A stretch of DNA of 64,000 nucleotides, from the NCBI GenBank assembly GCA_021234155.1, contig JAJEKV010000064.1:1054001-1118000 (forward strand), read 5' to 3'. The notes below the pieces were generated by a model. It made no database searches, was not told the origin of the DNA, and was given only the letters and a program-made list of their open reading frames with translations. The translations under genes were made by a program, and so were the position numbers. Positions 1 through 64,000 of this stretch are shown here, piece by piece. Numbering within the stretch: position 1 is the first letter of the stretch; every line of letters begins with the position of its first letter. The DNA is from Isoetes taiwanensis. Lineage: Eukaryota; Streptophyta; Lycopodiopsida; Isoetales; Isoetaceae.

Positions 1-838
1 AAGACAGACTGCCATCTATATAGAAATTCTCGTTCTCAAAGCCACTAAACATTCGCCGGCTTACATATGACTCAAAAGCATAACATTTATGTCTTGGTCT
101 GGCATAAAAAATGCCAGGTTCAATTGAATTTGCTGCAGCATCTAAATCCCATTGAGCCTCTTTTAACATGCTAACCAAAAGCTTTGTAAAGCTTGAAATT
201 CCTTCTCTTGTTCCCTGGACTATCATGTCAAAAGTTTGAGGTGTAGGCGATGTATCAATTTGCATGCCATTAACAAGCAACTCTTTGACACTCTTTTGTT
301 CTCGTTTCTTAAGTCGCTTTTCGAGTTTTTCTTTCTTCCCCAGTACCCTTTTAAATGAATCCTTCAAGATCTCAATTTCTGTTTTCCTTTCCTCCATTTG
401 TTTCTGAAGATTCCCAATATGTTCTTCATAGTTTTCAATAATCTTTTGTTTCTGAGAAACTACAGATTCAAGGTCTTGCAGCTTTTTTAGCACGTCCTTC
501 TCTTGCTCAATTAGGTTAAGATTCCCGCTTTGGTTAAGATACCGGTGAGATGAAAGGCTATGCTTTTCCCTGAACATATGCTTCAGTTCCGAGAGCTTCT
601 TAAGCTCCACAATGACAGCCTTATCGGCCACTCTAAGTTTTTTAGCATCAAAAGGAGAATGAGCAGCCTGAAGCTGAATGTAGGCATACTTCAAAGAAGA
701 AATAATGGCAAATATGTCTGTGATCATGCTTTCAAGGGCATGAATCTTCGGTGATAGACTGGCAGCGTCCTCTGTAGGCATAGACTCTGCTTCGTGGAAC
801 TCCTCGGTATCCTCTTTGCCAGATCCAGCGGTACCCAT
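1..838 (-). CDS. GIL1/IRKI-like DUF641 protein, 5' part of gene, runs off window
   Basis: The minus strand is open from the ATG at 838-836 to the window edge, 279 codons, with no intron seen. The N-terminus is acidic. A DUF641 block follows (about residues 30-90) with the landmarks SLKYAYIQLQAAHS, ADKAVIVELKKLSELKH and FREKHS. Residues 110-190 form a charged coiled coil. The C-terminal DUF641 motifs WDLDAAANSIEP, YAFESYVSRRMF and SGFENENF then appear. This is the GIL1 (GRAVITROPIC IN THE LIGHT 1) / IRKI family, usually about 430-480 residues, so roughly the last third lies outside the window. Arabidopsis GIL1 acts in light control of gravitropism and IRKI binds a receptor kinase; which role applies here cannot be told. 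No frameshift or stop is visible, unlike the other host gene remnants in the window. Confidence 0.88.
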   Translation of the reverse strand, partial: MGTAGSGKEDTEEFHEAESMPTEDAASLSPKIHALESMITDIFAIISSLKYAYIQLQAAHSPFDAKKLRVADKAVIVELKKLSELKHMFREKHSLSSHRYLNQSGNLNLIEQEKDVLKKLQDLESVVSQKQKIIENYEEHIGNLQKQMEERKTEIEILKDSFKRVLGKKEKLEKRLKKREQKSVKELLVNGMQIDTSPTPQTFDMIVQGTREGISSFTKLLVSMLKEAQWDLDAAANSIEPGIFYARPRHKCYAFESYVSRRMFSGFENENFYIDGSLS

Positions 839-1635
839 TTTCACTACTCCATTTCCGAGCTTACGTTCGTCTCCGGCGTATGCTGTCTCTTCAAGCATTC
901 TGATACTTGCAGCCGGCCTAAGCAAACTCGACCATGGAAACCTCTGCACAAAATTCCCAAAATGTGAAGAAGCTTTACGAGGTAAATCCATTTAAAATCT
1001 GGTCCTAATATCCATGCAAGGGCCACAAACCTGCCTCAAGTCTTTAGAGCCCAGGAAGAAACAGATGATTTGTGTCCCTTTCTCCAAGCAGTCTGACTAC
1101 CAAACCTGCAAACCCATTTTTACCAGATTAAAGCCATTATCCTTAGGCGATAGAGATCTGCAGTGGAAAAGCCGGCCGGATTACGCCTGAGAAGAACCTT
1201 AGAAGGGAAAGAATCAGCATTGGGGCAGCCTTTGGCTGCAAAACCGTGCATAAACTGGGGTCCCTGATTGCGAGTACCACCAACCAGGCGCACAAAGACA
1301 GAACCCAACTAGAAGAATCATGCCTTGAGCTCGAATCTCCGGTAGAATCTCACTGTAGCCAACAACTCTTACAAAATGTAAAATTTTAAATCGACCCCAC
1401 AGAAGCTAGGATCCAAATCCGGTTTCGGGCCCCGAATCCGGTGTTCTTGGGTGTAAAAGAGATTGGGTTGGATCAGAGAACAAAGTGCCGCTTACTGGGG
1501 TATGTCCTGAGGGAAGAAGATCTGGCAGAGGTCAAGAATGCCGTGCTCCGGTTCAAACTGCAAAGCAAGCGAGCAAATCCGGTCGTGGAGAGAATCGATC
1601 CCGCGACAAGTTCAAAGTGTGAACGGGTATATTTT

Positions 1636-1716
1636 ACTGCGGGCGGTTTGTGCGGGCGGCAAAAAAGGTTATTCCGGGCGGCGAAAAAGCTACTTCCGGG
1701 CGGCGTGAAAGCTTCT
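1636..1716. repeat. short GC-rich tandem motif
   Basis: About four degenerate copies of a motif built around GGGCGGC followed by an A-rich spacer stand side by side. They lie in a GC-rich stretch (about 1620-1860) some 800 bases upstream of the DUF641 start. Reading frames across this stretch on both strands have no recognisable domain and probably reflect base composition. The stretch could be promoter or leader sequence of the minus-strand gene, but no site proves this. Confidence 0.5.
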
Positions 1717-1859
1717 TGGGGACCCAAAAAAGTTTCTAGCTGGCGGTAAACTTTTGCCTACCGGTTCGACACAGCAAGGCAGCGGGTTTCCCGTGCTCGG
1801 CGCCGGCTTTTGCCTTTTCGTGTCTCTTTTTGCGTCTCCGGCTGCCGGAAAGTTATCGA

Positions 1860-3440
1860 CGGCATTATTTTTCTCGATAGTTGTTTTCTAATGGTATAAT
1901 TTTCTAGTGCCATCACCAACCTTCAAATTGTAAAATGCAACATTCCATAGTATAAAAATTCTTATATACAAAAACATCCCCCCCTCATGTTCTCACCATG
2001 GGTCCATGTTAATGCACGTCGTGGAAATCGAGTGGGCGCATTTCTCCCACTTATCTCCACTGGGTGCTGCTGTAGGTAGGCTTGAGGAAAGTGAATGGAG
2101 CTCGATTTCTATTGCCTCAGGATTGTTCCACCATTATCGGACCTGGTCCCCCTAACCCCAGTCGCACGAGGGCTTGCAATTGGGCCCCTGACTTCCATGA
2201 TCCTATACATAAATTGGAAAATGACCTCAATCCTAACATGGACAAAGTCTCTCCATCAAAAATCTTGAGATCTTTTATTCACCTCAAAATTTACATGCAA
2301 CATCACCAAATGGATGGTTGAAGCACTATATAAAGCTTGAAGACAAGGGGGCCAGCGAGGTTTTTTGCCTTCGTATCGACTTATTGTTTAACCGGATCAT
2401 GTAGTGGGAGTTTATTGTTTAACAGTTTCATGTAGTTGTTTTGCGCGATAGTTGTCATAGTTATTATCCATATCATTCATATGCATAAAGAAACTTGTAT
2501 GCTTCTGAACCTACTTATGAACAAGTAGTCATTATTGTTTGCTCTTCTATTGATTAGCCATCATTAGATTAAATTACTCTTTATATAAATTCAGTTCGAG
2601 TTTGCAAGAACTTCTTTCAACATCAATTAGCTATCATTGGCACATGCAGGTATCCTTTATCAACAAAAATATTATTGTTGACTGATGTTCAAATTAATTA
2701 TATGAACCATGTTTTGCGTCCACATCGTCTTTATCCACCATATAACGAAAGTTTAAGTTGCAGTAAATCTTCATAGACAATGGGATTAGTTTGAGGTCAT
2801 AAATGATAATGACACATATTGAGCAAAAAGAACATCAAGCAAAACTACAGTGATGTAACTGATGGCGGGACGATCGTTGGGCAAACATGCCCATATTCTT
2901 GGTGGCTTTGAAGAATAGTGTGGGAGGAGGAGCTTGGAGCGTTTCAAAGACCATTGGCCCACTGTGGTTGTGAGGCTTTTATTGTTTACAAGATTTTATC
3001 TTGCAATGCTTTTGAACAACCATGCAATGCAGTAATTTGATATGAGGTTATTATTGAGCTATTGGAAAGATGATGTTTATCTGGCCAATTATATAGTGTT
3101 TCAATTTTCTTGGGTTATGTGGTTGCCCGATGCAAAGGGTATATTAGCATGATCCTCATCTTATAAGCCGATGATGAAATGAAAATGAAAAAGAAACCAC
3201 GTGATTCTAAGGGATATACCGAGGATAGGCCTATGGTGTAAACATGACCATCTCCGATATTTATGGTGCTTAAGAAATAACTTGCACCTTGGGTTCCCAA
3301 CCGTTTCCCACGACATTTAGCTTTTTTTCTATGTGCAATAACTAATGGAATGTAGCCTATTGTACTAAAAACGGTAAGAGGAATTACCTAGTGTTTCAAA
3401 TGCTTCTATTTATTTATATCTTTATACAAGTTTTTGTACT
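1860..3440. other. intergenic stretch, no gene seen
   Basis: AT-rich sequence without a convincing reading frame. A TATA-like string (CTATATAAAG) lies at about 2325-2334, but nothing downstream identifies a transcript. Confidence 0.4.
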
Positions 3441-3442
3441 AT

Positions 3443-4510
3443 GAGGAACTGTACAAAGCCGAATAGAAGCTAAATGCATAGCCATCCGATGAAGATTCTA
3501 TAAAGATTCTCTTAAAGCCTCCAAGACTCTGAAAAGATTCCCCACGATTCTATCATTGTTCCCTTATATTTCCCAAGACCCCTTGATGATTCCTAAGCAT
3601 TCCCTTAGATTGCCCAATATTTTACGAAAATTCCCCTGCAAAATACACTTAGTGTGAAAGATTCTCCTAAGATTCCAAAAAGATTCCCTAGATTCTTAAG
3701 GTTATATAAAAATTCCTCTAGATTTCCAAAGATTCCTCTAGATTCTCTAAGATTCCATCTAGATTCCCCAAAATTCTCTTAGACTAGGAAAATTCCCTAA
3801 ATTCACCAAGATTCCATCAAGCTTCCTCTAGATTCTCAAAGATTTTTTAAAGATTTCCTTTGATTCCCAAAAATTCTCTTCGAATTCCATAGACTCCCTA
3901 CTATTCTCTTGAAATTCCCCTAGATTCTCAAATATTAACTTAAGATTCCTCTAGATTCCCCAAGTTTCTATATAGATTCTCCTACATTCCCTTAGATTCT
4001 AGGAAGATTCCCCTAGATCCCATCAAGATTCACTAGATTTTCAAGAGGAACTGTACAAATTTGACTAGAAGCAAATCCAGGTCGAATGAAGATTCTATAA
4101 AGATTTTTCTAGATTCTTTAAGACTCTGAAAAGATACTCCTAGATGCTTTGAGATTCCGTCAATGTTCCCTTGAATTCTCTAAGATTCCATATACATTCC
4201 CCTAGATTGTCCAATATTTTATGAAGATTCCCCCGCAAAACAACCCAGTGCGAAAGATTCACCTAGATTCCCTAAGATTCCACAAAGATTCCCTAGATTC
4301 TTAAGGTTCTACAAAGATTCCCCTAGATTCCCGAGATTTCTCTAGATTCCTCATGACTATATGTAGATTTAGGTTTTATAAAGATTCCACAAAATTCTCC
4401 AAGATTCCATCAAGATTCCTCTAAATTCTAAAAGATTTTATGAAGATTCCCTTAGATTCCCATAGATTACCAAAGATGTCTCAGATTCCAAGAAGGTTCG
4501 TGGAATTCAT
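3443..4510. repeat. AGATTCC-type satellite with 602-base higher-order unit
   Basis: About 1 kb consists almost entirely of degenerate AGATTCC / AGATTCT steps spaced roughly 10-20 bases apart. On top of this is a longer period: the segment beginning GAGGAACTGTACAAA at 3443 recurs at 4045, a 602-base shift. Both are followed by matching landmarks (GAAGATTCTATAAAGATT, then AGACTCTGAAAAGAT). The second unit is incomplete and fades near 4510. The same lead-in and a short piece of AGATTC-rich sequence recur at about 18927-19080, so the satellite belongs to a dispersed repeat. Confidence 0.8.
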
Positions 4511-4845
4511 CACATTGGCTCCAACTGCGACGAAAAGATACCAAGACACCACTTATTGGAAAGCTCTCGACGAGAGGAATCCAAAGGGGTTCCCACTTTC
4601 AGTCGGCCCGGCAACGTAGAAAAGGAAGCTTCCTGGAAAGTCATCATAAATGCTTTGCGAACCTCACTACCTTCTTATTAAATTATGCTCTCATTTAATA
4701 TAAAAAATAAGAGAATTTAATGGCTAGGATTTCTCCTCCCCCTTTTGATCTAATGGCTAAGACATGCTACACCCTTTTTATCGACGACTAAGATCAAATC
4801 CCCAAATCCGACGTCCTGGATCAAAAGTCCCAATGTTGAGGCATT

Positions 4846-5112
4846 ACAAGGTGGCTCCATATACGCCTTCAATCTCAATATACGACAGCCCAGGCGGCGA
4901 CACCTCAATCTCCATCCACAAGGGGGCTGCTTGGGGTGGATCGACGTGGCACTGTCTTAGCCGTCTATCTCGGATTTGGATGGCCCAGACAGTGACACCT
5001 CAAATACTGGACCACTGGATAAGGGGGGAGCTTAAGTGGCAGTTCAATTCGGGCCGTCGATCTCAGATCTGGACGGCCCAGACGATGCCACCTCAAAATA
5101 TTGGAACACTGG
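4846..5112. repeat. palindromic GGCCGTC repeat module, copy 1
   Basis: Contains inverted-repeat cores such as GGGCCGTCGATCTCAGATC followed by TGGACGGCCCAGA, each with a GGTGGC or GACACCTCAA neighbour. Related modules lie at about 11988-12112, 18706-18915, 27598-27955 and 34255-34515. This copy is the most diverged and lacks the TATAATTGTATATATATA tail seen in three of the others. Confidence 0.7.
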
Positions 5113-5925
5113 ATACAAGAGGGGTGCCTAGGATAGGTAGAAAAATGGACGTGCGCCTACTTTCTTGGAACTTTTGTCTTTATCCCATATTTTCTGTTAC
5201 AATCACTTTCTTGCTAAAAAATATGTGACAAAACAATTTCTCAGTGATCTGAAGTAAAATTCTTGTAGATCAATCGCTGCCCTTGTACAGGGGTAGCCTC
5301 TATGAGAATCTCTGTATTCCAAGCTACATTTTGAATACTGTTTTGCCATACTTATGAAGCCGGAATTTTCTCAAAATCGACTTCCTCATAAGAGAAAAAG
5401 CTAGAATGACGTGTGGATTTCTAAAAGGCTCGGCTACAGAACTCTAAAATTCATTGATCACTCACCAATACTTCCCCGGAAACCTCTTTTTGTCAAAGTA
5501 TACCTTTGTTCCCAGTATAGTTGAATTTGAAGTTGAAATCACTAACTCTTGGCTGGAAGAATTTGTGGGTTCGAGTGCAATTGCTCCAGTAGGGACCTTT
5601 AGAGTGTGAAATTACCAGGAACCACACGATTATATGGCCGGGGAAGATGGGTTGCGCCTAACATTCTCTAACATCGTAAAGGGTCGTTGCCTTGTGAGCC
5701 AAACAATCGTGTCATCCTGGAAGACCAAGCGTAAAGGAGAAAAATCCGGGGTGGGATGCCTCCCTCGAATTCGAAGCTTGGCTTTTTGGGTTTCCTGCTG
5801 CTCCTAAAGTTGTCCTCTCTCGCGCCAACTGGCTGGTAAGAGGCCCGTCCCGTTGTTCATTCGCCGAGATTTTAGGCGATCAACTCGTCGGGGCGCGCCC
5901 GAAAACCGAGGACGAAAAGGGGGAG

Positions 5926-5956
5926 TAGAAAGAAAGAAAGGAAGAAAGAAGAAAGG
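5926..5956. repeat. GAAA-rich simple repeat
   Basis: Purine microsatellite of GAAAGAAAG-type units immediately next to the 3' end of the tRNA-Lys-like remnant. Confidence 0.75.
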
Positions 5957-5957
5957 G

Positions 5958-6030
5958 TGGGCATAACGGGACTTGAACCTGCGACCATTAGGTTAAGGGC
6001 CCAGTGCTCTATCAACTGAGCCATACATTG
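5958..6030 (-). pseudogene. mitochondrial-type tRNA-Lys remnant
   Basis: Read on the minus strand this has a D-arm (GGCTCAGTTGATAGAGC), an anticodon region (GGGCCCTTAACC, anticodon CTT), a T-arm (GCAGGTTCAAGTCC) and a 3' acceptor TATGCCCA. The pattern matches plant mitochondrial trnK-UUU closely from the D-arm onward. The 5' acceptor strand (about CAATGTA) no longer pairs with the 3' strand, the T-stem has an A-C mismatch, and the anticodon reads CTT instead of TTT. It is therefore read as a nuclear copy of mitochondrial DNA, or less likely a retroposed tRNA, and not a working gene. Confidence 0.6.
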
Positions 6031-6089
6031 TCACACTCGAGGCCCTCTAGGCTTTGATATCGGCCCCTGCTGGGGAGTGAGGGGACTCG

Positions 6090-6129
6090 TACCCTGTGGG
6101 TATCGTGGGTTCAAATCCCACCCTTTCCG
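6090..6129 (+). pseudogene. 3' half of a tRNA-Ser-like organellar sequence
   Basis: A perfect T-arm (GTGGG TTCAAAT CCCAC) is followed by a plausible acceptor 3' strand CCTTTCCG, resembling the 3' end of mitochondrial trnS genes. No matching 5' acceptor or anticodon arm is found upstream, so only the 3' half remains. It lies 60 bases from the tRNA-Lys remnant in the opposite orientation, which suggests both came from the same organellar insertion. Confidence 0.4.
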
Positions 6130-6463
6130 TTGCTCATCGCGTCGTGTTCTTATATTTCCATACATAACCGAAAAATGGAAAGGATTCTTCTAAAGTTTCG
6201 GGTCCGATAAGTGCGTGATAAACACCCCCAAAACCTAAAACTGTGGAAGAGATTAAGTGAAGTACTCCAGATAAGATTCCTGTTGAAGTCTACAATCAGC
6301 AAGATCTTGTTCAATTCGGTGGAATTTCTCCCTAAAATTTTTCTGAATTGAATCTTCCTTTCCTGTACAATCGATCAGCCCAATTGAAATGGCAATCCAA
6401 TCTCTGTTGGTTAATTTTGGTTCTAACTAAAAATTTCTTTCCCCTGTTTTCCTTTTCCCCCTT

Positions 6464-9060
6464 TTGTTGTTCAATTTTTGCATGTACTTTTGTTGCTTCA
6501 CCCTGAACTTTCTGCAATGGTTTCTAATTGTTCGAAAAACCCTAAACATTTGGCATTCCTTCACTCCTTTGTCAATCTTCTGGCTCAAGAACGTTCCTCT
6601 ATTCTCCAGAATTTGCTATCTTTTCAAGAAAAGCCAGAAGACACCATCCTTTTCAGAAATTTTGATAAATCTGTTACCTTCTAAGGCTGACATGGATCCT
6701 ATCTCTCATGAAGTTCCCTTCTGGGATAACCTTTCTGCTGATCCTGATCATAGAGGCATTCATCACCCTTTAAACTCGGTCACCCAGGCTTCGTGCCCCT
6801 ATGGAATTGCAAGAAATCACCCGGAGATTCGCTCGGATCTGAGTTGAATGAGAGACTCAAAAGAACCAAGCCGCCTCACCTCCAGGAGCGGAAGATGGGC
6901 ATCTATAATAGTATTTCCTTGAATCTTCCTATTGTTCATTCCAAAATTGATGCATTGTCGCAATCTGTTGTTATTATAAAAGTTCAGAAATGTGGCATAA
7001 AGTTAGACAAATTGTGGGCCTTTCTTCTCAGCCTCCATAAAGGAATTATAATTCAAGCTATCTATTGGCTCAATTTCCCTTAATTTATGCTAGAATGTGG
7101 GAACTCAAGATCTGCCAATTTCTTTCTGAATTATGGTCCTCTGACCTTTGAGACATCACAATTGACCTTTCTTAAATGGCATTCTAAGCCCTTTTTGGTC
7201 TCAATCCTATCTACTGGGATGAATAATGCTTCAAACTTCTTTTCAATTCCATTGGAACCTATATCTCAACAGAATATTCACCTGCTAGACCTCCCAGATC
7301 TTTTGTTCAACTGGATTTATTCAAGGACATTCCTCTTTCCATTCTCTTTATAGATGCTTTTGGTCTTGAATCATCTTTAACCCTCAGATGGTCTGGATTG
7401 CCCTCCCAATGTCAAAAACGTCTTCAAAGGCATTTCTGGTACTCTGATTGCAAATCTAACACAGAAAATCCACAAGAAAACAGATTCTTACAAGGAAGTG
7501 AGAACCCAGTTAAGGTCTTCCCTCAGCAAAATTCAGAGAAAAGACCAATGGAGCAGTCTGTTAGGGAAGATGTAACACCGAAAAATTATACAAAAGAGGC
7601 AAATCATTTCCAAAAGCTGCCAGAAAATGACAGGTTCAAATGGACAAAGGTAAATGGTAGCTACAAGAGAATTCAGAAGCAAAAGACTGCAAGGGAACAA
7701 ATGAAAGACAAAGGCAAAATGAGTGAGCATGATATTTCTAATAATCCAAGAAACAATGGCACTCTAACAATTGGAGAACCCAAGTTGTTAGTGAAAGGAG
7801 CTATGACAGAAAAAGCTATTCAGGCTACTGATGAATTAAGCATGACCTTGAGTAAAATCATTAAGGAAGCCAAGAATCAGGAAAAAGGTCAATGCTCATA
7901 TAATCTTATGGATTACCCTATAAAACATAGGGAAAAACTACAAAATACCCTTAACTTTTTGCAAAATTCACAGTATACCCCTAACTTTCTAAAAATTCAC
8001 AAAATGCCCCTAAAAATTCACAAAATGCCCCTCAAAACCTATATGTTAGGGGCATTTCATGAATTTTCTAAAAGTTAGGGGTATGTTGTGAATTTTGCAA
8101 AAAGTTAGGGGTATATTGTAGTTTTTCCCTAAAAAATATGAGTAAGAGTGGGTCCTTAATTATGAAACCTCGAGACAAAGCAAAGTATCAGTTGAATTCT
8201 TCTCATATGAATTCGCATTCAAAAACACTTTTACCAGCAAGGACGGTTCAGCAGATCACAAATTCAAATGAGTCTAGAAACCCAGTGACTCACAATTGAA
8301 CCTACCACAAGTCAAATCATTGAAGATATGACTCAAGAAGTATCTCATCACCAAGTCAACCTGCAAGTCAACTGTCGAAATCCTTTTCAGGTATTATCTG
8401 ACCTCAATGGTAATCTAGATCCTGAATTAAATAAGAGCAAAGCATGTGTTTCCTCCCATAATATCCCCCCTCCTTCAACCACTCATGCCAAACATGATGT
8501 CCAAATTCAGCCTGCTATTCAGACTTCTGTTACCTTGCCTTCCCTAATTGATTTGGATTCCCCAATGGTGGAAGCTCCTATCAGTTCTCCAAAAATATCA
8601 AGCAAGTTTGCAGATCAGATGGCTTCTTTGCAACTTCAGATTACTCAAACCACAGAAGAGCAGATAATAAATCAGAATCAATCAGCAAATAATGTCCAGG
8701 AAGTTGGTATTGAGATTGTTCCTGAGACTCCTCAAGAGATAATTGCTGAACAAAGGGAGCTTCAAGAAAAAGAAAACACCAGGCAAGTCTTTGATTCTGC
8801 ACCTTTAAGCATTAATAAAAACTCTATGTTTCAGTTTTTTCCTGGAGGCTGTTCTGATTCAGTGATAGTGAGGGTTATGGGAGTGACAAAGAAAATTGGG
8901 ATAAAGAAGAATATTTTACTGAGAATTCCAGCAAAAATCCCAAACCTGAGAAGGTTCAGTCAGTTAAAAAAACTATTAAGAATGATGGAAGCAAATTAAG
9001 AATGGTATTGTCTGCTATGAATAAAACTCCTACTCAAAACACTAGAAGTAAGAGGAAAAC
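6464..9060 (+). pseudogene. LINE ORF1, DUF4283/zinc-knuckle gag-like
   Basis: The coding potential is spread over several frames. Around 7240-7440 the combined frames carry the plant LINE gag pattern: STEYSPARPPRSFVQLDL, FKDIPLSILFIDAFG, then LPSQC. This matches the DUF4283 plus CCHC_4 arrangement. The knuckle reads C-X2-R-X4-H-X5-C, so the second cysteine has become arginine. Two long hydrophilic stretches follow (7398-8078, ending inside a MITE, and 8328-8999), rich in N, Q, K and S as in the linker of plant LINE ORF1 proteins. The protein would bind RNA in the retrotransposition particle if intact; frameshifts and the MITE make that impossible here. Confidence 0.7.
7930..8130. mobile_element. 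foldback MITE with TA target duplication
   Basis: A 201-base nearly palindromic element starts GGGAAAAACTACAA and ends TTGTAGTTTTTCCC, flanked by TA on both sides (7928-7929 and 8131-8132). The two arms match over most of their length, with motifs such as ACTTTTTGCAAAATTCAC mirrored. A 21-base direct duplication (AAAATTCACAAAATGCCCCT) sits in the left arm. It carries no protein. TA duplication suggests mobilisation by a Tc1/mariner-type transposase, by analogy with Stowaway MITEs. It is inserted in the LINE ORF1. Confidence 0.85.
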
Positions 9061-9112
9061 CAAAAAATCCAGAATATAAGTCTTCTCCTATACCTCTATT
9101 TGATTTTAAGAT

Positions 9113-11330
9113 ATGAAAATTCTTTCTTGGAATCTTAGAGGAATTAAAGGCCCCTTAAAGAGGAGACGTGCTATTGCTCAAATCAGATTATATAATGCTG
9201 ATATCATACTACTGCAAGAACTCAAACTTCCTTCCTTTGAGTGTAGTAATCTTGGGGATTGAATTTATCCTTCTTCCTCCTCAATTTGAATTAATTCTTT
9301 TGGTGCAAGTGGAGGGCTGACTATCATTTGGAAGAGAGAGATAAGTCATACTTCCTTCCGTGGACGTAAAAATTTATCTTATCTTATCTATAATAGTCCT
9401 TCAAGAGTATGGCAAGCCATCATCTGCTCTGTTTCAAATTCTAATTTTGGTATTATAAATGTTTATGCTCCCACCTCTCCTAGAGATAGGGAGCCCATTT
9501 GGACTGAAATTAATAGATGGCTAGCTTCTCAAAATCTTGACAACTGGATTATTGCTGGTGACTTCAATAATACTCCTTCTTGGGATTTGAAATTGGGAAA
9601 TAAAATAAATATGACTAGAACTGGAAAGGAGAATTGGGATTCCCTCATTTCTGAAAATAATTTGATCCACATCCCATCTTCTACTGCTACTTACACTTGG
9701 TCTAATAAATAAAAAGACAGAGCAAGAGTTTATTGCACTCTTGATAGATTTTATGTTTCCAATGCCTCTATAGCCTTTTGGGACAATAGCTATGTCACTA
9801 GTGATGAGGGTACCTCTATCTCTGATCATCAGCCTCAGTTCTTACATACATCTCATATTACCAAGATCCAAAGGGAGGGAAGCACTCCTTACAAATTTAA
9901 TACTTCCCTTCTTGACAATGACAAATTCTGTTCCCAATTTAAAACTTTCTATGAGGATCTCTCTGGGAATATAAATGTGACTGCTGATACACAAATACAT
10001 TCCATGAAACATTTCTATACCAAAATTAAGGCAATAAAAGATTGGATCAAGAATTGGTCTAAAGCTATGCATGAGCAATGCAGTAAAGAGAAAAACCAGC
10101 TTCTGATGTATATGAAAGATATAAGATCCCAGTTTCAAAATGATCCTACAAATTCCAACCTTCAAATGGGTGAGGAGATTCTGGAGAGAAGAATAAAAAA
10201 TATTGAAGAGAAGGAGGCCAAGGGTTCTGTTATGAGATGCAAGATCAAATACAGCAATGATATGGATTCTGGTAGCACAAAGTTCTTCTTTAGAGTTGCT
10301 AAAAGCAGGGTGCTCATGAATCCTATAACTGAGACTATTGATGATCATGGTAACAATTACTCTTCTCATTCTGAGATTGCTAATTTTTTCAAAAGCAGAT
10401 ATGTGGATCTCTTTCATTGCAAGCCTATCCCTTCCAACAACATGAGAGAAGCAAATAACTTCATGACCACTGTGAACAACATCTTACCTTCTGCCACGGA
10501 AATTATGGATGGTTCTATCATTGCTCTTCCTTCTCAAGAAGAGATCTTTGCTACTCTATCCTCTTTCAGCAAAGGTAAATCTCCTGGTCCTGATGGTCTT
10601 TTAGCTGAATTCTATATAAAATTCTGGGATATCCTCAAAAAGGATCTAATCTCCCTAGTTCATGCTTTTTGGAATTCTGATCATCTTCATCCATCTATTT
10701 CCAGTGGTTTCATCTCCTTGATTTCCAAAATTGACCACCCTTCCAAATTCCAAGACTAAAGACCTATTTCTCTCACAAATACTACCTACGAGCTATGTGC
10801 CAAAATTATTGCATTGAGAATCAATAACTTTCTGCAAAGAAATATCAGTCAAAATCAGTCTACCTTTCTTCCTAACAGATATATTCTTGATAATTATGTG
10901 GCAGCTATGGAAGGCTTACACTGGAACAAAATCTCTAATCAAAACTGCATTCTTCTCAAGCTAGACTTTAAACGTGCTTTTGACTCTGTTAGATGGGACT
11001 TTTTGGATTTTGCCATATCTAAACTAGGCTTTCCTCCTAAAGTGATTAATCTTATCCTTGGTCTAAATTCAAGATCGAGTTCGGCTGTTCTGATTAATGT
11101 TGTACCCTCTGGCTTCTTCTCTCTTTCCTGTGGTGTTAGACAAGAATGTCCTCTTGCTCCTTATCTCTTTCTGGTGGCAGCAGGACTTCACTGTTTGGGG
11201 GAAGTTCATAATTCAAGTGATCTCTTCAACATGGTGGACTTCCTTGTTTTTCACTTCATTCAAGGATCAATAATGTCAAGATATTTACTTATTTGCTGCT
11301 GACTGTCATACTTTATATATGTCGACATCA
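9113..11330 (+). pseudogene. LINE ORF2: APE endonuclease and reverse transcriptase
   Basis: It begins with ATG at 9113 and the endonuclease motif SWNLRGI, then LLQELK. A TGA stop is met at 9260-9262. Further endonuclease motifs continue in other frames: GGLTIIW, NVYAPTSPRDREPIW, IIAGDFNNT and the SDHQPQ box near 9820. The reverse transcriptase has GKSPGPDGLLAEFY (about 10580), RPISLTN, LLKLDFKRAFDSVRWDF and CGVRQECPLAPYLF (about 11130-11170). Stops interrupt it, for example TAA at 10757-10759. The YADD-equivalent box near 11290 appears only after a frameshift and reads about AADCHTLYM, lacking one of the two catalytic aspartates. No C-terminal thumb or RNase H domain follows. Confidence 0.85.
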
Positions 11331-11484
11331 TAGTTCCTGTACTATGAAACTCCTTGTTGGTTTTCATGCATGTTTTGGTATGCTCTTCTAGTAAAGGCAT
11401 ACACTTTGCTATGTACTTGAGATTTTATAATTAATGACAAAACCGTCTCTTACTTTCAATTAAAAAAAAAAAAAAAAAAAGGGC

Positions 11485-11580
11485 GCCTATATAATTGTAT
11501 ATATATACAATTCTTTGTACTATCAGTGGGTCTATGAACTATAGTCCATAAACATCTGGGAACAAAATTCAAGCTTAAAT
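11485..11580. repeat. TATAATTGTATATATATA-tailed dispersed repeat piece
   Basis: Directly after the LINE poly-A comes TATAATTGTATATATATAC, then TTTGTACTATCAGTGGGTC and, a few dozen bases on, ACATCTGGGAACAAAATTC. The same order of blocks occurs at about 27936-28025, so this is the tail part of the palindromic repeat family. The GGCCGTC core of this locus lies 400 bases further on. Confidence 0.65.
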
Positions 11581-11987
11581 AAATCAAGGCCTAAACTAAG
11601 CTAGTCTAAAAAATTTCGACTGTTGGACTCGACCAACTTGCCATTATATAGCATTTAAAGGCATATGCCTACTTTCAAACACGGGCAACGAGAAATGCAA
11701 TTTATTTAAGAGTAGAGATGAATTGATAATTGCAAGATTCTCCTCGCAGCTTGGTGACAAAATCTGCAAACCCGTCACTTATTTTATGGACAAAGAAGCA
11801 AAAGCAATGCCATGGATGGCATGTACACAAAAATGCAAAGCAAAACATACTCTCCATGCCATAATATATGCCATAATTTATGCAAGACAAATTGTACCGA
11901 AAATAGACGCCTTAAGCACAAGATGGAAGAAATAAAGCGTGATGGTCACGATTTGGGCTTTTATTGTAGACTGTCATTTCATACAAA

Positions 11988-12112
11988 AGACGGCCGGATC
12001 AATCTCTATAAAGAAGGGGGTGCTTGGCACGGATTGAGGTGACACCATCCCACCATCGATCTTAGATCCGGGGCCGCCCACGAGGGTGCCACCCAAATCT
12101 CTATAAAGAAGG
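11988..12112. repeat. palindromic repeat module, copy 2
   Basis: Two half-copies of the module with AATCTCTATAAAGAAGGGGG, GATTGAGGTGACACCATCC and a partial palindrome ATCTTAGATC. It is weaker than copies 3-5. Confidence 0.55.
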
Positions 12113-12154
12113 GAATCAACTTCAATGCAATGGTGGAGTGGAACTTAACATATG

Positions 12155-12181
12155 GGAAACTATTCTATTCTATTCTATTCT
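12155..12181. repeat. (TATTC)n simple repeat
   Basis: About four tandem TATTC units. The same pentanucleotide ends the LINE copies at 36509-36534 and about 39222-39247, but no LINE sequence precedes this one. Confidence 0.6.
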
Positions 12182-14720
12182 AAGAAATTATGATATTTCC
12201 CCATGTTTTAATAGATGAAGTTGGATAAATATTTGTTTCATATGACAATTACAATTAAAAGGCACATTGTGCAACTCATGCAAGAAAAAGATATGATTGC
12301 TATTTTCTAATGCTAAACCAATGAAATATGATCGGACGAAAAAGAAGCCATACCTAGTTGTGATTGAAGTTCTCTCTGATGTGTGTTTTGCATCTTCCTT
12401 AAAATCACAAACTTGAGATGATCCTAGATGATCAAGCAGTCGGTCAAGGGACTTGGAAAATAAAAAGTAAGCTCTTGTGCAAGGACCCTCTGAGAAACAA
12501 TTCAATGGTGTCTATTGCATGCATGCATAGCAAAAATGGCAAAAACTTCAATATCTATATTGGAATCCCTGAAATAGTTCTTCAGGATTTAACAAATCCT
12601 GTCCGAGATGCCTAATTGAGAGGAAACCCCTTGCTAAAGAAAATGACACGATTTACTCTGATCTGCCAAAACTGAGACTGCAAAACCACAAATTTATCAA
12701 ATAGTATCTGGAACGGCAATGCTAAACTTTACCCTATCTGGGATAAAGTCACTATAACAGGCACCAAAATCAATAAATAGACTTAAACAGTCCAAAAGCT
12801 AGACAACATGAGCGAGTATTGCTGAATCAAGAATATAAAATAGAGCCTGCATAAGCAAAATTGTGCTCCAACAATAACTATTATCTTGGCATGAAATGTC
12901 TACAAATGAGCCTTAATCAAACAATTTAGTAATCTAAGTACAGTTTATCAACTATTCTTCTCTACAAATCTTTCTGCTAGTTTAGCCATTCTAGACGTAC
13001 AGGCAACGTATTCAGACACTATACATGTGTTCAAACATACGTGAAGGCATTTATACACATTTATTTGGATGTACACTCTAAAATGCTTGAGCAATGTCTG
13101 TTGCAAAGTATTGTCACATGCAGAGTAGTGCAACAGACATGTTAATGTATAGCCCTAATTGCGCTGATGTTTAAGAGGTTTAGCCATGCCTGCCTTTTCT
13201 ATGAATGCATCTTGCATCATACTGACTTAGAAATGACTAAACTGTTCAATCATCATTCTCTTCGTACTCCTGCCATGAATAAGTAGCTGCAAAAGGAACA
13301 GGTTCTTGATAAATAATGTTCAAAAAGCCATTCGCATTGACTCTCCAGAGCTTGAGCATTACCAAAATATGCACCATCTCGTGAAGAAACTACTCGCGAA
13401 GTCAAGATATGCTCCCTTTTGCAGTGATTCAAATAACCCACTTTAGAACTGCATCTAGAATCTGCAAAAAGAATGGCCTATTAGAGAATGCGGTAACAAT
13501 ACCAACACAACACAAAATGCCAAAATACAGCCATTTTTATCTTAACATCCATTTATGCATGATGCAGCATTCATCACAGCAAATTTCAATGCTCAAATTG
13601 CCATGACACAATGCAAAAATACAACTACGCCTTCACATCTATTCACAATTTATGCACCATTCATCACAGCAATTTTGCCATTAATTTGTATCTTTCAACC
13701 AATCGATAACATGCTTTCACAGAGCCAATAACATGCTTTCACAAGAGTAGAAGATGAAGCCTAGAATATTTGTCGCTCCAAAATCTTGATGCAGTCAATT
13801 TACAAAGCAGAACGTGCCTGAAACAGAACATAGCTAGGCATCTTGCAAGAAACTACACGGTGTGCAGGGTGTGCAGTAAAAATATACCAACCTCAATATC
13901 AGGATGACACATTTCTCTGCATGCATGAAGATCCACTTTAGGCACATGTGCACCCACAATGAGATTAGTGAGCGAACTTAATTCTTTCCAATATATGTTG
14001 CTAAATCTAGAGCAAATTCTAACCCCAAAACAAAAAGCCTACATCACAAAACCACCAACCCAAGTGAAGTTGCCTTCCATGCAGATATTTACTAAAACAT
14101 GACTCAACTTACCAATAAGCCTTCAAAATATTGACTGCTAACATTATTGTAAATTTTAAGAAATCTCGAGAGAAAATCATATAGAAAGTTGAATGGCCCT
14201 ATAGACTCTGTGTCCCTAAAGAGGAGAAAGACAACTGGTAAATGTCAAAACAAGCATTGAACAATAGATTGATTCGCCATAAAACACATGGGAAGACATA
14301 CATGAATCTGGTTCACAATGTTGAAAATCAAGGTAGAAGCCATGATACAAAAAAACAGAGTGCAAAGTACAAAGCAACTGGATTGCATTTGACCCATGTC
14401 AGATATACTGTGCTTGACTTTCTCTGAGCAAAAAGAACCTAAAAGTTGCCTCAAAATAAATAAGCACCTTTCATAGCTGGAACTCGTTTGCTCCCCCACA
14501 GAAGGTTTCTATGAAGCCCTCGCTATGAGCAGACCCATTTACCCTGGGATCTTCGATCTTGGATCTTTTTAAGCATTTAAGCATGGGAGTTACCTTACCC
14601 AGATGTGCTCCCTTGCCAACATTTGGAAGGCCCTGCCCAAATGGGAAATGTGAGAATAATAGCCCAGCCAAACTTTTCATAGTCTTTATATATTAGTTTA
14701 AACAAAACATGTGTACTTAC

Positions 14721-14974
14721 CACAAGATCAACGTCAGCTACAACAGATGCAAAGTTAAAGATTGCCACTGCCAAGTCTGCAAACCATCCAAACTAGCATT
14801 AAATATTTCGAATCATCTTTGTGTCTCAACAACCTGAAGGTTTTGTAGACAAATTTACAGCGCAGTGAAGATCAAATACTACAAAAATAAAAACTTTGCA
14901 TCAGAATACCTGAGACAACATCCACAGATAGTAGATCCAATTGAAATGACTTATCAATGAATTGCAAAGGCATC
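14721..14974 (-). other. two exon-like segments of an unidentified gene
   Basis: On the minus strand, 14974-14910 (65 bases) and 14776-14721 (56 bases) each lie between an AG acceptor with a pyrimidine tract and a GT donor. Joined in phase they read MPLQFIDKSFQLDLLSVDVV, then SDLAVAIFNFASVVADVDLV, without a stop. A further phase-compatible piece (GLPNVGKGAHLG) stands near 14604-14637, and another open stretch ending in DLHACREMCHPDIE near 13893. I do not recognise the protein. It lies just downstream of the FLV exons but does not resemble the FLV C-terminus. Chance cannot be excluded. Confidence 0.25.
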
Positions 14975-15319
14975 CTGCAATGATGCACAAGTTATCCACA
15001 GTAGCAAGTTGCTATCGTTGTGTAAGAAATAGGCTGAGCACAAATTCTCCCTATAATAATTAAAACGTAAGTGAGGTTTCAGGGATAGAGTATCTAACCT
15101 CTACTGGTAAAATGAATCAATTCTCGAATATAATAAGACATGTTGCCTTGCTGCTAAGAGCCACTTCAAGATGGCACATCTGCATTCCATGTGCATTGCA
15201 AGCGCAAAATAATAAGAACGTAAGCCTTTAAAATAGTAATAGTCAGATGAAAAGGGCATTTACCTATCAGATGCTGATTTGCTATTCTTGAGGAGGAGAA
15301 ATCTTCTAAGTAAGAACAA

Positions 15320-16469
15320 AACATTCCTTAACCCTTAAAGAGGGAAGGGCAGAAGAAAGTCCAACTTCAAGAAATCGCTGAAGTAGTGTATCAACTGGTT
15401 CGTCATCACCATCATAGCTCTCTGCTATTAGAACGGGCTGCAAAATCCAGTTGCAAAGAGGTTACATCTTTTCAAACAAATCACAATTTAGGATATTCAT
15501 ATACTGTAAAATCAGGATAGCCGCATACTGTAAAGTCACAAGGGCATGCCAGATATACCTGCTGCCAAATGTCCCAGCAACCAAGAGTCTGGCTGCATGA
15601 GATGCCTTACGTAGAAAAATTATGGCAGAAGGAAGCATAGATGACACAGACATAAGACGTGTCATATGACTTGCACTTTAATAGCAAACTAGGAAAAACA
15701 TGGGAAAATGTGCTGTATGGAGAAAATAATATAAAAACGAAAACATGATGTTCTCGATATATTACCTGCTTGGGTTTTACAGATCCAGAACTTGGTAGTG
15801 CTGACTATTGCATTACCAGATCCAGAACTTGGTGGTGCGATTACAACTACAACACCATTCTTTCCTATTGTTTCCACTAATTCCTGTGTGTCCACGGAAT
15901 TCAAATTGATCATCTCAACTCCCTCATTCACTTTTGTCAATCCTCTTGCCAGTGCCTGAAGGTATAAAGTAAGAAACTCCATTTTCAAATCCTCAACAGA
16001 ATACTATGACATGCAGTTCATAAATGCAATGATGTGGATAACTTATGTTTCTGTGGAGCAGCCTGGATTAAAATAATAATAAGCGTACAATTTGGTCCAA
16101 AGAAGTTCCCGTGATGTTTCAATGACAAAGATCATGATTATTTATGCTTCTCAAAGGCAATAAAGCTATACATAAGCCATTGTTGTATGTAATAAGTTCA
16201 AATGACATGAGAGGGAGTACTTACTTGAGAAAGACGGTCACTAAATCCATAGTCAGAAACATAAAGAACAGCGACACTAGCTAGCTGCTTTTCTAACGCC
16301 TTCTTACTCCAAGTTTCATATTTGTATATAAGCTCGACAACATTATAGCGTAAAAGTGGACCAGATCCTGTTGCTATAACTGTGAAATTTATTGGCTCAA
16401 TCCTTTTAAGAGCAGTTAGAACAGACCGGGAATTTGGTTTCATCAAGCAACTTTCGACGAAAATTCCAC
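15320..16469 (-). pseudogene. FLV: flavodiiron protein (FLV) gene fragment, flavodoxin-domain exons
   Basis: Three minus-strand exons carry FLV sequence. Exon 16469-16225 has CLMKPNSRSVLTALKRIEP, ATGSGPLLRYNV and VAVLYVSDYGFSDRLSQ. Exon 15955-15766 has ALARGLTKVNEGVEMINLNS and DTQELVETIGKN. Exon 15437 to about 15320 has PVLIAESYDGDDEPVDTLLQ and LPSLRVKE. Most borders are GT-AG; exons 1 and 2 join in phase 0. FLVA/FLVB are plastid proteins that pass electrons after photosystem I to oxygen; the domain order is diiron, flavodoxin, flavin reductase. Only the end of the diiron domain and the flavodoxin domain are seen. Exons 2 and 3 do not join in frame, a piece between them seems lost, and no flavin-reductase exon is found. 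A degraded or partial gene is likeliest; an intact gene with exons I missed is possible. Confidence 0.65.
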
Positions 16470-18700
16470 CTATCAGAAGAAAAAGGACTGCAAGAAAGTT
16501 ATCAAAGAAACAATTAATAACAACAAAAACAGAGGCCAAAAATCTATGAAAGAGGTGGCGTTTAAAAACGCCATTTTCAGTGGTGTTTCTTGGCCTCCAA
16601 GTTCTAAACATCCTATAAAAGAACATTCATTCATCATATTATCCTATAGGAAGGTTGCAAATTACGTGAAAAACTTTCACTGATGGAGAGCCTTCCACAG
16701 GAGACATGGGCAATGAGCCTTAGCAACTGCAAGACCAGAACAACAGTTAAAGTAATCCTTGAGCAAGAGTAAATATCATGCTAGATCATTAACTTACTAA
16801 CTGAACTGGCATAACATAAATTAACGCCTTTTATTTGGCACACTGTCTTGTGAAGACTTGTGAAGATTGTTCTTCATAAAAGACATTAACTGCTACAGTG
16901 CATTGGCCTTCTGACCAAGTTCAAGGACCACTTCAAACTCTGATCCGGGTAAAACTCACAAATGGGTACTCACAAATCATGGCATCCGCAAGGCAACCTG
17001 GAGAAACAAAACTAGAACGAGCCACTTATAACGCATAAATACCAACTGCTAAATGATCTGCAAGCCATCTAGCATGTTCTGATATAGCAAAGAAGAGGCC
17101 CAACAGAATCTAGAACATGACTGACATAGCAAGCCAGGGAGGAGAATTAGATCCATATTCCGTGAGGCTTTCATACATAAAACCTCTTGCCGAAGTTCTA
17201 ACGCCAGGCAACCATATAAACATGGATGAATTTAATTCCAAATGCCTTCACTCCATTAACATTCAGCTTACAAACTAAAAGCATGTAAATATGTTAACTA
17301 CCTCTTCATAATATCAACAACAGCTGTCTGTCCATCCCAAACAAGACAATGCCTATGGTAGGATTGCCAGAGCTTGCAAATGCAAGCTCTGTTTTGCCAA
17401 CAGGAGCATTCATTTGAAAGCTTAAGGAAAGACCTGAAAGTAACACTAGGCACACAATTTTCAAATTCCTAATCTAAATATGTCGAATATGACAAAATGC
17501 ATTTGCTGCTCTAATTTTACAGCAGAGTAATAACAGGGGCCTAGCTTCAACAAGGAAGCTCCATTTCTAAAACATAAGCATGCATTAGAAAGCTTACAGA
17601 GTAGCCTATAAAAGATGTTAGGTACATCTTTTCCAAATTCATAGTACAAATGGGTTCAAATGCAGCAAAACGAATCTCCAGCTTTGATACTTTGCCATGG
17701 TTGTAGCCTCAATCATAGCAAACAGAGCATATGTGATCGCTGCCCATACCAGCCGACCCGTTCTAAAATGCTTTATTCCAACCCATTAACAGTATCAACA
17801 GTTTTAACTCTAATTAAAGATCTTTCTACTTATTTTGCTCATCAAAGAATACCAGTGGATCTTCCGGAAAAACCATACGATAGTGCTTGACTATAGAACA
17901 ATAGATAGAATCTAGAGATAACTACTCTGTTTTGCAAATTTTGTTCTCAGAAAAATTACCTTCTTAGTAGCTGGATATGCAATCGAATCTTGCTGGAAGC
18001 TATGCTGATGGGTATTTGAACAGCACAGTATTTTGTCCCTTAAAGCTTGTTCCACACACTATGTTAAGAAACTGAAACCCAATCATATGTTTGGCAGCAT
18101 TCAGACTGGCCAAAACCGTCAGTGGGTCACCTTCAGAGATGCTGCTACTGAAGCTTTTACCTTAAAATTATTTAACAGATTATAAGCTACTGCTCAAAGA
18201 AGCACCATCCAGGCAATTTCGGCCCATTTATTGCAAAGTTCGGTCGACTATGGCAGCTCCATCATGCCGTATCCAAACTTGGTCGAAGCCTCATCAATAT
18301 AACAGGCCCTTATAACCCTGAACTTTGCAGCCCAGAGGCATCGGATTTAGCAAATCCTAGGCATCCCAATAGAAATTAAGAAAACAAAAAAAGGAAAACT
18401 TAAGCTTACATGCACAAGGTGCACACCATCTCTCCAATCGGCCAGTTCATAAGCTCGCCCCATTTGCAAACAATGGTTTACCAAAGAGCTGGTAAAATTC
18501 GTACTTGAAAAATATATGGGTAAGCTTGGCAACAATGCTCTGAGTGCAGTGAATCTTTTCGTCTAAGAATGGAAATGAGCAGCCATCAGCAACAAACCGA
18601 AACTCGAATGGCGCTCCACATTGCCGCCATAACACAGACACGAAGAAATCCAAGTTTCGAGCTCTGCTCCGGCGTGAGAAGAGAGGGATTCAATTTGCGG
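16470..18700. other. no recognised gene; AT-rich, possible intron or decayed sequence
   Basis: I looked on the minus strand for the diiron domain (HxExD-type ligands, CLM-preceding segment) expected upstream of the FLV exons and did not find it. Scattered open segments with splice-like borders exist, for example around 17295-17390 and 18405-18480, but none carries a familiar motif. Confidence 0.3.
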
Positions 18701-18705
18701 CTTTT

Positions 18706-18925
18706 CTTGTGGGCCGTCCAAATCCGAGATGGACGGTCGAGATGAAATGCCCCAATTTCAAGGGCCGAGATTAAAAGCCCCAAATCAGGGGGCTGCTTGG
18801 GTTGTTACGACGTGTCACCGTCTGGGCCGTCCATCTCAGAGATGGACGGCATGGACGGCCAAGATCAATCTCTACACCATCGATCAGACCTCCATATAAT
18901 TGTATATATATACAAGTATGGGTAC
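18706..18925. repeat. palindromic repeat module, copy 3
   Basis: Contains GGGCCGTCCAAATCCGAGAT with TGGACGG, then AAAAGCCCCAAATCAGGGGG, then GGGCCGTCCATCTCAGAGA followed by TGGACGGC. It ends with TATAATTGTATATATATAC and GGTACTATGAGGAAGTGTAC. The last block is the same lead-in that precedes the 3443 satellite. Confidence 0.75.
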
Positions 18926-18949
18926 TATGAGGAAGTGTACAAAGCCGAA

Positions 18950-19110
18950 TGTACATACGTTGGCAAGAATAGATTCCCCGAGTTTCTATAAGATTTTCAA
19001 GTTTACCAATATTCCATCAAGGCTACCCCTATTTTAGAGAGACTCTATAAGATTCTTTAAGGTTTTCTAGGAATCTATTATAGATAGATAGATAGTATTA
19101 TAGATAAAGG
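18950..19110. repeat. short AGATTCC satellite remnant and GATA run
   Basis: AGATTCCCCGAGTTTCTATA and later AGATTCTTTAAGGTTTTC-like steps continue the pattern of the satellite at 3443-4510. A short (TAGA)n tract follows at about 19080-19095. Confidence 0.6.
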
Positions 19111-19627
19111 TGTGGCACATGGAAGATCAATGACCTATTAGACCAAAAGAACAATTTATTTCTTGGGGTAGGAATTTCGCTGACCAACCTGACGCATTTC
19201 GCAAAAAGCCGAGGTTGCTTTTGCATAGAGAGCTCATTTGGCATGTTACCATTGATGTACTTTGTAGACATGCACACTCAAAAGGTAATTGCATATCTGA
19301 AAATGGGGCACTGTTTATCACTGTGGCAACAAAGCTTAACTTGCAACACAATCAATGCCTTTAGAATATGCAACATAGCATCATCAAATAATTATAGCAA
19401 TCAAAAGATTAAAGAACATGCCCTTATTCTTGCACTAAACTGAAACTACCCCTACAACCAACCTAAAATTTTAGAAAAGGGAGGACCTACTTGGAATTCT
19501 AAAAAAGGAAGGAGGTATAATGCATAGCATAGCCTTTTAGGACCATTGCATGATTACAAAAAGAGTTGGGAAGGTTCTTGAGGCTAGGTTGCATTGTCTT
19601 CATGGGACGTAGCTTAAAAACATCAAG

Positions 19628-19735
19628 CCCTTTTTTAATTACTCCTCATCAATATCCATCATTTTTTGATTAGACCTATAGCCCTTTTTTAATTACTCCT
19701 CATCAATACCCATCATTTCAGAAGTTAGACCTATA
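19628..19735. repeat. tandem duplication, about 52 bases
   Basis: GCCCTTTTTTAATTACTCCT followed by a CATCAATA(T/C)CCATCATTT block occurs twice in direct orientation, each followed by TTAGACCTATAG. Confidence 0.7.
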
Positions 19736-20116
19736 GGACAATTTTGGTGCATTGTACGCCTCTTCCTAGAAAGTTACAACATTGCAATACTATAACCATA
19801 GGACAACTATGACCATAGGACAACTTTGGTGCGCTGTGTGCTGCTCACGTTGATTCAATTTTTCACTAACAATAATCTTCAAATGTGATCATATGGTACA
19901 TGAGCGACAACCATAGATCAGACAGCAACATGCCTCTAGATTTAATTCACAACCATAACCATGGATCAGGCAGCAACCTGCCTATAGACTTAATTCACAG
20001 CCATATGAACATGCCTCTACTGTTGTTTCATGGTAATAAAAAACAAACTATCTTTGCCGAGCCCCCTTGCTTTTTGGACCTTGTACTTATAGTTGGCATT
20101 GGTAATTCAACTACAC

Positions 20117-20160
20117 GACCATGACCATGACCATGACCATGACCATGACCATGACCATGG
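20117..20160. repeat. (CCATGA)n microsatellite
   Basis: Seven or so perfect hexamer units. On the minus strand they read as alternating Gly-His codons inside an otherwise unremarkable frame; this is the microsatellite, not a histidine-rich protein. Confidence 0.9.
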
Positions 20161-20199
20161 CCATATGTGCAGAAGCAACGGGACGTTGATTCAGTCACA

Positions 20200-20929
20200 G
20201 CCAAGACTATGAGGCAATATGCGTCTAATGTCTGAATTGTACCATAAAATGCGCTCCCCGCTTTTCTAGTTGACAAGTTCATCAAAGTTGTCATTGCTAT
20301 GCTTGCAAGGTAACAATGGTTGAAACAAATGGATATCTTTCCTATCCATATCTGTCATTACAGTGGATGAATCCAGAAGTGAAAATAAGTACCAGCATTA
20401 GAGCGTTTCCAAAGCCAATCATAACTACAATGAAATATATCAAGTTTTGCAGATGGCTGGGCAGATAATATATTGCAGTGCCTGACAATATCCAAAGTCC
20501 TGCACCTCCAGCGAAGAAAGCTTTAAGTCGATAAGTGTTTCACCACAATTCCTGCAAAAAATAAAACACAGAAATTTAACAATCCAATGACGACATTAAA
20601 AAAAAATACATATATCATGGTCGCCATAAAGAGCCAGCAAAGCTGCAGACATATATTATCGCAAGAACCTACATCTTCACACACATCTTCAATTTACAGA
20701 TAAAGCAAATTAAACACATGAACGCATAGCTTACAATTGCCTTTACTGACAATCCCATTTGTAAATCCTCAATTAAATAGAATGCCAAAAGCACCTGTAA
20801 ATTGAAAGATGAATTTCATAACTTAAATTTCATAAAATGCAGAAATGTTAGTGCATCTAAACCTGTGATACATTTGTACAAAGTCTAGTCAACATGCAGA
20901 CTAATACCACTTGGTAGTACAAAAGCTTC
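20200..20929 (-). pseudogene. MFSD12-like (GPH/MFS) transporter, C-terminal exons
   Basis: Minus-strand exons in order. 20929-20863 reads LLYYQVVLVCMLTRLCTNVS. 20794-20735 reads VLLAFYLIEDLQMGLSVKAI. About 20673-20620 reads VLAIIYVCSFAGSLW. 20551-20393 contains RLKAFFAGGAGLWILSG and YFIVVMIGFGNALML. Near 20250-20200 a degraded last part reads GSAFYGTIQTLD. The order matches plant MFSD12-type transporters of the glycoside-pentoside-hexuronide branch of the major facilitator superfamily, multi-pass membrane proteins of unsettled substrate. A TGA stop stands at 20542-20540, just before RLKAFF, and the last piece is shortened. Earlier transmembrane exons were not found. This is an unprocessed pseudogene or remnant. 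Confidence 0.7.
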
Positions 20930-21507
20930 CTGCACCATGCCATATGGTACCACGAGTTGCCAAATGGTACCAACGTGAGGAAATTCAAAGAACATACACA
21001 AATGTGAGAGAAAGAAGAGCAAAAACATATCCGTAACAAAGGCAAATATTGTACCTAGAGTAAACCCGTATGTACCAAATGCATACTGATTGCAAGATGG
21101 CATTTTATGCAAGCTCGCCTTCTAATCTGTGCACATCTATTTGCAAACATTCTGCTTCAAATCTAAATTGAATGGGTAAAACCTGAAATTAGTACTAAAT
21201 TTAGAATTAATGTCCAATGTGCTCCTTTGGGTTTTGTAGATTATCTCGAGGTGGATACCTTTCCAAGAACATGACCAAACATGTTGCAAGTGGAAAGAGT
21301 CACAACCAACATATTGATAAGCATAGGCCAATTTACTTGAAGTCTCCTTCATTAATCTGCCAGTTAAAGATGCAACAAAACCCACCATCATAAACGGTAT
21401 TAAACAGTATAGAGATTAAGATCATCTAACCTTCTAAAATATTCTACATAAAACAACAAAAGTTAAAAGGTGAAAATAATCAAGCTCATGTAATGCATGG
21501 CATTACA

Positions 21508-21590
21508 TGAGGTAGCTTAAGGTATAACAAACTAAATATTCAAGTTACGGTAATTTGAGGTAGCTTAAGGTATAACAAACTAAATATTGT
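21508..21590. repeat. 48-base tandem duplication
   Basis: TGAGGTAGCTTAAGGTATAA at 21508 recurs at 21556, each followed by CAAACTAAATATT. Confidence 0.8.
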
Positions 21591-23056
21591 CCCTTAATGC
21601 ACTAAATTTTATGTCAAGCTCCATAACAGGAAGCAACTTCGAATCTGAGCAGATAGCCCTCATATGGGCTTCATATCTCTGTCAAATCACATTATTCTAG
21701 ATATATACAAAGGAAGCATGTTTTCGTGGCCATATCCAGTTCAAGCTATCGAGAGGTAATGCAATTATCAAACACAATTACGGGCTTGGATGAAGTCAAC
21801 CGGGGAGTTTGATCTCTCTCGTCTATGACCCGTGAACCACTCTTCTCAAAATATAAAATCTTCTTACATTAAGCCCTTGGCGATGAAATCTTAGTTATGT
21901 ACCAATAAGCATCTCTCAAAAAAGTGTGTAATAAAGGCATCTTATGCATCAATAAGGAACTTCAAAATCTTGCCTAACGAAGGTTTCTTTCATAACGTAA
22001 AAATAGATAAACGCATGCATCGTAGATGATTAGGGTCACCCATTTAATCGAAAAACAATTAAGAAAAAATGTACTATATTTGCGCATGTAGGTGCCCCTC
22101 GCAAGCATCTAGTAATTTTTGAACCAATTACCATGTTCGAATAGATACAAATTTCAAACCATGAAGTAAGAACCCAAGCATCGGCAATTTCGAACCAATT
22201 ACCATTGTGCGTTATTGCCATTCTTAAAGAATCGGTGTTCATGGTCTTCCACCAAATTCCATAACACCGCAATCCCAAATCCATTGGTCCGTTATTGCAT
22301 TGAACCATCCTCAGATTTTATCAAAAGGTGGTTGCATTGTCATTCATTGATTACCTTGCATCAAAATGTCATATGTTCAAAGGTCGCTTTTTCAAAGATT
22401 ACCCCCAAAAAATAAAGAAATGAGAGGCTCGGATAAAAAATTTAAGTCTTGTAAAGAAATGCAAAGAGTTATATTAGATATGCTTCCTTCAACTATCACG
22501 ATATTAAAGTTTTAAAGCCTTCAAAAAATCTTTAGTTGATCCGTCCGAACAAAAAAACTGATCCATTTTGCATCCACCGAGTCTTTCAAACTGCGAGTCC
22601 GGCACTAAAACATTTTGGATATTTGATTAGAATATTTAGATATCTAAAGCTTTGAAAGCCACGCAAACATGATGAGGAAACCAACCACCCTATAAAGTTT
22701 GAGTCCAACTCATCAGAGAACGAATAGCACAACATGCCTAAGCATTTAAAAGATGCCAAAACAATAGCGCCAAAAAGATCCGCCTTTTTATTGGTTTGTT
22801 ACAATAGAAAGATTGCAAGATCTCTTCGCGATTTCTTAATTTCATTATCTGCACTTAAGAACATGAAGGCGGCTGAAAGAACCATTAAAATAATCAAAGA
22901 GATGCAGACGCCCTTATTCTAGAGCGGAAGCGTAAAAGGGATACGCACCTTGAAGGTTTAGTTTAGAATCAATCACACTTCCAAATCCAAGAATAGCACG
23001 AAAATCGTAACTCTTCACGCCACGGGCAAGCAAAATAAAACAACTCTCTGCTATGC

Positions 23057-23146
23057 CTAATCAAACACAGAAATTCTGAGTTTGGCATTCTGCTCGGCAA
23101 TCTTGCGCAGTACTCCAAATAACCTAGTCATGCAGTCAAACTGTTC
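23057..23146 (-). other. possible terminal exon of an unidentified gene
   Basis: After a good acceptor (TATTTGCAG) at 23147 the minus strand reads 29 codons and a TAG stop: EQFDCMTRLFGVLRKIAEQN then AKLRISVFD. It is short and charged, with no recognised family. A neighbouring open segment on the same strand ending in ILGFGSVIDSKLNLQ at about 22950, with a donor-like GTGCGTA, may be related or may be chance. Confidence 0.25.
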
Positions 23147-23667
23147 CTGCAAATAGGCAACGCACGAATAATCAACTAGGTTACAAAATACGCTAACCTA
23201 AAGGAATAAATACGTGTCCCGCACGTGCGGATGATCTCAGAAAAAAAACCTGAGAAAAACACGTATTTTTATTGAAAGTTTCAGGTGCTCAGAAACTCAT
23301 TTTCCGAGGACCTTAAATTCTGTTTCCGGCAGCCCTACTTTAGTGGATTTTGCTACTTCATGCTTTTGGTTGACATCTGCAGCTGCGAAATTTGTCCAAT
23401 CTTTTGACGTTAGAGACGCTTCTGCTACTTAGGTCCTTCACTATGATCACACTAACAGATAAGAGGCTGAAATGTAGATGTTTTTTCATCTTAAACCTTT
23501 TGATTTTCTTTCCACCTATTCACATTCAGTCGTTTCTTTTCTTTTATCCATCATGGCCTGCAGCCGATCCATGTATTATGAAGTCGTTGAAGTCCACATC
23601 CAAATTTTCTGGCATTGTATTTTTTGCGTATTTTATAGTTCAGTCTAAGAAATATCACGTATTTTAA

Positions 23668-25800
23668 CGCTTTTTATGGTTTGAGAAAAAAAAAAAAAAA
23701 TAAATGATGTTGTTACCTAGATAATCAAAGATGTGCATTACACAATCAAGACACAACAAACAAAAACATGGTTTTACTCTAAATCCGGAGATCTACAGCA
23801 CTTTGTGAAGCCCTATATAGAGATGCCTTTTGTATAGGCTCTCTGAGCTTTAAACTGCTACAAATGTTCCCAAAATGTGAATCCGGGGATATGATCTTCA
23901 ATTGGCCACAAAACTCTATTTGTACTATAAATGTTGAGCCCTTAAAAGCAAAACATCAATATGGACATGCAATGTATAAAACGGAAAGCCCAAATTGTTC
24001 CCCATGTTTTAAAAAAATGGCTATGATATTCTTATCGGAATGCCTCATGATCTATATCTTTGAGTTACCCATGATGGATTTCCTATAACTTGCAAAGATT
24101 CATTCTCCATGTGATAGGCACCATTCATAATGTCCAACAAGAAATGTATATAAAATGTGAAGGCTCGGGAGCACGGACTTTTGCCTCATTCGCCACATAA
24201 AACAACTCGCTAGAGAAGTTTACCATATGACCCAGTTCTTCTACATGGTTCTTGTATAGGCATCAATTAGTGCAGTCAAGACTAAATCACCATCAGTCCT
24301 TCAATACGCCTATAGTTGAGTGGATCATCCGCCCAATTAGCTCAACATTTTCTCGCATTATGATTAGGACCTCATTTGTGGGGCTTTTACTTTGCTATAC
24401 TTGAGGTAGCTAAAACCATAATTATCATCTCAATAACAGTCTCACATACATTGCCCTTGGCTACCAAACCATGAGAATGGTGGGACGTAATTCAAAAACA
24501 AAGGGAGGAATTGCTAAGGGCGTAAACCAATATTCAAAACATTACTTGTGCAATTATTATTTAGACATGGATGCTATGCTTCCTTGCATTTGTAAGCAGA
24601 AATTGTACCCATTGTTTCGTCAATGGCAAAGGAATATTGACCTAACCCAACCCATCTTTCAAAACCTGCAAATAAAAATCCACACAAGATAAATACATGC
24701 TCGCTCGACAAGAAATCTAAACTCTAAGACCCATAAACACAACTGCAGCTACCAAAACCCCAACCCCATCTTCCTCGAGAGGTGGTTATAAACCTATTCA
24801 TCAAGGATGGTGTAAACTCCGTGAGGTGCAAAGCGTAACTTCGCACACAAAGCCCGTAGCTAAATCCCTCTCGATTCTCACGCCCCCTTTCAGAGCAAAA
24901 AGAACGAAGTCAAATTTGGAGCAAAATTGTTGATAGCCATATCCATCCGCAACCAACTCGTAACAATCTCTAAATCGGCTTCACAAAATTCTTAAGCAAA
25001 ACACCAAAGATTGAGCCTTCATGCATGAGAGGATAAAAAGATAATGCTTAGGCAAGTTAAATGCAAAAGGAGTCGAAAAAGCGGCTATCATGGTTCAATG
25101 GTCACCGGGCTTCATATTCCCATCCCTTCCAATGCTTGCAAACAATATCCGATGGTGATAAACAAATGGTATATATTTATTCGTTATCTAAAATTTGAGA
25201 CATTGATTTTAGTCATTCCTTAATATGTAAGACTATTAAAAAAAAATACTCACGTCAAACCATGCCCATTCCCAATGCCTCTCCCTCTTCCACGCCGCTA
25301 TAATTCATTGGGCTGTTTCACCTCCATTAACCCGCATACACATTGCACAATCATGAAAAGGATCATTTTTAAAACCCGTAATGGGTCCGGATATGGCTAG
25401 ATCAATGTCAAAGTTACATATCTTGTAATATAAACAGGTCATTTATGCATTTCTCAAGCCGCATGGTCTAGAGATGAGCCGGATACATGGCTCACATAAT
25501 TTTGCATGCATTTTGATTATAAATATGACCCTACTTCTCACAAATCTGCAGGCACTTTCTCTAGCCCGCATTTTGCGGCATGATACATGTTCAATAATGG
25601 ACTTACCAAACTGCAAAATCCATGATATGCTCATTGCGTACAGAATCGACTTGCATGTCTTTGGCAAGGTTGAGATCATAAAGAAGTGCAAGCTCATTGA
25701 TGTGGCTAGTAGCCATGGTGTCAATTTGAACACAAGAAGATGGGGCGGCAATTGCTAAAAGATTTTTACCATCAAGCTCTAGGACCGGCTTTGGTATCGC
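23668..25800. other. no gene seen
   Basis: AT-rich sequence; all frames are short and lack domain motifs. An A run stands at about 23685-23701, without upstream retroelement sequence that I can identify. Confidence 0.35.
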
Positions 25801-27335
25801 CAGAAGGCCAAATCTCCAGTGCAATGTCCTTAGGCCCGACGAAAGTCTTTGGGCTAGAGGAACTACCTCGGAATGATCATAATGAGGACCTACCTCTCAA
25901 TCAGTGTCGACTAAAAATATAAGGGACGTTTCTTCTTTGATCATGTACATTCAAGACATGGCGATGTTAAAGCCGTAATGTGATCATGACAAAAGAGGCA
26001 TATGAACCAACCAATGGTGGAGGATTTGTTAACTCGACTTAGGATTGGTGAGTAGGCTGATGATACCTCGTATAGACCACGAGTGTGCTTAAATGTAGCT
26101 TACCTCTTGGGAAAAGATGCCACCCCACTCGCACGGACCCCAATAACATATATCCGCTTCAATGATTTTTTACCGATTATAAGAAATTATCTCAAAAATG
26201 CCAGGATTAAGTAAGAGAGAACAATTTAGCCACAAACCACTTCAAGACGGCTAGAACCCTCCCCTGTAGACCGTGCATTTTCACTTCTTCTATTTCTCAA
26301 GCAAATGGTTTTGCCTCAATGTCCAAATTCTCTCTTGCTCTTGTCACCAATCCCTAAATGAGGCACAAAAAGATGATTGCAAGAGGACCCCATAATTGTA
26401 GGAAGCATAATTTTCTTACCATCTTATCAACAAGCCAGAATATACTGGCAGCCTGCCCATGAGATCCAAGTGCATTGCCCAAAGATACTTTTCACCGCTT
26501 GCCTTGCCATCTTTAATATCCCTAACCCCTCGCACCGTAACATTATGGTGAAATATTTATTGGCCATTCCAGATCGATGATCCCACCTACAAATCCAATT
26601 TCATACCTTCCAGCTCCAACAATTGCGATTTTTGAATTGGCAAGATTAGAGATGGGTTCTCCTCGTGCTCTTACTGCTCCAAATAGACCAGCAAAGTGCC
26701 ACACCGGCCGTTCCCTAAAATATGAACGTTTGGTTTTAGTTTCCGATAGTTGAGTTCAGGAATTAATGATTTGTACTAATACGGTAAGAACATTATACTT
26801 GGATATCATCATTAAACATCCTATATTGTTTGCAGATCGCTTGTAGAAGCTTGAAAGCCCATTTTGTTTGAAGTCACATCTTAGATGACAACAATGTACC
26901 AGTCATAAAGAACTCGAGGTCAACGTGTGAATACAAATCCATAAATTCATCAATAAGAGAAAGGTATTCCTCTCCTTCAAGCCTTGCATGCTTGTACTCC
27001 TAAATCTGAACATGTAAATCAAGAATTTCTTATCATTGTCCGAACATAGATGGACAAAGTAACTTACACGTTGGATTATCCGGAGCCGCTGATTGTTAGT
27101 CCCAACATCTATCATCAATCGGCGTAACACGGATGCAAGCGTGCACATTGTCAAAAATCACATGCTCGATTATTCACGGTTTAAAGAGGTCCAATGACTC
27201 ACTCTTCCGGGTTGAATCTTGCAAAGAAAAACATATAAATCAAGTTTCCCTATGGGAATTCCAATCCCTTGGACTCCGAGATCCCCTAGGCCTAATACTA
27301 CTGTTTCCATCTAAGTTCACGGCAACGATATCCAC
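25800..27335 (-). pseudogene. malic enzyme (NAD- or NADP-type), C-terminal exons, decayed
   Basis: Minus-strand exons follow the malic enzyme order. 27335-27232 reads [10 protein letters not shown], then, one base out of frame, [20 protein letters not shown]. About 27110-27067 reads IDVGTNNQRL. About 27003-26893 reads ARLEGEEYLSLIDEFMDLYS. About 26703-26607 reads GLFGAVRARGEPISNL and KIAIVGAG (start of the NAD(P) fold). About 26545-26395 reads GLGILKMARQAV and IFWLVDK. About 26355-26230 reads TRARENLDIEAKPFA, then TGA at 26297-26299. About 26160-26107 reads WGGIFSQE. The enzyme oxidatively decarboxylates malate to pyruvate. Frameshifts, the stop and the absence of the middle and C-terminal catalytic parts make this a pseudogene. 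Introns remain, so it is not retroposed. Confidence 0.82.
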
Positions 27336-27597
27336 CTAGAACAAAGGAAACGGTGGCCATGAATTAAAATTGGCACGAGATTGTCTAGAAATACATTTTT
27401 ACAGAATAAATTCAATGAGGCGTCAAGTTAAATAAATGCCAGAAACAGAATATTTAGGATTGAAGAACATCACGACCAAAATAAAGCCAGATATGGGAAA
27501 CTGGATATCACGAAGTCCGGCAATCGGCCATAGATGGAGGAGTTCTTCGGGCAAGAGCCTGAGGAAATGGGGAAGAGGGCAAACTCCGACGTCACAG

Positions 27598-28030
27598 ATC
27601 AGAAGCCCCAAATAAAGGGGTCAATTTGGGGGCTTAACGTGGGCCGTCCAGATTTGAGATGGACGGCCGAGATTTAAATGTCTACACACACTCTGCATCA
27701 AGGGGCTTATTTGGGGCTTTTGTTGTGGGCCGTTCATCTAAGAGATGGACGGCCGAGATCAATCTGTACCAAAATTTTGGTACGCCAACAAGAGGGGTGC
27801 TTGGGGAGTTACGAGGTGGCACCGTCTGGACCGTCCATCTCAAAAGATGGACGGCCGAGATCAATCTCTACCAACATTTGTGGCATCAATCTCTACACCA
27901 TTTGTGGCACTGCCAACATTTGTGGCACTCAATATAATTGTATATATATAAGGATATACAAGTTTTTGTACTATCAATGGGTATGTCTGCTATGGTTTAT
28001 AAACATCTGGGAGCAAAATCCAAGCTTAGT
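27598..28030. repeat. palindromic repeat module, copy 4, with tail
   Basis: Three core units in tandem: GGGCCGTCCAGATTTGAGA with TGGACGGCC, GGGCCGTTCATCTAAGAGA with TGGACGGCC, and GGACCGTCCATCTCAAAAGA with TGGACGGCC. Each is followed by GAGAT(C/T)(A/T)AAT. Then a CATTTGTGGCA triplication, TATAATTGTATATATATAAG, TTTTTGTACTATCAATGGGT and ACATCTGGGAGCAAAATCC. This is the fullest copy. Confidence 0.8.
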
Positions 28031-28149
28031 AACATTAGTATCTATTGAGTGCCAACAATTAAGTTGGAAGAATGGCTTATAATCATCTAGGAATAAAATC
28101 TGGCAATCCTTTTCCTTTCGACTACAATCTTGCTGGGTAAATTTGTGTG

Positions 28150-29780
28150 CTTATTGAAAACTGCCAACGCATGATGATAACCAGGTGTGCAATATTGGAT
28201 ATGCAGTTTCGAAAGAGATACGTAAAGAGGCCTCTTGTTGGCGCAAGCCTCAGTGGAGCACCTACGATTGATTTTGCTGTTGCTTTTCTAGGTGGTCGGA
28301 ATGAAGATTTAGAGTTGAATACAAAACCCTGCATAAATTGATGCCCTCAAGCGGCGTTACTGGCTTGATGAAGCACATCTTCGGGCTGCGTGCATGCATT
28401 GTTTCAACTTGACATGGCCGATGTTCACTATCATGGAGGTGCATCAAAGAGATTGGATATGGGAGCTGGAATGCGATACATGGCAGAGTCAGAATAGGGC
28501 ATGAAAACTTTTTAATCATTTGGGAAAAAAGAAAAACCATACATAACGATCTCATTTTTCGTAAAAAGCATTTGCAAACATCATTGCTAACCCATTCTAA
28601 TCGCTTTAAAACAGAAAAAGTGGAGCCATTGAATTGAACCATGGAATTTAAATGATAAAAAAATGGCCATACGCGGTTGCACTATAAGTGGTTGTACCAC
28701 AAATGATTTTAGCATAACGAATTTGTATTATGAGCAATTGAACTATGAGTTTATAATGAACTAGAATGAACTAGAATGCCTCTTGGCTTTAATGGTCAAC
28801 AATAGAACCCATTTCTTCTTTGTGCTTCTCTAATTACAGCTCCACTTGCCAATGTAAAGATGAATCCAATGGTGTTTTGTAGCCTAAAGTAAGCAACTTG
28901 ATACTCATAATATGCGTGCAATAGACTAGAAGATTTATTCTGCAAAGCTTCTTTAAGCTCCAAGTTCATGTTTTCAACTGAAAAAATTCTGTAGTCATAA
29001 GTGGCGAATTATTAATCTCCGCTAGTACGCAAATGTTAACATTTGAGATCTAACAGGAAGATAATATGTCTTCGTTGCTTGTAATCAAGCAAAGTTGCAA
29101 AATTGACAAAGCATGATCATAGTGGAAACTGAAACGTGTCCTTAAGAGCATCACTAACAAACAATGCACCAGTGTATTTTTCGTATCAGCCATCCAAGAA
29201 GCGTCAACAATGTCTTGCTATCGCGTGCTCAACTATTCACTAGGAAATGCTTAAACCTAGGTGCAGCTTAGATAACAGAGTTAACGGACCTTTGGTCATG
29301 AAAGGTAGTCGCAATAATAATCATCATAAAAGATATAATGAATGGAAGAATAAATTTTTACACTGAAACTTACAATTGACTCAAGCCAGTTATATAGCAG
29401 GTTCTATCTTAGTGAAGAAGTCCAAATGACTCTTTCACATGTATCGCACAAAGTTGCTAGTTGTAAAAGCATAATCGTGAGCCTTGTGTACCTAATGAAT
29501 ATAAACATTATATTCTGTGGAGGCCTATTTCCTTACACGTGCCGCGTTTTATAATTATTGAATTTCTCTTAATGCATAAAAGGATAAAAATAGACTGGCA
29601 TACCCTTGTCATTATTGATACATCTAATAAAGCATAAAGCATGCCAAAGATAATATTTTCTCCACACTACGCACCTTATCCTCAATCAAACATCTCCATA
29701 TGCGGTTTCACTATGGACATTTGTCAATGCCAATGCGGCATCTAGTGGAAGCCTCTATTATATGGCACGTGATGTCAGCA
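28150..29780. other. no gene seen
   Basis: AT-rich sequence. The frames here are short and unrelated to known families by eye. Confidence 0.3.
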
Positions 29781-29823
29781 ATAGTTATATGGTTAGACTT
29801 TAAGGTTGCAGTGTACCCTTACA

Positions 29824-29945
29824 GGGTCCAAAACCCACTGGCTACCATTAGGTGGTAAGTAGATGAGTGCAAGTCTCATCGTGTGTAGGTGCTGCGAATG
29901 ACGTGGGTGAGTGCAAGTCTCATTATGTGCGGTGTGTGCCTGAGA
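29824..29945 (+). mobile_element. SINE fragment, 5'-truncated
   Basis: GGGTCCAAAACCCACTGGCT, ACCATTAGGTGG and GAGTGCAAGTCTCAT match the box-B-to-body part of the SINE at 46312-46481 (GGGTTCAAAACCCACTGGCT, ACCATCGGGTGG, GGGTGCAAGTTCCA). Box A and a poly-A tail are missing. The segment containing GTGAGTGCAAGTCTCAT is internally duplicated. Confidence 0.65.
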
Positions 29946-30811
29946 ATGTGTCATCGTAATCGTCATAGGTCCCAAAAGGGATGCTGCCAACAATTGTTAG
30001 TACTTACATATTTAAAAGCTTGGCAAACACTTCGGGACTAACCCGTTAGTTTCTAACTCTAGGCCCAAAAAAAGTATTCACGCTACACACAAAAAGGGTC
30101 AAGGAATGGTGGATCATGGGCATTTGAAAATTGTCAATTGTTGCTAACCACAAACAATGCACACAATATACTGTCTAGACAATTAGAACTATTCTATACA
30201 ACATACACAAGGTTGATTTAACAGGGTTAGAAACAATATGCTTTGTTCATAGTCTTACCAAACTAAGGATCCATGCTCAACCATCTATTGCGTGACTTGA
30301 CTAGTCCAAAACTTAAAATTAGCAGTGTTCAACATTAGGTGTTTTTTCCTCAAGAATGGATATCATGTTAGCACAAATTAAAATTCTGGACCAAGCACAA
30401 ACCAATGCCACTGCATGTTGCAGCACGTCTTCCTAATCCACTGCTTTGTTGAAGCCACATAATTGGCTTTGACTAATGTCCATATCTAGAACAATTTCCA
30501 CAAAGGCTACATCATGTAAAAAGAATGTTCATTATTGTAGATGGGTTGCTCTATTCTATTCTTAAAATAGAGTCCAAAAAGGCTACAACATGTAAAAAAA
30601 TTGTTAACTATCCTAGATGGGTTAAATTGAAAAACAATCTTTTGTCATCCTTGAAGTAATAAAATGAACAGTCTCTTCATCCAACTTTACTTGGCTAAAT
30701 TATGCACATAATGCATAGAGATTTGACTCATTACAGGATAAAATTTGCAAATGAGTGATCAAAATTTTAGATTCTCTTTTTCCAGCAGAGAACTTGAAAT
30801 AAGGTTAATCC

Positions 30812-30997
30812 TTATTTGTTGGCTTTCTTGAACAAACTACCAGATCCTGGAGAAATATTTCCATCTGCAAGAAGCTCGGCACAATATTTTAACAGAGCCT
30901 TATAACCCTCTGGTAAGTTTAACAGAGCCTTATGCTGTAAATTTTCATCTGCATGTGAAGATCTTTCCTCTATATTTTCAACATCACTCATAGGGCC
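30812..30997 (-). CDS. last exon of an unidentified gene
   Basis: After the acceptor TGCTCTTCTTCCAAG the minus strand gives 61 codons and TAA: it begins GPMSDVENIEERSSHADENL and ends LLADGNISPGSGSLFKKANK. A middle part LPEGYKALLKYCAELL looks like a helix. No in-frame stop and a good splice acceptor suggest a real terminal exon. Possible upstream pieces on the same strand are an open segment at 32590-32351 (LHAALMEPRYIASLGFRDLG) and a leader near 33600. The MITE at 31754-32172 would then be intronic. The family is not recognised. Confidence 0.4.
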   Translation of the reverse strand, partial: GPMSDVENIEERSSHADENLQHKALLNLPEGYKALLKYCAELLADGNISPGSGSLFKKANK

Positions 30998-31753
30998 CTT
31001 GGAAGAAGAGCATCAATCTTACCACCAGCTACTGTACCAATTTTATGAACACCACCTCCAAGGATGCCTTCGCCAAATCCTTCTCCCATACAAATAACTC
31101 ACCTACTGGACATAGACACAACGTCCTTAGACACAACGTCCTGAGCATAGACACAACATAAGTAAACAATGCTACACACAAACCTAGAACAAAAATGTGA
31201 ATTTATGTGAAGACATTAGACCAGAGATTGATACTATGTAAGGAGAATAATAATAATTGGTAAGTAAATCAGATTGTCTTTGGAAGCATGGATGGTCAAC
31301 ATTGCATTGGATAAAGAATGCAACAAGTTCTGAAGTTCATTTGTGGCTTTGAGTGTCCTTCAGCAAAGTTTATAGATAAATTTCCTGAACTTTGTTTTAG
31401 ACAAAGTGCACGTAGCACTACAACATTGACTCATCCCATTGGCCTGTTCAATTGGATTGATAAACACTTAAATATGTATTCCGTCACTTGTCACTCCGAA
31501 TACAGCACTGCAGAACCATGGAACATTTAGAAGAACCTGTTTCATCACATGATCATGCATTAGAATCAACACATGTGCAATAGAAACAGAGCATCTATTG
31601 CATATCCATTTCAAAAACACAGCTAAAAGTAGAGGAAATCTGGCTTCCAACCACAAAACAGAGTAAACTTTAGAATATTGAAGGCCCCACATGCCTTAAG
31701 ACTTAGAAAATGAATAGATCGTCTAGACCAATGAGAACCATGAAGACGAATAA

Positions 31754-32172
31754 GGCCCTTTTTCCACGGTAGTCTTATCTCTAAAAGTCACATATTTTAT
31801 TATATGATGTTTGGCCACCTATTGTCTTAAAAGTAAATCACTTTTCCACTATAAAAATAAGACATGTCTTATTTAGGTTCGGAATAGGTTTGGATATTAA
31901 ATGGAGTCTTATTTTATTCCGGGGGATTTCCCCCGCCATAAAATAAGACACCTAGTCTTATTTGAATATATAACTAAAAATAACTAAAAATAAGACGTGT
32001 CTTATTTTTTCAAGCTTTTCCACTAGCATTTTAGTGGTGTCATATTTTATGACTACCATGCAGTGGAAAAACAAGTTTAGATTTGTGTGTCTCATTTTAG
32101 CCTTGGAGTCACAAATGGTGTCTTATATGGTATATGACAGCCATATTTTGTGACTGCTGTGGAAAAAGGGCC
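31754..32172. mobile_element. PIF/Harbinger (Tourist)-type MITE
   Basis: A 419-base element with terminal inverted repeats GGCCCTTTTTCCAC ... GTGGAAAAAGGGCC and a 3-base TAA duplication on both sides (31751-31753 and 32173-32175). Inside are repeated AATAAGAC / GTCTTATT blocks in both orientations and no reading frame. TIR and TSD type are those of PIF/Harbinger-mobilised MITEs. Confidence 0.85.
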
Positions 32173-34254
32173 TAAGTCCCAATATCAAACCTTAAATATG
32201 ACACGTTCTTATAGACGCTTCACCTAAAGCTGGTTGTTAGTCAAATGGAGGAATTTCCGAACTTAAACAGTAAGACTGTTTCTAACATAGCAACAAACTA
32301 TCTTAGGATCTGAGTTTCCATGATACCTTCACTTGGATCTCAAAAGTTGACTATGTTCCAAAGAAAGGCTGCATGAGAATACATGAGAATGCATCATTAT
32401 GATTGCTTGAGAAGAATGCCATATAAGTGTCTCTTTGTGATGGATCCTGCAGTAGAGTAATCTCCATATGGCACAGCCCAGCATTGGTACCCAAATCCCG
32501 AAATCCAAGAGATGCAATGTATCTTGGTTCCATAAGTGCTGCATGCAAAGCTGTAAGTGTTGTAGAGGACATCCTAGACCAGCTTCTCAGCTCTCTTCAA
32601 CATCCTGCAACAAAAAAGCACAAAGCCGGAGTAATACTAAAGCTAGATAGATTAGAAAATTGCAGAGATCATACAAAATTGAAGAGCCAAAATTGTATCT
32701 CTGCCCCTGGCAATCCCCCTGTCAGTTTGAAGGAATCCATTCAACTAGATCCATAGAATGCTCAAATGCTTCGGCATCATTAAAAGATCCATATAATACT
32801 GAGCCTTGACCAAGGCAATGGATTGTTTAACTTCAGAATTTGCCGATAACCTGCTACAATTCTCTCCCCTTAAAAGAAAGTTTGAGGGGAAGGACATACT
32901 GATAGAAAAGATGGGTGATGCTCTGCAAAGAAATTAGCATGATCTTCAGACAAAACTAATTATACAGGATCCACTTGGAGCTGCATAAGTTAAAAAATGA
33001 GTTAAAAACTTGACCCAGAAGAGGAGTTGGACATATCTTCTACACCGCCAGGGTGAACGGTAAATATCTGATAAACTGGAATAGATAAATCATGTTTGAT
33101 AAACTGGAATAGATAAATCACGTTTGTGGCATATTCAATCGCAACAACAAAAGTCTTCAAATCCAAAATTTATGAATGTGCACCTAGATCACCTGCCCAG
33201 AACTCTTATATGCACGCATCATCCGAAGCATTTCCATCACTTTGCTACATATTGCCACGCCAACAAAAAAAACTTATAGCTTCGGCAAGACTCGATTCTC
33301 ACATCAACAAAAACTTCAGGAAAAATCTATTGACGATTCCTCATACAGCTGCAGCAGCAGTAAATTCGCTTGTCGAACTCCTTAGATTGCTCAGAAGTAT
33401 CTGCACCTAGGATCGTTGGCTACTCCGATTTGGAGAAGGAAGAACAAGCCGCTTACCAGAAACAAGACATAGGCGTTGCCGTTCTCCCAAATATTTCTAG
33501 AGCTCCATGGTATCACCTGCGGGAGCTCAGAAAACATGCAGAAGGAGGAGTCTCTTATATTCAGATGGTCGATTTGAAAAGAGCACGCTTGCCCTGAAGA
33601 ATATTTCGGTCCTTTTCTATGGTATAGCCTATGCATGAGTAAAAAAGACAATGATTATATCTAGAGGCGCAGATGCAGAGCGCCAGGATATTATCGAATA
33701 CAGCCGAGATAGGAGACAATAAGAACAGAGCGATTGAACAAAGATTTAGTATATAAATAGGAGCAAATGCGAAACCTAGCCCAAGCCAGCGCAGGAAGAA
33801 ACCAAGCAGAAAGAAGAAACGCGAAAAAAAACTGAGGCAGGTAGTTTTTGGCGGCAGATTATTCGTCGGAGCATACAGAGACATTCGATGCAACCTGAAC
33901 TTTGGAGCTGGGCGGCGACCACCGAAATGCCAATCTCGAATTTGTTTGGAGCAGATTTGCGCTTCAGTTCCAAGCTCTGCCACTGCTCATCACCATGGAC
34001 CGTGGCCGCCTTGGCCACGAAAACACATTCGAAATAAAATCTATTTTTTTCAAGCTTCATTTCTATAGCCTACTCTTTTTTAAGCTCCATGCCACGTAAT
34101 TAATTGTAATTTAATGGCTCATTAAAAATTGTTGCCACCTCATTATGTCAAATGACACCTCATCATGTGGCTTTAATGGGGCATTAAATATTGCTGCCAC
34201 CTCATCAAGATATATTAATTGCATATAATATATAGGTGGCAACATCTGGGCCAT

Positions 34255-34520
34255 TGATCCAGCACATTCAACGGCCGAGATCAAAAGCCCCAAATAAGGG
34301 GGGTGATTGGGGTGGATTGAGGTGGCTCCACCAGGGCCGTCGGATCTCAGATCTGGACGGTCCAGGCGGCGACACCAAAATCTCTATATACATTTGGTAC
34401 ACTTGGGGTGGATTGAGGTGGCTCCACCAGGACCGTCGGATCTCAGATCTGGACGGTTTAGGTGGCGACACCAAAATCTCTATATACATTTGGTACACTT
34501 ATATAATTGTATATATATAA
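34255..34520. repeat. palindromic repeat module, copy 5, two 96-base units
   Basis: AAAAGCCCCAAATAAGGGGG leads into two direct 96-base units starting GGGGTGGATTGAGGTGGC at 34309 and 34405. Each carries CCGTCGGATCTCAGATC, TGGACGGT and TCTCTATATACATTTGGTAC. TATAATTGTATATATATAAC closes the copy. Confidence 0.85.
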
Positions 34521-34559
34521 CAGATATAAGGATAAGAGATAAGAGATAAGAAATATGCG

Positions 34560-35390
34560 TGTGGTGATTTAGAGGTGAATGGAGATGGGTTTTGGCCGGA
34601 AAAAACGGCGCTAAGGGCCTGCGCCTTTGGCGTGGCCCTGAAGGTCGTGCAGACACTCTGGTTGCTGGAAGCTAGATGCACAGGGGCAGAGTTTGGTGAT
34701 GTATTCGTCACCGGTTTTTTTCCTCTGTCTTCTGTGCTGGAGCCATGTGGAGCTTTTATTTTGTGCAGATCTATGAGCCTCCTGTTTTGTGCAGAGCTGT
34801 TTGGCCTCAAGAATGGCTCTATTTCGACCCTTCCACCTCGGGCTACTTCAGCTTCCCCATGGATCTTAGAGCTTGTTTATATCTTTTGTTAAATCTGTAT
34901 GTAGATGTAATCCATTGTTTCTGGAACTGGTGGATGTCTCACCTTTCTCTTCACTGATATCCTTCGATTCATTCATCCCTTCCATGTTCTTTATTTTTTT
35001 AACCCCTTTCTTCCAGATGTGTTTCAACTCCTTCAAATCTGGTCAGATATCTCTACTCTGCTGCAACCTTCTTCCCAGATCTCGAGCTTTTAGTCACATC
35101 TGCCCTCAGATCTGGGTTTCCATGATTTTCTCATTTCTGCTCCCTTTTCTCTGACTATTTTTCTTTTTCCCTCTTTATTTCTTGTATTCTTCTCAATTAC
35201 CTCTTTTATTCTCTTCTCCTTCCGACTTTTCCTCTGTTTTATTTTTCGATGCTAATGTTGTGTTTCCTTGTCTTTCTTCTTTCTTTTTCGTAAATGTTCT
35301 ACCAAGTCACAATCACCCTTTTTTTTCCACTTCCTTATCACGAGGTGTATATATAGATGACCCGCCATCCATTTTCTAAAGTAGATATAG
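34560..35390. other. pyrimidine-rich stretch, no firm gene
   Basis: Plus-strand frames from 34575 are open for about 100 codons but show no known motif. From about 34960 to 35340 the plus strand is strongly C/T-rich, which keeps frames open artificially. It may be the 5' part of the LINE that follows, but no domain confirms it. Confidence 0.3.
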
Positions 35391-35394
35391 TTTC

Positions 35395-36534
35395 TTGAGT
35401 GGTGGTTTTCTTTGGCCTCTACATGAAGATTGGCTTTATGAGCACAGAGGTGCGGGCGCCCATCTCATGCATCACACAATCCGACAACTCATATATGCTG
35501 ACGATATCAACCTCATGGCCTATACTTCAGAGGACATGCAACGTTACCTGGATGCTCTTGACACTTTTTGCCGATCCACTTGCATGCGAGTTAACTTGGC
35601 CGAAACTAGGGTGCTGCTAGTTTCGTCATCCCGTCAGCCGAGGCTTCCCTCATTCACTTACCAGGGACAAGACGTAGAGGTGGCTACGACCTACAAGTAC
35701 TTGTGGATCGAGTTCTCCACTATAACCCACTGGGATACTGCCATCACGTTGCGAGTCACAGAGGGTTGGAAAGCATTATATGCCATGCAGAACAACAACC
35801 ATAATGCAGAGTTGTATGCCTGGGGCTACCACGTTGGGATGTACAGGCAAACAGATGCGTACAGGTACGGACAAAGAAGGATCACAATGCACTAAAGTTG
35901 TACCTAGATGCTACTTTCCTTTGTAAGCTCTGGGATGCAGATGCTCTGACGCACGTTAAGCTGACACACTATCACCAGCAAAGTCAATCCTAGACCCACA
36001 CCAGTACTTTTACACCCATTGGCCCATGAAGAAGCGTAGACTTATAGCTTCCATTCGCACGGGTGCACATCATCTCCGCATTGAGACAGGGCATTGGACT
36101 CGGGAAGCACGGGAGGAGAGGTTTTGTCAGTGTTGCCACCAGGGCACCATTGATGATGAATGCCATGCCCTCCAGATCTGCCCAGCGTTTGCCCATATCA
36201 GAGCGCGGTATGTTCGGTACTAGTGCCTGGCTAGCCGTTGCATGAGTCATTGAATACGACGTTCATTCATAGGCTTGTTGGGGTCATACCTCCAGGAGGT
36301 TATGGATGCACGGACTCAGTTGTGTCCTCTGGGGCAGTATTGAATTGTCCTATACAATTGTACAGTGTACCAGCATACTTATTACTGCTAAGGTTTTTCC
36401 TTCAAAAATCCTTCGGAGCGGGGGTTTTTTAATCCTCACAATAATACGCTTGCTGCTATCTTTTTGTTTGGGTCCATAGGCCAATTGGTCTCCGTGGACA
36501 ATAAAATCTATTCTATTCTATTCTATTCTATTCT
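35395..36534 (+). mobile_element. LINE fragment with YADD box and (TTCTA)n tail
   Basis: The open stretch 35395-35895 has the reverse transcriptase core LIYADDINLMAYTSEDMQRY, MRVNLAETRVLL and VATTYKYLWIEFS. The catalytic YADD is intact. After frameshifts come DALTHVKLTHY, then RRLIASIRTGAHHLRIETGH and a Cys/His motif CQCCHQGTIDDECHALQICP. This is the C-terminal zinc-finger-like region of some LINE lineages. The 3' end is GGTCTCCGTGGACAATAAAA followed by TTCTA units at 36509-36534, not poly-A. It is 5'-truncated and belongs to a lineage different from the L1-type element at 6464. Confidence 0.8.
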
Positions 36535-37950
36535 TTTTTTTCTTTTTTTTTCCTTTTCCATGGCTTCTTTTCTCTATGTATCTTGAGACCTTCTTGTGCT
36601 TTTGGTTCGCCTCCCTCCACATTCTTCAGAATGATCATGTAGAGTCGTTCGTCCTCTAGGATGTTATTTGTATGATTCTTACCCCTTTGGCTGTGCAGAC
36701 TCAGTAGAGGTCAATCAAGTGGATAGTATGGGGCCTGCAGCTATAGTACTCGTTGGTGAAGGAAGATAGTTGTGACCTTGCTCAAACAATCCAAGTTTTA
36801 TAAGCATATCTTTTGTGCATGCTTTATGGCTTATAGGATGAGGCCTTTGTTGAGAAAGGCCCCTATAGTACTTACGCCATGCGAAGAAGATGCAGAGGGT
36901 GTTCATCTTATATCCTTTTTGTCCTTTATCTGATACTCTCCTTAGTCAAAGGAGAAAGATTGAATATTTGGATCCTTCCTTTTGGCGGCCATCTTTCAAG
37001 AATATATGTCGGAGTTGCTTCATGGTTTGAGAGTCTGTGCCACTGAGGTAGCATCTTGGATCTATAAGAGGTTGTAGCACCACTTGGCTCTATCTCTTGA
37101 TTGTGGATGATGGTTCCTTTGAGTTGGAATAAGTCTCTAGATGCAAGCATGGCCTGTGCTCCCTTGTCCCAGCCAAGGGATGCTTTGTTGATTAGTGAAT
37201 GATCTTGAGCTCTGCTATGATAAAGCCATGGGGTCCCAGAGTGGGAGAACTTTGGATAGCCTCAACCTTGGTCTGGATAGTTGACAAGATCTATCGGATG
37301 GGTCCCGGTGTTGATGTTCAGAGGTAGCTTTGATGCTGCGTTCTGCAGCGACGAGGTTGCTGATTTCGGGGGAGGAGCTTCATCGAGCATTTGCATTGGG
37401 CTTAGCATTTTAACACCGTGTTTCACTGTAGCTTTACTGCAGGTTGTTCACTACGCAGAGTAGGTTCTCTATTGTCCGATCATAGGGCCAAATTTTGAAG
37501 GCAAGTGCAACGTAAATAAGTGGAAGAGCAGCTTTGGGCCAGTCTGTTTTGTACCAGTCTTATATTGTACTTGTTGTATTTCTAGGAAAACAAACTTCCA
37601 CTCCAATAGTATCCGTTCATGGAGAAGATGTTGAGGAAGGTTTGTGAATACTGGACGTATGTTGTAGAATGGATAACATGTCTACATTTCTTAGGAATTG
37701 TAGAAGGATGGCTCTAGTGGATATATAGAGTAGATCAAAACTGGACTAGAATATCAAATCTGTTAAGAACAATTTACATTACTTAAAATTTAACTTTTAA
37801 AGCATAGAAATAGCACAATCATATAAGCTTTGCTGCAATTTATTTGTTTCTTATGCAACATTTCGTAGTTCCCTTGGTAGATTTAGCCTTAGAGGTACCC
37901 TATTTAGGTTATAGAAAAGAAATCTCAAAGGAATATATCATTTTTTTTTA
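36535..37950. other. no gene seen
   Basis: Mixed composition with a T-rich start. No domain or repeat family recognised. Confidence 0.3.
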
Positions 37951-37952
37951 AT

Positions 37953-38800
37953 GATGTTTGCCCTTCATGTAAGCGATGTACACCAGTGATCTTTAATAAT
38001 GATAGTTATAACTCTTCTCAAGATGAAGACTACAATTTGTCCACAATAGAAGAAGAGGATGATTCGGCAGAAGAAACTAATGTGAATGACTCAGTAAATA
38101 AGATGTGAAAAAGGATAATGGCATTGATAGGGATTACTTTGATTTGAACTCTAAATCAATTGACAATCTTGAGCAGTCTGTTGTTGGAAAAGCTCAAAGG
38201 AAGAGGCATCGTTATGGAGCATAGAAGGATTGGTTGGGTAGTAAATGGGCTGCCAATAGGAGGTTTGAAAATGATTGGCTTGCTGAATATCCTTTTATTG
38301 AGCCCATATATATAGGTGGGTGCACAATAGTCAAATGTAATATATGATCATGGAAAAATAAATTGCATAAGCCTTTGTAGTGCAAGAAAAATCCCATTGC
38401 TCGTCATGTTAAAAAGCTGAAAAGCAAAATTATAGTAGATGGAGTCACGGAGTACATATTTATCGGATGGGAAAGTCCCAAATAAAAATGTTCATGCTAG
38501 AAATGCTCAACAATTTGAGAAGTATCAAGCATTAGCAGTTGCAAAGGAACGGAAAGAGACAATATTCCATTGCATGTTTCAAAAGCAAGAGCTCTTGAAT
38601 TTACTCAAATGAGAACAACTTTTCATTTATTGCAACATGGATGCCCAATTAGAGATTATCCAGAGCATAAATCATTGCTTTAGGCTCACAGGATTCTAAA
38701 TATACCATCTTCACATTGGTCTAAAAGTGCGGGTTGGGATTTTGCAGGACGTATGACAGAAGTTGCTAAATATGAGCTATGAAATTTGATTAAACATACA
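37953..38800 (+). pseudogene. hAT-like (ZNF862-type) transposase, N-terminal part
   Basis: Plus-strand frames with many stops read, in order, CPSCKRCTPVIF, an acidic stretch (STIEEEDDSAEE), KWAANRRFENDWLAEYPFIE, IVKCNI...WKNKLHKP...ARHVKK (a degraded zinc-finger-like region), EFTQMRTTFHLLQHGCPIRD and PSSHWSKSAGWDFAGRMTEV. This is the N-terminal layout of hAT-superfamily proteins related to ZNF862/C17orf113. The catalytic DDE part and dimerisation domain are absent, so it is a dead fragment. Confidence 0.6.
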
Positions 38801-39220
38801 ATTCTTATTCAAAATTTTGTTCTTTGCTTTTACTATTCTTACATTTTTTTCACTTTGGTTTCAATGGTTGCACATGAAGTTAATATCAAATTGGATCTTA
38901 TATCCCTCCAAACTTTGGCTGGAAATTTTTGTGAGATAGAATAGATCTATGTTTTTTCACTTTAAATGCATATCTATCTATAGCTGAATTTCATCTCATC
39001 TTAGTTGTTGTCATGTTTCCAAGTTAAAAAGGCAAAGCATCACCTAATGCCTTCCATGTGATAAGTTCCAAAGAATTTGGATCTCTTGCATGTTTCTTAA
39101 ATACTCTACTGTGTGCATGTACCTATCTGTCAAAATACCATGCATATTACCAATTGGTCCAACTATTTAGTAATATTAAAAGGCCTTTAAATATTTGTAG
39201 TATAAATCCTTATTGTGTAT

Positions 39221-39707
39221 ATGAATAGAATGGATTAGAATAGAATGTATTTTTATCATCCACGGAGACTAATTAGCCTATGGGACCCAAAAAAAGCGAG
39301 CAGCAAGCGTATTATTGTCAAGATTAAAAAGCCCATGTCCGAAGGGTTTTCGAGGGAAAAACCTTAGCACGTGCCTCTCGAGTCCATCAGCATGTCTCAA
39401 TACCGAGGCGATGTGCTATTAGTCTGCGCTTCTTCATGGGCAAATGGGTGCGCAAGTAGTGTTGTGGGCCTCATGTGAGTCTAGAATTGACTTGCCACCG
39501 ATAGTGTGCCATCTTAACATGCGTCAAAGCATCTGCATCGCAAAGCTTGCCAAGGAAGCAAGCATCAAGGTACTGCCTCAATGCATCGTGGTCCTTCTCT
39601 GTACGTACATGCTCGTATCTGTGTACCTGTACATTCCATCGTGAGAACTGCTGAGCTTGCTTGTCCTTCCAGATCGGCTCTTGTTTATTAAGTAGATGCA
39701 TAGAATA
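39221..39707 (-). mobile_element. second copy of the TTCTA-tailed LINE, 5'-truncated
   Basis: The minus strand reads KDHDALRQYLDACFLGKLCD and DADALTHVKMAHY, matching the 3' coding part of the copy at 35395. The 3' region has AATAATACGCTTGCTGCT, TAGTCTCCGTGGATGATAAA and degraded TTCTA units at about 39222-39247. It lies in opposite orientation to the other copy, forming a long inverted repeat about 2.7 kb apart. Its 5' end abuts the primer-binding-site-like sequence of the Copia element at 39716. Confidence 0.8.
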
Positions 39708-39739
39708 TTTACACGGGTATCAGAGAAAAGTATTTCCAT

Positions 39740-40800
39740 ATGTCTACCCAATTTGGGGCATCCTTATTCAATGCAATCGAAATCTTTAATGGTGGATTTG
39801 GCTTTCAAGTATGGAAAGCCAAGATCAAAAGAATTCTGAAATCATAAGGGGTCTAGGATATTGTCAATCAGCAGATAGGCTGCAACTGGCCATGGCGAGA
39901 CTTGAGAAGCTCAAGTTAAGTGATGAAGAAGTGAATAAAAAAAAGGATAAGTCCAAAGGCAAGATTGGTACATTGGCTGCCTCGGCAAAAACCAGTGAAG
40001 CTAAGCAAAGTAGGTTCCAATATTTTGTTAAGTTTGCAAGGTTTGTCCCCTCAAGGTATGTGGTTGTATCTTCTCAAGAATTTTGAATCTAAGTGTTCAT
40101 CACAGATTGATGTTTTAGAGGAACTAAGACGTCTTAAATATCAAGAAGGTGATAATCTTGAAGTTTTTTTTTAAATCTTGGATATGATATTATTTGATCT
40201 GAAAGCTGTTGGTGCTGTGTTTTCATAAGAGGCCGAGTTACTAGCCATCTTAAGGGATTTTTCTGCTTATGAACAAATTGCAATTCTTGTAAGGAATGTA
40301 GAAAAGAACCGTGAAGAAGCAGAAAGAATAGTATGCACTGAGATTGAGCAAAGAAGGGTTACAAAGGATGATGATGAAGGAGCGAAACTTTTATACACTA
40401 GACATACTTGCGGACATGGTAGAGGAGGTAAAATGCTTTGTTTGTAATGCATATGGTAATGTGAAAGCTAACTGTCCAAATCTAGCCAAAGAGATTTCTT
40501 GCTATAATTGAGGTGGAAGGGGACACATCTCTTCAAACTGCAGTCCTAAGAATCGAGGGAGAAATATAGGTGAAAGAGGAAGTATAGCACGTGGTAATGT
40601 ATCCATCAGGAGCGGAGGTCAAGAAAAACCAACTGGCATAAACATGGCCATTGAAACAAGTATAAAAGAAGATGCTAAGGTAATTCCTAAGTCTTGTTTT
40701 GATATTAAGAATGATACACATGCTAATTGCCTTGTAATAGATAGTTGAGCTGAGCAACCCATAGTCAGCCCTTCAAAAACGCTTGTAGAATGCTTAGAAA
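39740..40800 (+). pseudogene. Copia-1 gag and zinc knuckle
   Basis: It starts MSTQFGASLFNAIEIFNGGF and GFQVWKAKIKRIL, the Copia gag N-terminus, with an early TAA. Further on, FESKCSSQIDVLEELRRLKY is the UBN2-type gag core and REEAERIVCTEIEQRR follows. Around 40490-40560 two knuckle-like remnants occur, with stops. A short protease trace around 40730-40760 reads VIDS, then a stop. Confidence 0.7.
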
Positions 40801-41089
40801 AAGGAATGAGATATATTCAATTGGGCAATGGGAATTTGCAATAAGTTGAAGCAATGGGATTGCTAGAGTTGTTTGATCTGGATGGAAATCCTATAAGCTT
40901 GAAAGATGTGTTGTGTATACCTAATTTGATCAAGAATTTAATTTCCGTTAGCCAGTTAGTGGACTTGGGGTATAAGGTTGTGCAATAAGAAAGTTATTTT
41001 TCTAGCTAAAAGAAATGGAGACACGTTTGAATTAAACAAGAATGAAGTATGTAGTGTGAATGCAACAATGCTTCCATCAGTCAAATTAT

Positions 41090-41946
41090 AGCATGAAAGG
41101 TTAGCTCATACGCACGTCAAAAATACTGAGTTCATGGCTAAGAAAGGCTTAATGGATTGTTCATAGAGAAGTGTCAGTTTGTTTGCCATGGATGTATGTT
41201 AGGAAAGCATACAAGAATACCTTTTAAAAAGAATAGTCAGCATGCAAATGATCTTTTTGAATTTGTACACATAGATCTTTGTGGGCCGATGAATATAAAA
41301 AGTGTGAGTGAGAAAAGGTATTATATTTCTTTCATTGATGATTTCAGTAGAAGATCCAAGTGTTATTTCTTAATTGAGAAATGACAAGCATTGGAAGCGT
41401 TTAAACAATTTGTAGCATAAGTGAATGTGAAATGGGAAAAAAGGTCAAATGTATAAAGTCAGATAGAGGCAAACAGTACTTGCTAAAAAGTTTAAGGAGT
41501 TTCTGTTTAGAAAAAGGAATAAGAAGGCAACTTACTTGTAGATATACTCCTCAACAAAATGGAGTTGCAGAACGTAAAAATAGAACAGTATTAGATGCTA
41601 CTAGATCAATGATAAAGCATGTGAAACTACCAAATTACTTATGGGTAGAAGCAGTTAAGACTGCCTTCATATTCAAAATAGATTGCTTTCAATCAGCATA
41701 AAAGGCTATATTCCAGAAGAATTTTGGACTGGGAGGCAACAAAAATATGATAAATTTAAAGTATATAGATGTCTAACGTATGTTCGTGTTGCAGAAGAAT
41801 TGCGAACTAAGCTTGAGGATCGAGCGATGGAGGGTTTTCTTGTTGGCTACTATGAGAAAGCAAAAGTTTATTGGTTATATAATCCGGATTCCAAGAAAGT
41901 ATATGTTAATAGGGATGTAACCTTTAATGAAGTAATCTTATGTTAG
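41090..41946 (+). pseudogene. Copia-1 integrase
   Basis: CHGCMLGKHTRIPFKKNSQH is the gag-pre-integrase zinc-binding end. FVHIDLCGPMNIKS and ISFIDDFSRR follow with the first catalytic aspartates. KCIKSDRGKQYL and LTCRYTPQQNGVAERKNRTV are the second aspartate region and the glutamate motif. YNPDSKKVYVNRDVTFNE closes the domain at 41946. Four frames are needed to follow it. Confidence 0.85.
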
Positions 41947-41949
41947 TAG

Positions 41950-42485
41950 GGATAGTTTTTGATGAAGCAGCGATAAAAATTGGCAAACCCCAAGAAGCAC
42001 TGTACATCTTTAACTGAGGAAGGTGTTTTTCAATCAAGAACTATGCTGACATTCTCTAGATCCATGGAAACACCCTGAGGTATGACGCGATAGCCAAGAA
42101 ACTCAAAATTATCCTGCTCGAATTGACATTTCTCCAGCTTGGCATAAAGTCCATGTTCCCGCAACTTCTGAAGGCCTTCTGAACATGTTCTTCATGCTCT
42201 GCCAAAGTCTTCGAATAAACTAGAATATCATCCAGATAGATGATCACAAAGAGATCCAAAACCTCCCGAAAAACATCGTTAGCATGTGCTGAAAGACTGC
42301 TAGAGCATTGGTAAGGCCAAAAGGACTATACCGAGTTCGAAAGGCTGTCTTCCACTCATCATCTTCCCTGATCCGAATAACATTATAGGCACGTCGAAGA
42401 TTGAATTGGTAAAGTCTCGTGCACCTTGTAGTCCGTTAAGTAACTCTGGAAGCAAAGGGAGAGGATACCGATTACGGGAGTGATC
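41950..42485 (-). mobile_element. Ty3-gypsy reverse transcriptase fragment
   Basis: The minus strand reads [57 protein letters not shown] (catalytic YLDD), RVFPWI-type sequence and CFLGFANFYRCFIKNYP. This is the core of a Ty3/gypsy reverse transcriptase, in several frames. It sits between the Copia-1 integrase and reverse transcriptase in opposite orientation, with neither LTR nor other domains. It is a fragment, probably inserted or left after deletion of a larger element. Confidence 0.82.
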
Positions 42486-42489
42486 AAAT

Positions 42490-43140
42490 ATTAAAAGATG
42501 CCAAGGTTAAGAAGGAGATTACAGATAAGTATACTCTAGAAAAAGAGGAGAGAAGTGAAATGTCTATAGATATAGATGATAATAATGACACTGAAGTCTT
42601 AAACAGGAATCAGATAAATAAGGTACCCATTGATGACTCCCAACCTCCTAAAAAACATAAAAGTGAAGTTGAATATTTAAGGGAGAATTTGCAAGTAGAT
42701 GAGAATTTGTATAGTAGGCAAGAATCGGGTAAAAGTAGATGTTTGCAAGCAATTTTTTTTTCCAGATGATTATGTCCCCCCAATAATGGCACTGTTTGAA
42801 CCTGGTATACCTAACAGTTTTGATGAAACAATTAATGCGGAAGATGCTGAAAAATGGAAACATGCAATGGACGATGAGATGCAGTCATTTATTAATAATA
42901 AAACATTTGAACTAGTAAAATGTCCAGAAGGGAAGAATGTAGTTGGAAACAAATGGATTTTTAAATTAAAAGGGGATCGGATGGAAGCTTATAAAAATAT
43001 AAAGCCAGACTTGTCACGCATAGAGCGTCTCATAGAAAAAAGGTATAGATTATGGAGAAACCTTTTCACCTCTTGTTAAGCTAACCAGTTTAAGAACTGT
43101 TCTAGCATATGTGAATGCCAATGACCTAGAGCTACATCAT
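42490..43140 (+). pseudogene. Copia-1 reverse transcriptase, 5' part
   Basis: Acidic linker SIDIDDNNDTEV, then FEPGIPNSFDETINAEDAEK, WKHAMDDEMQSF, NKTFELVKCPEGKNVVGNKW and IFKLKG. In the next frame [20 protein letters not shown] and LELHHMDV follow. The catalytic region continues beyond the Copia-2 insertion at 45841. About 100 bases of unexplained sequence stand between LELHHMDV and the LTR. Confidence 0.8.
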
Positions 43141-43244
43141 ATGGATGTAAGCTCTTTGAAGTTTGCACTACAATTGTAAACTTAAATGTTCGTTTTTGCA
43201 TGCTAGCAAGGTGACTTAATGACAACTTTTAAATACAAATTCAA

Positions 43245-43640
43245 TGGTAAGAAAATAGATTCACTGTAGCAATTTGAAGGATCCTGTTCCTATGACCACT
43301 ATTCATTCATCAAACTATTGCTTCCATCTCCTTCATTATCTGATCCGTTTCAACCTTAGATGAACTACTCTAGATCGCATCATCCAGTCTATCAGTCATG
43401 GCATCAGTTCATCTTGTTCTATTATTCTTTCATTACCACACGGAATGGTATGTCATCTACTACCTCTTTGATATATTTAGCTTATTAGTTATTTAGATAC
43501 TTCCCATATTAGCTTAAGCATTGTCAATTGTTTGTATGCTCACATATGAGCTCTTGTAACCATTAGAGAAATGTTGTCTCTATCCTAGAAAATCATCTTT
43601 AAATAATCCCATGGTGGGATTATAACATGAACCCTTAACA
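43245..43640 (-). repeat. 3' LTR of Copia-2
   Basis: Shares with the other LTR the blocks AACTATTGCTTC, CCAGTCTATCAGTCATG, TCATTA(C/T)CACACGG and AACATGAACCCTTAACA in the same order and spacing. It is the 3' LTR because the element is on the minus strand. Confidence 0.85.
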
Positions 43641-43694
43641 TTCCCCCTTCTTGTCATAATCATAGCAGTTCAACAGATGTTTCAGCTTTACATA

Positions 43695-44277
43695 TCATAT
43701 CTTTGTCAGAGCTTTCGTCAATAGATCTGCTAGCTGCTCTTCTATACTTATGTAACAGATTTCAATAATTCCTTTGTTCACTACATCTCTGACAAAATGC
43801 ATTTGGATCTCTATATGTTTCGCTTTCTCATGAAGTACTGGATTCTTGCACATGGCAATACGACTCTGATTATCAGAATATAGCATAGTAGCTCGTTATT
43901 GTTTCATGCCAAGTTCAATCAGCAATATTTTACACCATATTATTTCTTTGGCAGCCAGACAAGTAGCAACATATTCTGCTTCAGTTGTGTGCTATAGCTG
44001 CTTGTTTTTTACATTTCCATGGAATGGGACTGTTATCTAGCAACAGAATAAATCATGAGGTTGACTTCCTACTATCTAAATCTCCTGCCCAGTCTAAGTC
44101 AATGTAAGCTCTTAATTTCAACTCTTTGCAGTCAAAGACTAATGCATGATTTAATGTATCTTTAAGATATCTGAATACCCTTTTGACTGCATTCCAGTGA
44201 GCTTTCCCTGGGTTTGTATTGTATCTGCTCAATAGGTTTACAACAAAAGTGATATCCGGATGTGTACATATGAACAA
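43695..44277 (-). pseudogene. Copia-2 RNase H remnant
   Basis: The minus strand reads HPDITFVVNLLSRYNTNPGK, AHWNAVKRVFRYLKDTLNHA, YIDLDWAGDLDSRKST, then after a break MLYSDNQSRIAMCKNPVLHE and EEQLADLLTKALTK. These are the late reverse transcriptase / RNase H motifs of Copia elements (HWxAxKRxxRYL, DxDWAGD, DNQSxIxL, ADxLTK). The break lies at about 43890-44050. Confidence 0.85.
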
Positions 44278-44302
44278 ATATAATAGGCAATCTATTAGCT
44301 CT

Positions 44303-45453
44303 CTATAAGGTGTTCAAGCCATCATCTCCTAGTTGTACGTGTTCGTTCCTTTTTCTTGAGCAATCCTTAAGCAGTTTCGAAGATGATGCTATGCATCTCT
44401 CATCTCCACTATCTATTATAAATAGTTCATCATTAGTATTCTTCCTACTTTCACTTAGCACAACTAAGGCATTAGAATTTACCTCATCAAGTTCTTCTTC
44501 TGGCTCCACTTCCTTAGCCACATTTACATCAGGGTTTTTCCTTGCAATATTTCTTCCTCTACCAGCACCAGCTCTCCCTCTTCCTCTACTTGCTCTTGAA
44601 GTAGAGCACCTGGTTGCTATATGCCCTCTACCCCCACAATTAAAGCATTCAATCCCTTTCATTTTTTGACAGTTCATGTTAAGATGCCTATAAAGATTGC
44701 AATAGAAACAAGGCCCAATCCTTTTGGAAACACCATCGCCTTCTCTTCCCCTTTGACTGTTACCCCTGCCTTTGTACCTAGTATAAAGTATCTCAACCTT
44801 TTCTTCCGCTTTTTGACTCAAAGCTTTCTGTCCGAATTCCGTCCTTTCTCCTGTTTCTTCCCTTGTCTTTGCAACCTTCGTAAGCAATGTTACCAGATTA
44901 TCATGACCACCAAGTGCCCTTGCTATTATGAGTACCTGATGTTGTTGAGTCATATGAACTCCTGCTGCTTCCAAATCTGCCACTATATTGTCAAAGTTCT
45001 TGAAGTCCTCTTTAATATTTTCTAGTTGCATCTGCCTCAACTCCATGTCCAGAACATTTATTTGTGAAGTTATCTTTGATTCAAAGTGCTCACGCAAATA
45101 TTCCCAAATTTCCTTGTGTGACTTTCCTCTGATCTTCAAAAAATTGAAGATCCAACCTTGCTTAAGAGTATGCCCCTAGGTTCTTTAACTTTTCCAACAA
45201 ATGATATCTTTTCTAATGCACTAGAACTCTCTGCTTCACCAGTTATAGCTGATGCACCCTCTTTTCCCGAAGATGAGCTAGCCTCTGTAGACAGGGCAGG
45301 TTGTGCACTGCTATCTCCTTCTCCTGTGGCAATTTCCAATAAATCCTCAGCCTCTAGCACATGAATTATTTTCTCTTTCCACACCTGAAATCTCGGACCT
45401 CCTTCATACACTTCAACATGAGCCAACAAACTTGCACCGTACCTGCTAGTCAA
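44303..45453 (-). pseudogene. Copia-2 gag with two zinc knuckles and start of protease
   Basis: Two overlapping frames: 45453-45136 reads RYGASLLAHVEVYEGGPRFQ and VWKEKI, and 45139-44303 reads IWEYLREHFESKITSQINVL. One frameshift lies near 45136. Two CX2CX4HX4C knuckles are intact, CFYCNLYRHLNMNC and CFNCGGRGHIATRC, followed by an Arg-Gly-rich tract and the protease motif IIDSGDERCIASSS. The frame then runs into the RNase H segment through the deletion. An ATG at the expected start seems to read TTG. Apart from the frameshift this gag is the best-preserved retroelement protein in the nest. Confidence 0.85.
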
Positions 45454-45841
45454 TGGTAAGAAAATACATTCACTGTAGCAAATTGAAGGATCCGATTTCT
45501 GTGACCACTATTCATTCATCAAACTATTGCTTCTATCACCTTCACTATCTGATCTGTTTCGACCTTAGATGAATCTACTTCAGATCACATAATCCAGTCT
45601 ATCAGTCATGACATCAGTTCATCCCGTTCTGTTATTCTTTCATTATCACACGGCATGGTATGTTGTCTACTACCTCTTTGATATATTTAGCTTATTACTT
45701 ATTTAGATACTTCCCATATTAGCTTAAACGTTGTCACCTATTTGTATGAGCTCTTGCAACCATTAGAAAAATGCTATCTCTATCCTAGAAATATCATCTC
45801 CAAGTAATCCCATGGTGAGATTATAACATGAACCCTTAACA
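45454..45841 (-). repeat. 5' LTR of Copia-2
   Basis: See the 3' LTR; the copy begins TGTTAAGGGTTCATG on the minus strand at 45841. The usual primer-binding site is not evident between it and gag. Confidence 0.85.
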
Positions 45842-46153
45842 AACACAACTTTTTTAAATGCGGATATTGAGGAAGAAATATACATGGAACAAGCTCCGAG
45901 TTTTGAGCAAGGAGAACACATGGTATAGAAGCTAAAAAATGTAGTTTACGGATTAAGACAAGCTTCAAGACAGCGATATGTATGCATGGATAATTATCTA
46001 AGAGCAAGGGTTTGAGAAATTAAAAGTCTGATGGTAATCTTTATATTTTTCGCAACAATGATGATTTTTATATAATAGCTCTATATGTAGATGATTGTAT
46101 AATGGTATCAAATAGTACAAATTGCTTAGATCATTGCAAAATAGTCATAAAGC

Positions 46154-46267
46154 AAAAGTTCAAGATGACAGATCTAAGTAAGCTTAAGCTATTTCTTGAA
46201 TTAGAGGCCCAAAAGTTCAAAATGACAGATCTAAGTAAGCTTAAGCTATTTCTTGAATTAGAGGTCC
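46154..46267 (+). repeat. 57-base tandem duplication inside Copia-1
   Basis: AAAAGTTCAAGATGACAGAT at 46154 recurs at 46211 with only a few differences. The unit is 19 codons long, so the frame is kept and the peptide MTDLSKLKLFLELE appears twice. Confidence 0.92.
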
Positions 46268-46307
46268 ATAGAGATAGAAAGGCTAGAAAAATGATTCTTA
46301 CACAAAC

Positions 46308-46311
<4 letters not shown>

Positions 46312-46349
<38 letters not shown>

Positions 46350-46481
46350 TTTGAAGGCACGGTTGGTGGAACTTGCACCCACCCACATCTCCCACCCGAT
46401 GGTAGCCAGTGGGTTTTGAACCCTAGTGGGGATCATCCCAATCCAAGGCCTTACCACTAGACCGCCACCGCGATGGGCAAG
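46312..46481 (-). mobile_element. tRNA-derived SINE with poly-A tail
   Basis: On the minus strand it starts near GCCCATCGCG, has box A GTGGCGGTCTAGTGGTAAGG, box B GGGTTCAAAACCC (plus 46411-46423), a short body ending in CCAACCGTGCC, and a 37-base poly-A (plus-strand T run 46312-46348). Flanking AACAAGA occurs at 46305-46311 and 46482-46488, consistent with a target duplication. It splits the Copia-1 frame exactly between LTQT and RNIQG. A LINE partner would be needed for its movement. Confidence 0.85.
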
Positions 46482-47042
46482 AACAAGAAACATTCAGGGC
46501 ATTTTAGAAAGACATAATATGATTGCTTGCAATCCAGCAAAAACACCAATGGTAGTTGATGCAAATTTGAGTGGTGAAATGTGTCCGAAAATAGCTTATG
46601 AAGAAGCTTACATGAGAAGAGTACCATTCAGAGAGCTAATTGGTTGTCTACTATATGTAGCAAACAAAACACATGCCCTGACATTGCTTTAGCCGTTAAT
46701 TTTCTAAGTCGTTTTGCAAATAATCCAGAACAAAGAACAAATACATTGGCTTGCAGCAAAATGAGTCCTTAGATATTTGAAAGGAACGCTTCATGATGGA
46801 CTAGAGTATAAATGGAACGAAGAATCTGAATTTGTTCTCACAGATGCAGATTGGACAGGAGATGTAGACTCTCGAAATTCTATGTCTAGGCATGTTACCA
46901 TGTTAGAAGTAGCTGTTGTATCATGGGGAAGTAAAAAATAATCCTCAGTCGCTATGTCTTTAGCAGAAGTAGAGTATGCAGCAATATCTCTCGCAGCTAA
47001 GGAAATTGTATGGTTAAAAAGTTTATTAGGAGAGCTAAGCAT

Positions 47043-48450
47043 AATATTGAGGTAATATGTTTGGACCTAATTTTTGGCAAATCCTGGTCAACATAGAAGA
47101 ATTGCACTCAAAAAGATGGGGGGTCAATTATAAAGCCCAAATATTGTAAAGGTCTAAGGCACTAAAAAATTAAAGGGCCTAGATCTAGTTGATAAAATTT
47201 AAGGGCTTAGATTTGAGGACAAAGGTAGTTGCATCAAAAATTCAAAAGAAAGGCAAGGATCAATGACATGGCACTATCAAGCGTGGAGATCATCAAATCA
47301 AGGGCCAAGATTTATTGTGCAAAATATTAATATTTTAAAGAGACAAACTCTCTTCCTCTTTTTCCATTCATCTCATTTCTTGTAAAAGGCTTGTGGCAGG
47401 GCCGGATGGAGAAAAGTGAGAGATCCTCCATCACAAGATTTGAGTTTGAATAATGTTTTTCGTTTGATGTTCAATAAAAATTGGTGCACCATACTTTTGC
47501 TTTTTATTTCTTTTTCTCTCAAATTTCTTTCTCTCCATCCTAACCTTTGAAATTTAGTGCTTCTCATGTTCCCACTAGTTTCTCATGTGCTCATGCTGCT
47601 TTGCTTTCTTCAAGGTTTATTCAATCCTTTTCATAAAATCTACCACATCCCCGAATGCTTGGTTGGGAATGGGAAATCACATCAATGTTATGGTTCCATT
47701 GCCGGGACCCTGGTTTTGTCTCTGATCTCTATATCAGGGACCCAAATTAAATCAAGGTGTTCTTTCCTATTAACCTGGGGGCAAAAGGTCATTGTATTGT
47801 GATCAAGAAAGAAGTGACAGAAGGATGCTTGAAGATGCTGCACAAAGAAGACAAAAGAATGTTGCTGCCTGAAGATGCTGCAGAAAGAAGACGAATCAAG
47901 ATACTTCTTGGCCATTTTCTGAGAGAGCCTGCAATGCCGGCCCTCCAAGTAAATGTTTGCTGCTGCAATAAAATTCTGTTACTGTTGTGTTGTTGTTCTG
48001 TTGTTGTTTTGCAAAGAAGATACAACAGCCCTCCATCTCATTGTCCTTTGTCGCGCTTAAAGCTTGGTCTGCTGCCTTGTCTTTGCTGCCTCTTTCAAGA
48101 TGGCAAACCCAATACAACCCACGAAGTACATGCAATCATCTTGTACTGAAAAAATCTCAAAGTAGTTGAGATATGATATACTTTCAAATTACCTCATGTG
48201 AAATTTGAACATGGCATCTGAAAGCCCATTCTTGTTTTATTATTTTCATCTGTTGGTTATAGAGATTTTCGTCACATTATTCTTAGGCGCTTCCCTTTTG
48301 ATTCTCCAGGTGCTCTACACAGTTTAGAAAATGTGATTCGATCCTCACAATGAGCTCTCTATTGCATCCAATTTTTATTTATTTATTTATTTTTCTAAGA
48401 AAAGGAATGGAACTTCTTATATTGTATGAAAATAAAAATGACTAGAAACG
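47043..48450. other. no firm gene; short internal repeat
   Basis: Contains a local direct repeat of GAAGATGCTGCA(C/G)AAAGAAGAC around 47830 and 47871. Frames on both strands across 47560-48170 are open but show no known motif. Confidence 0.3.
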
Positions 48451-48454
48451 TGTG

Positions 48455-48480
48455 CCCGGCGATGCCGGGCATTAGTCGTG
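48455..48480. repeat. GC-rich perfect hairpin
   Basis: GCCCGGCGATGCCGGGC forms a stem with a short loop in otherwise AT-rich DNA, next to ATTAGTCGTGG; the string GGGCATTAGTCGTGGGC recurs at about 49193-49210. It could be a transposon end (Helitron ends carry such hairpins), but no partner end is identified. Confidence 0.4.
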
Positions 48481-48611
48481 GACGTATGAGGGCATTGATG
48501 TGCGTTAGTTGTGGTTGTGTAGGTGGAAATAGACACATATAGATACGGAACAAACATTACCTTTCTAAAGTGTACACATAATATGAAGTAAGTTCCCCTG
48601 CATGTATACTT

Positions 48612-48712
48612 GGATGTGTGGAATACGTTTCAGGCATTACTCAAGGATGTGTGGAATACGTTTCAGGCATTACTCAAGGATGTGTGAAATGTGTTCTGGG
48701 CATTATTTGAGT
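48612..48712. repeat. 33-base tandem repeat, three units
   Basis: GGATGTGTGGAATACGTTTC + AGGCATTACTCAA starts at 48612, 48645 and 48678; the first two are identical and the third diverged. Confidence 0.9.
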
Positions 48713-49789
48713 ATGTTTAAATGAACTTAGAGTAATGGATCTTGCAGTCGCAACGAAATGTTGAAGATGCAGTGGTACATAGAAGGGTAAGAGAACACAC
48801 CTTGCCTTTTAAATGTGCACACGGGCAAAATAGAAATATATTAACAACTTATGCAAAATAGAAATATATTGAAAACATATGCAAAACAAAAGTTCTAAAT
48901 ATACATATTTGGTGTACATACAGATACAAAGTATTTATAGGATAAGAAAGTATCTTCACCAGAGCTTGAAATTGATAATCCGCTACAAAACATGTGCCCG
49001 CAAGCTTGGTGTAATCCAAAAAATTGTAAGTCTTTGGAGTTTCAGTTCATCAAGCTTAGAGCAATCGTATTATAAACATGTCCAGCTCAATGTCAAGCTC
49101 ATTTCTAACGCTGATGTAATGAAGCTTATATATATGGAATAGAAAGTTGTTGTAATCATGTCCATGGATGTAATGTAGTTGCAATTGTGAAGGGCATTAG
49201 TCGTGGGCCCATTGAATGGGTGGTTAGAAGGGATAGATGAACACAAAAAGAAATATCAATGCATAAATATTTCATGAAATTGACAATGGCAAACCTTAGG
49301 ATTTAAACTTAGCCATTTGTAGTGGGTGTTTTGTTGAAAAATATACCATTTAGAATATGTAGATCATGGTAATCATGCGATTTTTTTGCAATTTTTGGCA
49401 GTACAATGAATAAATCATGGAAATGAAGGGATAATTTATTTCTTGGACATGATAGATGGCACAAACAAACTGTAAGGAAAGTCTTCTTTTAAATGCCAAT
49501 TTCAAAGCTCAAAATAAAAAATTGTTACCTGGATCAATTGTGCCAATAAAAATTGCTCTTGTAATTTTAGAGCTGTTGTTTTTCTGAGCTCAGTTGTTGC
49601 ATCTACATAGAAAATGTAGCAACAAAAAGAAGCCATGGGAATATTCTGATAACATTTTCTTCCCTGTGAAACATGATAAGACTCCCGAAAAATCTCATTC
49701 TTGAATCAATAATATAGCATTCGCAGAAAGTAGGTCGAACCATAAAAGCATGTATCTAAGGTTCCAACTTCCACCAATTAACTCTACAC

Positions 49790-50875
49790 ACCTGACATCA
49801 TTGCTTTGTAAGCACTATCAGCAGTAATATACACATGGGGACTCAAAGTTTCATTCCTCCTCTGTCGATATGTTTGAATAAACTCTGGTGAATGGATTAA
49901 CGGCAAGAACCAAGATCGACCAGCTTTGGTGTACACGGAAGACATAAATTAGCGGTGGATGTCATATCGATATTCTTCAAATCTAGAATTGATACCCACA
50001 TAAATTGTGTTGTGGGAATATCGATAGTTGAGGTTGTGAGGTACCGCAGTTCATTCAAATAGCTTAGTTGTATGAGGTCGTCAACTCCGGTCCAAAATAT
50101 TTGGGTTCATGGGGCAATACCTTCTCCACCTCTCGATTTTATGATCCGCAACAAAGAACATTTTTATAGAATAATGCCATGTTTGTTGAATGAGTTCTTG
50201 GGCATACCTTTCCATCCGATGTAGTAATTAAGGAAGCCGCTTTATCGATGGAACGAACAACACCAAGAACCCAACTTCCTTCCAAGATCTACACCACACT
50301 CTTGAATCCTGCGAGGAATTAAGATGGAAATTAAAGACCACCTAACGGGACCTTGCAAAGTCTCAAAGGTTTTTCACCTTAGATAAGTATATCCGCATTA
50401 ATGACATATACTTGTGTCATGCAACCTATTATAGTTTCATGGTCCTAACGCCAGATCACCTTTTTCGGACTCGGTTCCTTCCAAATTTTTACGGCATTGG
50501 CTCTCATCTCTCCTTCCTCGCACGTTACTCTTCAATGGCAAAGGAGGGGTAGTCAGATCATAATTTGGGACCAAATCCTTGGCCTGTGATGTTGTAGTTG
50601 GCTCCAAATCAAGAGAAGACTCTTGCGACTCAACCGTAGCTTCAGCTAATGTTCTTTGTTTATTATCATGTACTATATCTTCGCTATTTACATATGTAGT
50701 TTCATATGGCAATTCTGATACTGCATCAAAGTATGATGGGATAGAAGCTTCCCTATCCTCGCCCATATGATTGTTAACAATTGAAGCAATTTCACCAGGT
50801 TCAAGTGCGCAAGTATGATCCTCATAAACACCATTCCCATTAGAGGAAATCCAGATTCTTTTTCTTTTGTTGCAG
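49790..50875 (-). pseudogene. class VIII myosin, 5' gene fragment
   Basis: Minus-strand pieces follow the order of a plant myosin VIII N-terminus. 50875-50437 contains GVYEDHTCALEPGEIASI, PYETTYVNSEDIVHDN and TTPPLPLKSNVRGRRDESQC (N-terminal extension). About 50310-50210 contains RVWC and, shifted, EGSWVLGVVRSIDKAASLIT (SH3-like part). About 50110-49790 contains VDDLIQLSYLNE, YTKAG, VLAVNPFTRVY, SPEFIQTYRQRRNETLSPHV and YITADSAYKAMM (motor head up to just before the P-loop). Myosin VIII is an actin motor at plasmodesmata and division sites. Several single-base frameshifts break it, and the P-loop GESGAGKT is not found downstream. It is a fragment of a decayed, intron-bearing gene. Confidence 0.78.
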
Positions 50876-51486
50876 CAAGCTAGGCATCACCTATGCGAAC
50901 TGTAAATATACAGTCGCTTATCTGCAATGAAAAAATGGATAAGGAAAAAACAAAACTCTTAATATCTAAGAGAGGTTAAAACTTGATTTACCTCACTGCT
51001 ATCGATTTTGATGATGTCCAGACCCTATAGAAATGAAGAACAAATGCAAGAGTTGATGTAAAAACAACGGTTTCATGCCAATCCGGCAAATAAAAAGCAA
51101 AAGAAATATACTTGATTTCATGCTTCAGAAACAAACCTTGTCCTTTAAAATCTTCCAAAAATCAACCTGCAAGTCCAAAAATCAATCTGCATCCTCTATA
51201 ACCTGCCAATATTTGCATACATTAATAAGGACTTGTTTTTATGTCAATCGGATCCTTTAGCTTCAACCCATCATGCATCACAGCTCTCAGTACATCCCCT
51301 TTTGCTTGAGTTCAATGCTGGGATGCCAATATTGCAGTAGAATAGAATAGAATAAAGAATACGCATAAAGTAGCTCCTAAGCATAGCCATTTAGCCATAA
51401 AGTAGATCTCAGATATAGGGCAGTGAAACTCCGCAGGCTGCTCCATATTCCATTTTATTCGACGGCCGCCATTCGAAAAAGAGGAA

Positions 51487-51714
51487 TTAGGCCTTCCCTA
51501 TATTTAAGTGTGGCCCAAAATCACAGGGCCTTGCTTGCTCCAAGCAAACATCAGCCACCATAGGTTTCTCAGCTCTACTATTCTCCACTCTAGGTTTGAT
51601 GTAAGGCTCAGATACGCAAGAGGGCTTTAGATCAGCTTTAGCTTTTGATGTTTTCTCCTTTACTCTATCCTCCGATTTGGAGTTATTTCCAGATGCACGC
51701 AATATGTGGACCTG
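51487..51714 (-). other. possible exon of an unidentified gene
   Basis: After an acceptor (TTACATGCAG) at about 51715 the minus strand is open for 75 codons to a TAA at 51487: ILRASGNNSKSEDRVKEKTS then lysine-rich sequence ending PCDFGPHLNIGKA. It lies upstream of the myosin fragment on the same strand but shows no recognised motif. Confidence 0.25.
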
Positions 51715-51719
51715 CATGT

Positions 51720-53900
51720 AATGAAAGTTAGCTACAAACTACTGAGCATTTTTATTACACCTGCACCAGACATGAAATTAGAAATGTTTGCTACCTAAAG
51801 TGACATGCACAACTTACATGTAAAAGAAAACATGCATTCTCAAATCAATGTTTGCAACCAAAACTCGTGCAGCTGATCCCAACTAATCTATATTTATGCT
51901 GCGAAGCTAAGCCCTTTTTCTAAGCGCACTAAGAGCTCTAGAGCAACTCTATACTACCATACGTACCTGAAAAACATTGCAAATCATATGAAACTGGTGT
52001 GCGCTGCAAATGTCCAGATTCACGGGCTTCCAATCTCACCTTTCCCTCCTTTGCTCCTAATCTGTAAGGCATTTTAAATTTCGTATTACTGGATGCCCCT
52101 CCCAAAAATGCTGCAACACATAGAACTGACCTGCAGGCTTGCTACTTTGACCTTCAATGAATAAGTACATATGCATACATCAAAATCATCCTTAGAAGGC
52201 ATACCATGCTCCTTGCTTGCAAGTTTATACAGGAGCTTGCAAACATGCCCATTGCATGGCTGGATTAGCATTACCAGTAGTCTGGTTTACAAATGGCTTC
52301 TAGTCAATACAATGCTCAGGATGGCTTTTCGATAACTTTGAGATTGCATAGTATTGAGCTCCCTGTAAAAACAAAGATGGTAAGACATAGATAAAACAAC
52401 GATTGCAACAACAATGGCAATAACGAAGCAATAACTTGACTTGCACAGATTGAAGCAATAACCATAGCGTAATTCACAAGCAACATAGCTCAGAATGGCC
52501 AACAATGCAAAGAGCAAAGAAAGCACCAATCCTCTCATAGAATGGCCCTAAAGCATGTCTACAGGATAGATGACCTCAGAAATCACACTTAATAAACGTG
52601 GGCCAGATTGGATATACAGATACCAAGCAAGGAAAAGCAAAAAGTCGGAAAGAATCCAAGGGCCTAAGCCCAAGATACTCCGTGTGTTTCAATTGCCTAC
52701 TTCAATGCTCTGCTTCAAATGAATGATCCGAGCTCTTTTCCCAGCAAATAAAAACCTCAAGCTTCTGCAAATGTAAGCGAAAGAAGAATAGAAGTCGGCA
52801 AGCTTCTGTACAATACATAAACAGATAAGAATGAAGACGGTTTAAGGTCTTAATGTTCACCTGCTCCACCGATGGCACTGAGGAACAAAAAAATATGGTG
52901 CTTGTGGCGATTCAAAACACCTAAGAAATCTTGCTCCTGAGATTCCTGAGTCCCTAAGCTATCGTAACATTTAACCCAATATGACGTTCCTTCTCTTCTC
53001 CCATCACTTTCTTTCCTATATTCGATTCTCCTAGAGCTGGCCGCCCCACACCGAAGGAAAGACGTAGACAGAGAAAGCTGGCCGGCCCACACCAAAGGAA
53101 AGACGGAGACAGGGAAACAAAGGACGAAAGCCAGAAGAAAGCAAGAATTTGAAAATTTGCGTCCCGCAGGGGGAAGGGAACGCCGCATGCGGCGTTCCAT
53201 CCGGCGTTCCATGCGGCTGCACAGGCACATTCCCCAACCCCTTACCAAAATAAAAAAGAAGATATTTTCATGCTAACAGATGATTACTATGGGAGTAATT
53301 TCAATATCTTATCTCTCAATTGCAGAAATTATTAATTGCTATAGAAGCAAATAGACATGAAGCTCACAAGCCCACAATTGATAGCTTATACTCTTGAAAA
53401 GCACATATTACTCTATCCATATCGTAACCAAAAATCTATATGATGATCAAAGTAGCCAAAAAACTCTCAAAACGATACCTGCCAAAGATTTGACGTGAAT
53501 AACACAAACTTAAGAAGTCAAAAGCAGCCTTGCTTTGCCGTACAAGACCCCTAGCTCTACACTAATAAGGAAACTTAAAGAACATAAAGTTCATCCATCT
53601 AGGAGCTTACCCCTAGGTAGATTTAACAAAGATAACATCCATCAATACTGCATTGTTGGGAATGTCTCTAATTCTTCAACATATTCTGCAAAAGAAATCT
53701 CAAGGACAAGCATTCAGAACATGAAGCCCATTCTCTAGGAGTTCATTCCAAGGTAGACTTAACATTTATAATCTCCATCCATACCGCATTATTGAGAAAT
53801 TCCTTTTTTCGCTCAAGATTGCAATCCTATAACTTCTCTGACAAAGAATCTTTCTGACCGTAAACCCCTGGTTCCTGGAAATTCCTCGAATTTCCAGTGA
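51720..53900. other. no recognised gene
   Basis: Minus-strand open stretches at 52538-52287 (hydrophobic) and 53248-52850 (arginine-rich start) have splice-like borders but no family resemblance. A short palindromic GCCGCATGCGGCGTTCC pair lies at about 53180-53210. Confidence 0.25.
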
Positions 53901-53924
53901 AAGTTCTTTTTGGGTATTTTTTAG

Positions 53925-54810
53925 GCAAGGGTTTCCTGGCGGCGCCGCTTACAGCGCCGCCACTACAGACGTTCTTGTTGTGTCACAAAACATTAATTTC
54001 CACAGAACATCAAATCTTGGTGCAACAAAACATTAAAATTTTAAATCACTTGAAAACATTAGAATTTCCAGAAAAGTGTGCAGATAAAGGTTTCCACAAA
54101 GTTTCAGATACAGGTTTCCAGATAAAAGTTTAAATCACTTGAAAACATTAGAAGTTCCACAAAAGTTTCCTAAAACTCGTCCAACAGAACCTAAAACTCG
54201 TCCAATAGCGTTGCAAGAACCCGGAAATCTTGGCAAGAACTCGGAAATGTTGCTTTGATCTTGCTTTAATCTTTGTCCAACAGCCTCAGAACTTGGAACT
54301 CGAAACTCAAAAAGCCTCAGAACATAGAAACAAAGAAAAAACATTAGAAGGTATAAAAATTTAAAGCAGAAGTTAAAATAAGATAAATCTTTATCTTATT
54401 TCTGTCGAGCGCCTTCAGCTACACGCCGAATCTTGAAGAAATAAAGAACAAAGAAAAAAAATCAGTTTTAAACTAAGTAGAATCGCGCTCAAAACTCATC
54501 AGAAGTTGGAGGAGCATCGTTAATCACCTCAGAACCAAATCTGGCGCCCAGTGCCAAGACCTACGCGAAGATCGCCGGAGTAGACCTCCGGACCTCCGCC
54601 ATCGCGAAACAGAGGAGAGAGAAAAAAAAAAAGGGAGGGATGCACGGAATTTCCAGGAAGCAGGGGATTACGGCTGGGAGCCGCCCTCTTTTCGGGGTTT
54701 CCGGCTGGAAACCAAAGCCCGGTCTGGCCGCCCCGCTAACGCCGCTCATGGGCGGCGCCGCTGCCGGTTTCCAGCCGGAAACCCCTCAAAGGTGGCGGTT
54801 CCCTAGCACA
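53925..54810. repeat. GC-rich and GGAAACC-bearing sequence, possible retroelement edge
   Basis: GGCGGCGCCGC-type blocks at about 53938-53962 and 54745-54770 frame an AT-rich stretch with recurring TTTCCA(G/C)A-type motifs and CACTTGAAAACATTAGAA twice (about 54048 and 54136). CTGGCGCCCAGTGCCAAGAC at 54540 resembles a Ty3-type primer-binding site. No LTR pair or coding domain was found, so the assignment is weak. Confidence 0.3.
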
Positions 54811-54981
54811 TCAATGCTAGAGACTGGATCGTTTTGCTAGCAAGAAAGTGTAAAAAAAAGGGCCATAGATAAATTTCTTTTTGGAAACGAATTTTGATAT
54901 CTTCTGTTGAAAAAAAATGTAAAATTTCTTCTTTACCTGTTCTTGGAACCTTCAATCTTCGCCTTATAGGCTAGCATCCGA

Positions 54982-55230
54982 ATGGATCTACCATTTCGGC
55001 ATGTTTATTCAAGATATAATGCAAAGCACCAAAGAATGAAACATGTTAGAAGATTATCTGTTGCAAAAATGCCACCGGAAAGAAGAGATTTGCAAAGCTC
55101 CAGTAGATCTTTACTTTTGCTACTTCTGCTAAGTAAGAAATCTGGCCCTGCTAGCTCCAAAAATCATGATTTACCTTCTCAATTCCACTGTTATGCTAGT
55201 TGGCGAAGAGGAGGGCGGTCACTGCCCTAG
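54982..55230 (+). CDS. small ORF of unknown function
   Basis: An 82-codon ATG frame, basic at the start (MDLPFRHVYSRYNAKHQRMK), then serine- and leucine-rich (SSSRSLLLLLLLS). No known motif, no neighbouring gene to give context. It may be chance. Confidence 0.2.
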   Translation: MDLPFRHVYSRYNAKHQRMKHVRRLSVAKMPPERRDLQSSSRSLLLLLLLSKKSGPASSKNHDLPSQFHCYASWRRGGRSLP

Positions 55231-55693
55231 CCAACCCAGAATAGCACTATCGTGAGCGTGAGAATTCCCTTCATTTTTATTAAAATTAAATTTGCACCCA
55301 AAACTAAGGTCTAAAGACAATCCACGGGAACTATTCCATTCAACAAGCCATCATAGAGATGAGTCCAAGTATCATCAGATGATTCATGTTCCATAGTTAA
55401 TTCTCTTCATAAAGCTTCCATAGTTAGTTAATCCTTGTGCGAACTATGTTGGAGGTGTTGTCAAACTTTCTCAGGAACTTGCTCTAGCTCTCAGTTTATA
55501 CCTCTTGGTATCAGTTTTTGTTAGTATTATGCCTAACCATCTGATTGGACATGATTCAAAAAATAGATCATCATTAACATTAAACCATGAATCCTAATTA
55601 CAGCAAAGGTATCGATCAAATAGAATCTTTCCATGAAAATTGCACTCTTGGTTTTCTTAAGTTGGAACAAATCGCAGCTGTGATCTCCAGATC

Positions 55694-55835
55694 AGAGTTT
55701 AAATGAAGCACCTCGAGTTTTTTGTAAGTTTAGATTAGCTTTAAAACTAAGAAGAAGCTATGGACCATAGAGCTTAAATGAGTAGCTCAAGTTTTTTGCA
55801 ATTTTAGCTTAGCTTGAAAACTAAAGCAGATCGCT
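55694..55835. repeat. about 75-base tandem duplication
   Basis: GAG(T/C)TTAAATGA followed by CTC(G/A)AGTTTTTTG and TTAGCTT(T/G)AAAACTAA occurs twice. The second copy runs directly into CAGATCGCTTAGGCGATCTA, a GATCGC palindrome. Confidence 0.75.
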
Positions 55836-56395
55836 TAGGCGATCTACTAGACACAATCGCTCATCCAGTTCAAGAAAAGTGCGTGCACGATTGTTTGGAC
55901 CTCATATTGATTTATTTTTATTCTCTTGCAGCTTGCAGATGTCTTCAGAGCTTGCCCTTCTAGTGAAAGTGTGGTGGTAGCTAAGGGTAAGGTTCATGCT
56001 TTCATTAAACATCATAATGCTCCAAAGCACGATTTAATTAATTAGAGAATTTCGGAATTCTCGTTTAGCATGAAATAGGTTCTTGATTGTCTATAAAACA
56101 CCGTGAATGGTTGCAGCAGAGTAAAAGTTGACGTTTTTTCCGCTGTTTATTGGTCACAACCAGCGATGTATCCGACTTTGACATATATAAGGCTATCCCA
56201 AGCTCCTTTGCGAGTAAGAGCGGTCCACAAGAAAGAGTGAAAATACTCAGCAGGATCGCCACGGCGAAGATTTGAAGCTGCCTAGCTGACCCATGGATGT
56301 AATATCACAAGTCCCTTAAGCTCTACACATGTATAAAAAGGAATGAAATTGATAATGAGGATCGCGGCGGCGGACATTTTGAGCTGTTAAGTCTG
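55825..56395. repeat. GATCGC motif group, left side of unknown block
   Basis: AGATCGCTTAGGCGATCT at about 55825, GCAGGATCGCCACGGCGAAG with GATTTGAAGCTG at about 56250, and GAGGATCGCGGCGGCGGACA with TTTTGAGCTG at about 56359. The last two look like diverged copies of one unit about 108 bases apart. Similar motifs crowd 60190-60415. Confidence 0.5.
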
Positions 56396-56600
56396 CCAAT
56401 AATTATAAGAAAGTGCTAGCAAATTTCGTGTCAAGGAAAGTTTAGACAAGAAACAAAACTTAAATAGTAAGAAAACTCAAAGATATGGAGACTTCAAAGC
56501 ATTGTAATTTATATTCCTCAAACATTTCAATGTACATTACTTTGCCATAGGGGCAGAAATTAGTCCATCTGGGTTTCCGATACTGACTCAGGTACAACAC

Positions 56601-57870
56601 CTATCTCGCCACTATCCTATCTATATGTTCCCCGCCCCTTTGTAGAAGATCTGCTGTGTCCATCTCGGTGTAGCTCGTTACATCCGGGATTTCTACGCAT
56701 ATGGCCTTGTGCAAGGACTTGGACATGTGGATCCGTCCTTCAAATCCAAAGATCGATGTCGTGCCCTTCGACAGATGCGCCACTCGCTTTCAATAAGAAG
56801 CGATATCGGTGCATGGAAGAGTTCCGCTTTTTTTCGGTGGAACCTCATGCTCTTGTGTACATGATGGCTCATCCTCTTGAACCGCAGGGTCCACGACCAT
56901 GCCTACGTATTCGAAACTCGACCCTTTGTCAAGAAAGGCATGTAGGCATCAAATTTTTGTTTAAAGCCCCCAATTTTTGAAACACGGGCTCTAGCAATAA
57001 TACCTTTTTCAAGCCTCCGTAAGTCTTTTCGTTTCCCCGCATTCTTTCCTCATAGCTTTTCTCATCCATTTGATCCAAGATTGTATCAATGTTAGATATA
57101 TCCGTTCTCCGGGTAATGTTCAAATTGATCGCGTTAGGATCATTCCACGTGCTCTGCCTTATCCTCTTCAAACTGCCTCCCCAAATACCGCCCACAAGTT
57201 TTTCGAGCTTATCCAGGAAAGCCCTCAGAAATCGGCATACTTTACCCTGGCTTTCAAAAGCAATACTTTTCTTTCCCTGCATTAAGGCGACCGCACGAAG
57301 CGCGACTACCGAGAAGAAATCAAGAGCACAACCATCCTTGGGCACAAGCTTGTCAACTAGGTAGTAAGCATATGATGTTTTCAACCGCACTTCAAAGACG
57401 TGGTCACCTTCCATTCCGACAAACTTGTACCTGGGTTTACCCGTGAAATAAGTCTGCCATTTTTTCTTCATTTTCTCATCAGTATCTTCGTCACCACTGA
57501 CAGGCATTGGTGGCAAGGGCGTGTTCTTTGGTGCAGTGCTCACCTGTGTCAAACGAAGCTCCAGCTCTGGCATTATCGCGTTGACCCTGGAGTCGCTTCT
57601 GTTAATGCACATATGGGTGATGTAATACTGATATTCCTTCACCCTTTTCTTGTTGACCCATCCTGGCTCGTCATATGTGCCTACAGAGATATGGGACCCG
57701 CCTTGAATCTGTTTCTGGCTATACAAGCAATCTGGCAAGTTCACAGACCGCATCAGAATCACAAGGTGATAAATGTTAGCAGTTGTCATGCTGGATATTC
57801 GTGTGAAGAGTTCCATGTATTTTTTGCACGTCCATAATGCAGAGAATCCTCTAATGTCTATGAACACCAT
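56601..57870 (-). pseudogene. unidentified protein, long ORF and downstream continuation
   Basis: The longest frame of the window: 313 codons, 57870-56929, minus. Features by position: VFIDIRGFSALWTCKKYMEL (2-21), LTQVSTAPKNTPLPPMPVSG (Pro-rich, about 107-127), DEDTDEKMKKKWQTYF, RYKFVGMEGDHVFEVRLKTS, LVDKLVPKDGCALDFFSVVA, and a basic, helical C-terminal part. There is no signal peptide or transmembrane helix. Past its stop, coding-like sequence goes on in other frames to 56601 (IHMSKSLHKAICVEIPDVTS). Upstream, NLPVAFLEPIRSILKHEEAI lies one base out of frame at 58052-57875. I do not recognise the family. The frame breaks suggest a decayed larger protein, probably of an element. Confidence 0.5.
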
Positions 57871-58649
57871 AGTTGCGTTCTCGATCTTTTCGAGTGGAGG
57901 TAGGAATCCCTTCCTTTGTTACAAAGATGTACAACATTTTTCTTCTCCTTGATCTTGATAGCCTCTTCGTGTTTCAAAATCGATCTAATGGGTTCTAGAA
58001 ATGCAACGGGCAAATTACCCACAACATGTTCCTTATTATAATTGGCTTTCACGCATTACTCAGATCCGAATCGGATATATCCGTAATCCATTTGCCGCTC
58101 GCGGAAAGCCGGAAATTCGAAACCAACTCTTCCCAAAAAGTGTATTCCTTCCGGGCGCCGCGGGACGCGCGTATGACAAAATCTCTTTCCGCATGAAGCT
58201 CGGCTTCTAATATCAATGGCTATTTCAAATTAAACCCGCCATGATATTCGCTTTGCACCTTAATGTATGTCTTTCCTTCCAAAATCTCATCGAAGCCGAA
58301 AACCTCTCAGATTAGACATGCCTCAAGGTATCTTAACCAGTGTTTTGTTGAAGAAGTCCTTCGAGGGCTTATCGTGAAAATCTCCATGCTCGCCATGCAT
58401 CTTTTGTTGACCCATCCGTTGGCCACTTCCATTAACTTTCTCAACACCCGCCTCCTCCATAAAAATAAATTGCTTCTCGTCCTTTAGCTCCTTCACCTTC
58501 AACGTTGTGGTAGCTATCTCGTGGAAGTCCTCTGTAACAAATGGTCGTGGAATCGCTGCCGCGATGTCTTTGAGCTAAGATAATAAAAATACCTTCCATG
58601 CCGAGGGAGGTGGCGAGTACCAATGGGACCTTGAGGAGGACAACCATAC

Positions 58650-60230
58650 GCTTTATGTTGATGCCGTAGTCTGTTGAAGCTTCTCTAACAATGGCTCTCT
58701 ATATACGATTGTTAGCGATGACTTCATTGCAATCAATGCTCAACTCAATATATTCTCTATCCGTCCAAGTTTCCATTAAGCACTCTTGTTCTTCTCCTCG
58801 CAGAGGCTTTAGCAAACTCCATCTGCTTGTTCCCGTTCTCCAACAAGACAAAGATAGCAGTTTGAGCTGCACATATACCGTGGTTTACCGGATATTATCC
58901 AAAATTTCTTGCCCTTCAAGTCAGCCTCTCCGTACTCCATGTGATCTTTTTCCCGAAATAATGTGCACTTGTAAGTTAGGCAGCCACAAAACCGTAAATC
59001 ATGAACAATAACAATCACCGGTAATGGGGTCGAAGGGGACAACATCGGTACGGTGTGAGCACCTCCTCCAGTAGGATACGCCTTGAAACTCTTCACGAGA
59101 GTCCGCACGCGGGTCGCTTGAACGCATTCGATCGTGAGGTTAGCAGAGCTGGTTCGCAATCGAATATTGAAACCTTCATAAACCCGGTTCACACCAAGCG
59201 GGTAGAACCGCTTTGAATTGTTCAAGCTTCGTGCGCTTTGTTCCGCCAATTTATGCTCTTCTTCGTGATTGAATTTGAGGTCCGCCTTCGCTCGTAGCAA
59301 TAGGAAATGCTAGCCTCTTGGACGATGCAAAGACCGAGACTAAGGGGGTGTTGGAAGAAGAAGGTTCTCAAGCTATCCGAGTATTGAGTTTGCGGAGGTT
59401 GATTCTGAACTTTGGGATGGTAGAATCTTTAGACACAGTAGGGGGAGCACAAATAGCCAGAGGTTGAGCAGGATCTATAATAGCAGATGGTTGGGCAGTG
59501 GAAACAGGCTCCACGGAGAGGGCTCTGGGTTCGGTGGACGCCTCTGCTATAGATATGGGCTTCACATGTTTTTTCTTCGCCTGAGCCCTTAACCAGTTCG
59601 TGTCCATTACAGAAGGCATCTTCTCATTTCGCTTAGCTTTCAGTGCAATGCTAGGTGGTTTCTTATCTCACCAAGAAACCTTTTCTCGCATGTCGAAAGC
59701 CGCACAATATATCCCTATTGCCCGTTATTCCAGACAGAGACAGAGATTCATAGGATCGCTAGCATGCCCCAGATCCTTTCGCACTGGTCGGAACATTCTT
59801 TCCAGTTGCCGGCTTGTTTAACTTGCTAGCTGTCATGAGCGAGGGATCATAGTTTGTCCATTTAAGGACATACTCAATGAACTGCAAATTCTGTGTGTCC
59901 TCTACGCTGCATATAATAGCGCCTTGACATTGTTTTTGTTCCTTCCCACATAGCGATTGCAATTCCTATCTCCCGTATGTCATCGGCTTTCTTGCCACCC
60001 CGAGGAACAAGCAGAGGTCTTTACTACGGCCGCTTTAGCCCCGTGAAATTGCCTCGCGGCAATTTCAATGCACCACTTTCTTTCATTTGAAGGTGTGATG
60101 ATCTTATTGGGCTCAACGTCCGGGCCGCGATACAAATCCGTAGCCGCAAGTAAGAGGTGGGTCATTTCCCTAATGGACAAGTTCTTCCGTAAAATCAACA
60201 GGATCGCGGTCGCGATCTTCAAGAGAGTTT
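58650..60230 (-). pseudogene. unidentified coding block upstream of the 313-codon ORF
   Basis: Minus-strand frames: 60222-59980 contains SIREMTHLLLAATDLYRGPD and NERKWCIEIAARQFHGAKA. About 59900-59760 contains NLQFIEYVLKWTNYDPSLMT. 59619-59368 is Ala/Pro/Ser-rich (an apparent linker). 59300-58809 (163 codons) contains NNSKRFYPLGVNRVYEGFNI, LTIECVQATRVRTLVKSFKA and VIVIVHDLRFCGCL. The parts run in one direction, as in one long protein or two adjacent ones, with stops between. No domain is recognised. A polyprotein of a retroelement or the protein of a large DNA transposon would fit the context; nothing proves either. Confidence 0.4.
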
Positions 60231-60420
60231 ACTTACCATCGCGTCAGCATCCTCATGAGTGATTCGAAGATCGCTACCGCGAGGTCGCGGAGTTTTTGAA
60301 GATCGCATCAGCGATGTTGCTGACCACTAACACGATCGCGCCGCGATGCTACCGAAGACTCGCCAGGATCGCGACGCCGATCCGGCCGAATTTCAAAGCA
60401 GATCGCGCGATCCCGTTGAG
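60190..60420. repeat. GATCGC-rich array, right side of unknown block
   Basis: At least six GATCGC strings stand within about 220 bases, many in short palindromes (GATCGCGGTCGCGATC, GATCGCGCGATC), separated by 15-45 bases. GC content and CpG density are far above the neighbouring sequence. Confidence 0.65.
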
Positions 60421-60719
60421 TTCCGCACCTTCATGACTACAAAGACGGTGCCGTGAAGAGTCTAATTAAACATATCGAAAGAAATCGCTACCACATCTTG
60501 TTGAGCCGAGGGGTTGGAACTAACCTTCTCTCGAGGTGGGCTTTTGGTGCCATGGATCGCCGGGCGCGAGGCTTTCAAAAAACGGGTTGATTTCATCGCT
60601 GTGGAAGGCGCCGAGGAGGCGGCGGGCATTGAATCGCTGGAAGGCGCCGAAATCACCGCTGGGCGAATGAAGTTCGAAGGGATCGCGAATAAATATCGGT
60701 CGGGGAAGCCGGATTAATT

Positions 60720-60990
60720 TAATCCGGCACGTGCGGGACCTGACACGCCATAATTGCCTGCCATTATTACGGCCGGCATTCATAAATACCCACCATTAAT
60801 GCAGCCGCCCGTATTTATGGACGCCCAACAACTTTATTGTAAACGTGGCTTTTTCCGGACAAGAGGTACTTCTGGTCGTGCACCTCCATATTCAAAAAGT
60901 GTACGTAATAAAGGACCTACGGAACCAAAATTAAGACGCCTCTGGAGCGCGGTTGAAGGCCTGAAAGAGACAACTGATTTCAAATTTTAA
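60720..60990. other. possible promoter-like GC/AT transition
   Basis: A mirrored motif pair (TTAATTTAATCCGGCACGTG; CCATTAT...CATTCATAAATACC) precedes a short plus-strand frame of no known family. Evidence for transcription is lacking. Confidence 0.15.
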
Positions 60991-61508
60991 ACCTGAATTT
61001 CGCGCTCGATGAAGAGGGCGGGATTTCCAGTTTGTAATCCAGCAGTGTGTTCTGGAAGGCGCTCGTTCTTCTCGCCTGGCGCCAAGGGGTTTTGGAGCCG
61101 CCGACTGCTTCTTCGTGGTCAGTAGTGCCGATCTTGAAGGCGCCTACTTTAAGCTAACACGGGTACAAAATCCTAATGCCTTCTTCGTCCAGCCACCTAG
61201 AAGTTGTCGAATTCAGGAGAGATTTTCGATTTGTTGTTTATGTATAGGTTATAATAGTGCCTTCACAACCATAACAAGATAGGTTATCGAGGCCCAATTG
61301 AATTGTTTATTTCTCGGACTAATTGATAGTGAGGGAATATCACGGTAACACAATGGTTCTGCTAATGGTTCTGCTAATGGTTCTGCTCCCACCTGTTCAA
61401 TTCACGACAAATCTCCATTTTAATTAACTGACAGGCAATTTTCGTTGTGGAAATAACAGCTGCAATTAATATTCACATAGACATTTGATTTGCGAGACTT
61501 ACTCAAGC

Positions 61509-61952
61509 ATCTATTTTTTGCTCGATTCGACTGTTAGGATGTGCACCGAAAAGAATCGCGATCGCGTTCATCCCGAACATAGCGCTTATATAGCGGCGCG
61601 AGATTACATCAATTAATCGCGATTGCGATCTTGTGGAGGTAAGTCCAAGAGATAAGTGGTTTTAAATGGTTAGTTAGATTAGACAAAGTTTCTAGGTCCA
61701 GCCAGACGCCATCGCGATGTTGACGAAACATCTATTTCTTGCTCGGTTCGACTGCTCAATGTTCCACCGAAAGAATCGCGACTGCATTCATCGGGAGCAT
61801 AGCAGTTATATAGCGACGCGAGATTACATCGAATTAATTGCGATTGCGATCTTGTGGAGGTAAGTCCAAAGAGATAAGTGGTTTTAAAATGGTTAGTTAG
61901 ATTAGACAAAGTTTCTAGGTCCAAAGAGATCGCCATCGCGATGTTGACGAAA
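61509..61952. repeat. 221-base tandem duplication with GATCGC/CGCGAT motifs
   Basis: The block starting ATCTATTT(T/C)TTGCTC at 61509 recurs at 61730. Both copies hold ATATAGCG(G/A)CGCGAGATTAC, GCGATTGCGATCTTGTGGAG, GTAAGTCCAA, TTAGATTAGACAAAGTTTCT and CCATCGCGATGTTGACGAAA. The copies differ by scattered changes, so the duplication is old. Confidence 0.92.
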
Positions 61953-62086
61953 GCGAAGTTGACTTTCTTCGGGATGGAAGCTCTACGCCTTTCTACCGTT
62001 GGGGAAGAAGGTGGCCGAGGGCGAGTGCATAACTTCAAAAATCACCACAACATCCCCGCGCTGCATTTAATTGATAGTAGTTTCTC

Positions 62087-62326
62087 TTGTCGCTGTCTTT
62101 GATGGGCGTATACCACCGCCGTATCCGTAACCGAATTGAACCACCTAGAGGAGGTTTGTTGGTAGCTTCATTCTTTGGTCCAAAAGCGGCGCTCGTAATG
62201 AAATCACTCCAAAGACCCGATGTTAGCACACCACCGGTCGATCAAACGGATAAATTGGCAAGTTCCAAAGAAACTCCCGTGAAGGAAACAAAGGAACCAA
62301 TTGAATTGCGGGGATTTGCAGGATAA
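62087..62326 (+). CDS. small ORF of unknown function
   Basis: A 79-codon frame with GGLLVASFFGPKAALVMKSL and a hydrophilic end rich in Lys, Glu and Thr (SSKETPVKETKEP). Not recognised; it may belong to the element carrying the DUF7869-like frame downstream. Confidence 0.2.
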   Translation: MSLSLMGVYHRRIRNRIEPPRGGLLVASFFGPKAALVMKSLQRPDVSTPPVDQTDKLASSKETPVKETKEPIELRGFAG

Positions 62327-62873
62327 ACTAGTGGAAAAGACATGTGAGTTACCGCGACGAAAGTGCCGCAAACCGCCTTATGCTACAGTGTGTCATCGTT
62401 TTCAGATCCAAACGATGCCGATCCGACATGAAGTTGGGTGAAGCATGGATAGGGGTTTCGTTATGAATTTGTTGCCAATGCCCGAAAGATTTCTATGCTC
62501 ACGCTTGTGCGTAAATGCCACAAATGCATGACTTGGTGAGATGCTCAATAGCATTGGTTCTCGCTGACAAGATTCCGCTTTCTAGCCTAGTTACGGCCGA
62601 AGGAGACCGAGGTCGAGAAGGAAGCTTATGCCGTCAGCCTGAGGTGGAGTAACAAAAAAAGACAACCACATGGTGAATGTGAGGAAGGCGAGAGGACGCC
62701 GACCCCAAAAAAAAAAGAAAGGAAAACCACACCGAAGCTATCTTGCGCCAGTCCTCGATGTGTCGCTTGAAAGAGATGTTGTGCTAATTTCACGCTTAAG
62801 GAGATATCCGCCATGAGGACCTTCTCTTCGAACATGAAAACTTCGAACGTCACGACTTTTTTGCGCATAAAAC

Positions 62874-63696
62874 ATGCTAGATCTTTGTTCAGAGAATGGA
62901 TGTGTGAAAAAGCTAATGCTGAACAACAGGGAAGTCTGTGTGAAGGCATGGCATAGTGCATACGGTATACCAGTTTCTACATTTTACAAATGGAGGAAGC
63001 TTTTTATGGAAGGGCACAGGATTGCGGAGCATGGAAACTCCGGGTCCATGAAGCCAAGGTCTCATACACTGGCCGGAGGTGCTGTGCTATCTATGTACAT
63101 AGATGAAAATGCTGAAACTATGCCACACCGCTCAAAGGTTACGAGTGGGGGAACTAGAGAAAATGTGAAGAGATTACCTTCCATCTTGACTAAAAAGGAC
63201 ATACATCAAGAGGTAGATATAACCGTCCACGAGATGACAGGAAAACATGTTTCTCAATCGTCCTTCTTGTCAACGTGGAAGGATAACCACTCTGAGGTAG
63301 CAATCGCCAAAAGGATAGCATTTTCTAAGTGTAATACCTGTATTGTGATAAAGGAGAAACTTGCCAAGACTAGAGATCCAAGAGAGAGAAGAGAGCTCGC
63401 CGTGGAAAGGAAATCTCACATGATGCCCAACTTTCCCGCAGGGGAGTCTCTACACGGTCGTGGAGAGCTTTGTCTCATCGATCTCCGAAAATGCCTTAAC
63501 CATTATACATGATAAGATGGATAAGAATAAGACGATGGTTCCTCGTCTGGAGAAGCTAGCAAAATCTGTATGGAGGGGTGAACGGTTGAAGGTGAGTCTT
63601 CTCGGTGCTCTCATGCATGGGCATGGTGTAGGTGCTTTGGGCCACTTCTCCATTTGGACCTCCGCCGATGATTCAATTTTCATGTGGGATCTTTAA
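62874..63696 (+). pseudogene. DUF7869-like, putative transposon-derived protein, frameshifted
   Basis: The first frame, 62874-63512, reads VCVKAWHSAYGIPVSTFYKW RKLF, then HGNSGSMKPRSHT and a helical, charged part rich in Lys/Arg (KEKLAKTRDPRERRELAVER). A +1 shift near 63455 gives the second frame, 63460-63696: FVSSISENALTIIHDKMDKN KT, LLGALMHGHGVGALGHFSIW and TSADDSIFMWDL. The D-x-MD-x-x-KT motif, followed by a strand and a His-rich segment, is the start of the DUF7869 domain as I recall it; the family is usually linked to transposon-like genes in non-seed plants. The frame continues with stops toward the window end. Its function is not known. Confidence 0.4.
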
Positions 63697-64000
63697 ATCA
63701 TACCTTGAAAACACTAGAGAATCAATCTGAGGACAACTGGGGTCATTTGAGAAATACGATCATCAAGGAAGTCAGCCGGGTGGAGCAATTATGAACACGG
63801 AAGCCCTTAGGACAAAAATGGTGAATGGCACTAGAAATGATTTTATGCCTCCTATCAAGGGCCCTCGATAATCAAGAAGTTGCCTAGGAGGCTTTACTTG
63901 CAAACTAGACAATTGCTCAGACAAAACAAGAACAGGTATCTTTTTCTCTTACTTGTCATATTTGGTCCGGTTAGGTGTCTTCGATCAAAAGTGCAACTGG

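Follow-up and report, generated by a model that had tools for sequence, protein, structure and literature searches.

Anti-silencing factors of plant transposons are already known, and so are DNA methylases in some retrotransposons. In the VANDAL/VANC system of Arabidopsis, as set out in part of one report, a transposon accessory protein goes together with short family-specific motifs in introns and intergenic regions, and the VANC targets evolve via tandem duplication (PMC5735166). Sola2 elements, according to a similarly partial account, make 4-bp AT-rich target duplications, have an 888-aa transposase in one case and possibly a Fanzor accessory gene (PMC3627910). DIRS retrotransposons carry Dam-like adenine methylases and dinoflagellate retrotransposons carry cytosine methyltransferases; the portion of the source that describes them also tells of DNMT-bearing DNA transposons in marine viruses (PMC5890265). 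Some fungal DNA transposons, again from an incomplete description, have a base-modification gene thought to allow escape from silencing.

The DNA analysed, referred to as the window, is a 64,000-nt stretch of Isoetes taiwanensis (GCA_021234155.1, contig JAJEKV010000064.1, positions 1,054,001-1,118,000, forward strand). It holds a dead DNA transposon copy that is part of a multicopy family. Two divergent genes make up the coding part, a DUF7869 transposase gene at the right on the plus strand and an accessory methyltransferase-like gene on the minus strand. The features are as follows.

56021-56024 and just beyond 66367: 4-bp target duplication TCCA, flanking the window copy
56025 to about 66367 (C1072:1120367; past the window end at 64000): DNA transposon copy, 10,343 bp in total
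56025-56049, plus strand: left terminal inverted repeat AAGCACGATTTAATTAATTAGAGAA; its right partner lies outside the window
56256-56267: palindrome TCGCCACGGCGA, near the left end, on the 3' side of the accessory gene
56569-60138, minus strand: accessory gene, ParB-like and DNA-methyltransferase-like, three exons matched (tblastn with L013 exons and spliced protein)
56929-57918, minus strand: 329-aa open frame (313 from ATG; ATG ORF 56929-57870), methyltransferase-like core
58553-58564: intronic palindrome TCGC-N4-GCGA, with matched exons 2 and 3 of the accessory gene on either side
58809-59309, minus strand: 166-aa open frame covering the last part of the first matched exon and the second, ParB-like and frame-damaged
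60204-60314: three-palindrome cluster (60204, 60271, 60303) upstream of the accessory gene, followed by less exact copies as far as about 60420
61505-61952, plus strand: tandem duplication of about 221 bp (61505-61728 / 61726-61952), 88% identical, between the two genes; palindromes at 61617 and 61930
61978-64000, on to about 64840 outside the window, plus strand: transposase gene (DUF7869 family), degraded

As with VANC, an accessory protein is accompanied by short family-specific motifs within introns and between genes of its own family, and the motifs cluster in the non-coding regions of the element. VANC, however, belongs to MuDR-type Vandal elements with one-orientation motif arrays, in the part of the report relied on (PMC5735166), whereas palindromes and a DUF7869 transposase are found here; the protein here is also ParB/methyltransferase-like, and its anti-silencing role is only proposed. 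Sola2 can be likened to the element by description, as both have 4-bp AT-rich target duplications, a transposase of similar size and an accessory gene, but the accessory gene differs from that in the partial Sola2 account (PMC3627910). Like the DIRS and dinoflagellate elements, so far as the source treats them, these are eukaryotic mobile elements with a DNA methyltransferase or methyltransferase-like gene; unlike them, they are land-plant DNA transposons with a beta-class CcrM-like enzyme (in a sister family, below) and a ParB-like part (PMC5890265). The fungal elements also have a base-modification gene, but theirs oxidise methylated bases and sit in other superfamilies, and the incomplete description of them includes no matching motif arrays.

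The termini of the element are AAGCACGATTT, with the consensus AAGCAYGATTT. Twenty-one end pairs were examined, i.e. the window copy and 20 pairs picked from listed ends, 40 on each side. Target duplications of 4 bp flank 20 of the 21 copies; the pair L062/63 has none, and the duplication at L050/51 requires one altered terminal base. From AGCACG inward the terminal repeat is identical in 19/21, and the other two are altered near the outer end. Two further copies of a diverged subfamily have a target duplication, as do 3/3 loci of a sister family. The 313-codon ORF, which is the longest in the window among ATG/GTG/TTG ORFs, has at least 125 matching stretches in the genome (122 of 3,417 candidates scored). 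For the other genome hit lists 150 of 1,444 and 150 of 9,907 candidates were scored, and copy numbers are lower bounds because only part of the candidates was scored. A sequence-only reading had singled out this ORF and a second one at 58809, both of which are there, and had suspected a mobile element; the many copies of the ORF, the element-specific motif clusters, and the ends and target duplications that it proposed to look for bear this out. The end, however, lies at about 66367 and not at 61952. The element would move by cut-and-paste. A search of Rfam at the gathering threshold gave no match within 55000-64000.

The block that the same reading took for the transposon's coding core is the accessory gene; the transposase lies to the right, on the other strand. 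In an intact relative, the transposase gene contains DUF7869 as the sole match over the cut-off (E 2.3e-42), and a near copy gives E 4.5e-5, under the bit cut-off. Among solved structures the transposase has no relative (best E 0.12). By eye, KCNTC, a C(2)C, precedes the presumed first D in L068:6879-9425, which is a feature of the CMCT clade; Lanisha/CMCT (PMC12730594) was considered as a classification and not adopted. The pairing of the two genes recurs. Among the matches listed, 24 of 150 methylase matches lie 13 kb or less from one of 150 DUF7869 matches, and 22 of those 24 pairs are divergent (shifted controls give 0, 0, 1, 0 and 2).

The GATCGC clusters that first drew attention are real, with 15 occurrences in the element of about 10.3 kb vs 5 in the 60,458 further bases that were scanned, and they represent a palindrome, TCGC-N4-GCGA, present seven times in the element (0.1 expected in resampled sequence). 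As arrays flanking the coding block they hold up in part: clusters exist on both sides, but the left one has a single full site (56256) inside the element. The only palindrome in window positions 1-56025 (0.1 expected), at 55831, falls outside the element, as this begins at 56025. The sites do not form paired subterminal arrays; they are located between genes, inside an intron (58553) and towards one end. The duplication up to 61952, also correctly recognised from sequence, has a 72-base ungapped core. GATC sits within the best motif of the window family.

Perfect 16-mer sites number 362 genome-wide, vs 0 for a reversed control. Stray sites were sampled from the first 10 listed contigs with sites away from the listed copies (about 50 distinct sites listed, of 362 in total), and 10/10 are inside the same family. 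A single-copy ORF, or motif arrays common to the genome at large without the coding block, would have spoken against a mobile element; the copies of the ORF counter the first and the sampled stray sites the second. In the intron, both half-sites of the palindrome are exact in 18/21 extracted introns, of which 12 came from 32 loci (11 exact) and nine (L003, L004, L005, L007, L008, L010, L023, L026 and the window copy) by a looser expression (seven exact). L005, L008 and L015 are without an exact site, and L090, where the match is due to chance, is not counted. As L089 was chosen for its palindrome, the count without it is 17/20. Shuffling one intron gave the palindrome in 0/2,000 shuffles. The palindrome is family-specific, with both intergenic and intronic sites.

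The accessory gene has many frameshifts and stops in the window copy, where the presumed motif IV is DIRG and the motif I region is altered. Across the window family, the position taken as motif IV, equated with DPPY by eye, reads D[IMFV][RH]x in 21/21 distinct copies, and the catalytic motif [DNS]PP[YFW] is absent there in all 21. This count starts from 23 frames at 24 loci (L010 has none) and drops L012, which repeats the L005 copy, and L006, which ends short of motif IV. The motif I region is mostly DFFSAGTAS. Window- and sister-family profiles (23 rows, 22 distinct, and 10 rows, 7 distinct) align at motif I with hhalign E 7.6e-4 and probability 25%. They also align at a ParB-like GNHS motif at E 0.001 but over 14 columns only, in a comparison limited to 12 loci whose two ParB-like exons are nearly complete and free of stops. 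Five control comparisons gave E 0.31-0.47; the hhalign probabilities for the window-family protein are low (25% and 21%).

Taken alone, the apparent homology of the window family to methyltransferases or ParB is weak. Its protein has no Pfam match over the cut-off. Pfam N6_N4_Mtase appears below the cut-off in 5/14 members (best 0.032), the 58809-59309 frame is without a Pfam match, and the Pfam scan of the 329-aa frame gave only a sub-cut-off guanylate cyclase match (0.078). NCBIfam had nothing over its cut-off; the best PHROGs match (E 0.0097) is of unknown function, and no phage relative was found. Scans of viral contigs and prokaryote genomes with short peptide patterns, which distant relatives can escape, found none. 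Among solved structures RsrI methylase (0.74) is retained as a lead solely for its alignment at motif I. Despite better scores than RsrI, L7Ae (0.029), a cytochrome c555 trimer (0.013) and many cytochrome c peroxidases (best 0.024) were judged chance, as were Cas9_PI (0.0022, in 2/14 members) and weak matches to guanylate cyclase (0.078), Fe_dep_repress, perilipin and others. The accessory protein is under purifying selection, with dN/dS of 0.16-0.41 in seven close pairs; dS is saturated in the remaining 38 pairs (dN 0.23-0.42), and the 10 loci were picked for the length of their open frames, a choice that leans towards conserved copies.

The same genome hosts the sister family, which is larger; its methyltransferase is CcrM-like and keeps its motifs intact, and its palindrome is a different one. 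The protein of this family matches CcrM (E 1.7e-11) and PF01555 (E 3.6e-19) and, in PHROGs, phage DNA methyltransferase (E 7.6e-27) and a ParB-like family (E 0.007), with no Pfam ParB match. Motif IV is D[LI]PY in 9/10 distinct covered copies (L078 is broken), a count biased to intact copies because it was drawn from top-scoring matches, with the duplicates L071/L085, L081/L086 and L082/L087 counted once each; motif I is FSGSGTT. In both motifs the sister family resembles bacterial and phage CcrM-like N6 methyltransferases, from which the window family departs in lacking DPPY. The GNHS-type motif and the palindromic sites recall ParB/parS. In phages the sister methylase has distant matches in 1,845 records at E up to 1; among the matches listed, identity is about 25-27% and none covers more than 80% of the query. 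Prokaryote genome contigs gave no match; in viral contigs there was a single short one at 39% (L098). The sister palindrome occurs as 2,585 perfect 18-mers genome-wide vs 0 in the control. Three window-family elements have 7, 5 and 6 palindromes of their own and 0 foreign ones, and three sister-family loci have 15, 18 and 8 of their own and 0 foreign, these being the same six loci from which the motifs were read.

What does the accessory protein do? With moderate confidence, we read the window copy as a dead transposon copy with a divergent ParB-like/methyltransferase-like gene, whose protein would bind palindromes on copies of its own family, as ParB binds parS or VANC its motifs; binding would keep the element transcribed or control transposase expression. 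The protein is probably a VANC-like anti-silencing or self-regulating factor. Judged by motifs, the window-family protein probably no longer transfers methyl groups and would serve as a DNA-binding factor, and the sister-family protein is predicted, probably, still to methylate DNA.

Could the palindromes be binding sites of the element's own transposase, with the methyltransferase-like protein doing something unrelated? Internal repeats are commonly bound by transposases, and in CACTA/Spm TnpA binds subterminal repeats. Some palindromes are also found close to where the transposase gene begins, and by eye the two families have transposases of unlike sequence. The sites, however, are intergenic and intronic, not packed at the ends, and the terminal repeats are without the palindrome; we hold this explanation to be unlikely, though credible. 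Active self-marking, in which the protein would set a methyl mark on adenine or cytosine, within the palindromes or close to them, that shields the element or lifts its silencing, is suggested by the D[LI]PY (9/10), FSGSGTT and CcrM-like homology that the sister family retains, and by the GATC inside the window family's motif. It too appears improbable: active methylation in the window family is unlikely because D-[IMFV]-[RH] stands at the presumed motif IV in 21/21 copies. A further view, which the several sites between the divergent genes would suit, sees in the palindromes no more than common promoter elements or host-factor targets and in the accessory gene a passenger without a silencing role. 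The restriction of each family to its own palindrome at six loci, the 10/10 sampled stray sites within the family, the intron site and the purifying selection on the accessory gene make this quite doubtful. CACTA/EnSpm elements are defined by CACTA-type termini and a 2-3-bp target duplication. The proposal from sequence of such a transposon with subterminal transposase-binding arrays, to which the large element, motif clusters and two genes lent some colour, is refuted for practical purposes, because AAGCACG termini and 4-bp target duplications (20/21 copies) disagree with membership, and the DUF7869 transposase and non-subterminal motifs also stand against it.

A wider scheme can be put forward tentatively. 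A large DNA transposon clade in a land plant might have captured a bacterial or phage-type ParB-methyltransferase as a means of sequence-specific self-recognition, each lineage having its own palindromes; one lineage would carry out non-5mC methylation and the window lineage would be a catalytically dead DNA-binder, with enzyme and pseudo-enzyme versions of anti-silencing in one genome. A targeted literature search, mainly of titles, partial abstracts and open papers, met no DNA transposon of a plant that combines matching palindrome arrays with a CcrM-like methylase and a ParB-like part. The two families would supply a natural gradation between an intact and a presumably dead enzyme, along which the protein may change hand in hand with its DNA target. 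Annotation of lycophyte genomes could mistake these repeats for methyltransferase genes. Such elements would make transposon-borne adenine or N4-cytosine methylation directly testable in a vascular plant.

The window spans C1072:1054001-1118000, and the element in it is a DNA transposon. Searched for other copies, their ends and their target duplications, as the sequence-only reading had proposed, the genome (1,658,258,908 bases in 1,110 contigs) holds further places that match the region as DNA, several across almost the full length. Many copies share a left edge near window 56024/56025, and in other copies the right part extends beyond the window end; when the next 7 kb of contig is added, the right edge falls at window coordinate 66367. 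Inverted repeats bound the element, AAGCACGATTTAATTAATTAGAGAA at its left end and AAGCACGATTTCATTAATTGGAGAA at its right. A 4-bp direct duplication, read by eye from the flanks, borders 20 of 21 end pairs (the window copy, with TCCA, and 20 others); one pair shows it only given a changed terminal base, and one lacks it. End-to-end distances are 10.1-10.7 kb in 17 of the 21 pairs and 4.6, 8.4, 12.6 and 16.2 kb in the remainder. The earlier proposal of a mobile element at 55694-61952 thus stands as to mobility, given the ends and duplications, and fails as to interval, as the true element is larger and offset.

A 4.6-kb span (C334:1353756-1358350) has both ends and the target duplication ATTT, by which it is probably an internally deleted, non-autonomous copy. 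Element ends (window 56025-56264; C1072:1120068-1120367 on the window's contig) are 99-100% identical among copies, e.g. on contigs C1054 and C1061, whereas the interiors of these copies are indel-rich and mostly 86-97% identical per 500 bases. Recombinant elements, selection on the ends and uneven assembly polishing are candidate causes. Beside one copy lies a 199-aa frame (L003:3-602, plus strand) with a Pfam match below cut-off only, which may belong to a further, unclassified element.

The element has two divergent genes, which in the window copy are as follows.

Window 61978 to about 64840, plus strand: transposase gene, degraded
Window 56569-60138, minus strand: accessory gene, the same gene as the coding block first seen as unrecognised
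Part of the accessory gene's last large exon, minus strand: 313-codon open reading frame, indeed the longest in the window
Window 58809-59309, minus strand: frame that is the damaged ParB-like part of the accessory gene

Because both genes contain many stops and frameshifts, the window copy very probably no longer codes, and assembly error could lie behind some of its indels. A related element on contig C1067 (loci L068 and L013) retains an 849-aa open frame matching DUF7869 (E 2.3e-42). Both this element and one close to it end in AAGCATG, apart from one changed end, and are flanked by 4-bp duplications (AATT and AAAG). Movement of the element is presumably due to the transposase gene, given the family of that gene and the duplicated target sites.

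What is the accessory protein? The 313-codon frame has at least 125 matching stretches in the genome (the best 122 of 3,417 candidates were scored), and many of the matches listed lie in open frames of 450-697 aa. Several copies carry a SAM-binding-like stretch, VLDFFSAGTASRVALMQGKKSIAFE, downstream of the strand that bears DPPY in amino-methyltransferases; where DPPY would stand, a position placed by eye, all 21 distinct copies have DIRG, DFRG, DVRG, DMRS or a similar tetrapeptide. Pfam N6_N4_Mtase gives sub-threshold matches for 5 of 14 members, and among solved structures RsrI methylase aligns at motif I (E 0.74), ranked behind several chance matches. Direct homology thus points only weakly to a methyltransferase. 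Selection on the protein is clear: among loci picked for long open frames, dN/dS is 0.16-0.41 in seven close pairs (in the remaining 38, dN is 0.23-0.42 and dS is saturated). The protein has probably been of long-standing use to active copies.

A sister family of transposons carries a CcrM-like methyltransferase. In the genome search with N6_N4_Mtase, all of the best 150 of 1,444 candidates scored over the cut-off, and 24 of these 150 lie within 13 kb of a match to DUF7869 (best 150 of 9,907 candidates scored), 22 of them divergently; shifted controls gave 0, 0, 1, 0 and 2. The top-scoring matches carry VLDAFSGSGTT, and ADLPYGF, TDLPYGF or ADIPYGF in nine of ten distinct covered copies. The protein matches the Pfam family (E 3.6e-19), a phage DNA methyltransferase (E 7.6e-27), CcrM over most of the methylase part (E 1.7e-11) and, in its N-terminal part, PHROG ParB (E 0.007). 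Termini are of the AACARRRTTGC type, with 4-bp duplications (TTAA, TCAC, CTTA) in the three loci examined. The family, seen at loci L071-L082 and L085-L087, has an apparently intact methyltransferase gene. The methylase exon of L086 is 98.6% identical to that of L075 and its ParB-like exon only 55%, a possible domain exchange between lineages. At L087 a long minus-strand frame (1-1647), Ty3/gypsy polyprotein-like by eye, abuts the left end of the element. Scanned with the sister methylase as query, viral contigs gave a single match, L098 (IMGVR_UViG_3300042565_000815), with 39% identity over 57 residues.

Are the two proteins related? Profile comparison links them at motif I, with E 7.6e-4, and through a GNHS motif, with E 0.001 over 14 columns; five mismatched or reversed controls reach E 0.31-0.47. 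Since the hhalign probabilities of these links are low (25% and 21%), much of the argument rests on shared element anatomy.

Each family has its own palindrome. The GATCGC clusters noticed beforehand are real (15 occurrences in the element vs five in the 60,458 further bases examined) and represent TCGC-N4-GCGA, best form GATCGCGGCCGCGATC, located in the stretch separating the two genes, within an intron and close to the accessory gene's 3' end. Of 21 introns extracted between matched exons 2 and 3, 18 contain the two half-sites without a mismatch (17 of 20 without L089, fetched for its site), the exceptions being L005, L008 and L015; shuffling one of these introns 2,000 times never produced the site. 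The sister palindrome, TATTCNNGAATA (best form GTGTATTCCGGAATACAC), occurs in runs spaced about 41 bp and as single sites elsewhere. Three elements of the window family hold 7, 5 and 6 of their own palindromes and three sister loci 15, 18 and 8, against at most 0.1 expected, and foreign ones are absent from all six. As the motifs were derived from the loci counted, independent evidence comes from genome-wide counts and sampled sites. Perfect sites number 362 for the window-family 16-mer (reversed control 0) and 2,585 for the sister form (control 0). Some listed 16-mer sites adjoin known copies, and stray sites in the first ten contigs with sites away from them all fall in family members, which ties the arrays to the element.

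Most likely, each family's palindromes serve as recognition sites for its accessory protein, and real methylation is likely only in the sister family, as the sequence motifs suggest. By analogy, an anti-silencing or self-regulatory role is favoured, because the anatomy resembles Arabidopsis VANDAL/VANC. There, according to PMC5735166, an accessory protein is likewise found, motifs are concentrated in introns and intergenic parts, related families differ in motifs and targets evolve by tandem duplication, with which the window element's 221-bp tandem duplication agrees. Accessory genes are known from other mobile elements: DIRS retrotransposons have Dam-like adenine methylases and other retrotransposons cytosine methyltransferases (PMC5890265), fungal DNA transposons have TET/JBP oxidases (PMC12730594), and Sola2 has AT-rich 4-bp duplications and can have Fanzor as cargo (PMC3627910). 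A system of this kind was not found in the literature searched, most subscription papers being outside its scope. The large DUF7869 sister family, with its apparently intact CcrM-like gene, is possibly the more striking of the two.
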